The notes under the pieces were generated by a model. It had not been told where the DNA came from. It was given only the letters and a program-made list of their open reading frames with translations, and did not search any database. Positions 1 through 64,000 of a stretch of DNA of 64,000 bases are shown here, one piece after another (the stretch's first letter is position 1; each line of letters starts with the position of its first letter). A program made the translations under genes and the position numbers. The stretch is from Acetobacter farinalis (lineage in GTDB: Bacteria; Pseudomonadota; Alphaproteobacteria; Acetobacterales; Acetobacteraceae), in contig NZ_WOTF01000005.1 in assembly GCF_011516935.1 (NCBI RefSeq), positions 1 to 64,000 on the forward strand, written 5' to 3'.

Positions 1-345
1 GCCGATTCATTTTTTTTCCAGAGCTTCCTTCAGAATATCCGTCTGCATACTCAGATCCGCATACATCCGCTTCAGCCGACGGTTCTCTTCTTCCAGAACC
101 TTCATTTGACTGATCATTGCGGCATCCATGCCGCCATATTTCGCACACCATCGGTAAAACGTGGCATTGCTGATCCCATGTTCCCGACACAGATCAGGAA
201 CCGAGACGCCACCCTCGGCCTGGCGGATCACGCCCATGATCTGGGCGTCAGTAAAGCGATCACTCTTCATCAAAATCTTCTCATTATTACGCTGAGAAAA
301 TTCTCATTCAAAAGCCACTCTTTTTACGGGGGGATTACCAGTGTG
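1..345 (-). mobile_element. IS3-family insertion sequence, right part cut by window start
   Basis: The element is read on the minus strand: orfA is present and orfB would lie beyond base 1. The upstream end is probably near base 341-345, where the minus strand reads TGGTAATCCCCCC, a plausible terminal repeat. I cannot see the partner repeat, so the boundary is approximate. An A8 run overlaps the orfA stop, as in IS3 elements that make the OrfAB fusion by programmed frameshifting. Confidence 0.55.
7..270 (-). CDS. IS3-family transposase OrfA
   Basis: This 87-residue protein has the helix-turn-helix layout of IS3 OrfA (residues about 5-50, with GVSVPDLCREHGISNATFYR) followed by a leucine-zipper-like coiled coil (MKVLEEENRRLKRMYADLSM). 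OrfA binds the terminal repeats and, fused to OrfB by frameshifting, makes the active transposase. The ATG at 270 is preferred over the upstream TTG. The gene ends in an A8 run joined to the TGA stop, a likely -1 slippage site. OrfB lies outside the window, so activity cannot be judged. Confidence 0.85.
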   Translation of the reverse strand: MKSDRFTDAQIMGVIRQAEGGVSVPDLCREHGISNATFYRWCAKYGGMDAAMISQMKVLEEENRRLKRMYADLSMQTDILKEALEKK

Positions 346-624
346 TTTTTGGTGACATAACTCTGGCACAAGTCTGACATCGAAGCTGGGATAAAATTTG
401 ATAATGTTTCTGCGGCAGGAGGTCACGTTTCCCACCGCGCGTTGAAAGAAACAGAAATGCATCCAAAAAATGAGCCTGTGGGGTGCGTATCCATTTTGTC
501 ACTTAACATAGAGAGAATTTTGCTTACATGGCTGATAGCGTAAACAATTTGCCCGGTTGATCAGTTGATCAGGATTCCCTGACCATCTGAAGAAGCTCGG
601 CATGCAGGTTAAGGCCCCCTTCGC
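346..624. other. Intergenic stretch, no gene recognised
   Basis: Between the IS end and the glycosyltransferase remnant there is no reading frame with recognisable protein character. The stretch is probably the broken flank left by insertion and deletion. Overlapping short frames on both strands look like chance frames. Confidence 0.4.
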
Positions 625-1302
625 GTGCTCAAAAGTTATCGTCTCGATAGAGACCAGGACGACGTTACTACGCCTACCCCCGAGATTGAGCATGCACCTC
701 TTCGCATTGCGATCGTCGCAAGTTCCTACAACTACATCAAGGACGGCGTGGCGCTTACACTCAACCGGTTGGTCGACTATCTCGAGCGGCAGGGCATTGA
801 GGTACTGGTGTTTGCACCGGTTGGGAAGCATCCGGCTTTTTCGCATCACGGTACACTTGTGCCCATTCCCTCAATACCGCTGCCCCGTCGTCCGGAATAT
901 CGCCTGGCTTCCGGCCTGACGCCCAAAGCGCTCGAGACACTGCGCGCCTTCAAGCCTGACCTGATCCATGTTGCGGTCGCCCCGGATCTTATCGGGTTCA
1001 GCGCCTGGCGCGCGGCCAAGCGATGGAACATCCCTCTGGTTGCCTCCTACCACACACGCTACGAAGCCCAGCTTGGGCATTATTGGTATGTCGCCGCCCT
1101 GAAAGGCCTGATGGCATCCTATCTGCGCCGTTTTTACGGGGTCTGCCGTGAAGTCTATGTGCCATGTCAATCGATGATGGATACGCTGCTTGAGGACGGG
1201 CTCAGAGACAATTTCCGCCTTTGGCTGCGTGGTGTCGATGTGGTTCAGTTCAATCCTGCAAAGCGCTCGGCAGCGTGGCGTGCAAAACTCGGGATTGGCA
1301 AA
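625..1302 (+). pseudogene. Truncated GT4-type glycosyltransferase (N-terminal half)
   Basis: The frame encodes the N-terminal Rossmann domain of a GT-B glycosyltransferase of family 4, of the type acting on lipid or sugar acceptors (SqdX/MgtA-like). The opening LRIAIVASSYNYIKDGVALT, the FAPVG segment and the ASYHTRYEAQLGHYW segment fit this family. Family members run to about 380-400 residues. Here homology stops near base 1302 after the linker (AKLGIGKD), and an unrelated 14-residue tail follows before a stop at 1350. The nucleotide-sugar-binding C-terminal domain is absent, so the gene is very probably inactive. The GTG start at 625 is uncertain. Confidence 0.75.
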
Positions 1303-1530
1303 GACTATTCTCCGCACACCTTGAGCCATGTCTGCTTCGAGGACGCGTAGGAATCCGCTCCGCCGACCGCAAAGAAGGCGTAGGCGGACATGGCCTGAAT
1401 AATTAAGCGATCCGTTTGGCGTGGGGAGGGAGCTTATTGATTTCAGTGAGAAGGTTAAGTGCAGGCAGGACTTTGCTACGCCAATACCGGCCTGGAATTC
1501 CGTGATTGAGTCCTGTATTTTAGCTGATTG
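1303..1530. other. Junction debris with a possible C-terminal gene remnant on the minus strand
   Basis: On the minus strand a frame ending in TAA at 1403-1405 reads RYWRSKVLPALNLLTEINKL and then a short basic tail. It looks like the end of a real protein, but I do not recognise the family. The rest of the stretch has no gene. It sits between two truncations and is best read as rearrangement debris. Confidence 0.3.
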
Positions 1531-1665
1531 TCATGCAAGCCGAAACCCACGCGCTACCGAACGACGAACTGGTCCTTCTATAATGCAGCGCTGAAGAAAC
1601 GTGGATATCTGACAGTGTGGTTTGATCCGTCCATGAATTGGGAGGGCCTTCCGACGGGGCGTGCA
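1531..1665 (+). pseudogene. IS5-family transposase N-terminal fragment
   Basis: The frame contains YRTTNWSFYNAALKKRGYLT followed by VWFDPSMNWEGLPTGRA, the characteristic opening of IS5-family transposases. After about 45 residues the similarity is lost and the frame stops. The catalytic DDE domain is missing, so this is a dead fragment. Confidence 0.7.
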
Positions 1666-1800
1666 GCCAAACGGTTGCGCGCTTTTTTATTGAGTGTGTC
1701 ACGACGATCTCCGCTGTGGTCCGTCACATAAGCTCGTGCCTCACTTGGCTGAACACAGGGCCGGATAAGCTGTAAGCTCCGGCCCGGGTCCAGGGCGATG

Positions 1801-2757
1801 TTATTTGAACGCGCTCCTCAATGCGCTCATTTGTACTGCGGCAAATTCTTTTGAGATGTCCGCATCAGGCGCCAACTGGTCGAAGCCGTGATAGGCGCCG
1901 GGCGAAACGAGCAGCTTGGTAGGCACGCCAGCCTCGATCAGCCGCCGTGCATACTCTGTATCTTCGAAGACGAAGAGATCAAGCGCGCCGACCCCGATGA
2001 ATGTTGGTGGAAGGCCTGATAAATCCGTTTGTCGTGAAGGAACCGCCTCGGGGGGCGTATCATCGCTTCCTGCCGGCATTCCAAGAAAAGATGACCAGCC
2101 GTATTGGTTCGCCTGGGGCGTCCAAAGGATGGCGCCGATAAAGTCAGGAACCTTAACCGTGCTTCCTGTACGATCATCGAGCATAGGATAAATCAGGATC
2201 TGGGCGGCAAGGGGGACCTCCTTGCGATCGCGCGCTGTCAGCGCAAGTCGTGCTGCATTGCCGCCACCTGCGCTTTCACCCATCACCGCGATTTTGTCCG
2301 GGTTGAGCCCTAGCTCCGAAGCGTTTGCGTGCATCCAGCGTAGTGCGGCGTAATGATCCTCGATTACACCCTTGTAGGGTGTCTCCGGCGACAGTCGATA
2401 CTCAACAGTCACAATGACCCAGCCCTCATCTCGAGCGAGTTTTTGCAACCGCGGGACCGAGAGATACGCACTGCCTGCTATGGTGCCGCCGCCATGGGAA
2501 TGGAGGATCCCAGGGCGTTTTTGGCCATCGGCAGCGTTGATGATAAAAATTTTGACGTCAGGGTTATCGCCTCCAACCGGAACCATGCGTTCTTCCACCA
2601 TCACGTCGGGCAACGGCTCAGCGGGGTTCATTGCTGCAAGCATTGCGCGTATGGCAGGTAGGGTCTGATCAGACCAGACTATTCCTGCGACGGCCGACTC
2701 AATCTTCTCAGCTGCCGCTCGCAATTGCGGGTCAATGCGTTCAATCACGTTTTCCAT
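1801..2757 (-). CDS. Alpha/beta hydrolase, hormone-sensitive-lipase-type esterase
   Basis: This 318-residue protein is a complete HSL-family (family IV) esterase, which hydrolyses short- to medium-chain acyl esters. The oxyanion-hole motif HGGG is at residues 88-91, the nucleophile Ser162 lies in GESAGG, Asp260 in GALDLF and His290 in AYHGF. No signal peptide is visible, so it should be cytoplasmic. The gene stands alone between insertion-sequence remnants. The natural substrate cannot be inferred. Confidence 0.9.
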   Translation of the reverse strand: MENVIERIDPQLRAAAEKIESAVAGIVWSDQTLPAIRAMLAAMNPAEPLPDVMVEERMVPVGGDNPDVKIFIINAADGQKRPGILHSHGGGTIAGSAYLSVPRLQKLARDEGWVIVTVEYRLSPETPYKGVIEDHYAALRWMHANASELGLNPDKIAVMGESAGGGNAARLALTARDRKEVPLAAQILIYPMLDDRTGSTVKVPDFIGAILWTPQANQYGWSSFLGMPAGSDDTPPEAVPSRQTDLSGLPPTFIGVGALDLFVFEDTEYARRLIEAGVPTKLLVSPGAYHGFDQLAPDADISKEFAAVQMSALRSAFK

Positions 2758-2848
2758 AGTTCAAGCCCTTCTCTGTCCGGTTATACGATTCTGGTTTTCG
2801 CCAAAGTCTGCCTGCTTCAGCCGCTACCTCCTTGTGTGTCAGTAAGGT

Positions 2849-3425
2849 CTAAACGCGAGCAACCGCGGATGGTTCTTCGAGCGAAAGAGGTGGACCCGTT
2901 CGTCCAGCCAGTGCCGAGTGCGGACGCTGCCCGTTGTAGTGGGCAATCCATGCCTTGAGCCCCGCCCGTAGCTCCGATCCGGTCTTGAACGCGCGCAGAT
3001 AGACGCATTCGTATTTCAGCGACCGCAACAGACGTTCGATGAACACGTGGTAGGGCCAGCGACCGCGCCCGTCCATGCTGATGCGGATATGACGCGCTTC
3101 CAGCACCTCCGTGAACCGGGGCATCGTGAATTGTGAACCCTGGTCCGTGTTGAAAACCTCCGGGTTGCCCAGTTCATGATCGCCACGAGGTAGAGAAATC
3201 CCCGTTCCATGAGGATATACGTGTTATCGGAACACCAGACCTGATTGGGTCGGTCGATGACCATATCCCGCAGCAGATAGGGGTATTTCCGATGCTCCGG
3301 ATGGGGCACACTCGTGCGTGGCTTCTGGTAGATCGCCGCCCCATACCTCTGGCGCGTAACCTTACCCATAAAACCCGTCCTCGTTCAGGCCGGACGAGAG
3401 CTTATCGCCCTGTCCGAAAAATGGG
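2849..3425 (-). pseudogene. Decayed IS3-family OrfB transposase
   Basis: Three pieces of an IS3-group OrfB integrase are visible on the minus strand. The first (about 3425-3362) resembles the helical region before the core. The second (3369-about 3230) carries PNQVWCSDNTYI, the first catalytic Asp region. The third (3124-2849) carries the last catalytic segment and IAHYNGQRPHSALAGR. Between the last two, roughly 35-40 codons holding the second Asp are missing and the frame is shifted. OrfA is absent. The element cannot encode an active transposase. Confidence 0.8.
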
Positions 3426-3587
3426 GACCAGCTCTGTGATGGTGTTTCAGACAGTGCTGCCATATTTGCCCAACGTCTCCAGAGTATGCGCTTTTTGTGC
3501 ACGTGGGGTGACGCCTTCTTGTGGCCGGGCATGACATATTTTTCCGGGCTCAGCCTGTGTCCATGAAAAGAGTTATGGCAAAAAATG

Positions 3588-3603
3588 CGTATTTCCCTTA
3601 AAT
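3588..3603 (+). promoter_or_regulatory. Putative operator shared with the DJ-1/SDR promoter region
   Basis: CGTATTTCCCTTAAAT lies just upstream of the GlxA-type regulator start at 3611. The same 16 bases occur on the opposite strand at 8634-8649, inside a long inverted repeat. The duplication suggests one regulator acts at both places. The GlxA-type protein encoded here is the natural candidate (inference). Confidence 0.5.
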
Positions 3604-3610
3604 TCGGGCT

Positions 3611-4597
3611 ATGCATCATATTGGATTCTTTGTCTGTCTTGACCACCGTGTCCTCGATCTTGCGGGGCCGCTGGGTGCATTTGAAGAGGCGAATGGCTTT
3701 GTTGAAGGGGGTGCCTATCGCCTGACGGTGATTTCCGAGAGTGGAGGTGTTGTTGTCGGGAGTTCCGGAGTTTCCATTCATACTCAGTCCTTCCGCACCC
3801 AGCAGTTTGATACGGTGATTTTTATTGGCGGCGAAATCGACGCTTTTCAAAATCCTGCGGCCATTGCGGCGGCAAAGGATCTGGCTGCACGTACTGCCCG
3901 CATCGCGAGTGTTTGCACGGGCGCGTTTCTTCTGGCAGCGGCAGGACTTCTGGATGGTCATCGCGCAACAACTCACTGGCGGCTCGCACCGGAACTTCAG
4001 CAACGATACCCTCTGATCAGGGTCGAGGCGGATCGTATCTTCGTTGTGGACGACAATATCTGGACCTCCGCCGGCATCACGGCGGGGATTGATCTGGCGC
4101 TCGCACTCATCGAAACCGACTTCGGGATTAATATTGCGCGTGAGGTTGCGCGTGAGCTTGTTGTTCCTTATCGCCGCTCTGGCGGGCAGTCGCAGTTCTC
4201 AGCCATGTCGCAGATGGAACCGGACTCAGACCGGATCCGTATGGCGCTGGCCTTCGCCCGTGATCATCTGGTGGAACCGCTACCGATCGAGCGGCTTGCG
4301 GAAGCAGCCAGATTAAGTGTTCGTCAATTTGGACGGGCTTTCAGGCGTCAGACCGGTGAAACGCCAGCCAAGGCGGTTGAGCGCCTGCGTGTTGAGGCCG
4401 CCTGTTCGCGTTTGCAAGGCGGGTCGGAGCCGATTGAACAGATCGCAAAAGCCGTTGGTTTTTCGGACCCTGAGCGTATGCGCCGTGCCTTTGTCAAATT
4501 GCACGGCCATCCCCCGCAAGCAGTAAGGCGCGCCGGTCGTCAGGAGAATGCTGTGTACGCCATACAGCAGGGACACGGCGGTGCGACGAAGGAATAA
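3611..4597 (+). CDS. GlxA-family transcriptional regulator (DJ-1/PfpI + AraC)
   Basis: The 328-residue protein joins an N-terminal DJ-1/PfpI-type sensing domain (about residues 4-170, Cys102 in VCTGAFLLAA and THWR after it) to a C-terminal AraC HTH pair (about 200-310, with LAEAARLSVRQFGRAFRRQT and IAKAVGFSDPERMRRAF). Family members (GlxA/FtrA/GbdR type) usually activate transcription in response to a small metabolite. The start at 3611 is the first in-frame ATG. The promoter holds an element that recurs at the DJ-1/SDR region about 5 kb away, so this protein may control that region as well as itself. The ligand is unknown. Confidence 0.9.
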   Translation: MHHIGFFVCLDHRVLDLAGPLGAFEEANGFVEGGAYRLTVISESGGVVVGSSGVSIHTQSFRTQQFDTVIFIGGEIDAFQNPAAIAAAKDLAARTARIASVCTGAFLLAAAGLLDGHRATTHWRLAPELQQRYPLIRVEADRIFVVDDNIWTSAGITAGIDLALALIETDFGINIAREVARELVVPYRRSGGQSQFSAMSQMEPDSDRIRMALAFARDHLVEPLPIERLAEAARLSVRQFGRAFRRQTGETPAKAVERLRVEAACSRLQGGSEPIEQIAKAVGFSDPERMRRAFVKLHGHPPQAVRRAGRQENAVYAIQQGHGGATKE

Positions 4598-4686
4598 TAC
4601 CAGAAAGAGCTAGTCAGGGCGGGCGGCTGGCAGCGTTCTGGAATGCGTGCCCATTCTCGGGGAGGGCATGCCTTAGTGCGGCCTCC

Positions 4687-5262
4687 TTAAAAGGAGAGAG
4701 CGTTCATCAGCGTGTCGAGTGAGTCGGCGATAAACCCATCAGCTTTCAGCATGACCAGGCCATGGAGCTGGCCCCACACGGCATGGGCGCGTGTGAGCGA
4801 TGTTTCCGGGCTGGACGCTGTTACGCGGTCAAGAAGCGGCTGAAAGCTTGCGCGCGCCGCGTGTGCAAGTGCGCTGTCTGGTGTGGCCTCCGGCACCAGA
4901 CCGGATGCAAACATAAGGCGGTAAAGCTCCACATTTTCTACCCCAAAAGCAAGGTAGGCGGATGCCATCCGCTTAATCGCATTTGCTTCGTCCCCGCTTG
5001 ATGCGGCTTCGAGAAGAACCTTGGTAAACTGCTCGAACCCATTGGTTGCAACGGCTGAGAGGAGATCCTCGCGGTCCGTGAAGTGACGATATGGTGCTGA
5101 CTGCGCCACACCCGCCCGGCGTGCCAGTGATGCCATTGAAAGGTTTTGAGCCCCGTGAGCGGATATTTCCGCCCGGGCCGCATCAAGCAGTTCCTTCCGT
5201 AAGTCGCCATGATGATAGTTTTTGCGGCGTTCAGGCTGGTTTGGTTCTGCATCGCGTTTCAT
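4687..5262 (-). CDS. TetR/AcrR-family regulator
   Basis: This 191-residue protein has a TetR N-terminal HTH at about residues 16-65 (SLARRAGVAQSAPYRHFTDR) and a C-terminal ligand domain resembling the WHG type. It is transcribed divergently from the carotenoid-oxygenase-like gene with only 76 bases between start codons. A 9-base inverted repeat spans that gap, so it probably represses both itself and the oxygenase (inference). The start ATG overlaps one arm of the operator. No inducer can be named. Confidence 0.9.
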   Translation of the reverse strand: MKRDAEPNQPERRKNYHHGDLRKELLDAARAEISAHGAQNLSMASLARRAGVAQSAPYRHFTDREDLLSAVATNGFEQFTKVLLEAASSGDEANAIKRMASAYLAFGVENVELYRLMFASGLVPEATPDSALAHAARASFQPLLDRVTASSPETSLTRAHAVWGQLHGLVMLKADGFIADSLDTLMNALSF

Positions 5263-5327
5263 GTGATGCTCTATAACATTTAAATTGACAGCAGATCAAT
5301 AAAAGCCAAAGTGATATGGCATCACAT
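5261..5327. promoter_or_regulatory. Putative TetR operator between the divergent pair
   Basis: ATGTGATGC (5261-5269) and its exact reverse complement GCATCACAT (5319-5327) flank the AT-rich gap. A second short repeat, GTGAT/ATCAC, is centred in 5311-5325. These sit over the two start regions, as expected for a TetR protein shutting off both promoters. Confidence 0.55.
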
Positions 5328-5338
5328 TGGAGACGCTT

Positions 5339-6715
5339 ATGACTCTGCTTCCGAAAACGCCCGGACCCATGCGTGCAGGAGCACCCTATCTGGCTGATAA
5401 TTTTGGTCCCGTGGCGGTTGAAACCACTGCGTTCAATCTGGAGGTGATCGGGCGCATTCCCGATGCGTTAAGCGGCCGTCTGCTTCGGATTGGTCCCAAT
5501 CCTGCCACGCCTCCAGACCCTGCACGCTATCACTGGTTCTCAGGTTCAGGGATGGCGCATGGTCTGCGTCTGCGTGACGGCAAGGCAGAGTGGTATCGCA
5601 GCCGTTACGTCAAAGATGCGGCGGTGGTTGCCGCTCTGAAATGTCAACCTCTCAGCGGGCCGGGTGAGGGGAGGCGTGACGGAAGTGTGAATACGAATTT
5701 TACCAGTGTTGGCAGAAAGCTTTATGCTGTTGTGGAGGCAGGGAGCCTGCCGGTTGAGCTGACCTATGAGTTGGAAAGTGTCGCGCGTACGGATTTCAAC
5801 GGAACACTTGAGGCTGGTTTTACCGGACATCCGAAGATTGATCCGATTACGGGTGAGCAGCATGCTCTAGCGTATCAGCCTGGGCAGCCTGTCCGCTATA
5901 TTTCGCTCGACCATAATGGTCGTGCCACGACCAAAGCGCGGATCGACCTGCCGCATAATCCGCTGATTCACGATATGGCGTTTACGGCCTCATTCATAAT
6001 TATACCCGATCTGCCGGTCACATTTCAGCCTGAACGGTCTCAGGCCGGATTTCCATGGCTTTGGGATGAGCGCCGGGATGCACGGATCGGGCTTTTGCCA
6101 CGCAACGGAGATGGGGCGAACATTCAATGGTTTGAAGCGCCGCGCTGTTTTGTTTTTCACTTTGTTAACGCTTATGACGATGGTGATGCGACCATCATTG
6201 ACGTCGCACGTCATCCGCGCATGTTCGATCACGATCATAATGGACCAAACGAGGGCATTCCCACTCTGGTTCGATGGACGCTTAACCGACGTTCCGGTCG
6301 GTTAAGCGAGACCGCTCTTGACGACCATGGGACTGAATTTCCGCGGATCAATGGACTGTATGGCGGCCAGCCTTACCGTTTCAGCTACACAGCCCATTGG
6401 GGGCGTAATGTGCGTTTTGGACCGGCAATGAAGCACGACATGCTGCGTGGTACAACGGAGATACATGACTATGGTACGGACCGTATGACTCTGGAGCCAA
6501 TCTTCGTGCAAAAGCCTGACGCTGTTGCTGAGGATGAGGGCTGGATCATGTCTTACGTTTACGATGCCAGCAGAAATCTGAGCGATGTTGTCATTCTGGA
6601 TGCTCAGGATTTCGCAGGTGAACCGCTAGCCACCATACGGCTGCCGGTCCGGGTGCCGTTTGGCTTTCATGGTGGCTGGGCGGCTGATCGAGATACACTC
6701 TCTCCTGCTGCGTGA
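5339..6715 (+). CDS. Carotenoid-oxygenase-family dioxygenase
   Basis: This 458-residue protein belongs to the RPE65/carotenoid cleavage dioxygenase superfamily, non-heme iron enzymes that split conjugated double bonds in apocarotenoids or stilbenes. The four iron-binding His are visible: H164 in GHPKIDP, H211 in LIHDMAFT, H274 in FHFVNAYDD and H444 in FGFHGGW. GGAGA at 5329-5333 places the start at the ATG at 5339 rather than the upstream TTG at 5327. No signal peptide is seen. No carotenoid biosynthesis gene is nearby, so a phenylpropenoid or stilbene substrate is as likely as a carotenoid. Confidence 0.9.
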   Translation: MTLLPKTPGPMRAGAPYLADNFGPVAVETTAFNLEVIGRIPDALSGRLLRIGPNPATPPDPARYHWFSGSGMAHGLRLRDGKAEWYRSRYVKDAAVVAALKCQPLSGPGEGRRDGSVNTNFTSVGRKLYAVVEAGSLPVELTYELESVARTDFNGTLEAGFTGHPKIDPITGEQHALAYQPGQPVRYISLDHNGRATTKARIDLPHNPLIHDMAFTASFIIIPDLPVTFQPERSQAGFPWLWDERRDARIGLLPRNGDGANIQWFEAPRCFVFHFVNAYDDGDATIIDVARHPRMFDHDHNGPNEGIPTLVRWTLNRRSGRLSETALDDHGTEFPRINGLYGGQPYRFSYTAHWGRNVRFGPAMKHDMLRGTTEIHDYGTDRMTLEPIFVQKPDAVAEDEGWIMSYVYDASRNLSDVVILDAQDFAGEPLATIRLPVRVPFGFHGGWAADRDTLSPAA

Positions 6716-6867
6716 ACTCATGTTTCCGTGAATAGTCAGATATTTTCAGGGGTGGTTCGCAGGGTTGTCGCAAGCAACCCTGCTAAAGCCCACGGCGTGC
6801 AGATTTGATGTGCGTAAACGACAAACGCATTTTTCTGCATGTGGTGCCTGAAATTAACGGTGCCGGA

Positions 6868-7356
6868 TTAGCGGTCATCCGATTTCAATGGGCCATCGTC
6901 GTTCCAGATATCGCGATGCAGCTTCCACGTGTTGCCCTGCTTAATGAAAAGGAGCATTTGTTTGCCGCGTGACTTTAGTTGTCCGTCATGGCTTCTGACA
7001 AGTGAGTCCGATACCTCGGTGACGACTTCATTATTGCCGTAAAATTCAAAGTTACTGAAGGACACTGTATCAGGTTCCTTTCCTGCATAACCGGCAGTGA
7101 AATACTGCGTGATTGCTGCCGCACCTTTAACGCGCTTGCCACCAGGTTGCAGTAATGTGCCATCTTCAGTGTAGAGATGACCGATGGCCTCATAGTCGCC
7201 TCGTTTGAAGGCCTCTGCCCAACGGTCGTTTTCTGCTTTGATAGCGACTTCCGTAGAGCGAGAAGGACCTGCTGCATAGGCCGCAATCGGTGCCCCAGCA
7301 ATCGCTGAAGAGACAGGGAGGATGGCGAAAGCTGCGAAAATTGATTTCATGTTCAT
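6868..7356 (-). CDS. Exported SnoaL-like/DUF4440 protein
   Basis: The 162-residue protein has a Sec-type signal peptide (about residues 1-28) followed by one NTF2-like fold of the DUF4440/SgcJ type (DRWAEAFKRGDYEAIGHLYT, then KLHRDIWNDDGP). Such domains form small cone-shaped ligand-binding pockets and their reactions are mostly unknown. It is a clear paralogue of the protein at 9531-10049, with the same domain and the same closing HRD-W motif. The mature protein should be periplasmic. Confidence 0.8.
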   Translation of the reverse strand: MNMKSIFAAFAILPVSSAIAGAPIAAYAAGPSRSTEVAIKAENDRWAEAFKRGDYEAIGHLYTEDGTLLQPGGKRVKGAAAITQYFTAGYAGKEPDTVSFSNFEFYGNNEVVTEVSDSLVRSHDGQLKSRGKQMLLFIKQGNTWKLHRDIWNDDGPLKSDDR

Positions 7357-7681
7357 TGTTCGATCTCAGTCTGCTTGAATATTTCAAAAAAGGGGGAATA
7401 ACTTTCCGGGAGGGTTAAAGGATGTATAGCCCTCAAAGGAATTCGCAGGCGGCATGGCGTGGAATGGCTCCCTGGTATCGTTTGCCCCATGCGTGTCATA
7501 AGTTTTTTGACAAACATGAGGCGAACGATGAGCATTCTAGCCGTTCATCACGGCGAGAGGCGTGATGAGGTAATCGTGATCTGGTTATGAAAAGTGCTTT
7601 TACATACTAAAGAGATCATATTTTTCTTCAGATATGCAGCATTTATTCAAAACTCAGACCTTCGAGAACGTGGCTGGCGCA
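7357..7681. other. Intergenic gap of about 325 bases
   Basis: No convincing gene is present. The short frames lack ribosome sites and family character. The stretch holds the SnoaL-like gene promoter on one side and the 3' end of the DJ-1 gene on the other. Confidence 0.4.
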
Positions 7682-8497
7682 CTAAATGATCGGACGCATC
7701 AGCCCATCTTTGGAACCAGGCAGCATTTTATAAACTGCTTCCCGAACGTTTTCGGGTGCATCTGCCGGATTGCCCGAACGGAACGGCGGTTGCGGGTCAT
7801 ACTGAACAAGAAGCTGCACCTGCTGTGCAGCCTGTGCACCGCGAAGTTCTGCGGCTATCGCTACGCCGAAATCAATGCCTGCGGTAACACCACCGCCACT
7901 CATGAAGCGACCATCCTTCACGATACGGGCAGAATCCGGAATGGCCCCGTATTCTTTAAGCACGTTCAGGAACGCCCAGTGACAAGCGCTTCGCTTCCCT
8001 TTCAGAACTCCAGCAGCGCCAAGAATGAGTGAGCCCGTACAGACTGAGGTGACATATTGGGCGCTTTCGGACAGCTTCCTGATATGTGCAAGGATTTCCG
8101 GTTTCATCATTGCGGAAAGGTTTAAGGCACCGGGAATGCAGATGACATCGACCTTGTCTATGTCAGAAAGTTTCTCCGTCGGACCGAACACGATGCCTTT
8201 CTCCAGAGTGACAGGACCGCCAGCAGGGCTGGCGAACCGAACCCGCGTGTTGGGAATACGTGAGAGGATTTCATTGGGGCCGGCGAAATCGAGAAGTGTT
8301 CCATTCGGGTAGATCACGAACAGAAAGTCGATTGGTTTCTCGGCTCCAGCGCGTGTTGTTGCGTGCGCAACTCCCGGGAGAAAGCTGACTGCGGCAGTCG
8401 TGGCAAGTGCTGCGCCGCCAATCAGCATGGCCTGCCGCCGTGCACGACCTTTCTCACTCAGGTTTTCCCGGATCGTTTCATCGAAAATTCCAGACAT
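7682..8497 (-). CDS. Tat-exported DJ-1/PfpI-family protein (isonitrile-hydratase-like)
   Basis: The 271-residue protein has a DJ-1/PfpI domain (about residues 55-240) with the nucleophile-elbow Cys153 in SVCTGSLILGAAG, and CHW after it, as in isonitrile hydratase and in the sensing domain of GlxA regulators. An unusually long N-terminus carries twin arginines (R20-R21) followed by a hydrophobic run and an AHA cleavage region, so Tat export is likely. Most DJ-1 proteins are cytoplasmic. It diverges from the SDR gene across an 18-base inverted repeat. The substrate is unknown. Confidence 0.85.
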   Translation of the reverse strand: MSGIFDETIRENLSEKGRARRQAMLIGGAALATTAAVSFLPGVAHATTRAGAEKPIDFLFVIYPNGTLLDFAGPNEILSRIPNTRVRFASPAGGPVTLEKGIVFGPTEKLSDIDKVDVICIPGALNLSAMMKPEILAHIRKLSESAQYVTSVCTGSLILGAAGVLKGKRSACHWAFLNVLKEYGAIPDSARIVKDGRFMSGGGVTAGIDFGVAIAAELRGAQAAQQVQLLVQYDPQPPFRSGNPADAPENVREAVYKMLPGSKDGLMRPII

Positions 8498-8575
8498 AGC
8501 GCTCTCCTAAGCTATCCCGCCGCGCGGGGTTGGTTGCCGGACAGTCCTGATACCTAGTTCCACGTGCGGTGTTCC

Positions 8576-8656
8576 TAAAGGACGTAATTCCCTCGCTTTG
8601 CGCCACGAGTTCGGTTTGAGTGGTGGTGTCTTTATTTAAGGGAAATACGTCCTTTA
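8576..8656. promoter_or_regulatory. 18-base inverted repeat between DJ-1 and SDR genes
   Basis: The arm at 8576-8593 (TAAAGGACGTAATTCCCT) and the arm at 8639-8656 (AGGGAAATACGTCCTTTA) are reverse complements with one mismatch and a 45-base spacer. The right arm contains the element found before the GlxA-type gene at 3588-3603. This looks like a looped regulator site serving both divergent promoters. Confidence 0.6.
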
Positions 8657-8734
8657 AGACATTTTCTGTTTTGCTAGGATCGACACGAACGGCAGGGGCG
8701 CCTGTTGCGTCTCTTTAATATTGAGGATTCCGCT

Positions 8735-9481
8735 ATGAGACTTTCGGGAAAAACAGCACTCATCACGGGCGGTACGAGCGGCATCGGGCTGGCCACGGCA
8801 AAGCGCTTCATCAAGGAAGGGGCTCGTGTTGCTGTCACGGGCCGCGATGAATCCCGGTTTGCCGATGTGCGTGCGGAACTTGGCGGCGACGCTCTGGTTC
8901 TTGCTGCTGACGTGCGCTCTTTGGAAGCGATGCAATCCGTTGCGACCACAGTTCAGCAGGCTTTTGGCGGGCTCGACATTCTGTTTGTGAACGCGGGATA
9001 CGTCATGCCAACGCCGCTGCCGTCGATTAACGAACACCAGTACGACGAGATCATGGATATCAGCGTCAAGGGGGCCGTGTTTACGATGCAGGCTGCTTTG
9101 CCCGTGCTGCGTGAGGGGGCATCTGTCATCCTGACGACTTCGTTCATCGATCAGACTGGCAAACATAGTTTGTCGCTGGTTGCCGCTGCCAAAGCGGCAG
9201 TGCGTTCCTTCGCGCGGAGCTGGTCTTACGAACTGCTTGATCGCAAAATCCGTGTGAATGCAGTGGCCCCCGGCGGCATCGAAACACCGCTCCTGAGCAA
9301 ACTCGGCATGTCCGAAGCTGAGGTGGAAGATTTCAAAGCACAGTTCGCCCGGAGTGTGCCTGTGGGGCGTATGGGCCGCGCCGAGGAGATTGCTGCCGCA
9401 GTCCTCTACCTGGCGAGTGATGAGGCTCAATACGTGGTCGGGACTGAACTGGTTGTTGATGGTGGCTGTTCGCAGCTTTGA
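8735..9481 (+). CDS. SDR-family protein lacking the catalytic tyrosine
   Basis: This 248-residue protein is a classical short-chain dehydrogenase by fold. The nucleotide motif TGGTSGIG is at 11-18, NAG at 86-88 and Ser136 in TTSFID. In the active-site YxxxK the Lys is present (K153), but the Tyr position holds Val149 (SLVAAAKAAVRS). The protein should bind NAD(P)H yet be poor at hydride transfer, unless another residue substitutes. GAGG near 8723 supports the ATG at 8735 rather than the upstream TTG. It is followed 49 bases later by an exported SnoaL-like gene, probably in one operon. Confidence 0.88.
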   Translation: MRLSGKTALITGGTSGIGLATAKRFIKEGARVAVTGRDESRFADVRAELGGDALVLAADVRSLEAMQSVATTVQQAFGGLDILFVNAGYVMPTPLPSINEHQYDEIMDISVKGAVFTMQAALPVLREGASVILTTSFIDQTGKHSLSLVAAAKAAVRSFARSWSYELLDRKIRVNAVAPGGIETPLLSKLGMSEAEVEDFKAQFARSVPVGRMGRAEEIAAAVLYLASDEAQYVVGTELVVDGGCSQL

Positions 9482-9530
9482 AGTACGGACCCGATTTTGC
9501 CCGCAGAGGCTCAACGCAGAAAGATTTATC

Positions 9531-10049
9531 ATGACAAGAACAAAAGCGCTCTCCTGTTTTCTGGGGGCTTCAGCGGCTCTCGCCCTGCATTGTGCGCCAG
9601 CCTTTGCCGCTGTGTCGCATTCACCCGATGAGACCGCAGTTAAAGCTGTGACCGAGCGGTTTGCGGCTGATCTCGCCAAGGGAGATCTCAAGGCGATTTC
9701 GCGGCTCTACACAGATGACGCGAAACTGCTTCCCCCTAATGAAAATCCGGTTTCCGGGCGGGCGGCCATTCTGGCCTATTTCGAAAAGAGCCTGCAGCCA
9801 AACGTGGTCGGGGGAGCCAGATTTGATCATTACGAGATCTATTATGGGGGAGGTAACACCGCGACCAGCATCTCTCACCTGGAGATGCTCGACGGTAAAG
9901 GCCACGTTATCGAGCAGGGCAAACAAACGATTGTCATGCTCAAACAGGGGGGAGAATGGAAAATCCACCGCGATATGTGGTCGGATAATGCTCCGGCCAG
10001 CACCGCGGCCAGTACCCCTGCGAGTGCCCCGGCCAGTGCTGGCAACTGA
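9531..10049 (+). CDS. Exported SnoaL-like/DUF4440 protein
   Basis: This 172-residue protein has a signal peptide (residues 1-26 ending in AFAA), a DUF4440-type NTF2 fold with VTERFAADLAKGDLKAISRL and EWKIHRDMWSDN, and a low-complexity Ala/Ser/Pro tail that may be a flexible linker. It is a paralogue of the gene at 6868-7356. Location right behind the SDR suggests co-transcription. The function is unknown and should be periplasmic. Confidence 0.8.
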   Translation: MTRTKALSCFLGASAALALHCAPAFAAVSHSPDETAVKAVTERFAADLAKGDLKAISRLYTDDAKLLPPNENPVSGRAAILAYFEKSLQPNVVGGARFDHYEIYYGGGNTATSISHLEMLDGKGHVIEQGKQTIVMLKQGGEWKIHRDMWSDNAPASTAASTPASAPASAGN

Positions 10050-10132
10050 CGAAGACGGCGCAGCGCCACGGTATGGCGGCGCCTTGAACGCGTTGCTCAG
10101 CCCATAAAGCCTTATAGTGGCTGGCAAGACCT

Positions 10133-10168
10133 GAACCGCCCGGGAGCACGTTTGCTTCCGGGCGGTTC
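10133..10168. terminator. Strong GC hairpin after the SDR/SnoaL operon
   Basis: GAACCGCCCGGGAGCA (10133-10148) pairs with TGCTTCCGGGCGGTTC (10153-10168) with one mismatch and a 4-base loop. No U-run follows, so it could be a bidirectional or weak terminator, or an mRNA-stabilising hairpin. Confidence 0.5.
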
Positions 10169-10498
10169 GCCCCCCACGCGGCATATGCTCCGGGGAGATG
10201 ATGACTTCAGTGCCATGACGGACCGTCCGCTATCTGGACCACGGGCATTATACGTTTCTGTCCGGGCTGCAAGCGGAAGCAAGCCCGCCGAAAAGGACAC
10301 CCAACGGGTGCGGCTTCAGATGAGAAAGGCTGCTCCGAAAGAGTAAGCCAAGTTTACTTGAAGATTGCTTTGGGTTTACCGTCGGGGCGGAGATGTCGCA
10401 CCACAGTCCTGCCATTGTTACGGATCATTCTGTCTCAAAGTCTGGCATCAGTGCAGGCTGTAGCGATATATCATGTTCCAATCTGGGAGTTTAGTCGA
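10169..10498. other. Intergenic gap before the YegP-like gene
   Basis: No gene is recognised. The frame that runs into the YegP-like gene from 10358 lacks a start and family similarity before 10499. Confidence 0.4.
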
Positions 10499-10837
10499 AT
10501 GGCTGCACATTTCGAGATCTACAAGGATAAGGCTGGTGAGTTCCGCTTTCATCTGAAGGCGGCCAATGGGGAGATTATTCTTGTCAGCGAAGGCTACAAG
10601 CAGCATGCCAGCGCTGTTCACGGTATTGAATCAGTGAAGACGAATGCGCCGGACGATGCCCGCTATGAACGGAAAGTCTCGACGTCTGGCAAGCCGCATT
10701 TCAACCTGAAAGCACGTAATGGCGAGATTATCGGCTCAAGCCAGCTTTATGCGAGCGAGCAGGCGCGCGATCATGGGATTGAGGCGGTGAAGAAGACTGC
10801 GCCTGAGGCGACGATCAAGGATCAGACTGCCGCCTGA
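10499..10837 (+). CDS. YegP/DUF1508-family protein with two repeats
   Basis: The 112-residue protein consists of two tandem DUF1508 units. Each has the pattern FEIYKDKAGEFRFHLKAANG or PHFNLKARNGEII, followed by GYK or LYA and a run of small residues ending in GIE-VK. The family is of unknown function and widespread as small cytoplasmic proteins. GGGAG at 10484-10488 supports the ATG at 10499. It stands alone with clear gaps on both sides. Confidence 0.88.
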   Translation: MAAHFEIYKDKAGEFRFHLKAANGEIILVSEGYKQHASAVHGIESVKTNAPDDARYERKVSTSGKPHFNLKARNGEIIGSSQLYASEQARDHGIEAVKKTAPEATIKDQTAA

Positions 10838-11108
10838 TTTTCGTGAGAGAGCAAGGTGACGTTCTGACTCTTGCTCTTTGCACTGGTGTCCTGTCCCGCC
10901 CGAACAGGCGCGGGCAGGGCTCCCTCCAGTGGTTGCCGCGCGGCGGTTGCAGGAGGATAAGCCACCCTCATCTCGTCCTCCTCTTCATAGCGGGGGCGTA
11001 CGTCTCCATCAGGGGATTTATGATGAAAGCGCGACGGCTGACATTGATGCATGACGGCTATGTGCATGTCTGCTATGTCTTGGAATGAAGCATGATCAGG
11101 AGCACGAA

Positions 11109-11369
11109 ATGCATCTTCTTTATACGATTTTCATCGGATTGATTATCGGAGCAGTTGCGAAGCTGCTGATGCCGGGGCGTGATCCCGGGGGCTTTATTGT
11201 TACGATCCTGCTGGGCATCGCGGGCTCTGTTGTTGCCGGCTATATAGGGCGGGCACTGCATCTTTATCGGGAAGGGCAGGCGGCTGGATTTCTGGCGTCG
11301 ATCGTCGGGGCAATTCTTCTGCTGGTGGCCTATCGGGCCGTTATCGGGAATTCAGAGAGTGCTGGCTGA
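11109..11369 (+). CDS. GlsB/YeaQ/YmgE-family small membrane protein
   Basis: The 86-residue protein has three predicted membrane spans and the family pattern IIGAVAKLLMPGRDPGGFIV followed by a Gly-rich second helix. Members are general-stress or transglycosylase-associated membrane proteins of unknown mechanism. AGGAG at 11098-11102 gives the ATG at 11109 over the longer in-frame start at 11085. Confidence 0.88.
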   Translation: MHLLYTIFIGLIIGAVAKLLMPGRDPGGFIVTILLGIAGSVVAGYIGRALHLYREGQAAGFLASIVGAILLLVAYRAVIGNSESAG

Positions 11370-11377
11370 CCGGGCTC

Positions 11378-12352
11378 TCATGAGATCTGCCTGAGAAAAT
11401 TGAGTAATAGCGCGGTAACCTCTGAAGGTTTTTCCTGCTGGAGCCAGTGGCCGGCACCGGCCACTCTGTGCGAGCCGCGCAGGTCTGGAACAAGGCTTGG
11501 CATGTCTGCGATGATGTGATCCATGCCGGGAATACTCAGGCCTGTGTCGCGCTCGCCGGTCATGAACAGTGCGGGAACAGTCACTTTCTGGCCTGCCGTG
11601 GCATGCTGGAGTTCCCAGTTCCGGTCGAGATTACGGTAATAATTCAGCCCTCCAGTAAAGCCGGAGGCTTGGAAGTCCCTCGTGAGGGTCTCGAAGTCCG
11701 CCTCGGAAAGCCATGAGGGTAAATGTGCAGGTTCAGGCAGGCTTGCCAGTAAGCCTGTGCTGCGTTCAACCATTCCGAATGGATTGGGTGTGCCATCACC
11801 AGTTTTTCTCGGGCCGGCATTTCCGCTGGCTGCATAGAGAATTTTCTTCAGCGTGGCCGCAGGGTTTCGGTTGAATTCCGCGTCGGCCAGCCCCGGTTCC
11901 TGAAAATACAGCGTGTAAAAGAGAGCGTCTTTCGTCTGCGGAAAGATTTTTGAAGGCGGTACCGGTGGTAAGCCCATCATGGGAACGCTCAGAGCCGCCA
12001 TTGCCCGGAAACGGTCCGGGCGCATCACTGCGGCTTGCCATGCGATGGTGGCGCCCCAGTCATTGCCCACGAGTACCGCCTTTTCCTCCCCAAGCGCGTC
12101 GAGCAGGGCGATCAGATCTCCTACACAATGAAAGACGGTATACTGGTCCGTGCGCTCGGGGGCATCCGTCTGGCCATAACCGCGCATATCAGGCGCGACC
12201 GCGCGATACCCGGCTGCGGCAAGGCCCTGAACCTGATGCCGCCAGGAGTGTTTGGTTTCAGGAAAGCCGTGACAAAGGAGGATCAGCGGCCCGGTACCTT
12301 CATCAAGGTAGCTGGTCGTGATCGTTCCTGTTTGAATGACTCTTGCAACCAT
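11378..12352 (-). CDS. Alpha/beta hydrolase, epoxide-hydrolase-like
   Basis: This 324-residue protein fits the epoxide hydrolase/haloalkane dehalogenase branch. HGFPETKHSWRHQ forms the oxyanion region, Asp98 in VGNDWGA is the nucleophile, and the catalytic His is in GAGHWLQQEKP near residue 300. An Asp nucleophile rather than Ser argues against an esterase. It is divergent from an Rrf2-type regulator, with a perfect 10-base inverted repeat between them, so it is probably that regulator's target. The substrate is unknown. Confidence 0.88.
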   Translation of the reverse strand: MVARVIQTGTITTSYLDEGTGPLILLCHGFPETKHSWRHQVQGLAAAGYRAVAPDMRGYGQTDAPERTDQYTVFHCVGDLIALLDALGEEKAVLVGNDWGATIAWQAAVMRPDRFRAMAALSVPMMGLPPVPPSKIFPQTKDALFYTLYFQEPGLADAEFNRNPAATLKKILYAASGNAGPRKTGDGTPNPFGMVERSTGLLASLPEPAHLPSWLSEADFETLTRDFQASGFTGGLNYYRNLDRNWELQHATAGQKVTVPALFMTGERDTGLSIPGMDHIIADMPSLVPDLRGSHRVAGAGHWLQQEKPSEVTALLLNFLRQIS

Positions 12353-12437
12353 GAATGCCTCCTTACCCAGTCGGACAGCCGGTTTTGAAGCGACGTGACG
12401 GCCAGAAGGGATGAAAAATCGCGGCGCAGCGTGACAG

Positions 12438-12476
12438 TTTCTTTCTGCGTGAAACTTTATATGTTACAGAAAGAAA
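12438..12476. promoter_or_regulatory. Putative Rrf2-type operator
   Basis: TTTCTTTCTG (12438-12447) and CAGAAAGAAA (12467-12476) are perfect 10-base reverse complements with a 19-base AT-rich spacer. They lie between the divergent hydrolase and Rrf2-type genes, where an autoregulator would bind. Confidence 0.5.
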
Positions 12477-12521
12477 GATCGTCAAGATAGCGCAACAGTA
12501 AAAGTTTTGGAAAAGGACGCA

Positions 12522-12953
12522 ATGAGAAGCGATGGCCGTCTGGCGCGGATGCTCCATGTTCTGGTGCATATGGCCCTGCTCGGAGGAAAGGAGACCTCTG
12601 AAAGGATCGGGCAGATGCTCAACACCAACCCTGTGGTTGTGCGGCGTACACTGGGGCTGTTGCGTGAGCATGGCATTGTTGACTCAGAGGGCGGCCGTGG
12701 CGGCGGCTGGAAACTCCTGAAAAAGCTGGATGAACTCTCCGTGCTGGATGTTCAAAGAGCCCTGAGTGACGGAGACATATTGGCGGCTCCTGTTTCTCAT
12801 GATCATCCCACATGCCCTGTTGAACGCGCGTCGAACGCGGTGCTGGAAGCGGCTCATGCCGCAGCGGAAGAAACGTTACGCGCGCACTATGCCTCCACAA
12901 CTCTTGCGCAGATTGCTGAACGCGCGATGGCCGCTCCGGGTAATTCCGTTTAG
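12522..12953 (+). CDS. Rrf2-family transcriptional regulator
   Basis: The 143-residue protein has the Rrf2 winged helix (about residues 3-75, with RIGQMLNTNPVVVRRTLGLL and the wing SEGGRGGGWKL). Iron-sulfur members such as IscR carry three clustered Cys. Here only one Cys is seen (HPTCPVE), so it resembles the YwnA-like branch that does not bind a cluster. AAAGGA before the ATG at 12522 fixes the start. It is divergent from the epoxide-hydrolase-like gene and likely represses it. Confidence 0.85.
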   Translation: MRSDGRLARMLHVLVHMALLGGKETSERIGQMLNTNPVVVRRTLGLLREHGIVDSEGGRGGGWKLLKKLDELSVLDVQRALSDGDILAAPVSHDHPTCPVERASNAVLEAAHAAAEETLRAHYASTTLAQIAERAMAAPGNSV

Positions 12954-13192
12954 GTGAAACAGGAGGTACTGACCTTAATCGGACGCTGTTTGTGCCTCGT
13001 GCGGGTGGCACGTTTTTGAAAGACCGGGAAGGATTGCCTCCATAATACGCGTCCCGGTTTTTCGAGCCCCGTCAGCCAGATTGAACAAGCCGACGGTGGT
13101 CCGAGACAGGGAAAGCGGCGCGGCTCTGAGCGGAAGAGCAAGGGATGCTCACGCGCATGCCAGCAGGAGAATGAGGGAGGCGTTGAGCAAGG

Positions 13193-13960
13193 TCACAGAC
13201 CGTTGCTCCACGCCACAATAGAGATAGGGAAGTAGAAATGGATGCCGTCTTCAGCGTTCCATGCGCCCACTCCCAGACGATCCTGTCCGCTTGCAATATC
13301 TTCTGCGAACAGGGCGTTCAGGGCAACCCGGTCTTCCGGGGCGACCTGATCTATCAGGCGGGATTCCAGACGGTACTGCTGTGTCAGCAAAGGGCGCAGC
13401 CCCGCCTCATCCCCCAGTGAGAGAAGCTGCGGCAGTGTCAGCGCGCTGGTATGCGAAGGGTCACGCAGGGTTTCCGCATGATCATAGGCTTTCTGGCATT
13501 CCGGGGCCGGGGTGGCATCAATCACGATAACCCGCCCACCCGGACGGCAGACACGCACCATTTCCGCCAGTGCCTTTCCGGGGGCCTGCATGTGGTGAAA
13601 GCTGTAGCGTGTCACAACCCTGTCAAAGCACGCGTTCTCAAACGGCAGATGCAGCGCATCGCCAGTATGAAATTCCACGCTCACATTCAGTCTGTCAGCA
13701 CGCAGGCGCGCCTGTTCGATCATGGCGGGCGTCAGGTCGATCCCTGTGACATGCGCACCGGTCCGGGCCAGTTCACAGGCCACAATGCCCGGACCGCAGG
13801 CCACATCCAGCACCGTCATGCCAGCGGTTAGGGCACAGGCATCGCGTGTCTGCGCCATGCTGTCCGCTTCGGCATGAATGGGCAGTTCTGCAAAAGGCCT
13901 GGCCCAGCGCGTGAACTGCGCAACGATCCGGGCATTGTGGGGCATGGGCATATCGGACAT
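13193..13960 (-). CDS. Class I SAM-dependent methyltransferase (UbiE-like)
   Basis: The 255-residue protein has a class I Rossmann methyltransferase fold. The SAM-binding motif is VLDVACGPGIVACELA, followed by the acidic GIDLTPAMIEQA and a later LAEMVRVCRPGGRVIVID. A GGAAAGGA ribosome site lies just before the ATG at 13960, so the longer upstream frame is rejected. It is divergent from an AraC regulator that probably controls it. The methyl acceptor is unknown. The UbiE-like sequence does not prove a quinone role. Confidence 0.85.
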   Translation of the reverse strand: MSDMPMPHNARIVAQFTRWARPFAELPIHAEADSMAQTRDACALTAGMTVLDVACGPGIVACELARTGAHVTGIDLTPAMIEQARLRADRLNVSVEFHTGDALHLPFENACFDRVVTRYSFHHMQAPGKALAEMVRVCRPGGRVIVIDATPAPECQKAYDHAETLRDPSHTSALTLPQLLSLGDEAGLRPLLTQQYRLESRLIDQVAPEDRVALNALFAEDIASGQDRLGVGAWNAEDGIHFYFPISIVAWSNGL

Positions 13961-14002
13961 CGTCTTTCCTTTCCGTGTGGGGTCAGGATAAAGACCGGAG
14001 AG

Positions 14003-14049
14003 TTGGCCGGCTAACGCCATACGGCCAAAAACAAGCGGATATCGGCCAA
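14003..14049. promoter_or_regulatory. Three CGGCCAA half-sites between methyltransferase and AraC genes
   Basis: TTGGCCG at 14003-14009 and CGGCCAA at 14022-14028 form an inverted repeat. A third CGGCCAA lies at 14043-14049, 21 bases after the second, which is two helical turns. Such phased repeats are typical AraC-family binding sites and overlap the regulator's own start. Confidence 0.5.
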
Positions 14050-14867
14050 TGAAAAACCTTACAGCCAGCGAGACGCAGAGTGTCCTTGCCGGGAACGGGC
14101 TTGATGAGCGGGGGAATCCCGGTTTTGCCTTCCGTAATCCGTCCACGCCGCTTTTCTATGACTGGCACGAGCATCCGTGCCATCAGATCACCTACGCAAG
14201 GCGTGGCACGACACAGGTTGAAGGGCCGGAGGGCTGGTATCTACTGCCAACCGCGCATGCTCTCTGGATCCCGGCTGGAACACGCCACCGGACCATGATC
14301 CGTAATCTGGATGGTGTGTCCGTCTATTTTGATCCGGTGCATTTTGCCGCTGGCGCTGCGGCGCATATCCAGACATTCCCGGTATCTGCCATGGTAGGGG
14401 CGATGCTCTTTCACACCCTCCGTTGGCCGGCAGGTCCGGCGGAGCAGGCCCCCGTTGCCCGGAGTTTCTTTCATACTCTTGGGCTTTTGTGTCTGGAGCA
14501 GATGGAGGCAAAATCCGGCCGGCTTTTCACGTTGCCAAGGGCTACACATCCTTCGGTGGCACGGGCCATGGAGGCTGCCCTTGCCAATCCGGCACATGCC
14601 AGCCTGATGCAGGCGTTGAAGCAGGCCGGGATGTCGGAACGCAGCTTTCGCCGCCATTTTCAGGATGAAACCGGCATGACATGGCAGGACTGGATAACGC
14701 AGGCCCGGCTCTTCCACGCTGCGACCCTTCTGGCGGAAGGGCAGCGTGTGACGGACGTGGCGGCCGGGGTTGGCTATGCATCGCTCAGTGCGTTTGCGAA
14801 GGCCTTCACGCACCTGTTGGGGATGTCACCTGTCCGCTATCGGAAAGTACAAATGGCCCCTTCATAG
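14049..14867 (+). CDS. AraC-family regulator with cupin sensor
   Basis: The 272-residue protein has an N-terminal cupin-like arm (FYDWHEHPCHQITYARRGTT, with two His typical of this pocket) and a C-terminal AraC HTH pair (about 170-268, with GMSERSFRRHFQDETGMTWQ and GVGYASLSAFAKAFTHLLG). It is divergent from the methyltransferase gene with 88 bases between starts and phased CGGCCAA sites in the gap. Confidence 0.9.
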   Translation: MKNLTASETQSVLAGNGLDERGNPGFAFRNPSTPLFYDWHEHPCHQITYARRGTTQVEGPEGWYLLPTAHALWIPAGTRHRTMIRNLDGVSVYFDPVHFAAGAAAHIQTFPVSAMVGAMLFHTLRWPAGPAEQAPVARSFFHTLGLLCLEQMEAKSGRLFTLPRATHPSVARAMEAALANPAHASLMQALKQAGMSERSFRRHFQDETGMTWQDWITQARLFHAATLLAEGQRVTDVAAGVGYASLSAFAKAFTHLLGMSPVRYRKVQMAPS

Positions 14868-15042
14868 CTCAGGTGCGGTATCGGGTGTTCTCTGAAGCAG
14901 GTGGCCTTGAAGGGTGTGTCACGCCCTCCTGCGGCAAGGCATGAACGGCTCATACCACCGGCATTGAGCCGCACTATGCCCGGATAGCGTTCCGCCGAAG
15001 ACAGCAGCCTTGTTTATGGGCTGCTCATCAGGAGGCAAATCT

Positions 15043-16551
15043 TTATGGCTTCGGGCTGGGGGCCGCTCCTTCAGGAGGCGTCTTGCTGTTCCACCATCCC
15101 CCTCCGAGTGCCTGAAACAAGCCGACCGTATCGGACAGGCGGCCAGCCTGGGACTGCACAAGGGTCAGGCGTGTCTGCATTTCGGCCTGCTGGGCCGTGA
15201 GCAGCAGGACCCGACTTTCGTCTCCATATCGATTACCGATACGTGCGAAATCAAGATTCTTTCTTGCTTCTTCTTCAGCTTTCGCGGCGGCAACCAGTGT
15301 GTCCGCATCATTGCTGATGGCGTGAAGCGCATCCGAGACATTCTGTATGGCGAGCACGATCGCATTCCGATAGTCCTCGATTGCCATCTTGTAGGTATTC
15401 CGGGCGGCCCGCTCCCGGTGCAGCAATGTGAACCCATCGAAAAGCGGCTGCGTGATCATCGCCGCCAGTGTCCATGTTCCGTATCCGGGTGTCGCAAACT
15501 GGCTGAAGTGGTTGGCTGCCAACCCCGGTGTTGCGACAAGATCAAGCGAGGGGAGGCGGTTGGCGATTGAAACCCCGATCTGGGCACTTGCGGCATGCAG
15601 GCTTTCTTCTGCCGCACGGATGTCCGGGCGCTGGTCTATCAGCTTGAGTGGCAGGGAGACTGGCAGCTCCGTTGGCAGATGGAAATCAGCAAGATGGAAA
15701 TCCGGTGTTGGCACATCCGAGCCGTCTCCCGTCAGGGCGTCAATCAGGTCATGCTGGGCGGCCAACTGCTGGCGCAGGGGCGGCAGGCTCTGTTCGGCCT
15801 GTGCCAGCAGCACCCGCTGGGGAGTTACGTCCCGCTCGCCCATGTCTCCAAAGTGTTTCTGCTGTTCATTGATGTCGAGAATGGCGCGCGCTGAAGCAAT
15901 CACGCCTTCGGTCGCTTCGATCTGCCCCTGAATGGCGGCATACTGGATGGCGGCATTCACCAGATTGCTGGTCAGGGACAGATAAGCGGCATCAAGCTGG
16001 TAGCGCGCCAGTGCGCGCTGTGCATCGCTGGCCTCGATCTGCCGGCGGATGGAGCCCCAGACATCCGGCAGATAGGAAATATTCAGTTGCAGGGTGTGCA
16101 GATTATAGAGGTAGCTGTTGAACCCCTGCACCCCCATGCCCTGAGAGATCTTGTTGCGTGTCGGGTTGAAGGAGGCGCTGATATTCGGCCAGAGCGCTCC
16201 TTTCTGTGCCGCCACGCCCTCCTGTGCCGACAGCAGGGCCTGATGCGCGGACTCAAGGCTCGGGCTATGCGTGATTGCGTGGGCTATCAGCGTGTTCAAA
16301 GCCGGGCAGTGGAAGAGTTCCCACCATTGGGTCGGGATGTCCTGCCCCGGCCGGAAGGATTGCGCGGCGCCTGCCACGCCCTCGGCCCCGGCGGTCTGGG
16401 TCGGCAGGGGCGTGGCGGCATAGCGGTTGTTCACCGGCAGGGCCGGGCGATGGTAATCAGGACCAACGGCGCAGCCAGCCAGCGTGATCATGGCGAAACC
16501 GGTGGCCGTAACGCGGCTGCCCAGCCGGGGCGTGGTGCGGCGGCGCGTCAT
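15043..16551 (-). CDS. RND efflux outer-membrane factor (NodT/CusC type)
   Basis: The 502-residue protein is a TolC-superfamily outer-membrane lipoprotein. The N-terminus has a lipobox (LAGC, Cys27) followed by AVGPDYHRPALP, the standard NodT opening. Two OEP repeats of coiled-coil helices follow. It forms the outer channel of the tripartite pump encoded just upstream. The start ATG overlaps the stop of the RND gene by 4 bases (ATGA), so translation is coupled. Very long in-frame upstream sequence is an antisense-like extension and not part of the gene. Confidence 0.92.
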   Translation of the reverse strand: MTRRRTTPRLGSRVTATGFAMITLAGCAVGPDYHRPALPVNNRYAATPLPTQTAGAEGVAGAAQSFRPGQDIPTQWWELFHCPALNTLIAHAITHSPSLESAHQALLSAQEGVAAQKGALWPNISASFNPTRNKISQGMGVQGFNSYLYNLHTLQLNISYLPDVWGSIRRQIEASDAQRALARYQLDAAYLSLTSNLVNAAIQYAAIQGQIEATEGVIASARAILDINEQQKHFGDMGERDVTPQRVLLAQAEQSLPPLRQQLAAQHDLIDALTGDGSDVPTPDFHLADFHLPTELPVSLPLKLIDQRPDIRAAEESLHAASAQIGVSIANRLPSLDLVATPGLAANHFSQFATPGYGTWTLAAMITQPLFDGFTLLHRERAARNTYKMAIEDYRNAIVLAIQNVSDALHAISNDADTLVAAAKAEEEARKNLDFARIGNRYGDESRVLLLTAQQAEMQTRLTLVQSQAGRLSDTVGLFQALGGGWWNSKTPPEGAAPSPKP

Positions 16552-19500
16552 GATGATTTCTCCTTGGGCGCACGGCGCGCCAGCCGTTTTTCCAGCTCGT
16601 AATAATAGGTCGGGAGAACGAACAGGGTCAGCGCCGTGGCAATGCCCAGCCCACCGACCACCACAGTCGCCAGTCCGCGCTGGACATCGGTGCCGATGCC
16701 GGTTGCGAGGGCTGCCGGCAGCATGCCCACGCTGGCCACGGTGGCTGTCATCAGGACTGGCCGGAAGCGCTGGCTTGCGCCCTCCAGCACGGCTGTCCGC
16801 AGGGGTTCGCCCTCGGCGCGCAGGCGGTTGAAGTTCGAGACCATGATGATGCCGTTCTGGATCGCGACACCGAACAGGGCGATGAAGCCCACGGCGGTTG
16901 CGATATTCAGTGTCTCGCCACGCGCATGCAGCGCGACCAGTCCGCCGAGTGTTGCCATCGGCACCACGGCCAGCACCAGCACCGCCTGGCGCATGGCACC
17001 AAACTGGCAGAACAGCAGCACCAGCATGACGGCGAACATGATGCCAAGCGCCACGGTCAGGCGAGACTGGGCGCGCTGTGCCTGCTCGAACGTGCCCGCC
17101 CATTCCAGACTATAGGCGGAGGGGTCGAAATGGACCTGGGCCGCAATACGGGCCTGTGCATCGGCCAGATACTGGGAGAGTGGCCGCTGCCCGTTATCAA
17201 GGCGGATCGTGATCTGGCGCTGGTTGCGCTCATGAGAGATCGTGCCCTCACCAGTCTGGAGCGAGACATGGGCGACCACACCCAGCGGGATACGCGCGCC
17301 GGAGGGCGTTGTCAGCGGGAGTTGGCGGATAATGTCGAGATTGCTGTTGATCTCGCGCGGGATATGGACGGTCATATTATAGACGCGGTCTCCGGCATAA
17401 ACCGACGAGACGGGGGCATCCCCAATCATGTTCTGGACGACTGCCAGAATATCCGCGCCGGCCAGCCCGTAGCGTGCGGCCTCCTTGCGGTCCACCACCA
17501 CATCCAGTTCAGGCGTAGGGGGCTCCTGAAAAATCGAGGCGGCTGCCGTGCCGGGCACCTGACGCATGATCTCCACAATATGTGTGCCGATGCGCCGCAG
17601 CTCGTGAAAATCATCCCCATAGATACGCAGGACCAGTGGGGAATGCGCACCGCCGACGAGATCGTTCATGTTATCCGCAATCGGCTGGCTGATGCCGAAG
17701 CTGATGCCCGGGATCTGTGCCAGACGGGCGCGCAGACGGGCGACGAACTGGGCCTTGGTCTCGCCATGCGGCCATTTGTCATAGGGGCGCAAGCCAACCG
17801 GCGCTTCGATATGCGAGGGGGTCCACTGGTCCGTGCCTGAATCACTGCGGCCGAGCTGCGTGACGGCAAAGCTGGTTTCGGGGAAGGAGCGGATGGCCGT
17901 GCGGACTTCGTCGGCTATGGCACCAGCCCGCTCCAGTGAGAGGCCGGAGGGAAGCTGAACCTGAATCCACAGTGCGCCTTCATCAAGATCAGGCAGGAAC
18001 TCACGCCCCGCGCTGGCGCCCAGCCAGACTGTCAGGGCGAAAGCGGCAATGCCCGCGGCATAGGCCAGAAACGGCCGGTTGAGGCTGTAGGCCAGCATGC
18101 GGTGATAGGTCCGGTGCAGCCATTCCAGCGGCGCATTATGGAACAGGCGGTGCGGTTTGCGCAGCGCCAGAAACGCGAGCGACGGGACCAGCGTAATGGC
18201 GCAGAGCAGCGCCCCCAGCAGCGCGAAGCTGACGGTGAAGGCAATGGGCCGGAACAGTTTGCCCGATGCGCCATCAAAGGCGAACAGCGGGCCATAGGCG
18301 ATGATGATGATCAGGGTCGCGAAGAAGATCGCGCGTGCCATCGTATCGGTAATTTCAAGGATGTCCCCGGGGACCAGCGTCCTGTCAGGATGCCTCTCCC
18401 GCAGGCTCAGGATAGCTTCTGTCACCACGATCGCACCATCGACAATCACACCGAAATCGATCGCACCGAGCGAGAAGAGGTTGGCTGGCATGTGCAGGGC
18501 TGTCATCAGCACGAATAAGGTGGCCAGAGACAACGGAATGGTGACAGCGGCAACGATTGCGCTGCGGGGGCTCCCCAGAAACAGCACGAGAATGACGAAG
18601 ACCAGCCCCATGCCTTCCAGCACCGTGTGCGCCACCTTGTCGGTGGTTGCGTGGACCAGCTTGTCGCGGTCGATATAGGGCGTGATCCGTACACCCTGCC
18701 GCGCCAGACGCCTGTTCAGCAGATCCACCCGCTCATGAACGGCGGCCAGAACCTGCGAAGGGTTCTGGCCTGTGAGCGTGGCGACGATGCCTTCAATCGT
18801 ATCCGGATTGCCGTCCTTGCCCAGAATACCCTGCCGGACCTGATGCCCGAACTGCATCTGGCCCAGATCACGGATCAGCACCGGCCGGCCGTCATGCGTG
18901 GTCACGCCGATATCACCCATGTCAGCGAGGGTATGAACCATGTTGATCCCGCGCACGATATAGGACTGATCCCCGCGTGTGACGCGATCTCCGCTGACAT
19001 TGATATTGTTGTTCTTCAGCGCGTTCAGGACATCATTGATCCCGATATTGTACCGGTTCAGCGCATCCGGTTCGAGCACGAGCTGATATTCCTTGGTGAA
19101 GCCACCAAAATTGCTGACCGAGGCCACACCCGGGATCTGCATCAACGCGGGGATGACGACCCAGTTCTGGATGTCAGACAACTGCATCAGGTTCAGGCTG
19201 TCCGAGCGCAGCGTGTAGCGATAGATCTCGCCCGCAGGACCGGTGACAGGCCCGAGAGCCGGAGTGACATTGGGCGGCAGATTGGCCTGTGCAATCTGCT
19301 CGGTCACGCGCTGGCGGGCGAAATAGACGTCTGTCCCATCACGGAAGATCAGGGTGATCAGTGAGAGGCCGAACGTGCTGCTGGAGCGGCTGTCGATCAG
19401 GCCGGGAACACTGGCCAGTTGTCGCTCCAGCGGCGTGGTGATCTGCTGCTCAACTTCCGCGGCGGCCAGACCGCCCACCTGCGTTGTGATCATGACATTG

Positions 19501-19634
19501 ACAGAGCCGAGGTCCGGATAGGCCTCAACGGCAATATCCCGCCACGCCAGCGCGCCGAAACAGGCCAGCAGCGCCATGACCATGAAGACAATGCGGCGCT
19601 GGCGCAGGCACAGCCCGATAAATTTATTAATCAT
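16548..19634 (-). CDS. Heavy-metal efflux RND transporter (CusA/CzcA type)
   Basis: This 1028-residue inner-membrane pump belongs to the HME group of RND transporters, which export divalent or monovalent metal ions by proton antiport. It opens with an N-terminal membrane helix and DIAVEAYPDLGSVNVMITTQ, has GTDVYFARQRVTEQI, and carries the acidic proton-relay stretch GAIDFGVIVDGAIVVTEAIL in the middle helix. Twelve membrane spans and two large periplasmic loops fit the family. It overlaps the adaptor gene by 8 bases and the outer-membrane gene by 4. Which metal is exported cannot be told from motifs alone. Confidence 0.93.
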   Translation of the reverse strand: MINKFIGLCLRQRRIVFMVMALLACFGALAWRDIAVEAYPDLGSVNVMITTQVGGLAAAEVEQQITTPLERQLASVPGLIDSRSSSTFGLSLITLIFRDGTDVYFARQRVTEQIAQANLPPNVTPALGPVTGPAGEIYRYTLRSDSLNLMQLSDIQNWVVIPALMQIPGVASVSNFGGFTKEYQLVLEPDALNRYNIGINDVLNALKNNNINVSGDRVTRGDQSYIVRGINMVHTLADMGDIGVTTHDGRPVLIRDLGQMQFGHQVRQGILGKDGNPDTIEGIVATLTGQNPSQVLAAVHERVDLLNRRLARQGVRITPYIDRDKLVHATTDKVAHTVLEGMGLVFVILVLFLGSPRSAIVAAVTIPLSLATLFVLMTALHMPANLFSLGAIDFGVIVDGAIVVTEAILSLRERHPDRTLVPGDILEITDTMARAIFFATLIIIIAYGPLFAFDGASGKLFRPIAFTVSFALLGALLCAITLVPSLAFLALRKPHRLFHNAPLEWLHRTYHRMLAYSLNRPFLAYAAGIAAFALTVWLGASAGREFLPDLDEGALWIQVQLPSGLSLERAGAIADEVRTAIRSFPETSFAVTQLGRSDSGTDQWTPSHIEAPVGLRPYDKWPHGETKAQFVARLRARLAQIPGISFGISQPIADNMNDLVGGAHSPLVLRIYGDDFHELRRIGTHIVEIMRQVPGTAAASIFQEPPTPELDVVVDRKEAARYGLAGADILAVVQNMIGDAPVSSVYAGDRVYNMTVHIPREINSNLDIIRQLPLTTPSGARIPLGVVAHVSLQTGEGTISHERNQRQITIRLDNGQRPLSQYLADAQARIAAQVHFDPSAYSLEWAGTFEQAQRAQSRLTVALGIMFAVMLVLLFCQFGAMRQAVLVLAVVPMATLGGLVALHARGETLNIATAVGFIALFGVAIQNGIIMVSNFNRLRAEGEPLRTAVLEGASQRFRPVLMTATVASVGMLPAALATGIGTDVQRGLATVVVGGLGIATALTLFVLPTYYYELEKRLARRAPKEKSS

Positions 19635-20760
19635 CGTTCAACAGCACCGCACCTTGGGTCACGACCCGATCTCCTGCGGCCAGCCCGTTCAGGACGCGGC
19701 TGTTCGCGCCGTCGTCATAGACGATATCCACCGTTCTGCGGCGGAAGACGTGGGGGCGCACTTCCACGAACACTGTGGTCGCATCGTTGTTCATCAGGAT
19801 TGCTGTCTGCGGGATCGTGATTTCCGGCGGCTGCGGCACGGCGATGGCAACATGGGCATAGAGATGGGGCAGCAGTGTACCGTTCGGGTTCTGGACTTCG
19901 AAATGAACGGTGCGCCGCCGTGTATCCGCCTGCAGGGAGGGGCGCAGGCCGTCTATCGGGCCGCTCACCTGAAGACCGGGCAGAATGGGGAACGTGGCGC
20001 GGGCGGTCATGCCGGCCTGAACGAGGGGAGCCTGATCTTCCGCCAGATCGGCCGTGACCCAGACAGCGCGTGTGTCGAGCAGGGTCATCATGACGGCGGT
20101 CGGATCTGTGATGTTCATGCCCGCCGCAACCGAGAGGGTATCAATCACACCGTCGATCGGCGCGGTCAGGGTGACAAGGGAACTGGCGCGGGCATCGGCC
20201 TGCGCGCTATGGCCGAGTGCGGCAAGGCGGTCACGCGCACGGTCCAGTTCGGACTGCGCCTGTGCGTAAGCGGCACGGGCGCTTTCCAGATCCTTGACCG
20301 CACCGCCTCCCGCTCCGACGACATGGCGGGCGCGTTCATATTGATCTCGTGCGAGGGTGAAGGCGGTGCGGGCTTTTTCTTCGTCCGAACTGGCCTGCGC
20401 CATGTCGCCCGATGCGATCTGGGCCAGAAACTGCCCGCGTTTGACGCGGGTGCCGGGGGCTACGTCCAGACGGACGATATGGCCCGCCACGGGCGGCAGA
20501 ATTGAAATGGTGCGCGCGGGTTCGGCCGTGATTTCGCCCGGTGCATCGATCGTTTTCGGCTGCACCTCGACCTTGACGGTGTCTACGGTGAGACGCGCCA
20601 GAACCGGAGAGTCCGCATCCACACGGACATCGCCGCTCTGATCGTGGTGGATTGTCTGAGCCGTGGCTGAACCGATCCCGCCTGCGGTAAGGCAGCCAAG
20701 CGTCAGAAGAGCGGGGAGAGACGGTCGTGGGGCCGGCTTGCGGCGTTTGCAGCGCGTCAT
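19627..20760 (-). CDS. RND efflux periplasmic adaptor (CusB/CzcB type)
   Basis: The 377-residue membrane-fusion protein has a signal peptide (to about residue 35), then barrel-sandwich and lipoyl halves (SILPPVAGHIVRLDVAPGTR and VTLTAPIDGVIDTLSVAAGM) around a helical hairpin, and a beta-barrel domain. It bridges the RND pump and the outer-membrane channel. The start at 20760 has an ATGA overlap with a small upstream frame. It is first of the three clear pump genes, in the order adaptor, pump, channel. Confidence 0.92.
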   Translation of the reverse strand: MTRCKRRKPAPRPSLPALLTLGCLTAGGIGSATAQTIHHDQSGDVRVDADSPVLARLTVDTVKVEVQPKTIDAPGEITAEPARTISILPPVAGHIVRLDVAPGTRVKRGQFLAQIASGDMAQASSDEEKARTAFTLARDQYERARHVVGAGGGAVKDLESARAAYAQAQSELDRARDRLAALGHSAQADARASSLVTLTAPIDGVIDTLSVAAGMNITDPTAVMMTLLDTRAVWVTADLAEDQAPLVQAGMTARATFPILPGLQVSGPIDGLRPSLQADTRRRTVHFEVQNPNGTLLPHLYAHVAIAVPQPPEITIPQTAILMNNDATTVFVEVRPHVFRRRTVDIVYDDGANSRVLNGLAAGDRVVTQGAVLLNDD

Positions 20761-21074
20761 GCGGAATATCCGGAGTGGGTGGAAACAGGCGCTGCGGATA
20801 CGTGTGCGCGGCGCGCTACAGTTGCGCACATGGCGGAAACAGTCCTGCAGGCAGCAGATACCCCGGAAACGCGGTGCCTTGAGCCTCCCCCCTGTTCCGG
20901 ATGAAAGCGAGGGGAGAGAGGCAGGCGAGAGGGAATGATGGCAGGCCGAAACAGGCCTGCTGCCAGAGCCGGAGTGACCGTGAGAGAAGAGGCGAGGTGT
21001 GCCGCCCAATGCAGAAGGATCATGCCGGGGTCATAGGGCGGTGTGCCCACGGCATTGGAAGCGGCTTTGGTCAT
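20757..21074 (-). CDS. Small protein coupled to the efflux adaptor gene, function unknown
   Basis: A 105-residue frame starts at ATG 21074 behind a GAGGA ribosome site and ends with TGA overlapping the adaptor start (ATGA). The N-terminal half is hydrophobic (MILLHWAAHLASSLTVTPAL), perhaps a signal or membrane helix. The rest is basic and rich in His, Ser and Cys. I do not recognise a family. It may be real because of the coupling, or a leader frame. It lies between the AraC gene and the pump genes on the same strand. Confidence 0.4.
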   Translation of the reverse strand: MTKAASNAVGTPPYDPGMILLHWAAHLASSLTVTPALAAGLFRPAIIPSRLPLSPRFHPEQGGGSRHRVSGVSAACRTVSAMCATVARRAHVSAAPVSTHSGYSA

Positions 21075-21158
21075 ACTCGTCCTCATCAAGATCGACAGCG
21101 CTTAGCATGTTTTTCTGACGAGAGCCTGAACGAAATGGAGAGCTTTGAGGAGGGAGCC

Positions 21159-22082
21159 TTAAATTCTTTCCATGTCTTCTGTGGCGGCCTGCACAAGGAG
21201 CAGGGAGCCCCGCCGCAATCGTGCTGCATCGTGGGCCGGAGGGGCTCCGAACATCCGCCGGTAATCACGGCTGAACTGGGAGGGACTGTCATACCCCACC
21301 GCGAAACCGGCTTCCGCCGCATCGCGTCCGTCCGCCACCAGCCGGCGTCGTGCTTCCTGTAAGCGGATGCAGGTCCGGTACTGCATCGGGCTCATCAGCG
21401 CCACCGCCTTGAAATGCCGGAAGAGAGAGGGTGCGCTCATGCCGGCAAGGCGCGCCAGAGCATCAATCCCGAAATCCTCTGCATAATGCGCACGCATCCA
21501 GGCCATGACGCGGGCAATCCGGGTCATGTGGCTATCCGCCACCGCAATGGCCCGAAGCCGGGCGCCGAGAGGCCCTGTCAGCAGGCGATAATAGATTTCC
21601 TGCCGGACCAGAGGGGCGAGAACGGGAATATCACCGGGTGTATCCAGCAGCGCGACAAGGCGGCGTACGGAATCCAGCAGTGCCTCGTCCAGAGCGGCAA
21701 CGGCAAGGCCGGCTTCCTGCTCTACCCGAGTGTCCCTGTTCATGGGGAGGGACAGGAGCAACTCGGCCAGAACCGCTTGGTCAAAATCGATGCTGAGCGC
21801 CAGATAGGGCCGATCCGGGGCGGCTTCGATCACGGCGCTGCTTACAGGCAGATCAACTGTTGTGAGCAGATAGTGGCTGTCATCATAGATGAAGCTGTGA
21901 CGCCCCAGCTCGACCCGCTTTCTGCCCTGAACAACCAGATAGAGCCGCGAGCGATAGAGGCAGTTGAGCGGCACCGACCGACTTTCGGAACGGAACAGCG
22001 TGAGGCCGGGTACGGCTGTTGGTGCACGTCTCCCGGCCGCATGGCGTCCGATAAGATCACGCAGGGACTTGATGGCAGACAT
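21159..22082 (-). CDS. AraC-family regulator (AraC_N/YqhC type)
   Basis: The 307-residue protein has the AraC_N sensor domain (about residues 20-180, with LYLVVQGRKRVELGRHSFIY and VDLPVSSAVIEA) and a C-terminal HTH pair (about 200-300, with GMSAPSLFRHFKAVALMSPM and GYDSPSQFSRDYRRMFG). YqhC, the known member, activates an adjacent aldehyde reductase. Here an aldo/keto reductase lies divergently 180 bases away, so the same logic is likely. GGAGG before the ATG at 22082 sets the start. The efflux operon lies downstream on the same strand. Confidence 0.9.
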   Translation of the reverse strand: MSAIKSLRDLIGRHAAGRRAPTAVPGLTLFRSESRSVPLNCLYRSRLYLVVQGRKRVELGRHSFIYDDSHYLLTTVDLPVSSAVIEAAPDRPYLALSIDFDQAVLAELLLSLPMNRDTRVEQEAGLAVAALDEALLDSVRRLVALLDTPGDIPVLAPLVRQEIYYRLLTGPLGARLRAIAVADSHMTRIARVMAWMRAHYAEDFGIDALARLAGMSAPSLFRHFKAVALMSPMQYRTCIRLQEARRRLVADGRDAAEAGFAVGYDSPSQFSRDYRRMFGAPPAHDAARLRRGSLLLVQAATEDMERI

Positions 22083-22261
22083 CGGGAAACCTCCATCGTC
22101 AGGCTGCCTGCAGGGAGCGGGATGCGCAAGGGAGCGTGCCTGTTTCTGAGAGTATCGGGCAAGAATGCGAGGGGATTTTCCTACCGCACAGAGCACGCCA
22201 GAGGCCACCATGAGGTCCTGCCGCGTTATGCGGCTCGTCTCTGTCGTGAGGGTTTCGTTTC

Positions 22262-23317
22262 ATGAAATATAATCCGCTTGGCCGCACCGGTCTTCAGGTT
22301 TCCGAACTCTGCCTTGGTACCATGACCTTTGGAGGGCAGGGGCCTGTCTGGGGGCAGGTTGGCGGGCTGGTTCAGGCTGAGGCCGATGCTCTTGTCCGCA
22401 GCGCACTGGAGGCCGGGATCAACTTTATTGATACGGCGAATGTCTACTCTTACGGGCTTTCAGAGCAGATGACCGGGCAGGCCCTGCGTAATCTCGGCGT
22501 GGCGCGTGACGATGTTGTGGTCGCCACCAAGGTGCTTGCGCCAATGGGTGATGGGCCGAACGCACGCGGTGCCTCTCGATCGCATATCATTGCGCAATGC
22601 CATGCCAGCCTGAAGCGGCTTCAGCTTGACCATATCGATCTCTACCAGATTCATGGAGTTGATCCGTTTACCCCGATCGAGGAAACCATGGACGCGCTGG
22701 ATACGCTGGTTCGGGCCGGGGATGTCCGGTATATCGGTGTCTCCAACTGGGCGGCGTGGCAGATCAGCAAGGCGCTGGGTATTGCCGAGCGCAAGAACCT
22801 GGCAAAGATCCGTTCACTGCAAGCCTATTACACCATCGCCGGGCGTGATCTTGAGCGCGAGATCGTCCCGATGCTGGATGAGGAACAGGTTGGACTGATG
22901 GTCTGGAGCCCGCTGGCAGGTGGTTTGTTGTCGGGCAAATATCACCGTGATGGCACGTCCATCTCCGGTGATGGACGCCGCGCCAGCTTCGATTTCCCTC
23001 CGGTCGATCGTGATCGGGCCTTCGCCGTTATCGATGCCATGCGCCCGATTGCCGACGCGCACGGGCGGAGCGTGGCCCAAATCGCCATCGCATGGCTGCT
23101 GCACCGCAAGGTGGTGACCAGCGTGATTGTCGGCGCGAAAAGACCCAAGCAGTTGCAGGACAATATCGGGGCGACCACTGTGACACTCTCGCCGGAGGAT
23201 CTGGCCACACTGGAGGCTGTGAGCGCCCTGTCGCCGGAATATCCGGGCTGGATGATCACGCGGCAAAGCCGCTACCGCTTCGGTGGGTACCCTGAAGAGG
23301 TGGCAAAAACAGAGTAA
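22262..23317 (+). CDS. Aldo/keto reductase
   Basis: The 351-residue protein is a TIM-barrel NADPH-dependent aldo/keto reductase. The family tetrad can be placed: Asp in FIDTANVYSYG with its Tyr, Lys in VATKVL, His in LYQIHGVD. GSNW-like VGSN is replaced by IGVSNWAAWQ, and the cofactor tail SVIVGAKRPKQLQDN is present. It probably reduces reactive aldehydes, given its divergent YqhC-type regulator. No signal peptide is visible. Confidence 0.9.
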   Translation: MKYNPLGRTGLQVSELCLGTMTFGGQGPVWGQVGGLVQAEADALVRSALEAGINFIDTANVYSYGLSEQMTGQALRNLGVARDDVVVATKVLAPMGDGPNARGASRSHIIAQCHASLKRLQLDHIDLYQIHGVDPFTPIEETMDALDTLVRAGDVRYIGVSNWAAWQISKALGIAERKNLAKIRSLQAYYTIAGRDLEREIVPMLDEEQVGLMVWSPLAGGLLSGKYHRDGTSISGDGRRASFDFPPVDRDRAFAVIDAMRPIADAHGRSVAQIAIAWLLHRKVVTSVIVGAKRPKQLQDNIGATTVTLSPEDLATLEAVSALSPEYPGWMITRQSRYRFGGYPEEVAKTE

Positions 23318-23408
23318 ATGCGTATAAGTTGGCATGGCCGGGCAGGTCAGCATGACAGGGCTGCCACCAAACCGTGATGCGTCCGGTCACAAGGGGAGGG
23401 GGGCTGTG

Positions 23409-23483
23409 TCACGCGCTCGTCGGCGTGGATTTTTGCAGACTGCACGACAGGCCTTCGACAATGAGTGTCAGGCCTGCCTCAAA
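23409..23483 (-). pseudogene. C-terminal remnant of a TetR-family regulator
   Basis: On the minus strand the 24 codons before the stop at 23409 read FEAGLTLIVEGLSCSLQ, the characteristic end of a TetR ligand domain. The frame is interrupted at 23484 by the IS3 element. On the far side (about 27045-27018) the minus strand reads PAGLPYKFD, which fits the residues just before. Nothing further upstream belongs to the gene, so most of it was lost. Confidence 0.6.
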
Positions 23484-23509
23484 TGAATTGCCCCGGGTTT
23501 TGTGGAGAC
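23484..23509 (+). repeat. Left terminal inverted repeat of the IS3 element
   Basis: The 26 bases starting TGAATTGCCCCGGG are the exact reverse complement of 26992-27017. Confidence 0.9.
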
Positions 23510-23537
23510 AGAACGACCCGAGAGGTAAGAAGAATTC

Positions 23538-23858
23538 ATGAACAACAAATCGAAGCGTTTTCCACCTGAATTTCGTGACCGTGCAGCCCGTATGGTTCTG
23601 GAGGAAGAGAAGAACCATCCATCACGCTGGTCCGCAGTGATGATGATCGCGCCAAAGCTGGATATTTCATCCTGACACGCTGTCAAAACGGACCCGTCTG
23701 CATGAACGGGCCAATGCGCCTGCGGTGAGTGAGTTGCCTGATCGGGAGAAGATCAGGCAACTGGAACGAGAGAACCGCGAACTGCGGCAAGCCAATGAAA
23801 TCCTGCGCAAGGCGTCGGCATATTTTGCGGAAGGAGAACTTGCCCGCCGCTTCAGGCC

Positions 23859-23862
<4 letters not shown>
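23538..23862 (+). pseudogene. IS3 OrfA, frameshifted
   Basis: The ATG at 23538 begins an IS3 OrfA (RFPPEFRDRAARMVLEEEKN), but the frame stops near 23673 after about 45 codons. The coiled-coil half continues in another frame (REKIRQLERENRELRQANEI) to the TGA at 23860-23862. The helix-turn-helix middle is shortened and shifted. The end overlaps the OrfB start by 4 bases. Confidence 0.8.
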
Positions 23863-24368
<506 letters not shown>

Positions 24369-24906
24369 TGAGCCCAAGCGGCGGTGACCTGCTGTCAACT
24401 GGCAGGGTGACGTAGCCCGCAGGTAAAGGGGATTGAGGCGAAACCGTTACGCCGAGATGGTCCCCGAGGCTGAAGCGTTGGAAGGTTGAGGAATACGAAC
24501 CGGTTAACCCGCATCCGAGGGCTGAAATGTCGCCTCCGCCTACACGGTTTAACAGGCGGAATACTGATGACGCTGCTGGAGATGTAAGTCAGCGGGGTCC
24601 GAATGCAGGCATACACGTACGGTGTCTGCTGGGAGCCGTGGGGAGAACACAGCCAGACCACGGCATCGGTATCGACTTGCGGAACGCAAGGAAAAGGACT
24701 GCGACCGGCAGCCTCCCCAACGCGCTGATGTCCAGCATACGAACGAGGGAAGGCTTGATGGAATGCCAAGGGAGTTGACCCTGATGTCCATCATGCTGGC
24801 GGAGTTCCCGTAGTAGTCCGCGGCAGGGAAAGCCTGCCACATGGCGAAGGGGAACAGTTCAGACTGCTTGAAGTGCAAACTAACTGACCTAATGAGGTGA
24901 AGACCT

Positions 24907-26433
24907 TTGATAATCAGGGAAATGCAGCACAAGCTTGCAACATGGGCCGCAGCGGACCCGAACCGTCGGTTCGACCGCCTGTTGCGGCTCATGGCCAGCC
25001 GGGAGTGGCTTGCCGAAGCGGCCCGGATCGTATTGGCGTCGAGCGGCGCCCATACACCGGGCATAGACGGAATAGACAAGTGCCGCATGCAGAACACGCT
25101 GGATCAACATCTGGCAAACCTGCGTGTGGACCTGCTGAACGGCACATATTGCCCGAAGCCGGTCAGGCGCATCTATATCCCGAAAGCGAACGGTAAGCAG
25201 CGCCCGTTGGGTATTCCGACCTTGACAGACCGCATTGTCCAACGCGCTATGCTGATGGTCATGGACCCAATATGGGAAAGCGATTTCCATCGTCTGTCCT
25301 ACGGGTTCAGACCGGAACGCAGCGTGCATCATGCTGTCCGGACCGTGAAATTGCAGCTTCAGGATGGCAGTGACACGAGGGGACGCTGGGTCATCGAAGG
25401 TGATCTTGCGAGCTACTTCGACACTGTCCATCACAGGCTGCTTCTTCGCAGCACCCGGCGGCGGATAATGGACGATCGGTTCATTGATCTGCTCTGGCGT
25501 ATCCTTAAGGCAGGCCACATCGAGCGTGGTCTGTTCGTGGCGGCCAGCGAGGGTGTTCCGCAAGGTGGCGTTCTGTCGCCACTTCTGTCCAATATCATGC
25601 TCCATGAGTTTGATACATGGCTTGAGACGAAATACCTGAGCCACAAAGCGCGAAAGGACCGTTGGGCCTGGAATTTTGGCATACAGCAGCAACGGCCCAT
25701 CACGGTTCGTGAGAACCGGCAGTGGAAACCCGCTGTTGCCTATTGTCGCTATGCCGATGATTTTGTCGTTATCGTCAAAGGGACAAAGGCACATGCCGAG
25801 ACCATCCGTGAGGAATGCCGGGATTTTCTGGAAAACCGTCTGAAACTGAAGATGAATATGGAGAAATCCCATATCACCCATGTTGACGACGGTTTTGTCT
25901 TTCTGGGAAATCGGATCATTCGGAAACGGGGATCACGCGGGCGTATGTCCGTGGTCACGACAATACCCAAGGAGAAAGCCAAGGCCTTTGTTCACGGACT
26001 GACCGAGGCACTCACTGGACATCACGATATCAATGCGGTTGACATGGTTGCCTCCCTGAACCGTCGCTTGGCAGGATGGGCGGCATTCTACCGGTTCACG
26101 GACTTCACAGCGCGCACATTCCGGCGCATCGACACTGTCGTGTTCTGGAAACTGGCGCACTGGCTGGCGCAGAAATATCGTTCCCGTATCAGGCCTCTGA
26201 TGCGAAAATGGTATCGCGTGCCGGAGATGAGCCAGTCCAAGACTTGGCTGGTCTATGGACGAAGCGAACAAGGCAATCCTGTCGGAAAGGCGCTGCGACG
26301 GCTCGTCGCGAGCCCGAAAGCACAATTCCGGTGGCGGAACCCCGAGCAAAACCCCTATATCTTCAGGGACGAAGCACGGAGCACGGTCACCTCCCGTTAT
26401 CATGATGTGGCAATGGCTTTAAGCCGAGCCTGA
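24907..26433 (+). CDS. ltrA: Group II intron reverse transcriptase/maturase
   Basis: The 508-residue protein has reverse transcriptase blocks in order: KPVRRIYIPKANGKQRPLGI, RLSYGFRPERSVHHAV, GDLASYFDTVHH, GVPQGGVLSPLLSNI and the catalytic YADD at residues 282-285. A maturase X domain follows. No HNH endonuclease is visible at the C-terminus, so mobility would rely on an En-minus pathway. It splices its own intron and copies it into DNA targets. The TTG at 24907 has GAGGTG at good spacing. The ATG at 24922 is an alternative. Confidence 0.92.
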   Translation: MIIREMQHKLATWAAADPNRRFDRLLRLMASREWLAEAARIVLASSGAHTPGIDGIDKCRMQNTLDQHLANLRVDLLNGTYCPKPVRRIYIPKANGKQRPLGIPTLTDRIVQRAMLMVMDPIWESDFHRLSYGFRPERSVHHAVRTVKLQLQDGSDTRGRWVIEGDLASYFDTVHHRLLLRSTRRRIMDDRFIDLLWRILKAGHIERGLFVAASEGVPQGGVLSPLLSNIMLHEFDTWLETKYLSHKARKDRWAWNFGIQQQRPITVRENRQWKPAVAYCRYADDFVVIVKGTKAHAETIREECRDFLENRLKLKMNMEKSHITHVDDGFVFLGNRIIRKRGSRGRMSVVTTIPKEKAKAFVHGLTEALTGHHDINAVDMVASLNRRLAGWAAFYRFTDFTARTFRRIDTVVFWKLAHWLAQKYRSRIRPLMRKWYRVPEMSQSKTWLVYGRSEQGNPVGKALRRLVASPKAQFRWRNPEQNPYIFRDEARSTVTSRYHDVAMALSRA

Positions 26434-26438
26434 ACGGA

Positions 26439-26472
26439 GAGCCGTATGCGCTGAAAGGCGCACGTACGGTTC
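26439..26472 (+). ncRNA. Group II intron domain V
   Basis: The 34 bases beginning GAGCCGTATGCG and ending CGTACGGTTC fold into the universal domain V hairpin with a GAAA-type tetraloop. Domain VI follows at about 26473-26507 (GGGGAAGCGC paired with GCGCTTCC) with a candidate bulged branch-point A near its 3' side. Confidence 0.9.
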
Positions 26473-26507
26473 GGAGAGGGGAAGCGCATATGCGCTTCCT
26501 ACTCTAC

Positions 26508-26986
26508 TTTCCATCTGGCAGGGCTTTGTTTATATGGCCTTTATCATTGATGTATTCGCGCGGGTTATTGTGGGCTGGCGTGTCTCCTCAACGGCCCATA
26601 CCGACTTCGTGCTGGATGCCCTCGATCAAACTCTGTGCCAGAGGCGGCCTGAGGGAAAAGTGACCCACCATTCTGACCGCGGCTGTCAATATGTGTCCAT
26701 TCGCTACACGCAAAGACTGGCTGAAGCGGGTCTCGTTGCTTCTGTCGGAAGCGTTGGGGATTCCTATGATAACGCCCTGGCGGAGACCATTAACGGGCTT
26801 TACAAAACCGAACTCATCTATCGGCAAGGACCATGGAAAAACAGGGAAGCTGTTGAGCTGGCAACACTTAAACGGGTCAATCATCGACAGATCCTGTCCT
26901 CCATTGGAAACATCCCCCCAGCAGAAGCTGAGGCTCGCTTTTATGCACAACAGAAATCACGTGCATTAGCCGCTTGGTTCAGATAA
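26508..26986 (+). pseudogene. IS3 OrfB, 3' exon
   Basis: This is the rest of the OrfB integrase core after the intron, with VTHHSDRGCQYVSIRYT (second Asp) and GDSYDNALAETINGLYK (catalytic Glu). It ends at TAA 26984-26986. This part is well kept but cannot be made from the damaged 5' part. Confidence 0.85.
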
Positions 26987-26991
26987 AGAAC

Positions 26992-27017
26992 GTCTCCACA
27001 AAACCCGGGGCAATTCA
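26992..27017 (-). repeat. Right terminal inverted repeat of the IS3 element
   Basis: It is the perfect reverse complement of 23484-23509. Confidence 0.9.
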
Positions 27018-27085
27018 GTCGAACTTGTAGGGCAACCCTGCCGGCTATTCTGAAATCTCCTGTGGAACAAAGGTCTGCATCCATC

Positions 27086-27430
27086 TCACGCAGGTCTGAA
27101 TGCGGCATTTTCGTCCCCCCATGCCTTGAGAGCCATGATAACCGGTTCCAGCGTTCGCCCCCGGGCGGTCAGGCTGTATTCCACCTTTGGTGGCACTTCG
27201 GGGTAAACCGTGCGGAGCACGAAGCCGTCACGCTCCAGTTCGCGAAGCTGTGCTGTCAGCATTCTCTGGGTGATGTTGGGCAGGCGTTTGCGGATGGCAT
27301 TGAAGCGTAGAGTGCCTTCAAACAGGTGATAAAGGATCACCCCTTTCCATTTCCCGTCGATGAGCTGAAGCGTAGCCTCGACAGCGCAACCGGGGCTGCA
27401 CGCGAGCGATGTGTGACGAATACGGGTCAT
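27086..27430 (-). CDS. HxlR-family transcriptional regulator
   Basis: The 114-residue protein is a MarR-like winged helix of the HxlR type. The N-terminal CSPGCAVEATLQLIDGKWKG has the Cys found near the start of redox-sensing members such as YodB. The recognition region is RLPNITQRMLTAQLRELERD. The longer frame upstream lacks similarity. It is divergent from a quinone-oxidoreductase-like gene, the usual target of HxlR redox sensors, so thiol-based sensing of quinones or aldehydes is likely. Confidence 0.9.
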   Translation of the reverse strand: MTRIRHTSLACSPGCAVEATLQLIDGKWKGVILYHLFEGTLRFNAIRKRLPNITQRMLTAQLRELERDGFVLRTVYPEVPPKVEYSLTARGRTLEPVIMALKAWGDENAAFRPA

Positions 27431-27434
27431 GACG

Positions 27435-27450
27435 GTATCAATTCCGATAC
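27435..27450. promoter_or_regulatory. Putative HxlR operator
   Basis: GTATC (27435-27439) and GATAC (27446-27450) form a short inverted repeat directly before the HxlR start and in the promoter gap of the divergent oxidoreductase. Confidence 0.4.
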
Positions 27451-27530
27451 TATGTGCGTTAAAAGTGCGTTCTTGTTTAAATGCAGCATAATGCGCAGTC
27501 TCATCCTTACTCAACCAAGGAGCAGAAATC

Positions 27531-28550
27531 ATGCGTGCCGTCGGCTATCAGACGTCTCTTCCGATCGAAAATCCCGCTTCTCTTCAGGATATTGACCTGC
27601 CGAAACCCACCCCATCAGGACGTGACCTGCTGGTGGAGATCAAGGCTGTCTCGGTTAATCCGGTCGATACCAAAGTGCGCCTCAGGGCTGCGCCTGAGGC
27701 AGGCCAATGGAAGGTTCTGGGGTGGGATGCTGCCGGAGTTGTTGTCGGGACCGGGGCGGACGTGACGGAGTTCGCTGTTGGGGATGAGGTGTTTTATGCC
27801 GGCGCGATTGATCGTTCGGGAACCAATGCCGAGTTTCATCTGGTTGATGAACGGATTGTCGGGCGCAAACCCCGCACCCTGAACTGGGCTGAAGCCGCGG
27901 CCTTGCCGCTGACAGCCATTACCGCCTGGGAAATGCTGTTTGACCGCTTGAACATCCGTCAACCCACTCCCGGCGTGACGCCGTCTATTCTGATTATCGG
28001 TGGGGCAGGTGGGGTCGGTTCCGTGGCCATTCAGCTTGCACGAGTTCTGGGTGATCTCACGGTTATTGCCACAGCATCCCGCCCGGAAACGCAGGAGTGG
28101 GTCAAATCCCTCGGGGCACATTATGTGGTAGACCATAGCAAGCCCCTGGCGGCGCAGGTTGCGGCCCTTCCCATCAGCGCACCCACCTTTGTGTTCTCCA
28201 CAACGCAGACTGAGCAGCATCTGTCGGAAATCGTTGAACTGCTTGCCCCGCAGGGGCATTTCGGCCTGATTGATGATCCGGCGACACTGGATGCCGTGCC
28301 GTTTAAAAGAAAAAGTCTCTCCCTGCACTGGGAACTGATGTTCACGCGCTCACTGTTCGGAACGGCGGATATGGGTGCGCAGGGAAAGCTTCTGAACGAA
28401 GTCTCCCGCCTTGTAGATGAAGGGCGTCTGCGCACCACGCTTGGTAAAAATCTCGGCCCGATCACCGCGGCCGCTTTGCGTGAGGCTCACGCGTTGATTG
28501 AAAGTGGTCGGGCCAAAGGGAAGATTGTTCTGGAAGGATTTCCTGCCTGA
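27531..28550 (+). CDS. Zinc-type alcohol dehydrogenase/quinone oxidoreductase
   Basis: This 339-residue protein is a medium-chain dehydrogenase/reductase of the quinone-oxidoreductase (ZADH/YogA-like) branch. It has the GroES-like half (GWDAAGVVVGTGADVTEFAV) and the Rossmann half (LIIGGAGGVGSVAIQLARVL). The Cys/His set for structural zinc is not evident. It probably reduces quinones or enones with NADPH. The divergent HxlR regulator supports a role in electrophile stress. Confidence 0.9.
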   Translation: MRAVGYQTSLPIENPASLQDIDLPKPTPSGRDLLVEIKAVSVNPVDTKVRLRAAPEAGQWKVLGWDAAGVVVGTGADVTEFAVGDEVFYAGAIDRSGTNAEFHLVDERIVGRKPRTLNWAEAAALPLTAITAWEMLFDRLNIRQPTPGVTPSILIIGGAGGVGSVAIQLARVLGDLTVIATASRPETQEWVKSLGAHYVVDHSKPLAAQVAALPISAPTFVFSTTQTEQHLSEIVELLAPQGHFGLIDDPATLDAVPFKRKSLSLHWELMFTRSLFGTADMGAQGKLLNEVSRLVDEGRLRTTLGKNLGPITAAALREAHALIESGRAKGKIVLEGFPA

Positions 28551-28558
28551 AAGATGGC

Positions 28559-28602
28559 CCTTAGTACTGCGGCTGCCAGACTGTGCAACCGCAGTACTGA
28601 GG
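28559..28602. terminator. Hairpin after the quinone oxidoreductase
   Basis: CCTTAGTACTGCGG (28559-28572) pairs with CCGCAGTACTGAGG (28589-28602) with one wobble and a 16-base loop. A short mixed AT stretch follows (GGAAAATTT), so it may be a weak terminator. Confidence 0.5.
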
Positions 28603-28771
28603 GGAAAATTTCCCGATAATGGGCGTCTGTCATGGGGAGATGGCGTGGAGGCATTAGACGATTTTGCCTTCACGCACATCTGGGCCGAGGAAGGTGGCCA
28701 AGCCCTGCGCAGCATCTGTCTGCCGATACAGACGCTAGAAAGAAAATTCCGAAAAATGAAGAGTTTTGCTC

Positions 28772-29206
28772 ATGATTGAAGAAGAACACCTGATGACCCT
28801 CAACCGGACGGGTGGTCGGTTCGATCTCAATAAAATTGCTGCGGTTTTCCCTGAAACAGCGGAGACACTGCTTCTGGATACCTATCTTACGGACAAACCG
28901 GAAGCCAGTATCAGGGTTTTCCGGATTTATCGTGATGTGCCGCCCCATTATCATACCCAGTGTGATGAAGTGCTCCATGTTCTCTCTGGAGAAGGGACAT
29001 TCTGGATTGATGATCCCGCTGAGGAAGCGCCATTTGCCCCCGGCCATCTTCTGGTTTTTCCGCGGCGTGCCGTGCATGCACTGCCGCGCATTCTGAGTAA
29101 TCCCGTTATTTTCCTCGCCATCGACACACCCCGTCGGGCACCGGATGACGTTGTGTTTGTTGATCCTACCGATGACACACCTTCGGGGTTTATTGCGCGG
29201 ATTTGA
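28772..29206 (+). CDS. Cupin-domain protein
   Basis: This small protein of about 144 residues has a single cupin barrel with both motifs: PHYHTQCDEVLHVLSGEG (metal-binding His, His, Glu) and PGHLLVFPRRAVHALPR (last His). Such proteins bind a metal and a small substrate, often as sugar isomerases, dioxygenases or stress proteins. The start may be ATG 28772 or ATG 28793, and neither has a strong ribosome site. It follows the quinone oxidoreductase on the same strand after a hairpin. Confidence 0.85.
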   Translation: MIEEEHLMTLNRTGGRFDLNKIAAVFPETAETLLLDTYLTDKPEASIRVFRIYRDVPPHYHTQCDEVLHVLSGEGTFWIDDPAEEAPFAPGHLLVFPRRAVHALPRILSNPVIFLAIDTPRRAPDDVVFVDPTDDTPSGFIARI

Positions 29207-29393
29207 CGCCACGGTGCTGGTAGACCATGGAAGAAGGCTTTTTCTGGCGGGGGATGCGTGCTCCAAAGTGCCATCGCCGTGTGTATCAGCGGTGCTCCGC
29301 CTGCGCATATCCTGAGCGTTTCCGTACTCAGACATTAAGAGGCAAAGCAGCGTTTTCTTGACCTGCTCCCATGATACGCGTACCACTCCACAC

Positions 29394-29756
29394 ATGCATG
29401 CACGCCATCCAAAACGTGAGGATATCCGGCTTGAAGCCGTGCTGACGGCATTGGGTCACCCCATCCGTCTGGCTGCGGTACGGACAATTTCTGTGGGGGG
29501 TGAGCACCCCTGCTGTGATGTGCTGCCGCAGATTCCGAAATCTACCATGACGCACCACTGGCGCACCCTGCGTGACAGCGGGGTGGTATGGCAGCGGCAT
29601 ATCGGCCGGGCATACCGTCTTGAACTGCGGCGAGAAGATCTGGACAGTCGGTTTCCCGGCCTGCTGGCCTCCATTCTTGGCCCACTCACCAGCGATCCGC
29701 TCACACAGGAGACGATCGCTGAATACGACCGCTCCCGTCAGAGTGCGCCTGCCTGA
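29394..29756 (+). CDS. ArsR-family transcriptional regulator
   Basis: The 120-residue winged-helix protein has the ArsR pattern ALGHPIRLAAVRTIS, a recognition helix in KSTMTHHWRTLRDSGVV and a C-terminal helix. A Cys pair (HPCCDV) lies in the region where metal or thiol sensing occurs in this family, but the classical ELCVC motif is absent. It converges on a DsbA-like gene. A TGATACG half-site in its promoter recurs in the promoter gap behind that gene. Confidence 0.85.
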   Translation: MHARHPKREDIRLEAVLTALGHPIRLAAVRTISVGGEHPCCDVLPQIPKSTMTHHWRTLRDSGVVWQRHIGRAYRLELRREDLDSRFPGLLASILGPLTSDPLTQETIAEYDRSRQSAPA

Positions 29757-29783
29757 CGGGAACACCGGCGGAACGGCTTTTGC

Positions 29784-30506
29784 TCAGGGCGCCTTAGAGC
29801 CGGAAGGCGGGATGACACATCCCGTGCTGTCACAGCTCAGGCCGTCGGCAGGGCCCTCGGCCGCTGTTTTGTGGGCTTCGTTCCACGACTGGCGCAGCGC
29901 GGCCAGCAACTGCGCTTTCGGTTGCGCGCCTGAAAGCGTGTAGACACCATTGAAAACAAAGAAGGGCACACCGTGAATACCTGCGTGTGACGCGCGGGTT
30001 TCATCACGTCTGACATCTTCGGCAAAGTCGCTACCCGTCAGCATGGCGCGCACGGCGGCCCCTTCAAGGCCGACATCCTCCGCCAAGCCTGCCAGCACAT
30101 CATGGTCGGCGAGGGGGAGAGTGTCGGTGAAATAGGCCCGGAACAGCCGTTCCGTCATCTCCGCGCCGCGGCCATGCTGCTCGGCGAATTTGGTCAACCG
30201 GTGCGCGTCGAAGGTATTGGTGTAGCGGGCAGAGGCGTAGCGCATATCGAGGCCGCATCGCGCGCCCATGGAGGTGATATGGTCAATCATCGCCTGAGCG
30301 TCACTCCGGCTTTTGCCGTATTTTCGCATGATGCGGTCGAGCGTTGTGGTGGTCACTGTCGGGCCTGATGTCGGATCAAGTTCGAAGGCCCGGAAGATGA
30401 TCTCGACCTCACTGGCATGTTCGAATTCGGCCAGAGCGGCTTCCAGAAATCGTTTGCCGATGTAGCAGTAGGGGCAGGCATAGTCGGACCAGATTTCGAG
30501 TTTCAT
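29784..30506 (-). CDS. DsbA-family oxidoreductase, FrnE-like
   Basis: The 240-residue protein has a thioredoxin fold with CPYC at residues 11-14 (SDYACPYCYIGKR) and the large helical insert of FrnE/HCCA-isomerase-like DsbA proteins. The late IHGVPFFVFNG holds the cis-Pro. No signal peptide is present, so it acts in the cytoplasm, unlike true DsbA. It is divergent from the carboxylesterase gene and shares the gap holding an inverted repeat. Confidence 0.88.
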   Translation of the reverse strand: MKLEIWSDYACPYCYIGKRFLEAALAEFEHASEVEIIFRAFELDPTSGPTVTTTTLDRIMRKYGKSRSDAQAMIDHITSMGARCGLDMRYASARYTNTFDAHRLTKFAEQHGRGAEMTERLFRAYFTDTLPLADHDVLAGLAEDVGLEGAAVRAMLTGSDFAEDVRRDETRASHAGIHGVPFFVFNGVYTLSGAQPKAQLLAALRQSWNEAHKTAAEGPADGLSCDSTGCVIPPSGSKAP

Positions 30507-30530
30507 GAGAGGCTCCGCGTGCTTGAAATA

Positions 30531-30548
30531 ATACGATTATATTCGTAT
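30531..30548. promoter_or_regulatory. Inverted repeat between FrnE-like and carboxylesterase genes
   Basis: ATACGA (30531-30536) and TCGTAT (30543-30548) are perfect reverse complements. The right side extends to CGTATCAT, which recurs inverted upstream of the ArsR gene at about 29371-29378. ArsR may bind both. Confidence 0.4.
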
Positions 30549-30597
30549 CATAGTTTCATCAAGAGTCACGAACGTCTTTGGAGAAGGAGAACAGGGA

Positions 30598-31266
30598 ATG
30601 AAGCCGCTGAACGCGCTGGAGGTCGAGACCGGACAAAATCCCACCGCATCAATCATCCTTATTCACGGTCTGGGGGCAAGTGGTCAGGATCTGGCGCCCA
30701 TGGCTCAGGCGCTCGACCTGCGCGCCATTGGCCCGGTTCGGTTCATTTTCCCCAATGCGCCTATCCGGCCGGTTTCGGTCTGCGGGGGCGAGCGTATGCC
30801 AGCGTGGTATGACCTTCTCACCGCTGACTTGTCTCTGCGTGAAGATGAGCCAGGGCTGCGTGATGCTCAGGCCTATCTTGCTGGTCTGATCGATCAGGAA
30901 ATTGCGCGTGGTATTCCGTCCCGACGCATCGTGATCGGCGGGTTTTCCCAAGGTTGTGCGATGTCACTGATGACCGGGTTGCGTTACCCATTCCCTCTGG
31001 CGGGAATTGCGGGTCTATCTGGTTATCTGCCGCTTGCCGGGCAGACGGGACAGGAGGCAACGGAGGCCAACCGGACGACACCTGTGTTTCTGGCGCATGG
31101 TGAGGGTGACACGATTGTGCCGCTGGCGGCTGCGCGCCATGCACGGGACTGGCTGCGTGCCGAGGGGCATGACATTGCCTGGCATGTCTATCCGATGGCC
31201 CATGAGATCATAGGCGCAGAAATTACCGATCTTACTGCGTGGCTGGTGGAACGCCTTACGCCCTGA
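30598..31266 (+). CDS. Carboxylesterase/phospholipase-family hydrolase
   Basis: This 222-residue protein is a compact alpha/beta hydrolase of the carboxylesterase/acyl-protein-thioesterase group. It has IILIHGLGASGQDLAPMAQA, FIFPNAPIRPVS, nucleophile Ser118 in IGGFSQGCAMSL, Asp in GEGDTIVPL and His in YPMAHEI. AGAAGGAG lies before the ATG. It is cytoplasmic with a broad short-chain ester range in the family. Confidence 0.9.
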   Translation: MKPLNALEVETGQNPTASIILIHGLGASGQDLAPMAQALDLRAIGPVRFIFPNAPIRPVSVCGGERMPAWYDLLTADLSLREDEPGLRDAQAYLAGLIDQEIARGIPSRRIVIGGFSQGCAMSLMTGLRYPFPLAGIAGLSGYLPLAGQTGQEATEANRTTPVFLAHGEGDTIVPLAAARHARDWLRAEGHDIAWHVYPMAHEIIGAEITDLTAWLVERLTP

Positions 31267-31459
31267 GGCCACCGAGTATGGTGGAAGGCGTGCCGGGAGA
31301 GCTCTCTTCCGGCGGTTCACCACTCACGATAACTCCAGAATAATATTGGAAAAACCCGGAGCGCTTGCTCATGCAGGATGCTGTGCATGAGTGGACTTCG
31401 CTCCGGGGTGGGGTGTTGCGGAAAATGCTGAAATGGAGATTTTCCGAGAATTTATAAGG

Positions 31460-31558
31460 CTATTTTATAACGTTCTTCATGAAAACATAGGCAACGCAAT
31501 AAATTGCCAGATAAAAGAACGGAACAAAGAAAATATACGCTTCAAGACCACCCATCAT
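31460..31558 (-). CDS. 32-residue membrane protein of the bd-oxidase operon
   Basis: A tiny frame starts at 31558, overlapping the stop of the preceding small gene (ATGATG), with AAGGA before it. The protein (YIFFVPFFYLAIYCVAYVF core) is one membrane helix. Small accessory subunits such as CydX or CydS stabilise bd oxidases. This may be such a subunit, but similarity cannot be shown at this length. Confidence 0.55.
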   Translation of the reverse strand: MMGGLEAYIFFVPFFYLAIYCVAYVFMKNVIK

Positions 31559-31752
31559 GGTGTGTTTTCCTTCTGGCTGATGTTTTCTTCCTGTGCATCC
31601 AGTAGGATTGTACCGGCCCCGGAGATCAGAACGATCATCACGGTTCCGACAACCCAGGCGAAGTACCATGGTCCTTGATCGCCCACAAAAACGGCGAACA
31701 GGAGCGCGATAACAAGGGCCAGTGCAAGGCCTGCCAGTCTCAGGAGTTTCAT
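31555..31752 (-). CDS. Small two-helix membrane protein of the bd-oxidase operon
   Basis: The 65-residue protein has two hydrophobic spans (LAGLALALVIALLFAVFVG and FAWVVGTVMIVLISGAG) and a polar tail. It begins 12 bases after cydB and is followed by the 32-residue gene with an overlap, so it belongs to the same transcript. No family can be named securely. A role in oxidase assembly or stability is an inference from position. Confidence 0.65.
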   Translation of the reverse strand: MKLLRLAGLALALVIALLFAVFVGDQGPWYFAWVVGTVMIVLISGAGTILLDAQEENISQKENTP

Positions 31753-31764
31753 GGCCGTTTCCTC

Positions 31765-32904
31765 TCAGTAGCTATGGGGATCATTGACAATATCCTGCAC
31801 CCGCACACGCCCGCGCATGACGTAGTAACACCAGGAGGTGTAGGACAGGATAATCGGCACGAAAATGGCGGTTACCACGAGCATGCAGGTCAGGCCGTAA
31901 AGGCTTCCTGTTGCATTCCACACCGTCAGGCTCTGGTCCGGCTTCGTGATGGACGGCATCAGGAACGGGAACATGGCCGCACCAACGGTGCCGATTGTGC
32001 CAACCCACGCGCCAACACCCAGCCACCAGCCGATTGCCGGGCGGCCGGCGCGCAGCATCAGGGCTTCTGCAAGCATGCAGGAGGTCCCCAGAACCGGCAG
32101 CAGCCACAGGATCGGGTGTGCGTGATAATTATCGAGCCATGCGCCCTGATGGATTGCCACGGTCTGACCGCGCAGCGGATTGGCCGGCATGGCGGAGTCA
32201 AGCAGCCATGTCAGACTGAAGCCCGGCATATATGCAATCCAGACCCCGCCGATCACGAACAGGGCCGCCGCCACAAAGCCGGCAGTAGAACCATAGGCCC
32301 GTGCGCGGCTATAGATCGGGTTTTCGGAACGGAGCATCAGCATGGCGCCACCCTGCTGCACGCTCAGGGCAACGGACAGCAGGCCGCACAGGATGGCAAA
32401 CGGGTTGATGAGGTAGGAGAGGAAGGATTCATCCTGCACATATTGCCCGGTCCATAGGAAGTGGTAGCCCACCCCTTCGAGAATATTGCCAAATGCTGCC
32501 CCGTAGACAAACATCGGAAGAAAGCCCGAGATCAGAAAGGTGATATCCCAGCTTGCCCGCCAGTGGCGGCTGTCCGCCTTGGAGCGATATTCAAACGCAA
32601 CGGGCCGCAGGATCATGCTGAAGAGCAGCAGGATCATCACAACGTAAAAAACCGAGAACGATGTGCCGTACAGCGTCGGGAACGCGGCGAAAATCGCACC
32701 CCCGCCGAGGATGAACCACACCTGGTTCCCATCCCAGTGCGGCCCGATGATGTTGAGTGCCGTGCGGCGTTCGCCGTCAGTCCGCCCCACGAAACGCAGC
32801 AGCGTGCCGACGCCCATATCCATGCCGACCATTGTGCCAAGCCCGATGAACAGAACACCGAGCAGGCCGGTCCAGATGAGCTTCAGAATTGCATAAGTTG
32901 CCAT
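31765..32904 (-). CDS. cydB: Cytochrome bd ubiquinol oxidase subunit II
   Basis: The 379-residue inner-membrane protein is CydB, with about eight to nine spans. The opening ILKLIWTGLLGVLFIGLGTM, the WDGNQVW-like HWDGNQVWFILGGGAIFAAF and the later FLMPSITKPDQSLTVWNATG fit the family. With CydA it reduces oxygen to water using quinol, without pumping protons. It lies 44 bases after cydA in the same direction. Confidence 0.95.
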   Translation of the reverse strand: MATYAILKLIWTGLLGVLFIGLGTMVGMDMGVGTLLRFVGRTDGERRTALNIIGPHWDGNQVWFILGGGAIFAAFPTLYGTSFSVFYVVMILLLFSMILRPVAFEYRSKADSRHWRASWDITFLISGFLPMFVYGAAFGNILEGVGYHFLWTGQYVQDESFLSYLINPFAILCGLLSVALSVQQGGAMLMLRSENPIYSRARAYGSTAGFVAAALFVIGGVWIAYMPGFSLTWLLDSAMPANPLRGQTVAIHQGAWLDNYHAHPILWLLPVLGTSCMLAEALMLRAGRPAIGWWLGVGAWVGTIGTVGAAMFPFLMPSITKPDQSLTVWNATGSLYGLTCMLVVTAIFVPIILSYTSWCYYVMRGRVRVQDIVNDPHSY

Positions 32905-32948
32905 ATCAGGATCTCTGGAGTTTCAGGAAAAAGGATAAAGCCGACATC

Positions 32949-34547
32949 TCAGGCATTCCCGCCCTGAATGGCGGAGAACAGGTGCTCCGGCGTGGCATGT
33001 GCTCCGTGCTCGTCAGGCCCCAGACGGGCAAAGCGAAACATCAGATACAGTTCGGCGGCAATGAACACGCTGTAGAGCAAGGCAAAGCCAGCCAGTGAAA
33101 AAATCATGTATCCGGTGCTGTGGTTTGAGGCGGACAGGAATGTCGGCAGCTTGTTGAAAACCGTCCACGGCTGGCGGCCCGCCTCAGCCGTAATCCAGCC
33201 GAACTCGGTTGCCAGGATCGGCAGGGGGATGGACCACATGGCCGCCTTCAGGAGCCACCGGTTGGCTTCAAGACGGTTTTTCAGGCTGAGCAGGGATGCA
33301 ATGGCGAACAGGGCGAAGAAATAGGTGCCCAGAAAAACCATGAAGCGAAATGACCAGAACACAACAAACACATTTGGAAGAATATCCGGCTGGGTTTGCT
33401 TCACCACAGTGTCAAGCTGCTCTGCGGGGATGGTGGTCACATCCTGATTGGGGGCATGACGTGTGGCAAGAAAGCCAAATCCCATATCATCCTGATGTGC
33501 ATTGAAAAGATCCAGATCTGCCTTGTCATGCGTTTCGCCATAATGGCGCAGGGCTGTCAGGGCGATAATCCCGGAGCGGATGCGTGGTCCCGCCTGGTCT
33601 TCCAGTTCATGCATGCCCAGCACGGGCTGGTTAAAGCTGTGCGTGATCAGCGGGGTCAGAACATAGGGAATGCCAATTTCGAAGTGATTGACCTGCTTTT
33701 CATCATCAGGGAGGGCCGCGATGATCCACGGCTCAAAAGGCGGCTTTGTCGTATGCCAGATGCCCTCGATTGCCGCGATTTTCGTCGGCTGCCGCTCATA
33801 GTCCATTCTGCCCAGAACATCCCCCAGCGTGATGACGGCGACAGACGAGATGATGCCGAAAATGGCGGCCATTCTGAAGGAGCGGACCGCAAGCTCACGA
33901 TGCTGCCCGCGCAGCAGATAGAACGCGCTGATCCCCATGACGAACATGGACGCCGCGACATAGCCCGCCACGGAGGTATGCACGAACTTGGACTGTGATT
34001 CCGGGCTGAAGACAACGCTCACAAAGCTGTCAAACTGCATGCGCATGGTGTCTGCATCGAAATGTGCGCCTTCGGGCACATTCATGCCGGCGTTGGCAAT
34101 CAGGATCCACAAGGCGGAGAGGTTGGACCCCAGCGCCACGAGATAGGTGATAGCCAGATGCGCCTGTTTGCTCAGGCGGTCCCACCCGAAAAACATGAGG
34201 CCAACGAAGGTTGATTCCATAAAGAACGCCATCAGCCCTTCAATGGCCAGAGGCGTTCCGAACATGTCCCCAAAAAAGTGGGAATACATGGACCAGTTCG
34301 TGCCGAACTCGAATTCCATCGTCAGGCCAGTCGCCACGCCGATGGCAAAGTTGATGCCGAAAAGTTTGCCCCAGAACTGGGCCATGTCGCGGTAAATGCG
34401 GCGGCCGGTAACGACATAGACCGTCTCCATGGCAGCCAGCATGAAGGTCAGGCCGAGTGTCAGCGGCACGAACATGAAGTGATAGAGGGCCGTCAGCGCG
34501 AACTGGAAGCGCGAGAGTTCGACGACCTGATTGCTGATGAAATCCAC
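32949..34547 (-). CDS. cydA: Cytochrome bd ubiquinol oxidase subunit I
   Basis: The 532-residue protein holds all three hemes. The ligands are visible: H23 (heme d), H190 and M403 in FWSFRFMVF (heme b558). The GRQPW motif is at 457-461, and the acidic channel residue E103 in AIEGLMAFF is present. The quinol-binding Q-loop looks short, as in the cyanide-insensitive oxidase (CIO) subgroup common in acetic acid bacteria. It is the third gene of a cydDCAB operon, 60 bases after cydC. Confidence 0.95.
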   Translation of the reverse strand: MDFISNQVVELSRFQFALTALYHFMFVPLTLGLTFMLAAMETVYVVTGRRIYRDMAQFWGKLFGINFAIGVATGLTMEFEFGTNWSMYSHFFGDMFGTPLAIEGLMAFFMESTFVGLMFFGWDRLSKQAHLAITYLVALGSNLSALWILIANAGMNVPEGAHFDADTMRMQFDSFVSVVFSPESQSKFVHTSVAGYVAASMFVMGISAFYLLRGQHRELAVRSFRMAAIFGIISSVAVITLGDVLGRMDYERQPTKIAAIEGIWHTTKPPFEPWIIAALPDDEKQVNHFEIGIPYVLTPLITHSFNQPVLGMHELEDQAGPRIRSGIIALTALRHYGETHDKADLDLFNAHQDDMGFGFLATRHAPNQDVTTIPAEQLDTVVKQTQPDILPNVFVVFWSFRFMVFLGTYFFALFAIASLLSLKNRLEANRWLLKAAMWSIPLPILATEFGWITAEAGRQPWTVFNKLPTFLSASNHSTGYMIFSLAGFALLYSVFIAAELYLMFRFARLGPDEHGAHATPEHLFSAIQGGNA

Positions 34548-34607
34548 TGTTTCATACTCCTGATATCAGGAATTAAAGTATTGAGGGAAACTGTTGGGGG
34601 AGGGGTG

Positions 34608-36308
34608 TCATGGGGTGGGGTGCGCTGGTATCTCCCTCGGGTGCAGTTGGCCATTTTCAAGGCGCAACACGCGATTCATGAATGTGAGGGGTTCCGGGCG
34701 GTGCGTTATGCACAGCACGGTGGCGGCCGGGAGCGCCATCAGAAGGGAGCCGATGAGTGCCTGACCCGCTTCAGGCGTCAGGCCTTCAGTCGGTTCATCA
34801 AGCAAAAGCCATGCGGGCCTGCGCAGAATGATCTGCGCGACAGCCAGCCGCCGTGCCTGACCGCCGGACAGGCACACACCGTGCTCCCCTACACGTGTAT
34901 CCAGTCCTTTTGTCATGGCCCGGATTTCCGTATCGAGATGGGCGGCCTGTAAGGCGGCCCACATCTCGTTCTCATCCGCATCCGGGCAGGCGATCCGCAG
35001 ATTATGGCGGATGCTGCCCTGTTGCAGGTGAAAAGTCTGGGAGAGAACCCCCACGCGCCCGGAGAGGGTTTGCGTGCTCAGCGTGCGCAGATCGACGCCT
35101 CCGAAGCAAACGGAGCCCCGCTGGTATTCTGCAAGCCGCATGAGCAGACGCCCCAGAGAACTCTTGCCTTCACCAGATGGCCCGATAATGCCGACACGCT
35201 CCCCGGCCTGCACGGAAAGAGAGAGGCCGTGCAGGACAGGCACGTGAGAGCCGGGATAGGCAAGAGTTACGTCCTGCATGGTCAGATCAGGCGTGAGCGG
35301 AAGTGGAGGAGTGCGCTCAGGTTGCGGGACAGGAGGGGGCATATCACACAGGGCAAAGACGCGCCGTGCGGAGAGCATGGCCCGCCCCAAAGCCTGCCGC
35401 GCGGGGATAAGCCCGGAAACCTGCTCGAAGGCAGCCAGACAGCCCAGAGCCAGCATCGGCAGTTCTGCTGCGGAAAGCCTGTGGTGCTGCAGGGCGTTGG
35501 CGGCCAGACCGATCACGCCGGCTGCTGTCAGCATGCCGATGAAGGCCACGCTCTGCCTTGCGGCATGCGTGATCGCGGCGAGGCGGTATTGTCCGGCCGA
35601 GAGGCTGGTCTGATAGGCCTCCAGCCGCTTCAGCGTCCGTTCTGTCGCGCCACAGAATGCAATGTCTCCCAGAGCCTGCACAGTCTCAACGCTATCGGCC
35701 CGAAGGGCATCCGCAGCCTTGGCATATGCCTGCATGATCCTGTCCACCGGTTTTCCCGCGAGGAATGGCGCTGCGGCACCGATCAGGAGCAGGGTGAGAG
35801 CCATCAGAAGGGCAACTGGCACGGAAAACAGCGCCATGATCAGAACGCTGATCGTGCTGCAGACGGCCGCGACACCAAATGGCAGCAGAGCATCAAGCGG
35901 GAACTGGCCCATCCGGTCCGTATCCCCCACGAAGCGGGCCAGAATATCACCACTCCGATGTCGGGTTTCCAAAAGTGGAGAACGGGGAATAAGGCGTTCG
36001 AAACTCCACCCACGCAGAACACTGACAACGCGCAGCGCGGCATCGTGCGTCACCAGCCGTTCGGCGTAACGGGCGAGAATGCGCACGGTCGCGAAAAAAC
36101 GCACACCAGCGGCGGGCATGAACAGATTGAACAGGTTCTGTGTCGCTATGCCGCCAAGCCCTGCGGCGGCGGCCCCGGCCAGTAACCAGCCGGACAGAAA
36201 CAGAAGCCCGAAATTTGCAAGACTAGCCAGGCAGGCAAGGATAAATCCCAACCATAGCATGCCTTTGAGAGGCCGGGTGAGGCGCAGAAGGCGGGACAGA
36301 TCACTCAT
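34608..36308 (-). CDS. cydC: ABC transporter CydC (bd oxidase assembly)
   Basis: The 566-residue protein is a half-transporter with six N-terminal spans and a C-terminal ATPase. Walker A is GPSGEGKSS, the signature is LSGGQARRLAVAQ and Walker B is LLLDEPTEGL. CydDC exports glutathione or cysteine, or imports heme according to recent views, and is needed for assembly of the bd oxidase. The start overlaps the cydD stop by 4 bases, so the pair is translationally coupled. Confidence 0.93.
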   Translation of the reverse strand: MSDLSRLLRLTRPLKGMLWLGFILACLASLANFGLLFLSGWLLAGAAAAGLGGIATQNLFNLFMPAAGVRFFATVRILARYAERLVTHDAALRVVSVLRGWSFERLIPRSPLLETRHRSGDILARFVGDTDRMGQFPLDALLPFGVAAVCSTISVLIMALFSVPVALLMALTLLLIGAAAPFLAGKPVDRIMQAYAKAADALRADSVETVQALGDIAFCGATERTLKRLEAYQTSLSAGQYRLAAITHAARQSVAFIGMLTAAGVIGLAANALQHHRLSAAELPMLALGCLAAFEQVSGLIPARQALGRAMLSARRVFALCDMPPPVPQPERTPPLPLTPDLTMQDVTLAYPGSHVPVLHGLSLSVQAGERVGIIGPSGEGKSSLGRLLMRLAEYQRGSVCFGGVDLRTLSTQTLSGRVGVLSQTFHLQQGSIRHNLRIACPDADENEMWAALQAAHLDTEIRAMTKGLDTRVGEHGVCLSGGQARRLAVAQIILRRPAWLLLDEPTEGLTPEAGQALIGSLLMALPAATVLCITHRPEPLTFMNRVLRLENGQLHPREIPAHPTP

Positions 36309-37990
36309 GCTGCAATCCCTTTGTCCATTTCCGGCACAAGTCGACCATCCCTCAGGCACAGAACCTGCCCCGCGCGGCTCAGAACATCCGGCCTGTGGGA
36401 GATGGCGATAACAATGCGCCCCTGTGCCAGACGCTGTATGGAAGCGGCGACACGCGCGGCATTTTCGGGGTCGAGATCCGCGGTTGGTTCGTCAAAAACC
36501 AGAACCTGAGGGTCTGTCAGCAGAGCACGTGCCAGAACAAGGCGGCGGATTTCTCCACCAGACAGCGCTGCGCCGTGCTCTCCAACCTTCGTATCAAAAC
36601 CATCGGGAAGGTTTTCGATGAAGGTCAGAACACCAGCCAGGGAAGCGGCTTTTCGCAGGTGTTCAATATCAGCGTCCGGTGCCGCCAGCCGGAGCGTATC
36701 CGCAATCGTTCCATCCAGAAGAGTGGGAGCCTGGGGTACCCAGCCGATTTTCCACGCCTTTTGAGGAATGGGGTGTCCAGCCTCATCAAGCCCGGAAATT
36801 TTGCCGGAGCGCACGGGCATCATGCCCAGCAGGAGGCGTATCAGCGTGCTTTTTCCGCTTCCGCTGGCCCCCGTTATCACTGACAACACATCAGAGCCGA
36901 ACGTGGCGGACAGGGACAGGAGAACGTCCGGGCCATCACCATAACCAGTCCGGAGATCACGGCAGATTATGGTGGCAAGGGGGGCTGAGGGGAGGGAGGA
37001 GGGCGCATCGCCCTGAAGTTCCGGCAGTGCCATCAGGGCGGAAAGACGCGTCATGGCTGAAACGGCGTTCTGACGGGCGTGATAGCTGGCGGAAAAGGCG
37101 CGAAGGGGCGCGAAATACTCCGGTGCCAGCAGCAAAACGAAAAAGGCCGTGTAAAAAGTCACATGTCCCGTAAGCAGACGTGCTCCGAATACAATGGCCA
37201 CAAGGGCAATGGCCAGACTGGAGAAAAACTCCAGTACGGCAGACGTCAGAAACGCGACGCGCATGACCTGCATTGTGCTCTGGCGGTGGCCTTCCGCCAT
37301 CTGGATGACCAGAGAAACACGCTCTCGGGCACGGCCAAAGAGCCGCAATGTTGTCAGCCCCTGCAAGGAGTCCAGAAAGGATGATCCGAGCAGAAGGAGC
37401 TGTGTCCATTGCCGGTCCATCATGGCCTGTGCCCGAAACCCGACCAGCGCCATGAAAACAGGAATCAGGGGGCCGGTACAGGCAAGAATGAGGAAGCTCC
37501 ACCCGTCCAGCCCGGCGACAACGCCGAGAATGAGGAGCGGCAGGACCACCATGGCCGCAGCACGCGGCAGATACTGGGCAATGTAGGGGTGAAGCGTGTC
37601 GATCCCGTCCGTAAGGGCGGTTGCAATCGCCCCGGTTTCCTCACCGGCCAGGCCGACTGGCCCTACCCGGAACAGGTGCCGGAAAAGATGCTGCCTTAAA
37701 GAGGAGACAGCCAGAATTCCGGCGCGCTCTCCCGCCATGTCTGCACACCATTGCAGGAGGCATCGCGCAAGCGTGGCTGCGAGAAGGGAGCTAATGAGGG
37801 CATGTTCCGCGCTGAAGGGATGAGAGCGGAACGCCAGATCATCCACGATCCGGGCGAGGCATCCCATCTGCACCACCAGCAAAGCTGCACAGACACCCCC
37901 CAGACCAATCGCCACGCCAAGAGGGATGGCCGAGAGGCGGATGAGCCCTGGAAGTGTGTGCGTACCACGGTCCTGCATGATCTGCTGCAT
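36305..37990 (-). CDS. cydD: ABC transporter CydD (bd oxidase assembly)
   Basis: The 561-residue partner of CydC has a six-span domain and an ATPase with Walker A GASGSGKST, signature ALSGGEIRRLVLARALL and Walker B VLVFDEPTADL. It is the first gene of the cydDCAB operon, facing a 600-base AT-rich promoter gap. The start MQQIMQD may be a few residues off because two ATG codons lie close together. Confidence 0.93.
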   Translation of the reverse strand: MQQIMQDRGTHTLPGLIRLSAIPLGVAIGLGGVCAALLVVQMGCLARIVDDLAFRSHPFSAEHALISSLLAATLARCLLQWCADMAGERAGILAVSSLRQHLFRHLFRVGPVGLAGEETGAIATALTDGIDTLHPYIAQYLPRAAAMVVLPLLILGVVAGLDGWSFLILACTGPLIPVFMALVGFRAQAMMDRQWTQLLLLGSSFLDSLQGLTTLRLFGRARERVSLVIQMAEGHRQSTMQVMRVAFLTSAVLEFFSSLAIALVAIVFGARLLTGHVTFYTAFFVLLLAPEYFAPLRAFSASYHARQNAVSAMTRLSALMALPELQGDAPSSLPSAPLATIICRDLRTGYGDGPDVLLSLSATFGSDVLSVITGASGSGKSTLIRLLLGMMPVRSGKISGLDEAGHPIPQKAWKIGWVPQAPTLLDGTIADTLRLAAPDADIEHLRKAASLAGVLTFIENLPDGFDTKVGEHGAALSGGEIRRLVLARALLTDPQVLVFDEPTADLDPENAARVAASIQRLAQGRIVIAISHRPDVLSRAGQVLCLRDGRLVPEMDKGIAA

Positions 37991-38621
37991 TTCATGATCG
38001 AGAGCAAAACGGGTTCGAACGCCTCACGGCGACCTCTCCCTCTAGACATCGGAAACCGTTAAACTCATTAAATATGAATGTCAACGAGATGGGTGCGTGT
38101 GGATCACTTCCAGATTTTTGACATATTATATAATAAAAACAATATTATGATGTATTTTTGTGGCATCCTTGTTGTTGGGTGAGTGATATGCAAAAATATG
38201 AATTACATAAATACCGATATATATGATAATGTGCATGGTGAAGGGAGGCGTGGATCACTCTCTCATGGGTGGGGCGGTCATTGGGTATGGAAGTCGTGAC
38301 GGGGGCTGCCAGGTGTATTCTGGAGCTTCGCAGTCGCGAGCCTGTGCTGGAGTGCGCGCTTCATTTTGGGGTGAACTGGTAGATGGGGAGGGAGAGGAAG
38401 CTGACGTGGTTGTTTTTACGCCATTTTCTCTTCTTTGTTTGAATCAAGCCGATGGCATCATTGCCGTGAACTGGATGGAGATTGGGTATAGGTGAGGAGA
38501 AATATATCGATATACTTGTAGTTAATTATTGTAAGACAATGTAAGTGTGTAATCGGGTTGCACCAAATGGCTCTTGGTGTAAAAAGCTCCAACAGCAATT
38601 TTGGATTTTGTGATATTGCGA
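37991..38621. other. AT-rich gap before cydD and the peroxiredoxin gene
   Basis: This divergent promoter region is strikingly AT-rich at about 38120-38230 and again at 38495-38560, unlike its surroundings. No clear FNR-type palindrome (TTGAT-N4-ATCAA) was found. The 90-residue frame at 38223-38495 has odd composition and no family match, so I do not call it a gene. A small RNA or several regulated promoters could be hidden here. Confidence 0.4.
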
Positions 38622-39242
38622 ATGACCGACGAGACGCATCAGCATCTGGCCCGCGTATTACGCATGGGCGATGTTGCGCCGGATTTTGAAGCGCGCTCTA
38701 CCCACGGCACGCTCCGCTTATCGGACTATCGTGGTCGTTGGCTGATTTTTTTCTCGCATCCGGCAGATTTCACCCCGGTCTGCACGACGGAATTCGTGTC
38801 TTTGGCAAAGAAGCACGACCAGTTTACCGCAATGAATTGCGCTGTGCTGGGTTTGTCTGTCGATAGTCTTTATTCCCATCTGGCATGGACGCGCGCGATC
38901 CGGGAACTTTTCGGGATAGAAATTCCGTTCCCCATCATTGAAGATCCGTCGATGCAGATTGGTTATGCCTATGGTATGATCAACGAGCATTCTGCCAATA
39001 GTGCGGATATGCGCGCGACGTATTTTATCGATCCGAATGGTATTGTGCGGGCAATTACTCACTATCCGCTCACAATCGGCCGCTCCATTAGCGAAATGAT
39101 ACGTATGGTAGCGGCGCTACAGGCCTCTTATTCCGGGGAAAGGCTCGCTCCTGCTGATTGGCAGCCTGAACAGCCCTTGCTTTTGCCTGCCGATGAACAG
39201 TCTTCTGGCGATATCGACTGGTTTTGCCGGAGCGCTCCATGA
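38622..39242 (+). CDS. Peroxiredoxin (Prx6/AhpC-like)
   Basis: The 206-residue protein has a thioredoxin-fold peroxiredoxin domain with the peroxidatic Cys54 in PADFTPVCTTEF, the arrangement of the Prx6 subgroup. A second Cys near the C-terminus (DWFCRSAP) could be a resolving Cys. It reduces hydrogen or organic peroxides in the cytoplasm. The ATG at 38622 is chosen over the upstream TTG. It is coupled to the ArsR-type gene downstream by an ATGA overlap and faces the cyd operon. Confidence 0.9.
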   Translation: MTDETHQHLARVLRMGDVAPDFEARSTHGTLRLSDYRGRWLIFFSHPADFTPVCTTEFVSLAKKHDQFTAMNCAVLGLSVDSLYSHLAWTRAIRELFGIEIPFPIIEDPSMQIGYAYGMINEHSANSADMRATYFIDPNGIVRAITHYPLTIGRSISEMIRMVAALQASYSGERLAPADWQPEQPLLLPADEQSSGDIDWFCRSAP

Positions 39243-39634
39243 GGGACTTGTGGAAGTCCCGGCCGCAGGCGGATCTTGCTGCGGACAAGCTACGTAAATT
39301 TGCTCAACCTCAACGGTTGATGATCTTGTCTTTGCTGCTTGAAGGGGAGAAGTCGGTTTCAGATATCGATGCGGCAACGGCAATCGGGCAACCAACACTC
39401 AGCCAGCAACTCGCAGAACTCCGTAAGGCGGAACTGGTGAGTTCGCGTCGGCTGGCCAAACAGGTGTATTATCGGCTGGCGGATGAGTCTGTCGCAACCT
39501 GCATCCGCAGCATTGAAGCTGTATTCGGCGCTGAATCCCCTGATGAAACGTCGGTGCATGTGGTAAAACCGGAAGTGCGGCCCGTAACGCGGGGGATTAT
39601 TCGGGGCGCGGCAAATTTTGTTAAAATTCGCTGA
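39239..39634 (+). CDS. ArsR-family regulator coupled to the peroxiredoxin
   Basis: This 131-residue ArsR/SmtB winged-helix protein has KFAQPQRLMILSLLLEGEKS and the recognition helix IGQPTLSQQLAELRKAELVS, close to the BigR/SqrR type that senses sulfane sulfur. Those regulators use two Cys, whereas here only one is seen (VATCIRSIEAVF), so the sensing mode differs or is lost. The ATGA overlap with the peroxiredoxin gene implies an operon. Confidence 0.88.
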   Translation: MRDLWKSRPQADLAADKLRKFAQPQRLMILSLLLEGEKSVSDIDAATAIGQPTLSQQLAELRKAELVSSRRLAKQVYYRLADESVATCIRSIEAVFGAESPDETSVHVVKPEVRPVTRGIIRGAANFVKIR

Positions 39635-39865
39635 GTGGTAGAGGAAAGTCGTAAACCTATCACGTATAACTTGTAAGACTGCCTTCTGATTCAGCTATGA
39701 GAATATGCGGATATGTTTGTCTGGTGAGCGAGGGGGCGCAAAAGCGTCTACTCCACACATGATCATCCCGCAAAGAGCAGAACACACGCCTGACGAATGA
39801 TAACGCGGGCCAGATTATTGACTGTCGCCGCTGATCTGCAAAAATGGGGGAGAGATATTTTCCAC

Positions 39866-39903
39866 TTGACGGCGGTGCGTTAAATTAGAATATTGGACCG
39901 GTC
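39866..39903 (+). promoter_or_regulatory. Promoter and operator of the TetR gene
   Basis: TTGACG (39866-39871) and AATATT (39889-39894) are spaced 17 bases, a plausible -35/-10 pair. The palindrome GACCGGTC (39896-39903) begins right after the -10 box, where bound repressor would block initiation. Confidence 0.55.
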
Positions 39904-39947
39904 GTCTAGTAACGATACTGTTTGTTTGACAGATAAAGCAGAGAGGC

Positions 39948-40553
39948 ATGTGCGCCGTGAGTTCTCTTGGCCGGTCTACGGGTACGAAGTTGCATATTCT
40001 GGACACGGCACAGCGTCTCGTTGCGGCTAAAGGGTTTTCAGGTGTCGGCCTCAAGGACATTCTGGCCAGCGCAGGTGTTCCCAAAGGGTCTTTTTACCAC
40101 TGGTTTTCATCCAAGGAAGCGTTTGGGGTAGACCTTCTCGACCATTATTTCAGCAAGTATCTTGCTGAAATCGATGGAATTTTGTTCGCGCCACAGGAGA
40201 ACGGTCGGAATAGGCTCCTGTCCTATTGCCAGTTCTGGCGCAAAAATCAGGAGCAGGAGGACCCGGACGCGAAGTGCCTTGCCGTAAAGCTGGGGGCTGA
40301 AGTCTCGGATATGTCCGAGGAGATGCGCCTTGCCCTGAAAAAAGGGACATCGGCAATTATTGAACGCATGGGGTGTGTGATTGAGGGAGGCGTGAGGGAT
40401 GGGTCCATAACCAGCACGCGTATCCCTCACCATCTGGCCGAGACGCTTTATCAACTGTGGATGGGTGCGAGTGTGATGTACAAGATCACGCGTGAAGGCA
40501 AATCGTTTGAGGAAGCGATGGCGGCAACCGAACATCTACTGACCAACACTTAG
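39948..40553 (+). CDS. TetR-family regulator (NemR/AcuR-like)
   Basis: The 201-residue protein has a TetR HTH (about residues 12-60, with DILASAGVPKGSFYHWFSSK) and a C-terminal domain with Cys residues (KCLAVKLGAEVSDMS, ERMGCVIEGG). NemR-type members sense electrophiles by Cys. Nearly identical inverted sites lie before this gene and before the downstream GST gene, so it should repress both and be released by the substrate of the GST or a related electrophile. Confidence 0.9.
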   Translation: MCAVSSLGRSTGTKLHILDTAQRLVAAKGFSGVGLKDILASAGVPKGSFYHWFSSKEAFGVDLLDHYFSKYLAEIDGILFAPQENGRNRLLSYCQFWRKNQEQEDPDAKCLAVKLGAEVSDMSEEMRLALKKGTSAIIERMGCVIEGGVRDGSITSTRIPHHLAETLYQLWMGASVMYKITREGKSFEEAMAATEHLLTNT

Positions 40554-40581
40554 CCGGGATACGTATCGTTCCCTCTATAGC

Positions 40582-40600
40582 ATTACTAGGCGACCGGTCT
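40582..40600 (+). promoter_or_regulatory. Second TetR operator before the GST gene
   Basis: ATTACTAGGCGACCGGTCT is the reverse-complement copy of the site at the TetR promoter (GACCGGTCGTCTAGTAA at 39896-39912), with only one internal difference. Paired inverted copies of the same long site argue strongly for one regulator controlling both genes. Confidence 0.6.
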
Positions 40601-40747
40601 ACTCGTTCTGAAGGGAGATGGGAACTTTGTGGCGTGGCGTTGACCTTCTGAGTGCTATCGGCCCGAGGCCAGAGCAGAGTTGAGGGTGTGGAAACAACAT
40701 GCAGACTTACCGCACCATCATGCAACAGATGAAAAATGGAGTGAAAA

Positions 40748-41407
40748 ATGCTTACGATTTTCGATTGGTATAATGGTCCTTATCCTGCACGCGTGCGGAT
40801 TGCCGTTCAGGAACTGAACCTGCTGGATCAGGTCCGCTTTGTATCGGTTGATTTGTGGAAAGGGGAGCACAAGAAGCCGGAGTTTCTGGCAAAGAACTAT
40901 TCCGGCACCCTGCCGGTGCTTCAGATTGAGGATGGCACCTATATTGCCGAATGTACGGCCATCACGATGTATCTCGACAGTCTTGGGCCGACCCCGCTTC
41001 TGACAGGCGTCACGCCTCGTGACAAGGGCGTGATCCATATGATGAACAAGCGTGTGGAAATCGAATTTCTTGACGCCATCAGCGTGTATTTTCACCATGC
41101 CACTCCGGGGCTTGGCCCCGATGTGGAACACTATCAGAACCGGGAGTGGGGGCTGCGCATGCGTGACAAGGCCCTGCGTGGCGCGCACTATTTCAACGAA
41201 GTGCTGAAAGCCCAGCCTTATGTGGCGGGGGACACATTTTCAATGGCGGATATCGCCCTGATCGGAGGTTTTGTCTTCGCCAATATCGTGAAGCTGGAAA
41301 TTCCGGCAGAGCTTACGGCACTCCATACGTGGCATGCGCGTATGCTGGAGCGCCGCAGTGTTCAGAATTGGGAGACTATTTCCAATCCCGTGTCAGCCTC
41401 GGTGTGA
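40748..41407 (+). CDS. Glutathione S-transferase family protein
   Basis: The 219-residue protein has an N-terminal thioredoxin-like half (LTIFDWYNGPYPARVRIAVQ, NYSGTLPVLQIEDGTYIAECTAI with the cis-Pro) and a helical C-terminal half (VAGDTFSMADIALIGGFVFA). It likely conjugates glutathione to electrophiles. The TetR-type gene upstream and the shared operators suggest it is the induced detoxifying enzyme of that pair. Confidence 0.9.
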   Translation: MLTIFDWYNGPYPARVRIAVQELNLLDQVRFVSVDLWKGEHKKPEFLAKNYSGTLPVLQIEDGTYIAECTAITMYLDSLGPTPLLTGVTPRDKGVIHMMNKRVEIEFLDAISVYFHHATPGLGPDVEHYQNREWGLRMRDKALRGAHYFNEVLKAQPYVAGDTFSMADIALIGGFVFANIVKLEIPAELTALHTWHARMLERRSVQNWETISNPVSASV

Positions 41408-41557
41408 GTGGGCTGGCCAATACAACGCTGGACCGTGAACAGACGGTTCATCAGCGATATGCCGTGGACAGAACAATGTCGCCTCACGGCGGGATGAACG
41501 GGAGGCTCTCCGGTTTGAATGCCTGATAGCCTCCTGAACTCTTTCCACATCATGCTT

Positions 41558-42553
41558 TCAGTATGAAAGAGCAAAATCAGGTATGGAAGAGTGCAATTCT
41601 TCTGGTGATTCCACAAGGTTACCTGAACCTGCTTCAGGCGATGCCGCACGCTGGCGGCGGGTGAATTCGCGGGGTGGGCATCCCCTTACGCGCCGGAATG
41701 CGGTGCTGAAGGATTTTTCTGAGTCATAGCCAACAGAGTAGGCGATTGATGCGACAGACTGCCGGGTGTGGATCAATTTTTCTGCCGCGAGTGTCATGCG
41801 CCAGCGCGTCAGATAATCCATGGGGGATAACCCCACTGTCTGCCTGAATGCCGCGGCAAAGGACGTGCGCGACATGCCCGCTGCTTCGGCCATGCTCTGA
41901 AGCGTCCATCGACGGGCAGGGGTGCTGTGAATGGCGGTAATTGACGCCCCTAATCGTTTATCGGCAAGGGCGTAGAGCCAGCCGACGCCGCCGCGTTGTT
42001 CATCCGATAGATGCTGCCGCAGGGCCTGCACCAAAAGCAGCGTGGCGAGTTGTTGGGCGACGATGAATCCGCCGGGTTGCGGGTCCTGTAGCTCCTGCCG
42101 CATGCGCTCCACACACCAACGCAACGTCATACGGTTCGGCTCTTCGCGAATATGGATGAGTGGCGGAAGCATTTTCAAAAGCAGGTCGGTCTGGTCATCA
42201 GCAAGTGTGAAAAACCCACCGATGCTCAGAAATTCCCCGCCAGTGTTATAGGTCACGATGCGTCCATCAGGAACCGGGGGCAGCAGCGTGCGGATATCGA
42301 CAGGCGGGACCGAGAGATCACTCGCGACACAAAAGGGTCTTCCTCTTGCAAGCAGGAAGCCTTCCCCGGCGACAATTTTCTGCGGCTCGGACATCCCTTC
42401 GACCATAACCCAGCATTGGCCCGCGATCACGGCCTGGAACTTAATTCCCTCATGTGCGCCGAACTGTACCGCCCATTTCCCACCGGCATCGAAACCGCCG
42501 GAGATATAGCTCCGCAGCCTGAGCAGCGACAAAATTTCTGACAAGGGATCCAT
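41558..42553 (-). CDS. AraC-family regulator with cupin (Cupin_6) domain
   Basis: The 331-residue protein begins MDPLSEILSLLRLRSYISGG, the standard opening of AraC proteins with a Cupin_6 sensor, and ends with the HTH pair (GMSRTSFAAAFRQTVGLSPM, GYDSEKSFSTAFRRVRGCPP). The longer in-frame sequence above 42553 overlaps the divergent SDR gene and is unlikely. A perfect 12-base inverted repeat lies in the promoter gap. It probably activates the tandem SDR genes. Confidence 0.9.
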   Translation of the reverse strand: MDPLSEILSLLRLRSYISGGFDAGGKWAVQFGAHEGIKFQAVIAGQCWVMVEGMSEPQKIVAGEGFLLARGRPFCVASDLSVPPVDIRTLLPPVPDGRIVTYNTGGEFLSIGGFFTLADDQTDLLLKMLPPLIHIREEPNRMTLRWCVERMRQELQDPQPGGFIVAQQLATLLLVQALRQHLSDEQRGGVGWLYALADKRLGASITAIHSTPARRWTLQSMAEAAGMSRTSFAAAFRQTVGLSPMDYLTRWRMTLAAEKLIHTRQSVASIAYSVGYDSEKSFSTAFRRVRGCPPREFTRRQRAASPEAGSGNLVESPEELHSSIPDFALSY

Positions 42554-42568
42554 GGGGGAGGTTTCCGG

Positions 42569-42608
42569 ACGATCAACAACCAAATTTGGACGATACGTTG
42601 TTGATCGT
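42569..42608. promoter_or_regulatory. Perfect 12-base inverted repeat before the tandem SDR genes
   Basis: ACGATCAACAAC (42569-42580) and GTTGTTGATCGT (42597-42608) are exact reverse complements separated by 16 bases. The site lies between the AraC gene and the SDR start at 42657. Confidence 0.55.
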
Positions 42609-42656
42609 TCGTATTCAACGCAATATTTTGGTGCCGCATAGTCAGGGAGATCAGTC

Positions 42657-43547
42657 ATGCGGGTATTTGTTACAGGGGCTACGGGGTGGGTCGGTTCAGC
42701 TGTGGTTGCCGAGCTTATTGCGGCGGGCCACGTGGTTACGGGCCTTGCGCGTTCCGATGCGGGTGCCGACAAACTTGCCGCAACCGGCGCTCAGGTCGTG
42801 CGCGGAGTCATTGAAAATCTGGACATACTGCGGGCTGCGGCGCGGCAGTCCGATGCCGTGATCCACACGGCGTTCAACCATGACTGGGCGCATTTTGCCG
42901 AGAGTTGCGCGGCCGACAAGTGTGCCATTGAGGCACTGGGCGCGGAGCTGGCGGGAACGGAGCGGCCGCTGATTGTAACAACCGGAGTTGCCCTGCTTGC
43001 GCCGGGGCGTCTGGCCACCGAGGCGGACAAAGCCCCTCCGGTAACGGAGGCATTCCCGCGTGCGTCCGAGGCTGCTGTGGAAAACCTTCTCAGTCAGGGC
43101 CTGCGGGCGACGACAGTGCGGCTTGCACCCACAGTGCATGGTGTTGGTGATCATGGGTTCGTGCCGTATCTGGCCCGTATCGCGCGTGAGAGCGGTGTTT
43201 CGGCATATATCGGGGATGGGCAGAACCGGTGGCCCGCAGTGCACCGGCTCGACGCGGCCCGGGTGTATCGTCTTGCACTTGATCACGTTCAGGAAGGACC
43301 GTTTCACGCCATTGCCGAACAAGGCATCGCGCTGAAGGACATCGCCGAGGCGATTGGCCGCCAGTTCAAGTTACCTGTCGTCTCGAAATCTGCTGATGAG
43401 GCCGCTGATCATTTCGGATGGTTTGCCCGCTTTGTCGGTATGGATGCCCCGACCAGCAGTGATCACACGCGTGCGGTTCTGGGGTGGGCGCCGGAGCAGT
43501 TGGGCTTGCTCGAGGATCTCGCTCAGCCAACTTATTTTGCTCAGTGA
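42657..43547 (+). CDS. NAD-dependent epimerase/dehydratase-like SDR
   Basis: The 296-residue protein is an extended/atypical SDR. The N-terminal MRVFVTGATGWVGSAVVAEL binds NAD(P). A second segment, GDGQNRWPAVHRLDAARVYR, is typical of this subfamily. The canonical YxxxK is not obvious, as in many atypical members. It is followed by a paralogue with 40 bases between them, indicating tandem duplication. Its position next to an AraC activator suggests an inducible reductase. Confidence 0.9.
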   Translation: MRVFVTGATGWVGSAVVAELIAAGHVVTGLARSDAGADKLAATGAQVVRGVIENLDILRAAARQSDAVIHTAFNHDWAHFAESCAADKCAIEALGAELAGTERPLIVTTGVALLAPGRLATEADKAPPVTEAFPRASEAAVENLLSQGLRATTVRLAPTVHGVGDHGFVPYLARIARESGVSAYIGDGQNRWPAVHRLDAARVYRLALDHVQEGPFHAIAEQGIALKDIAEAIGRQFKLPVVSKSADEAADHFGWFARFVGMDAPTSSDHTRAVLGWAPEQLGLLEDLAQPTYFAQ

Positions 43548-43587
43548 TACACTGGCTGTCCGGCACGGACATTGAAAGGACAGGCGC

Positions 43588-44580
43588 ATGCGTATTTTTG
43601 TGACCGGTGCCGGGGGCTTCATTGGGTCGGCCATTGTTGATGATCTTGTTGCTGCCGGCCATGAGGTAACCGGGCTTGTTCGCTCGGCGGAAGGGGCGGC
43701 GAGGCTTGCGGCGCGTGGCGTGAAGGCTCATCGCGGCACGATGGAGGATCTGGACTGCCTTCGTCACGGGGCGGCAGAGGCTGATGGCGTGATTCACACG
43801 GCATTTTTCCATGCATTCTCGCAGGCCAGCCTTGCCGTCCGCCTGCGTGTCCTCTTCGGGGGCGGGCCGGGCGCGATTGTCCAGCGGTTTATGAGCGCTG
43901 CTGTTGAAGCAGACCGGCGCGCCATCGAGACATTCGGCAGCGCGTTGCGGGGGAGCGGGCGGCCGCTTGTCGTCGCGTTTCCAACCATGGCGATGGCCGC
44001 AGGGCGCGTGGCGCGTGAAACGGATGTTGCTGACCCAGACGCGGTGGGTGGCCTCAGGAGCCGTTCCGAACAGGCGGCCTTGGAGCAGGTTGCTCATGGC
44101 GTCAGGGCAACGGTCATTCGGCTGCCTCCCTCGGTGCATGACAGGAGCAGGCAGGGTCTTGTCACGCACTTGACCAACATCGCACGCAAGAAAGACTGCT
44201 CGGCCTATGTTGGAGATGGCCAGAACAGATGGGCTGCGGTGCATCGGCTTGATGCCGCGCGGCTGTTCAGGCGTGCGCTGGAGAATGGTGCGGGTGGGGC
44301 CTGTTATCATGCGGTCGCCGAGGAGGGCATTCCGGTTCGTGACATCGCAGAAGCCATCGGCCGTCAACTCGGGGTTCGGGTTGAAGGTCTTTCCCGAGAA
44401 GCTGCATCCAGACATTTCGGTTGGCTGGCCCCGTTTGTTGGCACGGATAATCCGGTATCCAGCCGGATCACCCGGGAGCAGTTGAACTGGGCACCAACTC
44501 ATGCGCACCTGATGGCTGACCTTTCGGCAGAGTTCAGCATGCCCGACCTGCATACGGCCTCAGTGGTCAGGAAAGTCTGA
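43588..44580 (+). CDS. NAD-dependent epimerase/dehydratase-like SDR, paralogue
   Basis: This 330-residue protein shares the order and most motifs of the preceding gene (GAGGFIGSAIVDDLVAAGHE, GDGQNRWAAVHRLDAARLFR). It is longer because of an insertion of about 25-30 residues after HTAFFHAFSQ. The two genes probably arose by tandem duplication and then diverged in substrate loop. AGGACAGGC precedes the start. Confidence 0.9.
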   Translation: MRIFVTGAGGFIGSAIVDDLVAAGHEVTGLVRSAEGAARLAARGVKAHRGTMEDLDCLRHGAAEADGVIHTAFFHAFSQASLAVRLRVLFGGGPGAIVQRFMSAAVEADRRAIETFGSALRGSGRPLVVAFPTMAMAAGRVARETDVADPDAVGGLRSRSEQAALEQVAHGVRATVIRLPPSVHDRSRQGLVTHLTNIARKKDCSAYVGDGQNRWAAVHRLDAARLFRRALENGAGGACYHAVAEEGIPVRDIAEAIGRQLGVRVEGLSREAASRHFGWLAPFVGTDNPVSSRITREQLNWAPTHAHLMADLSAEFSMPDLHTASVVRKV

Positions 44581-44703
44581 TCTCAGGGAAGCCTGAGTGC
44601 CGCTAATTCAAAAGTTCCAAACCTTGTAAGAAGCGGCCCGCCCCGGATGCACGTAGAGCACTGTTTACTGCGCACCGCGGCAGCCGGATACAGGAACGCG
44701 AAA

Positions 44704-46503
44704 ATGCAATACAGCAGAGTGATTGTCCTGAGCCTTGCGCTCTCTATCGGGTTTGCCGGTTCAGGTCTGGCGGAGCCTGTGAAGTCCGGCGTTCCCGGCA
44801 TGATTTTTGACCATGATGTGCCAGTCACCATGACCGATGGAGTGCAGTTGCGCGCCAACATCTATCGCCCGGAAAAGCCGGGGCGCTACCCGGTCCTGAT
44901 GCTGATGGGCCCTTACGGCAAGGATACGAGCATGGCGGATGCCCCTGCCTACAAGACATCATGGACGAAGCTGATTGCGAAATATCCCGATTTATGCAGG
45001 AAATCTTCCTGCCGCTATATCCGTTTCGAAGCGCCTGACCCGGAGCGCTGGGTTCCAAATGGCTATATCGTTATCCACGCTGATGTTCGTGGTGCCGGTG
45101 CCTCGCCGGGGGTGCTTGATCCGTTTTCCCCGCGTGAGACGCAGGATTACGCCACGCTGATCACCTGGGCGGCACATCAGCCGTGGAGTTCAGGAAAAGT
45201 CGGGCTGCTTGGCACGTCATTTCAGGCGATCAACCAGTATCAGGTTGCCGCGCTGCAACCTGAGGGGCTGGCGGCGATCCTGCCGTGGGAGGGAGCGTAT
45301 GACATCTATCGCGAGATCGCTTATTACGGCGGGATTCTGAATGTGGCCTGGGAATTCTGGTGGACACATCAGGTGTTGCCCAATCAGAACGGTAACGCAG
45401 AGACGCCAATGCGTAATTCCATCTCGGGTGGAACGGATACCGGAGCGCCTCTCTCCGCGGATATCCTCAAGCAGAACCGCGTTGACCCGGTAGTGGCCTT
45501 CAGCAAACATCCTTTTGACGACGCTTACTACCAGCAACGGACGCCGGACGGGGCGCGGATTACCGTGCCGCTGCTCGACGTTGCCAACTGGACGGACTGG
45601 AGCACGCAGGGATACCTCGCCGCCGCCAGCAGACAGAAATGGCTGCGCATCCAGACGGGCGATCATATGACGCCATTTTATTCCGAGCAGGCGCTCGCGC
45701 TACAGAAGCGGTTTTTTGATCATTTCCTGAAAGGACTTGATAATGGGTGGGAAAAGGAGCCACGGGTAGCGGTGCGGGTCCGGCGTCCGGATGGCACACG
45801 CTGGCGGTATGCTTCGGCGTGGCCTCTTCCGGGCACGCATCCGGAGCGCTGGAACCTGAATGTTGCAACAGGATCGATGAGCCCAGAGGCGGTCTCGGCC
45901 ACTGCCAGCAAGTCTTATCCCGGATTGGGGGAGGGCCTGACGTTTACGTCCGCGCCGTTTGAACGGGAGACCGAATTTACCGGTCCGGTCGGTGTCAGGC
46001 TTTGGGTCAGTTCCTCAACACGGGACATGGATGTTTTCGCGGCCCTGCGGTTGATTGATCCACAAGGGCGGGATGTGACGTTCATGGGCAACAGTGACCC
46101 GAACGTGCCGCTCGGGCTGGGCTATCTTCGCGTCTCGCAGCGCGCGGTTGATCCTGCGCGGTCGACCATTTACACCGCGTTTCATCCGCACAGGGCTTCC
46201 GAACCAATGACGCCCTGGAAGCTTTACCCCATTGATGTGGCGTTTACTGAACCGACAAGCATTGTCATTCCCGAGGGATACCGGCTTGCCCTGACAATTC
46301 AGGGGAAGGATTTCGGGTATGGACCAGATGCGCACATCGTCCATGCGAAGGATTATGATCTGCCAAATTCGCATAATTCCGGGCTTTTCTTCGCCGCACA
46401 CCCGAACCGTGATCCCGCCATTTATGGAGGCACAGATACACTTGCGACTGGCGGTGAATATCCATCCTATGTTCTCCTGCCACGGATTGTCTCCCGTCGG
46501 TGA
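44704..46503 (+). CDS. Exported CocE/NonD-family hydrolase
   Basis: The 599-residue protein starts with a Sec signal peptide (residues 1-25, ending SGLAEP) and has the X-Pro dipeptidyl-peptidase (S15) hydrolase domain with nucleophile Ser in GLLGTSFQAINQY, then the C-terminal jelly-roll (CocE-type) domain. CocE and glutaryl acylases hydrolyse ester or amide bonds. The exact substrate is unknown. The ATG at 44704 has AGGA before it and starts a good signal peptide. The longer frame does not. Confidence 0.88.
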   Translation: MQYSRVIVLSLALSIGFAGSGLAEPVKSGVPGMIFDHDVPVTMTDGVQLRANIYRPEKPGRYPVLMLMGPYGKDTSMADAPAYKTSWTKLIAKYPDLCRKSSCRYIRFEAPDPERWVPNGYIVIHADVRGAGASPGVLDPFSPRETQDYATLITWAAHQPWSSGKVGLLGTSFQAINQYQVAALQPEGLAAILPWEGAYDIYREIAYYGGILNVAWEFWWTHQVLPNQNGNAETPMRNSISGGTDTGAPLSADILKQNRVDPVVAFSKHPFDDAYYQQRTPDGARITVPLLDVANWTDWSTQGYLAAASRQKWLRIQTGDHMTPFYSEQALALQKRFFDHFLKGLDNGWEKEPRVAVRVRRPDGTRWRYASAWPLPGTHPERWNLNVATGSMSPEAVSATASKSYPGLGEGLTFTSAPFERETEFTGPVGVRLWVSSSTRDMDVFAALRLIDPQGRDVTFMGNSDPNVPLGLGYLRVSQRAVDPARSTIYTAFHPHRASEPMTPWKLYPIDVAFTEPTSIVIPEGYRLALTIQGKDFGYGPDAHIVHAKDYDLPNSHNSGLFFAAHPNRDPAIYGGTDTLATGGEYPSYVLLPRIVSRR

Positions 46504-46565
46504 GACGGGAGTGGACTCAGAGATAATATCGAATGGGAACAACGTCAGGCAAAGGACTGAATTCC

Positions 46566-47198
46566 ATGAAGCTCTATGATTACCCTGCTGCTCCCAACCC
46601 CCGGCGTGTACGCTTCTTTATTGCCGAGAAAGGCTTGGCGGTTCCGACCACCACGATTGATCTGGCGCAGCGCGAGCAGTTCACGCCTGCGTTCCGCAGT
46701 CTCAACCCCTCCTGTACCGTTCCCGTTCTGGAATTGGACAACGGCACCGCGATTAGCGAGGTGCCTGTCATCTGCCGTTATCTGGAGGAACTGCACCCCG
46801 ATCCCCCTCTGATGGGCGCGACGCGGGAGCAGCGCGCGATTATCGGCATGTGGGATCGGCGGATGGAGATTAATGGCTATCTTGCCGCGATGGAAGCGGT
46901 ACGGAACAGTCTGCCGGGATTGTCAGGGCGAGCGCTGGTCGGACCGCATGGTTACGCGCAAATTCCGGAGCTTGCTACGCGTGGGCGTCAAAGAGTGGAC
47001 GATTTTATAGCTGATTTGGATGTCCGGTTGCGTGAGATGCCTTATGTTGCGGGGAGCAATTTTTCAATTGCAGACATTACCGCGTTCGTTACTCTGGACT
47101 TTGTCCGCAGTCGGCTGAAAGTGACAGTACCAGACGAGGCTGCCGCCTTGCGTGTCTGGTTCGCAGGTATCGCACGGCGGCCGGGAGCGCAGGCATGA
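46566..47198 (+). CDS. Glutathione S-transferase family protein
   Basis: The 210-residue protein has a thioredoxin-like N-terminus (MKLYDYPAAPNPRRVRFFIA, NPSCTVPVLELDNGTAISE) and an all-helical C-terminal half (YVAGSNFSIADITAFVTLDF). AAAGGA lies before the ATG at 46566. It is the second of three GST genes in the window and lies between the exported hydrolase and a broken hydrolase. Confidence 0.9.
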   Translation: MKLYDYPAAPNPRRVRFFIAEKGLAVPTTTIDLAQREQFTPAFRSLNPSCTVPVLELDNGTAISEVPVICRYLEELHPDPPLMGATREQRAIIGMWDRRMEINGYLAAMEAVRNSLPGLSGRALVGPHGYAQIPELATRGRQRVDDFIADLDVRLREMPYVAGSNFSIADITAFVTLDFVRSRLKVTVPDEAAALRVWFAGIARRPGAQA

Positions 47199-47284
47199 TG
47201 ATGAAAACCGTGCCTGCCTGACCAATCTTTCAGGATATTCTCTGGTTATTCCATTACCTGAGAAAGCTACAGCGTCTGCTCACA

Positions 47285-48620
47285 TTACCCGGGTTGCTGA
47301 GTGCCAACTCCAGAAGTGCTCATGGGATCGGTCCCGCCTGTTTCTTTGATGAAGGTGAGCAGAAGCGTGCTGAGCCGTTCTGGCTGTTCCTGCTGGATCC
47401 AGTGCCCGGCACCGTCAATCAGTGCGATGTCACCCATCCGTGTTACCGCTTTCGTTCTCATGAGATCGACGGCGCCCGGAGCGGAGTAGGTGGCCCAATC
47501 GCTCTTCCCGCCGATGAAAAGCGAAGGGACATCAATCGTCCTGCCGGAGAACAGGCGTAACTCCGCGTTCAGGTCAGGATCAGCAAGAACACGGTAAATC
47601 TGCAGGCCCCCCCTGAAAGCCAGTGCGACCATATTCTTCCGCATACACATCAAGTTCAGCCTCGGTCAGCCATGCGCAGGCCTGGACCTCGCGGGTGGAG
47701 GGCAGGAAAGGGGCGACGGTTTCGGGCATCGTTTTTCCGAGATCCATGACATAATAGGAGGGCATGCGTGCGAGTTCTGCGGCGGTACGCTCTTTCAGGG
47801 GATGCGGTTTATTGCCCGGCCAGTCTCCGCTTTTGACGTAAAAGAACGCGCGAAGAAACGCATGTAACCCTTGCGGCGGATGCCACATTTCCGCGTTCGC
47901 TTCCCGTTTGCTCAGATAGTGCTGGTAATATTCTCTGGGTGGGTCGAGTGCGGCCAGTGCAGTCGCCAACTGCTGCTTTCCCGTGCTCGGTAGAGGGGCG
48001 GATGTCTCGCCTGCCGTCGCAGTGTTGAACGGAAAAGCCGGAGGGCCGGGGAAGGGCGCGCTCATCAGCACTACCGCGGGGAAGACATCAGGGCGGGCCA
48101 GCGCACAGTAGGCCGCCACTGGCGAACCGGTATCATGGCCGACCAGCAGTGTGGTGTGGTGATACCCCAATGCCGAAACCAGTCCGACGGTGTCGCGCAC
48201 CATATTCAGGAGGCTGAAAGGCTCCAGTGAGGCATCATAATCATTCTGCCATCCGGTGGTGCGGCCGCACCCTCGCTGGTCGGGCGCCACGACATGGTAT
48301 CCGGCATCAGCCAGAAGCGGGATGATATGCCGCCAGCCGTAAGCCAGATCAGGAAAGCCGTGCAGCAGCAGTGCGAGCGGTCGGCCTGAGGTTTCGTAAC
48401 CGGCTTCGAGAATATGGACATCGAGACCGTTGACCGCATGGATCATGCGTGAACGAACGCCTGCGGGCAGGGTGCCCTTGCCATAAGTCTGTGTTGTCAC
48501 TTCAGTTTCTTCCATGGGGGTTGCACGGGCCGGTTGGAGTGAGGCCGCAAGCAGGCTGGCTGCACCCGTCGCTAAAAAGGCGCGGCGAGACGCCACGGGT
48601 TCGATTGGGTGGAGGGGCAT
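47285..48620 (-). pseudogene. Tat-exported alpha/beta hydrolase (epoxide-hydrolase-like), frameshifted
   Basis: The frame begins at ATG 48620 with a Tat signal (SRRAFLATGAASLLAASLQP) and a hydrolase core with LLLHGFPDLAYGWRHIIPLL and nucleophile Asp in VGHDTGSPVAAY. Near 47607-47613 there is a run of seven C. The reading frame changes there. The rest (GLQIYRVLADPDLNAELRLF to GAGHWIQQEQP, with the catalytic His) continues in another frame to 47285. A one-base indel in the C-run would restore the protein. It may be a true pseudogene, a phase-variable gene or a sequencing error. Confidence 0.8.
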
Positions 48621-48629
48621 CACCGATTT

Positions 48630-48657
48630 CCATACTATGTCGATCGCCATAGTATGG
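48630..48657. promoter_or_regulatory. Perfect palindrome between hydrolase and TetR genes
   Basis: CCATACTATG (48630-48639) and CATAGTATGG (48648-48657) are exact reverse complements, with an 8-base spacer. It is placed between divergent starts (48620 and 48702) as a TetR operator would be. Confidence 0.65.
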
Positions 48658-48701
48658 TGTCCGCCATAGAAGCGTCAAGCAACATGTGGTATAAGCACGG
48701 C

Positions 48702-49268
48702 ATGACACGCAAAACTGATGCCCGCGCTCGCGCGATTGCCGCAGCTGTGAAGCTGTTTCGTATTCAGGGTTACACCGCGACGGGATTGACGCAGATTCTT
48801 GAAGAAAGTGGTGCCCCCAAAGGGTCGTTTTACTTTCATTTCCCACGCGGCAAGACGCAGCTCGCGGAAGAAGCGATTGATTATTACATTGCCGGCAGAA
48901 TCGCGGTTCTGCAGGACATTTCGGTAAAAGCGACGGGCGATGCACGGATGTTTGTGCATCAGATTTTCAGCACATTCGCAGCCGAAATGGTTGCGACCGA
49001 TTTTCAGTACGGATGTCTCATGCAAAATCTGGCGAATGAACTGCCCGCGCTGGACGCTGATCTGACCGAGCGGGTCGCGCGTGGCTTTGCTGACTCAACC
49101 GAGATTCTCGCAGGGCATTTCAGGGAATGTGGCTTTGCTCCCGCGCGGGCATCCTCCACGGCATCCGCGTTGGTGGCTGCTCTTGAGGGCGCGCGCACGA
49201 TTGCCCGTATGGAGCGTACGCCCGCTATATTCGAGGCGCTGGCGCATGTTGGCTGGACAGATCTGTAA
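48702..49268 (+). CDS. TetR-family regulator (LmrA/YxaF-like)
   Basis: The 188-residue protein has a TetR HTH at about 5-55 (TQILEESGAPKGSFYFHFPR) and a C-terminal domain of the YxaF/LmrA type (GCLMQNLANELPALDADLTE). The ATG at 48702 gives the expected short N-terminus. It is divergent from the frameshifted hydrolase and likely represses it through the palindrome at 48630-48657. Confidence 0.9.
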   Translation: MTRKTDARARAIAAAVKLFRIQGYTATGLTQILEESGAPKGSFYFHFPRGKTQLAEEAIDYYIAGRIAVLQDISVKATGDARMFVHQIFSTFAAEMVATDFQYGCLMQNLANELPALDADLTERVARGFADSTEILAGHFRECGFAPARASSTASALVAALEGARTIARMERTPAIFEALAHVGWTDL

Positions 49269-49735
49269 AGGGCTGTCAGCTACTCTCGGGGTGGCGTGAG
49301 CATGCAGGCCTTCAGTCTCGGATGTTTTTCAAACAAAATGATTTGTGCATTGCCTCTTCGAGGGCATTGGCCCTACGGTGACGACAGGCGTTCGTGAGTT
49401 GAAAAGTAGATGAGAGAGTCGGTCCCTCTCCGGGATAATGTGACCGAAGCGCGCGAGCTGTTTCGTGAAGATGGCTATGAAGGCGCATCAATGCAGGCCT
49501 TTGCGGGATGCGTGGGCGTGCGCCCACGCGGCGTGTTGCGCGTGTTGATCAGCCGTATTGCGGAAATATTGGGACCCCGTAGCCATTGTAGTGGGCTGAT
49601 TCAGGCACCCTATGGGGTGTGGTTCGCCACACTGGATCCGCAGGAGGAGGGAAGGGAGCTCTTCCACGTTGCCCGCCGCGCCCTGCAACTGACCGGCCCT
49701 GTGCGCAGGGGCGGAGAAAAGGCCATATCCCTGTC
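49269..49735. other. Gap holding a TetR N-terminal remnant
   Basis: The plus-strand frame around 49425-49510 reads TEARELFREDGYEGASMQAF, the first two helices of a TetR domain. It then loses similarity without the recognition helix. It is a fragment of a dead regulator gene. Nothing else is recognised up to the transporter start at 49736. Confidence 0.5.
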
Positions 49736-50644
49736 ATGACCAATGTCCTTCTGTTCGTCGCGGTTGTCGTGGTGTGGGGGCTGACATGGTTCGCCATGCA
49801 CCTTCAGCTTGGGGCGGCGCCGGTGGAAATCGCGATCTTCTGGCGGTTCGTGCTGTCGATTGTTCTGCTCGGAGGCTGGCTGGCTCTGACCGGGCGCCTG
49901 AGACGACCGACGCGGGATGGTCTTCCGTGGTTGATCATCATGGGAGTGTGTCTGTTCTCCTGCAATTATCTCGTTCTCTACAGGGCTGCCACCTATCTGC
50001 CGAGCGGCATGGTTTCGGTGATTTTCAGTCTGGCCAGCGTTCTGAACGCCCTGAACCTCTGGCTGTTCTTCCGGCAGCGCCCTGATGCACGGATTATCGG
50101 CGGCGGTCTTCTGGGGGTAATGGGTGTCGGGTTGCTTCTGGAGGGTGACCATGGGGGAGGAGCCAGCCCCCATGCGGCCAGCCTGACAGGCGTTGCTCTG
50201 GCTCTGGTTGGCACCCTGTTCTTTTCTCTGGGTAATATGGTTACCCGCAGGGTCAGGCGTTTCGATCTGGATCTGCCGAACGCGGTTTTCTATGCGATGT
50301 GTGCCGGAACGACCATTGTGGGGGCCGTTGCCCTTCTGCAGGGATACAGCTTTGCGATCCCGCTTACGGCGGCGTGGCTGGGCGGATTGGCCTATCTGTC
50401 CGTATTTGGCTCTGTCGTTGGGTTTTTGACCTACCTGTCTCTGGTGCACCGGATTGGCGCGGACAGGGCCGGCTATACGACCATTCTTTCCCCGGTTCTG
50501 GCTCTTGCGGTGTCCTGTATTTTTGAAGGCACGCGATGGACGCCGGTCATGCTGGCAGGGCTGGGCCTTGTTCTGGCAGGTAATATACTGGCTTTTGTGC
50601 GCCGCCGTCCTGTTCAACTTGTGGTTGAGGTTGAGGGGGGATAA
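49736..50644 (+). CDS. EamA/DMT-family transporter
   Basis: This 302-residue inner-membrane protein has ten predicted spans in two EamA repeats (WGLTWFAMHLQLGAAPVEIA and LGNMVTRRVRRFDLDLPNAV). Family members export amino acids, nucleosides or other metabolites. The first 39 codons of the longer frame are not membrane-like, so the ATG at 49736 is chosen. The substrate is unknown. Confidence 0.9.
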   Translation: MTNVLLFVAVVVVWGLTWFAMHLQLGAAPVEIAIFWRFVLSIVLLGGWLALTGRLRRPTRDGLPWLIIMGVCLFSCNYLVLYRAATYLPSGMVSVIFSLASVLNALNLWLFFRQRPDARIIGGGLLGVMGVGLLLEGDHGGGASPHAASLTGVALALVGTLFFSLGNMVTRRVRRFDLDLPNAVFYAMCAGTTIVGAVALLQGYSFAIPLTAAWLGGLAYLSVFGSVVGFLTYLSLVHRIGADRAGYTTILSPVLALAVSCIFEGTRWTPVMLAGLGLVLAGNILAFVRRRPVQLVVEVEGG

Positions 50645-50646
50645 AG

Positions 50647-50853
50647 TACTTTGCTCCGGGATCCCCCGGCGCGCAGATCAACGCAAGCGTTCAGCCGGAG
50701 AACGGTGAGCCGGTTGTTCTCAAACATTACCCTAACTCTTTCAAAGCGACGGAGCTGAAGGCGCTTCTGGATGAGCGGGGGATCAGGAAACTGACACTCA
50801 TTGGGGCGATGAGTCATATGTGCATTGATGCCACGGGGCGCGCCGACTGCTAA
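50647..50853 (+). pseudogene. Isochorismatase/cysteine-hydrolase fragment
   Basis: A 68-codon open stretch after the transporter reads PNSFKATELKALLDERGIRK and LIGAMSHMCIDATGRA, the active-site Cys segment of isochorismatase-family hydrolases. Both the front and the end of the protein are missing and there is no start codon, so it is a remnant. It seems too damaged to function. Confidence 0.65.
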
Positions 50854-50925
50854 GGTCATCAGCGCATCAGCATGACGGGCATGGGGTGTGCAATGTTTTC
50901 TTTTGGTGTGATGTAGGGAACTCTC

Positions 50926-51456
50926 TTGAAAATTCTTGCTATTTCAGGAAGTGCCCGCCGTAATTCGACAAATACGACGATGCTTCGCGTCGTCTCAACC
51001 ATGGCCCCGGAAGCTGTTTCCATCTCGGTGTTTGATCAGATCGGTGGACTTCCGGTCTTTTCACCGGATCTGGAAGCCGGGGAGCTTCCGCCGCCGGTGC
51101 GTGACTTGATGGATCAGGTCGCTGCCAGTGATGGTTTGATTATCTCAAGCCCGGAATATGTGCGCAGTATTCCGGGTGGGCTGAAAAATGCGATTGACTG
51201 GCTTGTCTCCAGTCATCTTCTTGCTGAAAAGCCAATGGTCCTGATGCATGCTTCTTATCGTGGAGAGGAGATGCTTGAGGCCCTGCGCACTGTACTGCAC
51301 ACCGTTAGCAGTCGGTTTTCGGATGACCTGTTTCTGCGCTTCAGCCTCATGCCGTTGACGCCAGACCAAATATCTGAAGAACTCTCTACTTCCGAGAATT
51401 GTCATAGGATTAAACTGTTTCTCGAGAGTTTTGCGCACTTGTGTCGAACGGGATAA
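50926..51456 (+). CDS. NADPH-dependent FMN reductase
   Basis: The 176-residue flavodoxin-fold protein starts MKILAISGSARRNSTNTTML, the FMN phosphate loop of the family, and has SPEYVRSIPGGLKNAIDWLV around the flavin. It uses NADPH to reduce FMN, quinones or azo compounds. The start is a TTG at 50926 preceded by AGGGAA. A small monooxygenase-like gene follows 7 bases later and is probably co-transcribed. Confidence 0.88.
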   Translation: MKILAISGSARRNSTNTTMLRVVSTMAPEAVSISVFDQIGGLPVFSPDLEAGELPPPVRDLMDQVAASDGLIISSPEYVRSIPGGLKNAIDWLVSSHLLAEKPMVLMHASYRGEEMLEALRTVLHTVSSRFSDDLFLRFSLMPLTPDQISEELSTSENCHRIKLFLESFAHLCRTG

Positions 51457-51463
51457 GTCTTTC

Positions 51464-51814
51464 ATGAGCATCGCCAAAACACCCGAACCGCCCTATTACG
51501 CCGTTATTTTCACCTCGGTGCGGACGGATATTTCCGACGGATATGATGAGACGTCTACGGAAATGCTGAGGCTGGCTGAAACCATGCCGGGTTTTCTGGG
51601 CGTGGAGTCCGCGCGTGATGCACTCGGGATCACGGTGTCCTACTGGCAGACGCCGGAGGACATCGCCCGTTGGCGGCAGCATGCGGAGCATCGTCTTGCC
51701 CGCCAGAACGGCCGGAAGCTCTGGTATCATTCCTTTACGACCCGTATCTGTCGGGTAGAAAGGGCGTATGGCTTTGAAGCCGGGCATGCTGCAGAAAAGG
51801 GAGCGTCCGACTGA
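51464..51814 (+). CDS. Antibiotic-biosynthesis-monooxygenase-like (ABM) protein
   Basis: The 116-residue protein is a ferredoxin-like dimeric barrel of the ABM/YqjZ type, with YYAVIFTSVRTDISDGYDET and SYWQTPEDIARWRQHAEHRL. Small ABM proteins often degrade heme or act as cofactor-free oxygenases, while many have unknown roles. It follows the FMN reductase closely, which could supply reduced flavin (inference). Confidence 0.8.
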   Translation: MSIAKTPEPPYYAVIFTSVRTDISDGYDETSTEMLRLAETMPGFLGVESARDALGITVSYWQTPEDIARWRQHAEHRLARQNGRKLWYHSFTTRICRVERAYGFEAGHAAEKGASD

Positions 51815-51829
51815 CTGCCGGATGTGGTC

Positions 51830-52366
51830 TTATGATGCGTTCTCAACGGTTCTGCGAATGCCCCGAAGCATGCGGCGGCGCAGCAAGCCGCTGACAGGGC
51901 GGATCAGAAACCAGTAAGGTGTGAAGCGTCGTCTGGCCTCATCGCTGAGGCAGAGCACACGGGTTTCGGTTGTGAGGCGGCACGTCGTCTCGTCGAGCGG
52001 TATAGCCGTAAAGCCGAGAGCGAGTTTGCAGAGATCCCCCTGCTGCACAGCCATGAATGCATCAGGTGAAGGAATGGTGCGAAGCCCGTAATCAGCGCGC
52101 CAGAACGCGCCGACCAGCCCGAACGCCAGAGCGTGTTCGGTGCGGCCAAGTGGTGTGAAATTGTCACGGTCCAGCGGCGGGGCGGTCAGGCGGTTCAACG
52201 CGCGACCGGGGAGTTCACGCAGGCGGATGACCCAGCGCACAAACGGGTCATCCTGCAGGCGGTAGGCTTCGGCCGCGTTGAGGCTGTCAGAAGCCTGACC
52301 ACGAATGATAATCGCGTGACGTTCAGAAAAATCGAAGCGCGGGAGAAGGGAGTCGAGAATTTTCAT
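51830..52366 (-). CDS. Conserved hypothetical protein, SRPBCC-like
   Basis: The 178-residue protein has alternating beta and helix character and ends with RRRFTPYWFLIRPVSGLLRR, a tail I associate with small DUF2867/SRPBCC-like proteins of unknown role. The ATG at 52366 overlaps the stop of the upstream regulator gene (ATGA), so it is co-translated with an HTH/MmyB-type regulator. Function is unknown. Confidence 0.7.
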   Translation of the reverse strand: MKILDSLLPRFDFSERHAIIIRGQASDSLNAAEAYRLQDDPFVRWVIRLRELPGRALNRLTAPPLDRDNFTPLGRTEHALAFGLVGAFWRADYGLRTIPSPDAFMAVQQGDLCKLALGFTAIPLDETTCRLTTETRVLCLSDEARRRFTPYWFLIRPVSGLLRRRMLRGIRRTVENAS

Positions 52367-53145
52367 CGTGGCTTCAGTGTTACCAGTTGATAATGTGGCC
52401 ATGTCGTGAAGGTGAGGGTCGTTTTATCAAAATTCAAGGCACCCTCTATCGGGTGATGAAAGCGGCGCGGGCCGCCTTCGCGCAGCAGGACGCTCTGGTT
52501 GTGCCACAGGCGGTCAAAATCCGCGCTTTGGTGACGAAGTTCCTGAACAAGTGCTTCTCTTTCCACTTTGTTGCCCTGAATGCCGGTGGCCCGGAATTCA
52601 GCAAGAACCCTGCGTGCGCTGCTTTCCCAGTCATCAAGGAAAATGCGAGCTGTGGGATCAAGAAAAATATAGCGCAGCAAGTTGCGTTCCGGACCACCCA
52701 GCCAACCGGCAAAGAGTTTCCGGGCTGCTTCGTTGGCCACGCAGGCATTCCACAAAATATCCAGCACATAGCAGGGGACCGTTACCTGATCAGGAAAAAT
52801 CCGGACAGATTCTGGCAGGTCAGATGCGATGAAGGCCCGTGATGCGTTCGGGTCTTTCAGTTGGGCCAGTTCGAACAGATACAGCCGCTCCGCAGGCGAG
52901 AGATGCATGGCCGTGGCAATGCGCGCCAGTGTTGCCGCCGAGCAGGAGACATCCCGGCCCTGTTCAAGCCACGTATACCAGGTTGTGCTGATGCCGCAGA
53001 TCTGGGCGGCTTCTTCCCGCCGTAACCCCGCTGCCCGCCGCCGCCCCGGCAGGACGTGCAAACCGACATCTTCGGGAGAGAGCGCATCGCGCCGGGCGCG
53101 GAGGAAGGCTCCAAGGGCACGACGCTGTTCAGGGGGCAGGATCAT
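52363..53145 (-). CDS. XRE-family regulator with MmyB-like ligand domain
   Basis: The 260-residue protein has an N-terminal HTH (about 8-85, with AGLRREEAAQICGISTTWYT) and a C-terminal MmyB-like domain of PAS type (about 105-255, with VLDILWNACVANEAARKLFA). Such regulators bind fatty acids or similar ligands. The longer upstream frame is rejected, because the ATG at 53145 directly precedes the HTH. It diverges from a methyltransferase gene across a perfect palindrome and is coupled to the hypothetical gene downstream. Confidence 0.9.
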   Translation of the reverse strand: MILPPEQRRALGAFLRARRDALSPEDVGLHVLPGRRRAAGLRREEAAQICGISTTWYTWLEQGRDVSCSAATLARIATAMHLSPAERLYLFELAQLKDPNASRAFIASDLPESVRIFPDQVTVPCYVLDILWNACVANEAARKLFAGWLGGPERNLLRYIFLDPTARIFLDDWESSARRVLAEFRATGIQGNKVEREALVQELRHQSADFDRLWHNQSVLLREGGPRRFHHPIEGALNFDKTTLTFTTWPHYQLVTLKPR

Positions 53146-53153
53146 GATGGTGG

Positions 53154-53173
53154 TTTTTATACCAGTATAAAAA
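53154..53173. promoter_or_regulatory. Perfect palindrome in the regulator/methyltransferase gap
   Basis: TTTTTATAC (53154-53162) and GTATAAAAA (53165-53173) are exact reverse complements around a CA centre. The site lies a few bases before the regulator start and in the methyltransferase promoter region. Confidence 0.6.
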
Positions 53174-53244
53174 GAGACCTTATACCTCTTTTTTGTATCA
53201 GGCAGAGTGAGGTCCGCAGTGAACTGGATGCAGGCGAGGGAAAG

Positions 53245-54000
53245 ATGGCGGAGCCATATGCAGCAAGACATTATGGAGAGCGGGCACAGGACTATGTTGC
53301 CAGCACGGTACACAGTCAGGGCGACGATCTGGACAGGATTGAGCGTCTGGTCGCGGGCAGGGGCCTGCGCCGTGTTCTGGACCTTGGCTGTGGGGGCGGT
53401 CATGTGACTTACCGGCTCGCTCCTCACGTTGGGCAGGTGGTTGCCTGTGATGTGACAGGACCGATGCTGAAGGCCGTGGCACAGGAAGCGGCCCGACAGG
53501 AGTTGAGCACCGTGACGACAGTGCAGGCCCCCGCGGAGGATCTGCCGTTTGAAACCGGCGCGTTTGATGCCGTGTTCTGCCGCTTCACAACGCATCACTG
53601 GCAGAATGCGGCAGCAGGCCTGCGCGAGGCGCGCCGTGTGCTGGCACCTTCTGGCATGGCCCTGTTTGTTGATGTAACCGCGCCACCGGTCGCTTTGCTG
53701 GATAGCTGGCTGCAATCCATGGAACTGCTGCGGGATATCTCGCATGTGCGGGATTACACCGTAGCCGAATGGACGGGGCTTCTGGGGCAGGCGGGGTTTG
53801 CCCTGAAAACCTTCCGGACCCACCGGCTGCGTATGGATTTTGAAAGCTGGGTTGCACGCACGAAAACTCCGCCCGAACGGGTTGCGACCATCCGCTCCCT
53901 GCAACAGGAGGCACCGGAAGACGTGGGGCGCTATTTCGGGGGTGAGGCAGGTGGAAGCTTCATGATTGACGTCGGCAGTTTTGAGGTGACGCCAGTGTGA
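53245..54000 (+). CDS. SAM-dependent methyltransferase
   Basis: The 251-residue protein is a class I methyltransferase, with VLDLGCGGGHVTYRLAPHVG (SAM loop), CDVTGPMLKAVAQEA and LREARRVLAPSGMALFVDVT. GAGGGAAAG lies before the ATG at 53245. The substrate is unknown; neighbours do not hint at one. The divergent XRE-type regulator probably controls it. Confidence 0.9.
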   Translation: MAEPYAARHYGERAQDYVASTVHSQGDDLDRIERLVAGRGLRRVLDLGCGGGHVTYRLAPHVGQVVACDVTGPMLKAVAQEAARQELSTVTTVQAPAEDLPFETGAFDAVFCRFTTHHWQNAAAGLREARRVLAPSGMALFVDVTAPPVALLDSWLQSMELLRDISHVRDYTVAEWTGLLGQAGFALKTFRTHRLRMDFESWVARTKTPPERVATIRSLQQEAPEDVGRYFGGEAGGSFMIDVGSFEVTPV

Positions 54001-54117
54001 TCCGGCCTGTAACTTGTGATTCTGCCTGTGATTACTTCAGGTGATTGCTTCAGAAAAAAGCATGATGTGGTATCGTTCCGTTCAGGAACAGTTTTTCAGC
54101 ATTGAGAGGAAAACGAC

Positions 54118-54579
54118 ATGAGTCGGGAGTCCGTTCGGGCATTTTTTGAACGCCATGCCCCGGATATCGTGCCTGTTGTGCTGACGGACAGCACAGCAAC
54201 GGTTGCAGAAGCCGCGCAGGCGCTGGGCGTGCAGGAAGGCCAGATTGCCAAGACACTGGCCCTGAAAGTCGGGGAAGAACGGATATTGGTCGTCATGGCA
54301 GGAACGGGGCGGCTGGATAACCGCAAGACGAAGGACACGTTCGGTGACCGCCCCCGCATGCTGCCTGCGGATGAGGTGCTGGAACTGACCAGCCATCCGG
54401 TGGGCGGCGTGTGTCCTTTCGGGTTGCCGCAGCCAGTCCGGGTGTTCTGTGATATTTCCCTGCGGGCATATGATGACGTCTGGCCCGCCGCAGGGGATCG
54501 GAACAGTTCCGTGCGGCTGACACCGGACCGGCTTGCGGCACTTGTTGGTGCGCAGTGGGTTGATGTCAGTCAGGGGTGA
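54118..54579 (+). CDS. YbaK/EbsC-family aminoacyl-tRNA deacylase
   Basis: The 153-residue protein is a YbaK-fold editing enzyme, with GQIAKTLALKVGEERILVV, SHPVGGVCPFGLP and AGDRNSSVRLTPDRLAALV. Relatives deacylate mischarged tRNA (for example Cys-tRNA-Pro). GAGAGGAAA precedes the ATG. The gene stands alone. Confidence 0.9.
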   Translation: MSRESVRAFFERHAPDIVPVVLTDSTATVAEAAQALGVQEGQIAKTLALKVGEERILVVMAGTGRLDNRKTKDTFGDRPRMLPADEVLELTSHPVGGVCPFGLPQPVRVFCDISLRAYDDVWPAAGDRNSSVRLTPDRLAALVGAQWVDVSQG

Positions 54580-54614
54580 TGGGGCCAGACGGGCTTGATT
54601 CCGGTCTGAACCGG

Positions 54615-55226
54615 TTATGAGTAAGGGTATGCGCGGAATGAGGGCGACGCCTCTGCCTGCTGCGAAAATGCCGCCAGCCGCTTGTGTGTGTCCGGCAGGA
54701 GTGTGCCGGGCAGCTTTTCCTGCGTGAAGCGCCATGCAACGGCTATCGTGATATCTGCCAGCGTTGGGGGCTCGCCGGGGAGCCAGGCCGGGGCGTCGTT
54801 CATTTCCGCCTCAAGAGCGCGATATGCTGCGTGCAGTTGCCGCGTGATGCGCTCAACCCAGGGCACATACTGTTTTTCCGGAGGCCGGAGAGAATATTCG
54901 TAGATAATTTGAACAGTTTTTTCGCACGCCGCGAGGGCCAGACCTGTCAGGCGTTGTGCGTGGGCCAGTTCGGACAGGTCTGATGGCCACAGGTCTGCCC
55001 TGTTCACTCGTTTGCTGACATAGCCAATGATCAGTTCAGAATCCATAAGAACCACGCCCTCGTCTGTCACAAACGAAGGGGCCTTCAGGAGCGGATTGAC
55101 CGCCATGAACGCCTCACTGTTCGAAAAAACCGAGAGCGGGTCATGCTCGAACGGGATGCCGAGCACGTCCAGCGTTATTGCAACCCGCCGCACGTAGGGA
55201 GAGTCCAGCATGCCTATCAGTTTCAT
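54615..55226 (-). CDS. Glutathione S-transferase family protein
   Basis: The 203-residue protein has the N-terminal MKLIGMLDSPYVRRVAITLD with a Ser in the usual catalytic loop, NPLLKAPSFVTDEGVVLMDS, and a helical C-terminal half with PPTLADITIAVAWRFTQEKL. It is the third GST in the window and lies tail-to-tail with the YbaK gene and divergent from a GlxA-type regulator. Confidence 0.9.
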   Translation of the reverse strand: MKLIGMLDSPYVRRVAITLDVLGIPFEHDPLSVFSNSEAFMAVNPLLKAPSFVTDEGVVLMDSELIIGYVSKRVNRADLWPSDLSELAHAQRLTGLALAACEKTVQIIYEYSLRPPEKQYVPWVERITRQLHAAYRALEAEMNDAPAWLPGEPPTLADITIAVAWRFTQEKLPGTLLPDTHKRLAAFSQQAEASPSFRAYPYS

Positions 55227-55313
55227 TGCGCGCCCTTTCCGTGTTGAGTGTGTGATCAGACACGCTCCCCATGCCTCTTGCTACTGGCAGGATTGCCAGC
55301 TATCGGCAGGATT

Positions 55314-56273
55314 ATGCCAAACACCATCGGTCCATGTGTCGCAATTCTGGTCTATGACCGCCTGAGCCTGTTCGAGTTCAGTTGCGCGTTCGAAGTGTTC
55401 GGGCTGTCGCGCCCGGAGATGGGAGCAGACTGGTACCGCTGCATTCTTGTCGGGGCAGAAGCCGGGCCTTTACGGGCGACGCACGGGGTTACGGTAACAC
55501 CGGAGAAAGACCTCTCCGGTCTTGATGACGCAGATATTATTGTCATTCCCGGCTGGCGGGGGGCGTCTGAAGAAGCGCCGGAAGAACTCCTTTCCGCGCT
55601 CCGTACGGCACATAAGGCGGGCAAGCGTCTTGTCTCGATCTGTGGCGCGGCGTTCGTTCTGGCGCAGGCAGGGCTTCTCGATGGGCGGCGCGCCACAACC
55701 CACTGGCATCATTCCGATATTCTGGCGGCCCGCTATCCGACGATCCATGTCGTGCCTGATGCACTCTATGTTGAAGATGGTTCTCTTCTCACATCGGCAG
55801 GAAGTGCCGCGGGGCTTGATCTCTGCATTCATGTTGTTCGGCAGGATTTTGGGGCCCGGGCCGCAAACATGGTTGCCCGGCGGCTGGTGGTTGCAGCGCA
55901 TCGGGACGGTGGTCAGGCCCAGTTTATCGAGCGGGCCATTCCCCCTCCTTCGGGTGGGCGGCTTCCTGCGCTGCTTGATGCCATGCAGGGGCGGCTGGGT
56001 GAGCCGTGGGGCGCGCAGCGCATGGCGCGGGAAATGCGGGTCAGCCTGCGCAGCCTCCATCGCCATGTCCATGAGGCCACGGGCCTGAGTCCGGGTGTCT
56101 GGCTCATGCGGCAGCGCATTCTGCTGGCGCAGGAACTCCTGCAGGAAACGGATCTGTCTATCGAGGCGATAGCCCATGCCGCCGGGTTTGGGAGTGCGGC
56201 CAATTTCCGGCAGCATTTCCGGTCCGTTGTTGGTGTCGCCCCCACTGTTTTCCGGCGGACAGCCTGCCGCTGA
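55314..56273 (+). CDS. GlxA-family transcriptional regulator (DJ-1/PfpI + AraC)
   Basis: The 319-residue protein joins a DJ-1/PfpI domain (about 5-185, with Cys in LVSICGAAFVLAQAG and TTHWHH after it) to an AraC HTH pair (about 215-315, with REMRVSLRSLHRHVHEATGL and AAGFGSAANFRQHFRSVVGV). GCAGGA lies before the ATG at 55314. It is a second member of the family in the window, but the element at 3588 and 8634 is not seen in its promoter. The target may be the divergent GST. Confidence 0.9.
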   Translation: MPNTIGPCVAILVYDRLSLFEFSCAFEVFGLSRPEMGADWYRCILVGAEAGPLRATHGVTVTPEKDLSGLDDADIIVIPGWRGASEEAPEELLSALRTAHKAGKRLVSICGAAFVLAQAGLLDGRRATTHWHHSDILAARYPTIHVVPDALYVEDGSLLTSAGSAAGLDLCIHVVRQDFGARAANMVARRLVVAAHRDGGQAQFIERAIPPPSGGRLPALLDAMQGRLGEPWGAQRMAREMRVSLRSLHRHVHEATGLSPGVWLMRQRILLAQELLQETDLSIEAIAHAAGFGSAANFRQHFRSVVGVAPTVFRRTACR

Positions 56274-56673
56274 TGCCGCAGCTCAAAAAGGAGCCGCCCG
56301 GAAAAATCTGAATTTGATCGCAAGGTTCGGAGTGCCGGAGGCGTGGCGCACGGATACGATCAAAACAGATCATAACCCGTCCGGAGAGCATGATGCCATT
56401 CCATACCGCCAGCCCGGCTCCTGTCCGCCCCTTCTACGGCACGAGATATGTCGGGATGGGCGCCCGGACTGTCCGGCGCTATAGTGCCGACAGATGTCCC
56501 GGCCTTCCGGATCATGCCGCACAGCGCGGCAGCACAGGGGGCGAAGCTGGCCGGCTTTTGCAAGATATGCACCCGCCCGGACAGACCCAGCCCGTGCAGA
56601 CATTGCCCCGGTCAAGTGATGCCAGAGGCGGGTATTATGCCACCTGTATTGTCCGGAAGCGGAGGAAGACGTC
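56274..56673. other. 400-base gap before ada
   Basis: No gene or clear Ada box was recognised. Overlapping frames, including a cysteine-rich one at 56448-56726, have no ribosome site or family similarity. The ada promoter must lie here. Confidence 0.4.
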
Positions 56674-57771
56674 ATGACACCGAAAAACGCTGCCTTACAA
56701 AAGGACTTTCACGCCGAAGCGTCTAATGCCACGGAGCATGACCCGCGGTGGGAGCGTATCCTCCGGCGTGACAGAACGGCAGATGGTCTGTTCTGGTATT
56801 CCGTTATCACCACAGGAATTTACTGTCGGCCGTCCTGCCCTTCACGCAGGCCGCATGCTGAGAACGCGTGCCTTCATGCCACCCTTGAAGAGGCACGGGC
56901 AACAGGCGCGCGCCCATGCCAGCGCTGTGACCCGGATGGAGCACATGCCGAGGCCAGTCATAACGGGCTGGTAGCGCGTGCGTGCCGATCCATTGAGGCC
57001 AGTGAAACATGTCCTACACTGGAGGTTCTGGCCAAAGAGGCGCAACTCAGCCCCACATATTTCCAGCGTGTTTTCAAGCGTATCGTCGGGCTTTCACCCC
57101 GCCAGTATGGCGAGGCCTGTCGTGCGGGGCGCGTGCGTGCCACCTTGCGCTCTTCTGCAACTGTGACGGAAGCCATCTATGCGGCGGGCTATGCGTCCAG
57201 CAGCCGTTTTTATGAACAGGCTGAGAGCCTGCTGGGCATGAAACCGCGTGCGCTGCACCGTGGTGCTCCGGCGGAACGCCTGCGTTTTGCCGTTGGGGAA
57301 TGCTCTCTGGGGATGATCCTTGTCGCCTCGAGCGCGCGCGGGGTCGTGGCGATCCTTATGGGGGACGATGCGGATGCATTGGCCCGTGATCTGCAGGACC
57401 GCTTTCCCAACGCGGAGCTTGTGGGCGCGGACCCTGACTATGCGGAGCATGTCGCACAGGTCGTGGCGCTTGTCGAAACACCGGCTCTCGGGCTGGAACT
57501 GCCGCTTGATATCCGGGGGACAGCCTTCCAGCAGCGGGTATGGAATGCGCTCCGGGCGGTGCCTGTAGGCCAGAGGGTGACGTATACCGATATCGCCAAA
57601 GCAATCGGGCACCCGGAGTCCGTTCGGGCGGTTGCCAATGCCTGTGGGGCCAATGCTCTAGCGGTCGCAATTCCCTGCCATCGTGTTGTGCGCAGGGATG
57701 GTGCGTTGTCGGGCTATCGCTGGGGTGTTGAGCGCAAGACAGCATTGCTGGAACGGGAGAAAGGGTCATGA
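56674..57771 (+). CDS. ada: Ada: methyl-phosphotriester sensor and O6-methylguanine methyltransferase
   Basis: The 365-residue protein has all three Ada parts in order: a zinc domain with four Cys (C51, C55, C82, C85; the methyl-accepting Cys is the first), an AraC HTH pair (about 105-195, with LSPTYFQRVFKRIVGLSPRQ) and the O6-alkylguanine methyltransferase with Cys335 in AIPCHRVV. It repairs alkylated DNA irreversibly and, once methylated, activates its own operon. It overlaps the next gene by 4 bases. GGAGGA precedes the ATG. Confidence 0.95.
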   Translation: MTPKNAALQKDFHAEASNATEHDPRWERILRRDRTADGLFWYSVITTGIYCRPSCPSRRPHAENACLHATLEEARATGARPCQRCDPDGAHAEASHNGLVARACRSIEASETCPTLEVLAKEAQLSPTYFQRVFKRIVGLSPRQYGEACRAGRVRATLRSSATVTEAIYAAGYASSSRFYEQAESLLGMKPRALHRGAPAERLRFAVGECSLGMILVASSARGVVAILMGDDADALARDLQDRFPNAELVGADPDYAEHVAQVVALVETPALGLELPLDIRGTAFQQRVWNALRAVPVGQRVTYTDIAKAIGHPESVRAVANACGANALAVAIPCHRVVRRDGALSGYRWGVERKTALLEREKGS

Positions 57772-58472
57772 ACCCGGAAACTCTTGCAGCACTGGACTGG
57801 CAGGATAACGCGCGCAGGCTGGATGAGGATGGCTGGGCCGTGATTCCCGGATTGCTGGATGAGGCGACGTGCCGGTCCCTCTCGGCGCTCTATGCGCAGG
57901 GCACCGGGTTTCGCAGCCGTGTCGTCATGGGGCGGCATGGGTTCGGGCGTGGAGAATACTGCTATTTTTCTTATCCACTTCCGCCTCTGGTCACGACTTT
58001 GCGTGAGAAAATTTATCCTTTTCTTGTCCCGACGGCGAACCGCTGGATGGAGCGTATGGGATTTCCGGTCCGTTTCCCTTCAGATCATCAAAGTTTTCTC
58101 GCCCGCTGCCATGCGGCGGGCCAGACGCGCCCCACACCGCTCCTACTGCGGTATGGGGCGGGTGATTATAACTGTCTGCATCAAGATCTTTACGGAGAGC
58201 ATGTTTTTCCCATCCAGCTCGCCGTTCTGCTCTCCTGCCCGGAGAGGGATTTTACCGGGGGTGAGTTCGTGCTGACGGAACAGCGGCCCCGCATGCAATC
58301 CCGTGCGGATGTCGTGCCTCTCAGGATGGGAGATGCCGTGCTGTTTGCCGTCAGCCAGAGGCCGAAGGCTGGTGCGCGTGGAGACTATCGCGTGACACTG
58401 CGGCATGGTGTCAGCCGTGTCCGTAGCGGCCTTCGTCACACGCTGGGGCTTATTTTCCATGATGCAGCCTGA
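57768..58472 (+). CDS. 2OG-Fe(II) oxygenase in the ada operon
   Basis: The 234-residue protein has the double-stranded beta-helix of 2-oxoglutarate/iron oxygenases. H138-x-D140 in NCLHQDLYGEH and H213 in LRHGVSRVRS form the iron triad, and R219 or R223 (GLRHTLGLIFHDA) could hold 2-oxoglutarate. It is not AlkB, which follows. It overlaps both neighbours, so it belongs to the alkylation operon and probably repairs or demethylates a nucleic acid or protein (inference). Confidence 0.88.
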   Translation: MNPETLAALDWQDNARRLDEDGWAVIPGLLDEATCRSLSALYAQGTGFRSRVVMGRHGFGRGEYCYFSYPLPPLVTTLREKIYPFLVPTANRWMERMGFPVRFPSDHQSFLARCHAAGQTRPTPLLLRYGAGDYNCLHQDLYGEHVFPIQLAVLLSCPERDFTGGEFVLTEQRPRMQSRADVVPLRMGDAVLFAVSQRPKAGARGDYRVTLRHGVSRVRSGLRHTLGLIFHDAA

Positions 58473-59106
58473 CCTGTTCGGCACAGCGCGTCCTGATGTG
58501 CTCCTTTCCGCCGGAGCGCTCTTCCTTCCTGATTTTGCCAGGGCACAGGTGGGGAGGTTGCATGCTCATATCCAGAGCATTGCCGCCGGTTCGCCTTTTC
58601 GGCACATGCTCACTCCGGGCGGGCGGTGCATGTCCGTTGCCACGACCAGTTGCGGCAGCTTTGGCTGGACCAGCGGGCGCGGCGGATATCGTTACATGGC
58701 TTTCGATCCCGAGACCAGACAGGCGTGGCCACACATGCCCCCCATATTCCGCGAACTAGCGTATCAGGCCGCCGCCCGCGCAGGCTTTGCGGAGTTTCGC
58801 CCTGATACCTGCCTTGTCAACCGCTATGCACCGGGGGCGCGCTTGTCCCTGCATCAGGATCTGGATGAAGGGGATATGAACGCTCCGATTGTATCCGTCT
58901 CTCTGGGACTTCCGGCTGTCTTTCTCTGGGGAGGCGCGGAACGACGGGACCCCAGGCGGCGTATCACGCTGTGTGAAGGGGATGTGATGGTATGGGGAGG
59001 GGACTCACGCATGAATTTTCACGGGGTTGAACCTGTGCAGGCGGCTGCAGGCGCTGGTGAGCATGGCGCATGTCGCTACAATCTGACATTCCGCAAGGCC
59101 CGATGA
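58459..59106 (+). CDS. alkB: AlkB-type DNA dealkylase
   Basis: The 215-residue protein is AlkB: SCGSFGWTSGRGGYRYMAFD for base contact, HxD in SLHQDLDEGD, the distal His in RMNFHGVEPV and the 2-oxoglutarate arginines in CRYNLTFRKAR. It oxidatively removes methyl groups from 1-meA and 3-meC. It overlaps the preceding 2OG oxygenase by 14 bases and the following tag gene by 4. The start may be 58459 or 58462. Confidence 0.94.
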   Translation: MMQPDLFGTARPDVLLSAGALFLPDFARAQVGRLHAHIQSIAAGSPFRHMLTPGGRCMSVATTSCGSFGWTSGRGGYRYMAFDPETRQAWPHMPPIFRELAYQAAARAGFAEFRPDTCLVNRYAPGARLSLHQDLDEGDMNAPIVSVSLGLPAVFLWGGAERRDPRRRITLCEGDVMVWGGDSRMNFHGVEPVQAAAGAGEHGACRYNLTFRKAR

Positions 59107-59711
59107 CCAATAACGGACACACGCGCTGCCTCTGGGCCAGAACGGATGCCCTGCTTCAGGCCTATCATGACACCGAATGGGGTGTGCCGGAGTATGAGTC
59201 CCGTGCTCTGTGGGAAAAGCTGATGCTTGATGGCTTTCAGGCTGGCCTGTCATGGCGGCTGATTCTGGCCAGGCGAGACGCTTTCCGGGCGGCCTTTGCC
59301 GGGTTCAGACCGGAAATCGTGGCCGGATATGGTGAGACCGAAATCAGCCAGCTACTAGGCAACCGGGAGATTATCCGCTCTCCCACCAAAGTCAGGGCGG
59401 TGATCCGCAATGCCCGCGCCTATCTGGCGATGCAGGACGCGGGCGAGGATTTTTCCGGTTTTGTGTGGGCCAGCGTGCAGGGGCAACCGGTGCCGGGGGA
59501 TGGTTCGGGCACATCAACGCGTTCGGTGGTAGGGGATATGCTCTCCACCGCATTAAAGGCGCGGGGCTTCAGCTTTGTGGGGCCTGTGATTGTGCATGCA
59601 TGGGCGCAGGCCTGCGGTCTTATCAATGATCATGAAACGAACTGTTTCTGCCGAAACAGGACGAGGAACGGACCGCTCGGCCAGTCTGAGGTCTCTCCTT
59701 ATTCTGCGTAA
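59103..59711 (+). CDS. tag: DNA-3-methyladenine glycosylase I
   Basis: The 202-residue protein is Tag. The N-terminal RCLWARTDALLQAYHDTEWG contributes a Cys and His to the zinc snap, and the C-terminal NDHETNCFCR gives the second His and Cys. The central GFQAGLSWRLILARRDAFRA is the glycosylase helix. It excises 3-methyladenine. The start overlaps the alkB stop (ATGA). The last 15 residues extend past the family core. Confidence 0.94.
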   Translation: MTNNGHTRCLWARTDALLQAYHDTEWGVPEYESRALWEKLMLDGFQAGLSWRLILARRDAFRAAFAGFRPEIVAGYGETEISQLLGNREIIRSPTKVRAVIRNARAYLAMQDAGEDFSGFVWASVQGQPVPGDGSGTSTRSVVGDMLSTALKARGFSFVGPVIVHAWAQACGLINDHETNCFCRNRTRNGPLGQSEVSPYSA

Positions 59712-60026
59712 GTTTTTGTTACGGCAGAAACAGGCAGAGGCGGCGCTTTCCCGTTCTTCCGGAAGTGCGCCCGTACGTCAGGATACGTCACGGGCAGTGC
59801 AGCTAAGCAGACTATCGAGTGCAATCAAAAAACAGAAAATTCTTTTTTTTGGAAAGAGTTTTCCGGTGGGCCTGTGCGCCTCTTTCCTCAGAAGGAAGTA
59901 AGGTCAGCCCCAAACATGAGCCCACACGGCTGATCTTCCTTTTTAGCGGCGGACACCTTCCATGCCACTGGTTACGTTGCTGGTGAATATGTCAGTCTTG
60001 CTGGGTGGCAGGAAGAGGGGCGGGCT
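59712..60026. other. Gap between tag and cas3
   Basis: No gene is recognised. A T8-A-rich stretch at about 59828-59852 could be an end signal for the ada operon. The cas3 promoter should lie in the second half. A CRISPR array was looked for and not found. Confidence 0.4.
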
Positions 60027-62762
60027 ATGTCGGGCATTGCAGATGATGGTGGTTTGAGATTTTTCTGGGGCAAGGCACGCCCTGTGCAACTGGCGCAAGA
60101 CACCGGCTTTTTAATGCACCCGCTTATTGCCCACATGCTGGACGTGGCGGCGGTGGCAATCCTGTTGCCCGGCAGTGAGCGTCTGGGGCTGGATTATCGG
60201 CAACTGGGAATGCTGGTGGCGCTGCATGATATTGGCAAGCTGGTGCCGGGGTTTCAGGCCAAAGTTCCGGAATGCTGGCCGGAACAGGCGTTGGGGGCTT
60301 ACCCGGAGAGAGCCACGTCATCACGCCATGATAGCGATGGTCTGGCTCTTCTGGACCATGTCTGTCAGGACGCACTGGCTCCCCTTTTTGGAGTGGATGC
60401 CGAAGGAAATTCCTGGCTGCCTGACGAAAAGAGCCGAGTAGGGCGCGCCATAGCCGGACACCATGGGGCACCGGTTTCCGCAATTGAAGACAGAGCGCGT
60501 AAAGCTGATATCAAGGTGATCGCGCCATATGCCCGTAAACTTGTCAGCCTTTTGTTTGATCTTTTCCGGCCGCCACCCATACCGCCTTATCTTGCGGCTG
60601 AGGCTCTGCTGCAACTGGAGTGGCGGCTTGCCGGGTTGACGGTACAGGCGGACTGGATCGGCTCCCGGCAGGAGTGGTTTCCATATGTCTCGCCGGATGA
60701 TGTTGCAGATGCTTCCGGTTATTTCTGGAATCACGCGCTGCGGCATGCACAGGCGGCCATCGTGCGTGCAGGGCTTGCTCCTGTCAGCGCGTCACCCTTT
60801 CAGGGGATTGCGCATCTGTTCCCGCATATCAGGACGCCATCACCTGTTCAGGCTCTGATGGAAGTCGCGTCCCTACCGACCGGCCCGACGCTGGTTGTTA
60901 TTGAGGACATGACGGGTTCAGGCAAGACGGAAGCGGCACTGGTGGCGGCGCATCGGTTGATGGCGGCGGGGCGGGCAAACGGCCTGTTTGTTGCGCTGCC
61001 AACCATGGCCACAGCCAATGCCATGTTTGATCGGCTGGCTATGGCGTACCGCAGCCTGTTCCAGCCTTCCTCTCACCCCTCTCTTGCGCTGGCGCACGGG
61101 CGTGCCTTGCTTGATGAGCGCTTTGTCTCGGTGCTGGCGCCTGAGGATGCTCTGGAGGGCGCAGCCTTGAAAACGGACCGTGCTGAGGCCGCCGAAGTGT
61201 GCTGTTCAGCGTGGCTGGGGAGTGAATCGCGCAGGGCACTGCTCGCGCAGGTGGGTGTCGGCACGATTGATCAGGCGTTGATGGCGGTCCTGCCGGTCCG
61301 GTTTGCCACCATGCGGCAGGCCGGGCTCGCCGGAAAGGTGCTGCTGGTGGATGAATGCCATGCTTATGATCCGTACATGCAGGAAGAAATGGCCGCCCTG
61401 CTGCGCTTTCATGCGGCCATGGGCGGTTCTGCCATTCTTCTTTCCGCAACGTTGACCCGTGCTGTACGCCAGAAGCTCGCAGCGGCTTTCAGAGAAGGCT
61501 TGCGTCAGGAAGACCCTGCGGAGCTGTCCAGCACGGCCTATCCGCTTGTGACCCTTGTGGGGCAGGTAGGGGCGGAAGAACTGCCCTGCGCTCCGCGGGC
61601 CGGGCTGGAACGGACCATTGCGGTAAGGCAGGTCTGTGACGAGGCGTCTGTTATGACGGAAATCGTGAGTGCGGCATGCAAGGGGGCTGCGGTCGCATGG
61701 GTGCGCAATACGGTGGATGATGTGATTGCCTCGGCAAAAGCCCTTAAGGAAAAAGGGATCGAGGCCATGGTCTTTCATGCCCGTTTTGCCATGGTGGATC
61801 GTCTGGCTATTGAGCGTTCGGTACTTGCCCGCTTCGGAAAGGACAGCACAGCGCCAGACCGGGCCGCAGTGCTGGTGGCCAGTCAGGTTATTGAACAGTC
61901 TCTGGATCTGGATTTTGATGTGCTCTGCACAGATCTCGCCCCCATGGATCTGATCATTCAGCGGGCTGGCAGGCTTCGTCGCCATAAGCGGGATGAGCGG
62001 CCTGTTGAGCGTGATGAAATCTGCCTTTTCTCACCTGATCCTGTTGAAGACCCAGATCCAAAATGGATCAGCCGGGTTCTGCCTGGCACCGCCGCTGTTT
62101 ATCGTGATGCTGCCCTTTTATGGAGAACTGCAAGAGCCTTGAAGCGCGCAGGTGCCATACGAAGCCCTGACTCTGTGCGTACCTTAATTGAGGAAGCTGG
62201 TGAGACAATTGAGGAAGCTGGTGAGACGTCCGATGTGCCGGCTGGCCTGACGGGTGCCGCCAGGGATGTTGAAGGGAAAGGGCGTGCGGCCCGTGGTGCT
62301 GCTGCCCGAAATGTTCTGAATTACCTCACTGGATATGCTCCGGAGGGGGCTTTGTGGGAGCGCGACATACGAACACCCACACGGCTTGAAGAGCGCCCGT
62401 CTGTTACGGTGCGTCTCGGTGTCATGAGGGGCGGGGAGGTTGTGCCCTGGGCCGCGTTGAAGGACAGCACGCTTGCGGCACCACATGAGAAGAAGCGCGC
62501 CTGGGCACTTTCTGAGGTTTCCGTGGCGCGTCATACCCTTGCGGCGTGTCCTGTCTCGGAAGACCGGAAGGCTGCGGTCGCTGCGGCCCGGTCTGACTGG
62601 TCTCGCTGGGAGCGGGAGGCGGAAGACCTTTATCTGCTGTTGATTCTGGAAGAGGCAGGAGAGGGATGGGAAGGGGCGGGCTGTAGCGAGCAGGGGCGAG
62701 ATATTGTGGTCAGATATGATCAGCAGTATGGTCTGCTCATCGTTCCCGCCTTGGCGGGATGA
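60027..62762 (+). CDS. cas3: Cas3 nuclease-helicase, type I-E
   Basis: The 911-residue protein has an N-terminal HD nuclease (H31/H36, HD at 67-68 in ALHDIGK, HH at 145-146 in GHHGAP) and a superfamily 2 helicase: Walker A GSGKT at about 297-301, DECH at 442-445, SAT at 473-475 and a late QRAGRLRRH motif VI. It is recruited by Cascade to unwind and shred target DNA. All catalytic motifs look intact. GAGGGG precedes the ATG. The last codons and stop form a CRISPR-repeat-like sequence. A 21-base tandem duplication lengthens the linker at about residues 720-735. Confidence 0.95.
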   Translation: MSGIADDGGLRFFWGKARPVQLAQDTGFLMHPLIAHMLDVAAVAILLPGSERLGLDYRQLGMLVALHDIGKLVPGFQAKVPECWPEQALGAYPERATSSRHDSDGLALLDHVCQDALAPLFGVDAEGNSWLPDEKSRVGRAIAGHHGAPVSAIEDRARKADIKVIAPYARKLVSLLFDLFRPPPIPPYLAAEALLQLEWRLAGLTVQADWIGSRQEWFPYVSPDDVADASGYFWNHALRHAQAAIVRAGLAPVSASPFQGIAHLFPHIRTPSPVQALMEVASLPTGPTLVVIEDMTGSGKTEAALVAAHRLMAAGRANGLFVALPTMATANAMFDRLAMAYRSLFQPSSHPSLALAHGRALLDERFVSVLAPEDALEGAALKTDRAEAAEVCCSAWLGSESRRALLAQVGVGTIDQALMAVLPVRFATMRQAGLAGKVLLVDECHAYDPYMQEEMAALLRFHAAMGGSAILLSATLTRAVRQKLAAAFREGLRQEDPAELSSTAYPLVTLVGQVGAEELPCAPRAGLERTIAVRQVCDEASVMTEIVSAACKGAAVAWVRNTVDDVIASAKALKEKGIEAMVFHARFAMVDRLAIERSVLARFGKDSTAPDRAAVLVASQVIEQSLDLDFDVLCTDLAPMDLIIQRAGRLRRHKRDERPVERDEICLFSPDPVEDPDPKWISRVLPGTAAVYRDAALLWRTARALKRAGAIRSPDSVRTLIEEAGETIEEAGETSDVPAGLTGAARDVEGKGRAARGAAARNVLNYLTGYAPEGALWERDIRTPTRLEERPSVTVRLGVMRGGEVVPWAALKDSTLAAPHEKKRAWALSEVSVARHTLAACPVSEDRKAAVAAARSDWSRWEREAEDLYLLLILEEAGEGWEGAGCSEQGRDIVVRYDQQYGLLIVPALAG
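62186..62227 (+). repeat. 21-base tandem duplication inside cas3
   Basis: AATTGAGGAAGCTGGTGAGAC occurs twice in direct succession (62186-62206 and 62207-62227; identical over all 21 bases), giving the repeated peptide EEAGETI-EEAGET. It keeps the frame and lies in a linker-like part of Cas3. Confidence 0.9.
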
Positions 62763-62766
62763 ACCG
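62738..62766 (+). CRISPR. CRISPR-repeat-like sequence overlapping the cas3 3' end
   Basis: This stretch resembles a type I-E repeat. GTTCCCGCC and GGCGGGATGAACCG copy the GTTCCCCGC...GGGGATAAACCG pattern of the well-known E. coli repeat, with stem CCCGC/GCGGG and loop CTTG. It covers the last six codons and the stop of cas3. It is followed by a 21-base spacer and a second degenerate repeat. Confidence 0.65.
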
Positions 62767-62787
62767 TCTTGAGCCGTAGGCCGGTTT

Positions 62788-62816
62788 ATGTTCCCTGCGT
62801 AAGCAGGGATTTAAAA
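62788..62816 (+). CRISPR. Second degenerate CRISPR-repeat-like sequence
   Basis: ATGTTCCCTGCGTAAGCAGG followed by GATTTAAAA aligns without gaps to the E. coli I-E repeat at 17 of 29 positions. The stem CCCTGC/GCAGGG has a compensatory C-G to T-A change and a 4-base loop. The 3' handle has drifted (ATTTAAAA for ATAAACCG). Confidence 0.6.
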
Positions 62817-62822
62817 AATAAG

Positions 62823-62840
62823 AAGTCTTGAGCCGTAGGC
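62823..62840 (+). promoter_or_regulatory. Candidate protospacer of the mini-crRNA with AAG PAM
   Basis: AAG at 62823-62825 is followed by TCTTGAGCCGTAGGC (62826-62840), identical to the first 15 bases of the spacer at 62767-62781. The G of AAG also matches the last base of the repeat, as in real type I-E targets. A longer match is absent, so Cascade would bind but Cas3 cutting should be weak. The site lies upstream of casA. Confidence 0.55.
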
Positions 62841-62849
62841 TTAATTAGG

Positions 62850-63032
62850 TTGATTCGGTTTGCGAATCGGTTTAAACAAAAACAGCCACCCCAAGCGAGC
62901 TTGAGGTGGCGGGAAGGAAAATTAAAGGGAGGAGCGTAACGTGCGATACACGTTTGCGAGAAGAGTATAAGGGGCAATTATGTCCCCTAAGACTAATAAC
63001 CCTGCCTGTCAGATTGCAGCTGATAGGCAGGG
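62850..63032 (+). promoter_or_regulatory. Structured casA leader region with three hairpins
   Basis: Hairpins are seen at 62852-62868 (GATTCG/CGAATC), 62885-62910 (GCCACCcCAAGC with GCTTGaGGTGGC) and 63000-63032 (CCCTGCCTGTCAG with CTGATAGGCAGGG, one mismatch). None has a U-run directly after it. A TATAAT at 63041-63046 lies close before the casA start but lacks a good -35. The first hairpin is in the same register after the 16-base repeat as the CRISPR-like hairpin, so it may be a third, strongly decayed repeat. Confidence 0.4.
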
Positions 63033-63072
63033 CCATATTATATAATTATTTCAAATTAGGATGTCTAATTAA

Positions 63073-64000
63073 ATGACGGCGTCTGAATTTTTCAATCTCA
63101 TTACAGACGCATGGTTGCCAGTCCTCCATAAATCCGGCGCACGGAGCGTCATTCGCCCCGCCCAGATTGTAGAGGGATTGAAAGACGATCCGATTATCGG
63201 ATTTTCCTGGCCGCGTGCGGACTTTCGGGTCGCCACCTTTGAATTTCTGATCGGCCTTGTGGCCACAGCGTGCCCGCCAACAGGCAACCGGGCGTGGTTG
63301 CAGGGGTGGAATACGCCGCCTTCTGTCGAAAAGCTGGATGAAGCCTTTGCGGCTGTTACCGATGCATTCTGGCTGGATGGCCCCGGCCCACGTTTTCTTC
63401 AGGATTTTGAAGATCTTCAGAGCGGACAGGAGCTTATCGAACGGCTGCTGATTGAGGCACCGGGGGAAAGCACTGTCAAACGCAATGCCGATCTTTTTGT
63501 CCATCGGGGGCAGGTGGAGCGTCTGGGGCGGGGTGCTGCGGCAATGGCGCTGTTCACCCTGCAATCTTGGGCGCCAAGTGGCGGCGCAGGGAATATGACA
63601 GGCCTGCGCGGTGGTGGTCCGCTGACTACTCTTGTGCTCCCCTCGGAAGAGGCCAGCGTGTGGGAGATTGTCTGGGCGAATGTTCCTGAAGGTCCCCCCG
63701 CAAAAGAGGGCGATATAAAAACAGTTTTCCCATGGATGGCCCCCACGGTGGTGTCGGGCAAAGAGGGAACGGATGTGCGGGCAACAGAGAACGCGCACCC
63801 GCTGCAATGCTGGTGGGGTATGCCAAGGCGCATCCGCCTCGATTTTGAGACTGTTGAAGAGGGTACCTGTGATCTGACAGGGCAACCGGATGACCGCTTG
63901 GTGTCGGGATGGCGCCAGCGGCCCTACGGCCCGAAATATGCCGACTGGATTGGCATGCCGTATGGAGCGGGCGGGACCATTCACCCCCTTACACCGCGCT
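63073..64000 (+). CDS. casA: Cascade subunit Cse1/CasA (Cas8e), cut by window end
   Basis: The frame starts at ATG 63073 and stays open for 309 codons to the window end, so the C-terminal part is missing. It reads SEFFNLITDAWLPVLHKSGA, then RVATFEFLIGLVATACPPTG, NADLFVHRGQVERLGRGAAA, WAPSGGAGNMTGLRGGGPLT and CWWGMPRRIRLDFE, the type I-E large subunit that reads the PAM. Family length is about 500. The 310-base gap after cas3 shows it has its own promoter. A weak AGG lies before the start. Confidence 0.92.
   Translation, partial: MTASEFFNLITDAWLPVLHKSGARSVIRPAQIVEGLKDDPIIGFSWPRADFRVATFEFLIGLVATACPPTGNRAWLQGWNTPPSVEKLDEAFAAVTDAFWLDGPGPRFLQDFEDLQSGQELIERLLIEAPGESTVKRNADLFVHRGQVERLGRGAAAMALFTLQSWAPSGGAGNMTGLRGGGPLTTLVLPSEEASVWEIVWANVPEGPPAKEGDIKTVFPWMAPTVVSGKEGTDVRATENAHPLQCWWGMPRRIRLDFETVEEGTCDLTGQPDDRLVSGWRQRPYGPKYADWIGMPYGAGGTIHPLTPR

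What the first reader, a model, noticed from the sequence alone, without database searches (positions are those of the whole stretch)
62738..62840. Possible RNA-guided autorepression of the type I-E cas operon
Seen: the end of cas3 forms a type I-E-like repeat (62738-62766). A second degenerate repeat lies at 62788-62816 with a paired stem. The 21-base spacer between them begins TCTTGAGCCGTAGGC, and the same 15 bases recur at 62826-62840 directly after AAG, the type I-E PAM. The 16-base direct repeat includes the G that is shared by repeat end and PAM in real I-E targets. Known: CreR/CreTA-type RNAs use degenerate repeats and a short spacer with partial match to the cas promoter to make the effector repress its own genes. 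Inference: this unit makes a Cascade-bound RNA that silences casA and senses effector or anti-CRISPR state. Unusual points: the first repeat overlaps cas3 coding sequence, so Cas6e processing would also cut the cas3 mRNA.
Basis: partly seen in the sequence, partly recalled or inferred. Interest (0 to 1): 0.92.

Follow-up and report, generated by a model that had tools for sequence, protein, structure and literature searches.

The report
CRISPR-guarded toxin beside cas genes
A bacterium of the vinegar-bacteria family appears to use its own CRISPR machine, aimed by a small guide RNA hidden at the end of the cas3 gene, to keep a tiny built-in toxin switched off, so that losing CRISPR would harm the cell.

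Summary
By a fixed rule the same unit lies upstream of cas8e in 22 of 73 non-redundant I-E loci. Guides differ, yet each matches its own downstream site, with the match dropping at positions 6 and 12, bases that type I-E Cascade flips out. This points to selection for Cascade pairing.

The interpretation needs changing. In the window the target sits by a weak promoter-like site that first reads a 5' hairpin, a strong Shine-Dalgarno and a nine-codon mini-ORF with tandem AGA AGA at codons 7-8 (62941-62970). Related loci have AGA AGA, AGA TTA or ATA ATA there. That is close to CreT, the tRNA-sequestering toxin of CreTA modules. In five of 22 loci the target lies next to cas8e without such a mini-ORF, as in CreR. 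So: a predicted type I-E CreTA whose guide is carved from the cas3 3' end; added cas autorepression by read-through is possible. Nothing was tested at the bench. In the papers seen here, rare-codon CreT was described only for haloarchaeal I-B systems.

The parts
60027..62762 (+). cas3 (911 aa); its last codons and TGA stop form part of the first repeat
   Evidence: TIGR01587 and TIGR01596 over cut-off; stop at -7 relative to the spacer
62738..62766 (+). psiR1, first degenerate repeat; 5' handle ATGAACCG at 62759-62766; Cas6e cut inferred between 62758 and 62759
   Evidence: handle identical to array repeat; hairpin
62767..62787 (+). psiS, 21-nt guide (spacer)
62788..62816 (+). psiR2, second degenerate repeat; Cas6e cut inferred between 62808 and 62809
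62759..62808 (+). inferred mature CreA guide RNA, 50 nt
   Evidence: inference from type I-E Cas6e processing (recalled); not observed
62823..62840 (+). AAG PAM (62823-62825) and the 15-base guide match (62826-62840)
62850..62878 (+). promoter-like -35 TTGATT (62850-62855), 17 nt, -10 TAAACA (62873-62878); weak, 7 of 12 consensus bases; the -35 would lie inside a 32-nt Cascade footprint
   Evidence: the stricter scan reports no promoter here
62885..62910 (+). 5' hairpin of the proposed creT RNA
   Evidence: similar hairpins seen by eye at the same place in several relatives, not counted
62927..62934 (+). strong Shine-Dalgarno GGGAGGAG
62941..62970 (+). proposed creT mini-ORF GTG CGA TAC ACG TTT GCG AGA AGA GTA TAA
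62959..62964 (+). tandem rare AGA AGA at codons 7-8
   Evidence: (AGA 3.6 per 1000; no AGA-AGA in 14,666 codon pairs of the window's ORFs)
63000..63032 (+). 3' stem-loop after the mini-ORF (13 pairs), no U-run
   Evidence: (-25.8 kcal/mol for 62990-63050, z -4.4); one search finds no T-tailed terminator on this strand in 62600-63100
63073..63999 (+). cas8e/casA, 5' part (runs past the window)
   Evidence: TIGR02547 190.6 bits

Best explanation
A type I-E CreTA-like RNA toxin-antitoxin module set between cas3 and cas8e. The cas3 transcript runs through two degenerate repeats. Cas6e would cut both to release a 50-nt crRNA-like guide (CreA) with the normal 8-nt handle, a 21-nt guide and the 3' hairpin. 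Cascade loaded with CreA binds the AAG-flanked partial match; 15 pairs would give binding but too short an R-loop for Cas3 cutting, and the complex would cover the -35 of the creT promoter. If Cascade is lost or blocked, creT is transcribed. Its strong SD drives ribosomes onto a short mini-ORF that stalls on two rare codons and ties up a scarce tRNA, here tRNA-Arg(UCU), arresting growth. So the cell would be addicted to Cascade. Shown: anatomy, conservation of guide-target pairing with dips at positions 6 and 12, and rare codons held at codons 7-8. Inferred: transcription, processing, repression and toxicity. Possible addition: read-through from the same promoter into cas8e, so that CreA also tunes cas expression.
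For: Guide-target pairs in 22 of 73 non-redundant loci, guides differing in sequence, 19 AAG and 3 ATG PAMs (only AAG, ATG, AGG and GAG were allowed). Match frequency 0.95-1.0 at positions 1-5, 0.27 at 6, 0.82-1.0 at 7-11, 0.18 at 12, 0.73-0.91 at 13-17, then 0.18-0.45; choosing the target without skipping any position and leaving out the one under test gives 6 of 22 at position 6 and 4 of 22 at 12, against 16-22 at the others up to 17. A second repeat, not used for selection, in 22 of 22 by a motif rule and 21 of 22 by a hairpin rule. Guide lengths 20-21 (3 loci), 26 (2), 31-34 (16), 38 (1), near 6-nt steps about the array's 32. Blind mini-ORF rule: rare codons at codon 7 in 9 and codon 8 in 8 of 14 loci, against 7 of 126 at codons 2-6 and 9-12; sum 17 against a mean of 2.2 and maximum of 8 in 2000 resamplings; 1 each in the two other frames. 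The rare codon changes (AGA, ATA, TTA) while the place stays. An SD-led start with a tandem rare pair near cas8e: 10 of 22 loci with the guide unit, 6 of 51 without, 2 of 27 from the phylum sample. CTA, TTA, AGA and ATA are the rarest sense codons of the window's ORFs; ARAGORN reads one tRNA-Arg(UCU) among 43 tRNA places of the genome. A pattern for the start of creT recurs with 0-1 mismatch in 4 of 397 genomes, own included, each time at the cas locus. Published CreT has similar parts (PMC8501985, passages). A type I-E CreTA in the cas3-casA gap has experimental support in Citrobacter rodentium (PMC12055562, section 13).
Against: No RNA or toxicity data. The promoter is weak by consensus (7 of 12) and the strict scan found none. 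The mini-ORFs of related genera share flanking sequence, so the 14 are not independent, and I noticed codons 7-8 by eye before testing them on the same loci; the rule also counts codons past stops. Of 17 long-gap loci, 3 have no SD-led start under the rule (L049, L065, L080), one has a two-codon ORF (L078), one picks a wrong frame (L013), and two carry rare codons elsewhere (L100, L105). In L020 a stop follows the start codon. ORF lengths vary widely (4 to 46 codons after the start; L058 has 46, L017 31), unlike the six-codon toxin of H. hubeiense. The mini-ORF lies at a rather constant 117-154 nt before cas8e in 12 of 13 loci (L105: 313), which would also suit a leader. No terminator with a T-run separates creT from cas8e. 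The C. rodentium I-E CreT has no rare codons and its CreA lies on the other strand.
Confidence: 0.72

Rival explanations
1. CreR: the guide represses the cas operon promoter itself and the mini-ORF is incidental.
For: Same guide anatomy; in 5 of 22 loci (L012, L028, L042, L063, L101) the target is 64-155 nt from cas8e and no SD-led rare pair is found; CreR is reported for I-B, I-E and V-A systems (PMC13131331 passage).
Against: In the window 247 nt, a 5' hairpin, a strong SD and an AGA-AGA mini-ORF lie between target and cas8e, and rare codons hold their place in relatives.
Confidence: 0.1
2. Both at once (not exclusive of the best explanation): one Cascade-repressed promoter makes a leader that carries the toxin mini-ORF and reads on into cas8e, so lowered Cascade raises both toxin and Cas proteins.
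For: No T-tailed terminator on this strand in 62600-63100; in a haloarchaeon, deleting the creTA-bearing cas6-cas8 gap cut transcription of the cas genes downstream by 72-93% (PMC9458426 passage); CreTA-like, CreR-like and bare loci are scattered over the Cas8e tree.
Against: The 13-pair stem-loop at 63000-63032 and a TATAAT at 63041-63046 could end creT and start cas8e separately; untested.
Confidence: 0.35
3. The mini-ORF is a leader peptide or attenuator that times cas8e translation or transcription by stalling at rare codons; it is not a toxin.
For: Position upstream of cas8e at a fairly constant distance (117-154 nt in 12 of 13 loci); SD; hairpins on both sides.
Against: The amino acid is not conserved, only rarity. 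Among 51 loci without a called guide unit, 6 have some SD-led rare pair; two have it at codons 7-8: L060, which by eye also has the two repeats and a guide, and L076, whose ORF lies inside the upstream gene by the gap estimate and was not followed up. This fits a mini-ORF that needs its repressor.
Confidence: 0.12
4. Remnant of a decayed CRISPR array with a chance self-match.
For: Repeats are degenerate.
Against: Swapped guide candidates reach 12 of 15 in 0.29% of trials against 21 of 73 real loci; mismatch dips at positions 6 and 12.
Confidence: 0.02

Closest known systems
Haloarchaeal type I-B CreTA (Haloarcula hispanica, Halobacterium hubeiense; PMC8501985, passages seen)
   Same: Degenerate repeats (two in H. 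hubeiense), partial guide match to the promoter of a small RNA; mini-ORF with tandem rare AGA or AUA codons and a stem-loop after it; strong SD in H. hispanica; set in the cas locus.
   Different: Type I-B and archaeal, between cas6 and cas8, rare codons directly or two codons after the start. Here type I-E in Acetobacteraceae, first repeat overlapping cas3, rare codons at codons 7-8, ORFs of varied length, extra 5' hairpin.
Citrobacter rodentium type I-E CreTA (PMC12055562, section 13 seen)
   Same: Type I-E, cas3-casA gap, Cascade-repressed translated toxin, partial match beside a PAM near the promoter.
   Different: There a 96-bp ORF without rare codons and a crRNA-like unit on the opposite strand; here a nine-codon mini-ORF with rare codons and a guide on the cas strand overlapping cas3.
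CreR, cas-regulating RNA (Liu et al. 2023, Cell Host Microbe; known here only through passages of reviews)
   Same: crRNA-like guide with partial match to a cas promoter; reported for type I-E.
   Different: CreR is generally not coupled with a toxin gene; the window has a CreT-like mini-ORF. The short-gap relatives do fit CreR.
Acinetobacter type I-F CreTA (PMC10097628, passages seen)
   Same: Bacterial Cascade-repressed small toxic RNA.
   Different: Type I-F; that toxin is described as likely acting on RNAs needed to initiate protein synthesis, and its guide does not follow the seed rule; the guides here do.

Membership tests
CreTA | creA: one or two degenerate repeats flanking a spacer-like guide, with Cas6 handle kept | tested here: met
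   handle identical to the array's last 8 nt
CreTA | Partial guide match beside a PAM at the toxin promoter | tested here: inconclusive
   match and PAM met; the promoter is only a weak consensus match
CreTA | creT: strong start signals, tandem rare codons, stem-loop (tRNA-sequestering kind) | tested here: met
CreTA | creT is toxic when derepressed; Cascade and CreA needed to silence it | not testable with these tools
   needs bench work
CreTA | Lies in the cas locus it guards | tested here: met
CreR | crRNA-like guide with limited match near a cas promoter | tested here: inconclusive
   target 247 nt upstream of cas8e with a mini-ORF between; promoter of cas8e unknown
CreR | No coupled toxin gene | tested here: inconclusive
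   a CreT-like mini-ORF is present but its toxicity is not shown
Type I-E crRNA-like guide | Type I-E PAM and mismatch tolerance at guide positions 6 and 12 | tested here: met
   over 22 loci (the window's own guide matches at both positions); position 18 uninformative because the match ends near 17

The most novel reading that the evidence does not exclude
A slot between cas3 and cas8e, common in Acetobacteraceae type I-E systems, whose guide RNA is usually cut from the cas3 mRNA end, and in which the cargo under guide control is exchanged in evolution between cas genes alone (CreR) and a rare-codon minigene toxin ahead of the cas genes. The toxin keeps the stall at codons 7-8 but changes which tRNA it starves (decoding AGA, ATA or TTA). 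Cas6e cutting of the cas3 mRNA would tie Cas3 output to the same circuit.
Probability: 0.4. Interest if true: 0.75.

Novelty: new variant of a known kind. Interest (0 to 1): 0.62.

Why it matters
It would be a bacterial, type I-E CreTA of the tRNA-sequestering kind, which in the papers seen here was shown only for haloarchaeal I-B systems. It offers about a dozen predicted toxins that differ in which rare codon they use, and natural pairs of CreTA-like and CreR-like loci at one site, so how a CRISPR regulator becomes an addiction module, or the reverse, can be tested directly in acetic acid bacteria. It also suggests that a Cas6e repeat can be written into the 3' end of cas3.

Tried and rejected
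Considered and set aside: plain array remnant; cas autorepression alone as the main role in this window; a probably chance Rfam hit to uxuA RNA (24.1 bits against a gathering score of 66.8, E 0.24). L094 passed the match threshold but lacks a convincing second repeat and was dropped, leaving 22 of 23.

Loci used and left out: the 94 are the window, 20 of 21 loci, 64 other rows (of 82 rows one is the window itself and 17 were left out: below cut-off, truncated start, second fragments or contig edge), 6 of the 11 other rows, and G026, G029 and G034; G006, G028 and G036 (45-47% identity) were not examined.

27 loci from a sample of 398 genomes across the phylum: none reaches 12 of 15 (best 11); guides were sought on the cas strand only, so the C. 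rodentium arrangement would be missed there and in the main survey. The creT pattern also matches with two mismatches in six further genomes, and the reversed control pattern matches in 23 by my count, so two-mismatch hits mean nothing; the pattern covers only the window-like creT subgroup. A Cas8e tree of 46 of the 73 loci shows the three kinds interspersed with no clustering beyond shuffles (458, 500 and 124 of 500 as low), so the number of gains and losses is not resolved. The rule undercounts: L060 (guide unit and creT-like ORF, poor match) and L083 (decayed handle, AAA before the match) were found only by eye. The swap control uses all handle-like candidates, most of them not real guides. 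No chance control was made for promoter offsets, guide lengths, the second repeat or hairpins in relatives.

Literature: Liu 2023 (Cell Host Microbe) is not held and Li 2021 (Science) was not looked up; both are cited through other papers and recall. Only passages were seen of PMC8501985, PMC9458426 (also its abstract), PMC10097628, PMC12737573, PMC12948488, PMC13131331 and PMC8730458; of PMC12055562 section 13 and passages. Absence from print rests on listings only (one search was too unspecific to count); supplements were not read.

Changed on re-check: the claim of a dip at position 18 was withdrawn; the near-constant distance of the mini-ORF to cas8e now counts for the leader rival (0.12, best explanation 0.72); the exclusivity claim for L060 was corrected for L076.
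Full report
What is there. The window ends in a type I-E cas locus: cas3 at 60027-62762 and the start of cas8e/casA at 63073. An array with repeat GCGTTCCCCGCACATGCGGGGATGAACCG (82 copies of an exact 20-mer, period 61) begins about 6.2 kb downstream of 63000. The first repeat includes the end of cas3: read in frame it ends V-P-A-L-A-G-stop, and the TGA stop sits in the 8-nt handle, which is identical to the array's. The guide's seed plus PAM (AAGTCTTGAGCC) occurs once in the genome.

Is it more than chance? I took the sequence upstream of cas8e from 94 I-E loci (list and omissions in Tried and rejected), 73 after removing near-copies. Rule: an 8-nt handle with at most two changes, then the best downstream match of the first 17 guide bases behind AAG, ATG, AGG or GAG, positions 6 and 12 not counted. 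The scores are bimodal: 50 loci at 10 of 15 or less, 23 at 11 or more. Guide candidates swapped between loci reach 11 in 2.3%, 12 in 0.29% and 13 in 0.1% of 14,600 trials. One of the 23 (L094) lacks a convincing second repeat and was dropped. In the other 22 a second repeat is found by a motif rule, in 21 also by a hairpin rule, although it played no part in the selection. The stop codon of the best upstream open frame (cas3, inferred from position) lies within the first repeat in 18 of 22; in 11 it is the TGA of the handle. In L034 and L100 it lies 79 and 39 nt before the guide, in L042 the longest frame runs past it, and in L101 none was found.

How it pairs. Over the 22 loci the match is nearly complete at guide positions 1-5, high at 7-11 (0.82-1.0) and 13-17 (0.73-0.91), and falls to 0.27 at 6 and 0.18 at 12; from 18 on it is 0.18-0.45, so position 18 says nothing. 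Choosing the target without skipping any position and leaving out the position under test gives the same dips: 6 and 4 of 22, against 16-22 at the other positions up to 17. The window's own guide matches at both 6 and 12. Flipped-out bases at every sixth position are established for type I-E Cascade (recalled). Guides differ between genera while the match to the genome's own site is kept. I read this as selection for Cascade binding. Guide lengths fall at 20-21, 26, 31-34 and 38, close to 6-nt steps about the array's 32. The best -35-like hexamer starts 24-32 nt after the protospacer start in 12 of 22 loci (no chance control).

What is controlled. Seventeen loci have at least 200 nt between target and cas8e, five have 64-155 nt. 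In many of the long ones a hairpin, a Shine-Dalgarno and a short ORF follow the promoter region. Under a blind rule (best SD-led start 60-175 nt past the target), 14 of 17 have such a start. Rare codons (AGA, ATA, AGG, CTA, TTA) sit at codon 7 in 9 and at codon 8 in 8 of these 14, against 7 of 126 at codons 2-6 and 9-12. The sum of 17 compares with a mean of 2.2 and a maximum of 8 in 2000 resamplings; the other two frames give 1 each. I had noticed codons 7-8 by eye first, and the ORFs of close genera are homologous, so these numbers overstate independence. The pairs change between AGA AGA (window, L023, L034, L044), AGA TTA (L043, L045), ATA ATA (L013, in the right frame only by eye), ATA AGA (L020, with a stop after the start codon) and single rare codons (L017 TTA and L058 AGA at codon 7, L064 AGA at codon 8); L100 and L105 have AGA AGA and AGG ATA at other codons. 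A looser scan for any SD-led tandem rare pair within 420 nt of cas8e finds 10 of 22 loci with the guide unit, 6 of 51 without, and 2 of 27 of the phylum sample. In the window's 40 mechanically called ORFs AGA is used 3.6 and ATA 4.3 times per thousand codons, with no AGA-AGA or ATA-ATA and 6 rare pairs in all among 14,666 codon pairs. Of the 43 tRNA places in the genome, ARAGORN reads one with anticodon UCU.

Mechanism. These parts resemble the published description of CreT: strong SD, start codon, two consecutive rare codons, stable stem-loop (PMC8501985, passages); there the rare codons come directly or two codons after the start, and tie up a scarce tRNA. The proposal is therefore a CreTA module guarding a type I-E system: CreA is cut from the cas3 transcript, Cascade-CreA sits on the creT promoter, and loss of Cascade frees a tRNA-sequestering mini-ORF. 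A type I-E CreTA in the same gap has experimental support in Citrobacter rodentium, but with a 96-bp ORF without rare codons and the guide on the other strand (PMC12055562, section 13). In the five short-gap loci the same guide anatomy would act near the cas8e start directly, which is CreR, reported for I-B, I-E and V-A systems (PMC13131331, passage; original not held). The Cas8e tree places CreTA-like, CreR-like and bare loci side by side (the window, A. indonesiensis L012 and a bare Acetobacter locus L011 form one supported set of three), so the slot seems to change cargo, although the tree does not fix how often.

Limits. No expression, processing or toxicity was tested. The window promoter is weak by consensus. 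No terminator with a T-run follows creT on this strand, so read-through into cas8e and hence a double role is open; I put 0.35 on that. The near-constant distance of the mini-ORF to cas8e (117-154 nt in 12 of 13) leaves room for a leader function. The unit was not found in 27 I-E loci taken from a phylum-wide sample, so it looks concentrated in Acetobacteraceae and some other Alphaproteobacteria (L100, L101, L105). The host genus Acetobacter is inferred from the nearest Cas8e relative, 78% identical.

Noticed in passing
window 62759-62789: The CreA handle ATGAACCG can pair with CGGTTTAT at the end of the guide (8 bp with one G-U), closing the guide into a loop; the other guides were not folded, so it may be an accident of the free 3' part of the guide.
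   Followed up: partly
L020, 120-160 nt after the target: The mini-ORF of Roseomonas sp. GC11 has a stop right after its start codon, while its near twin L021 shows by eye no such mini-ORF and only a partial guide match; this looks like toxin decay.
   Followed up: partly
L060 and L083, cas3-cas8e gap: Both carry the two-repeat unit by eye but failed the match rule; L060 also has a GTG mini-ORF with AGA AGA at codons 7-8. The count of 22 is a lower bound.
   Followed up: partly
window 62783-62844: Weak Rfam match to uxuA RNA (RF03061, 24.1 bits, below the gathering score of 66.8) spanning the second repeat and the target; probably chance.
   Followed up: no
window 56674-59711: ORFs upstream of cas3 look by eye like an alkylation-repair cluster (Ada-, AlkB- and Tag-like, names recalled); no family search was made.
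   Followed up: no
L018, upstream of cas8e: Array repeats, some degenerate, lie within 500 nt upstream of cas8e in Nguyenibacter vanlangensis, a possible source for such units.
   Followed up: no
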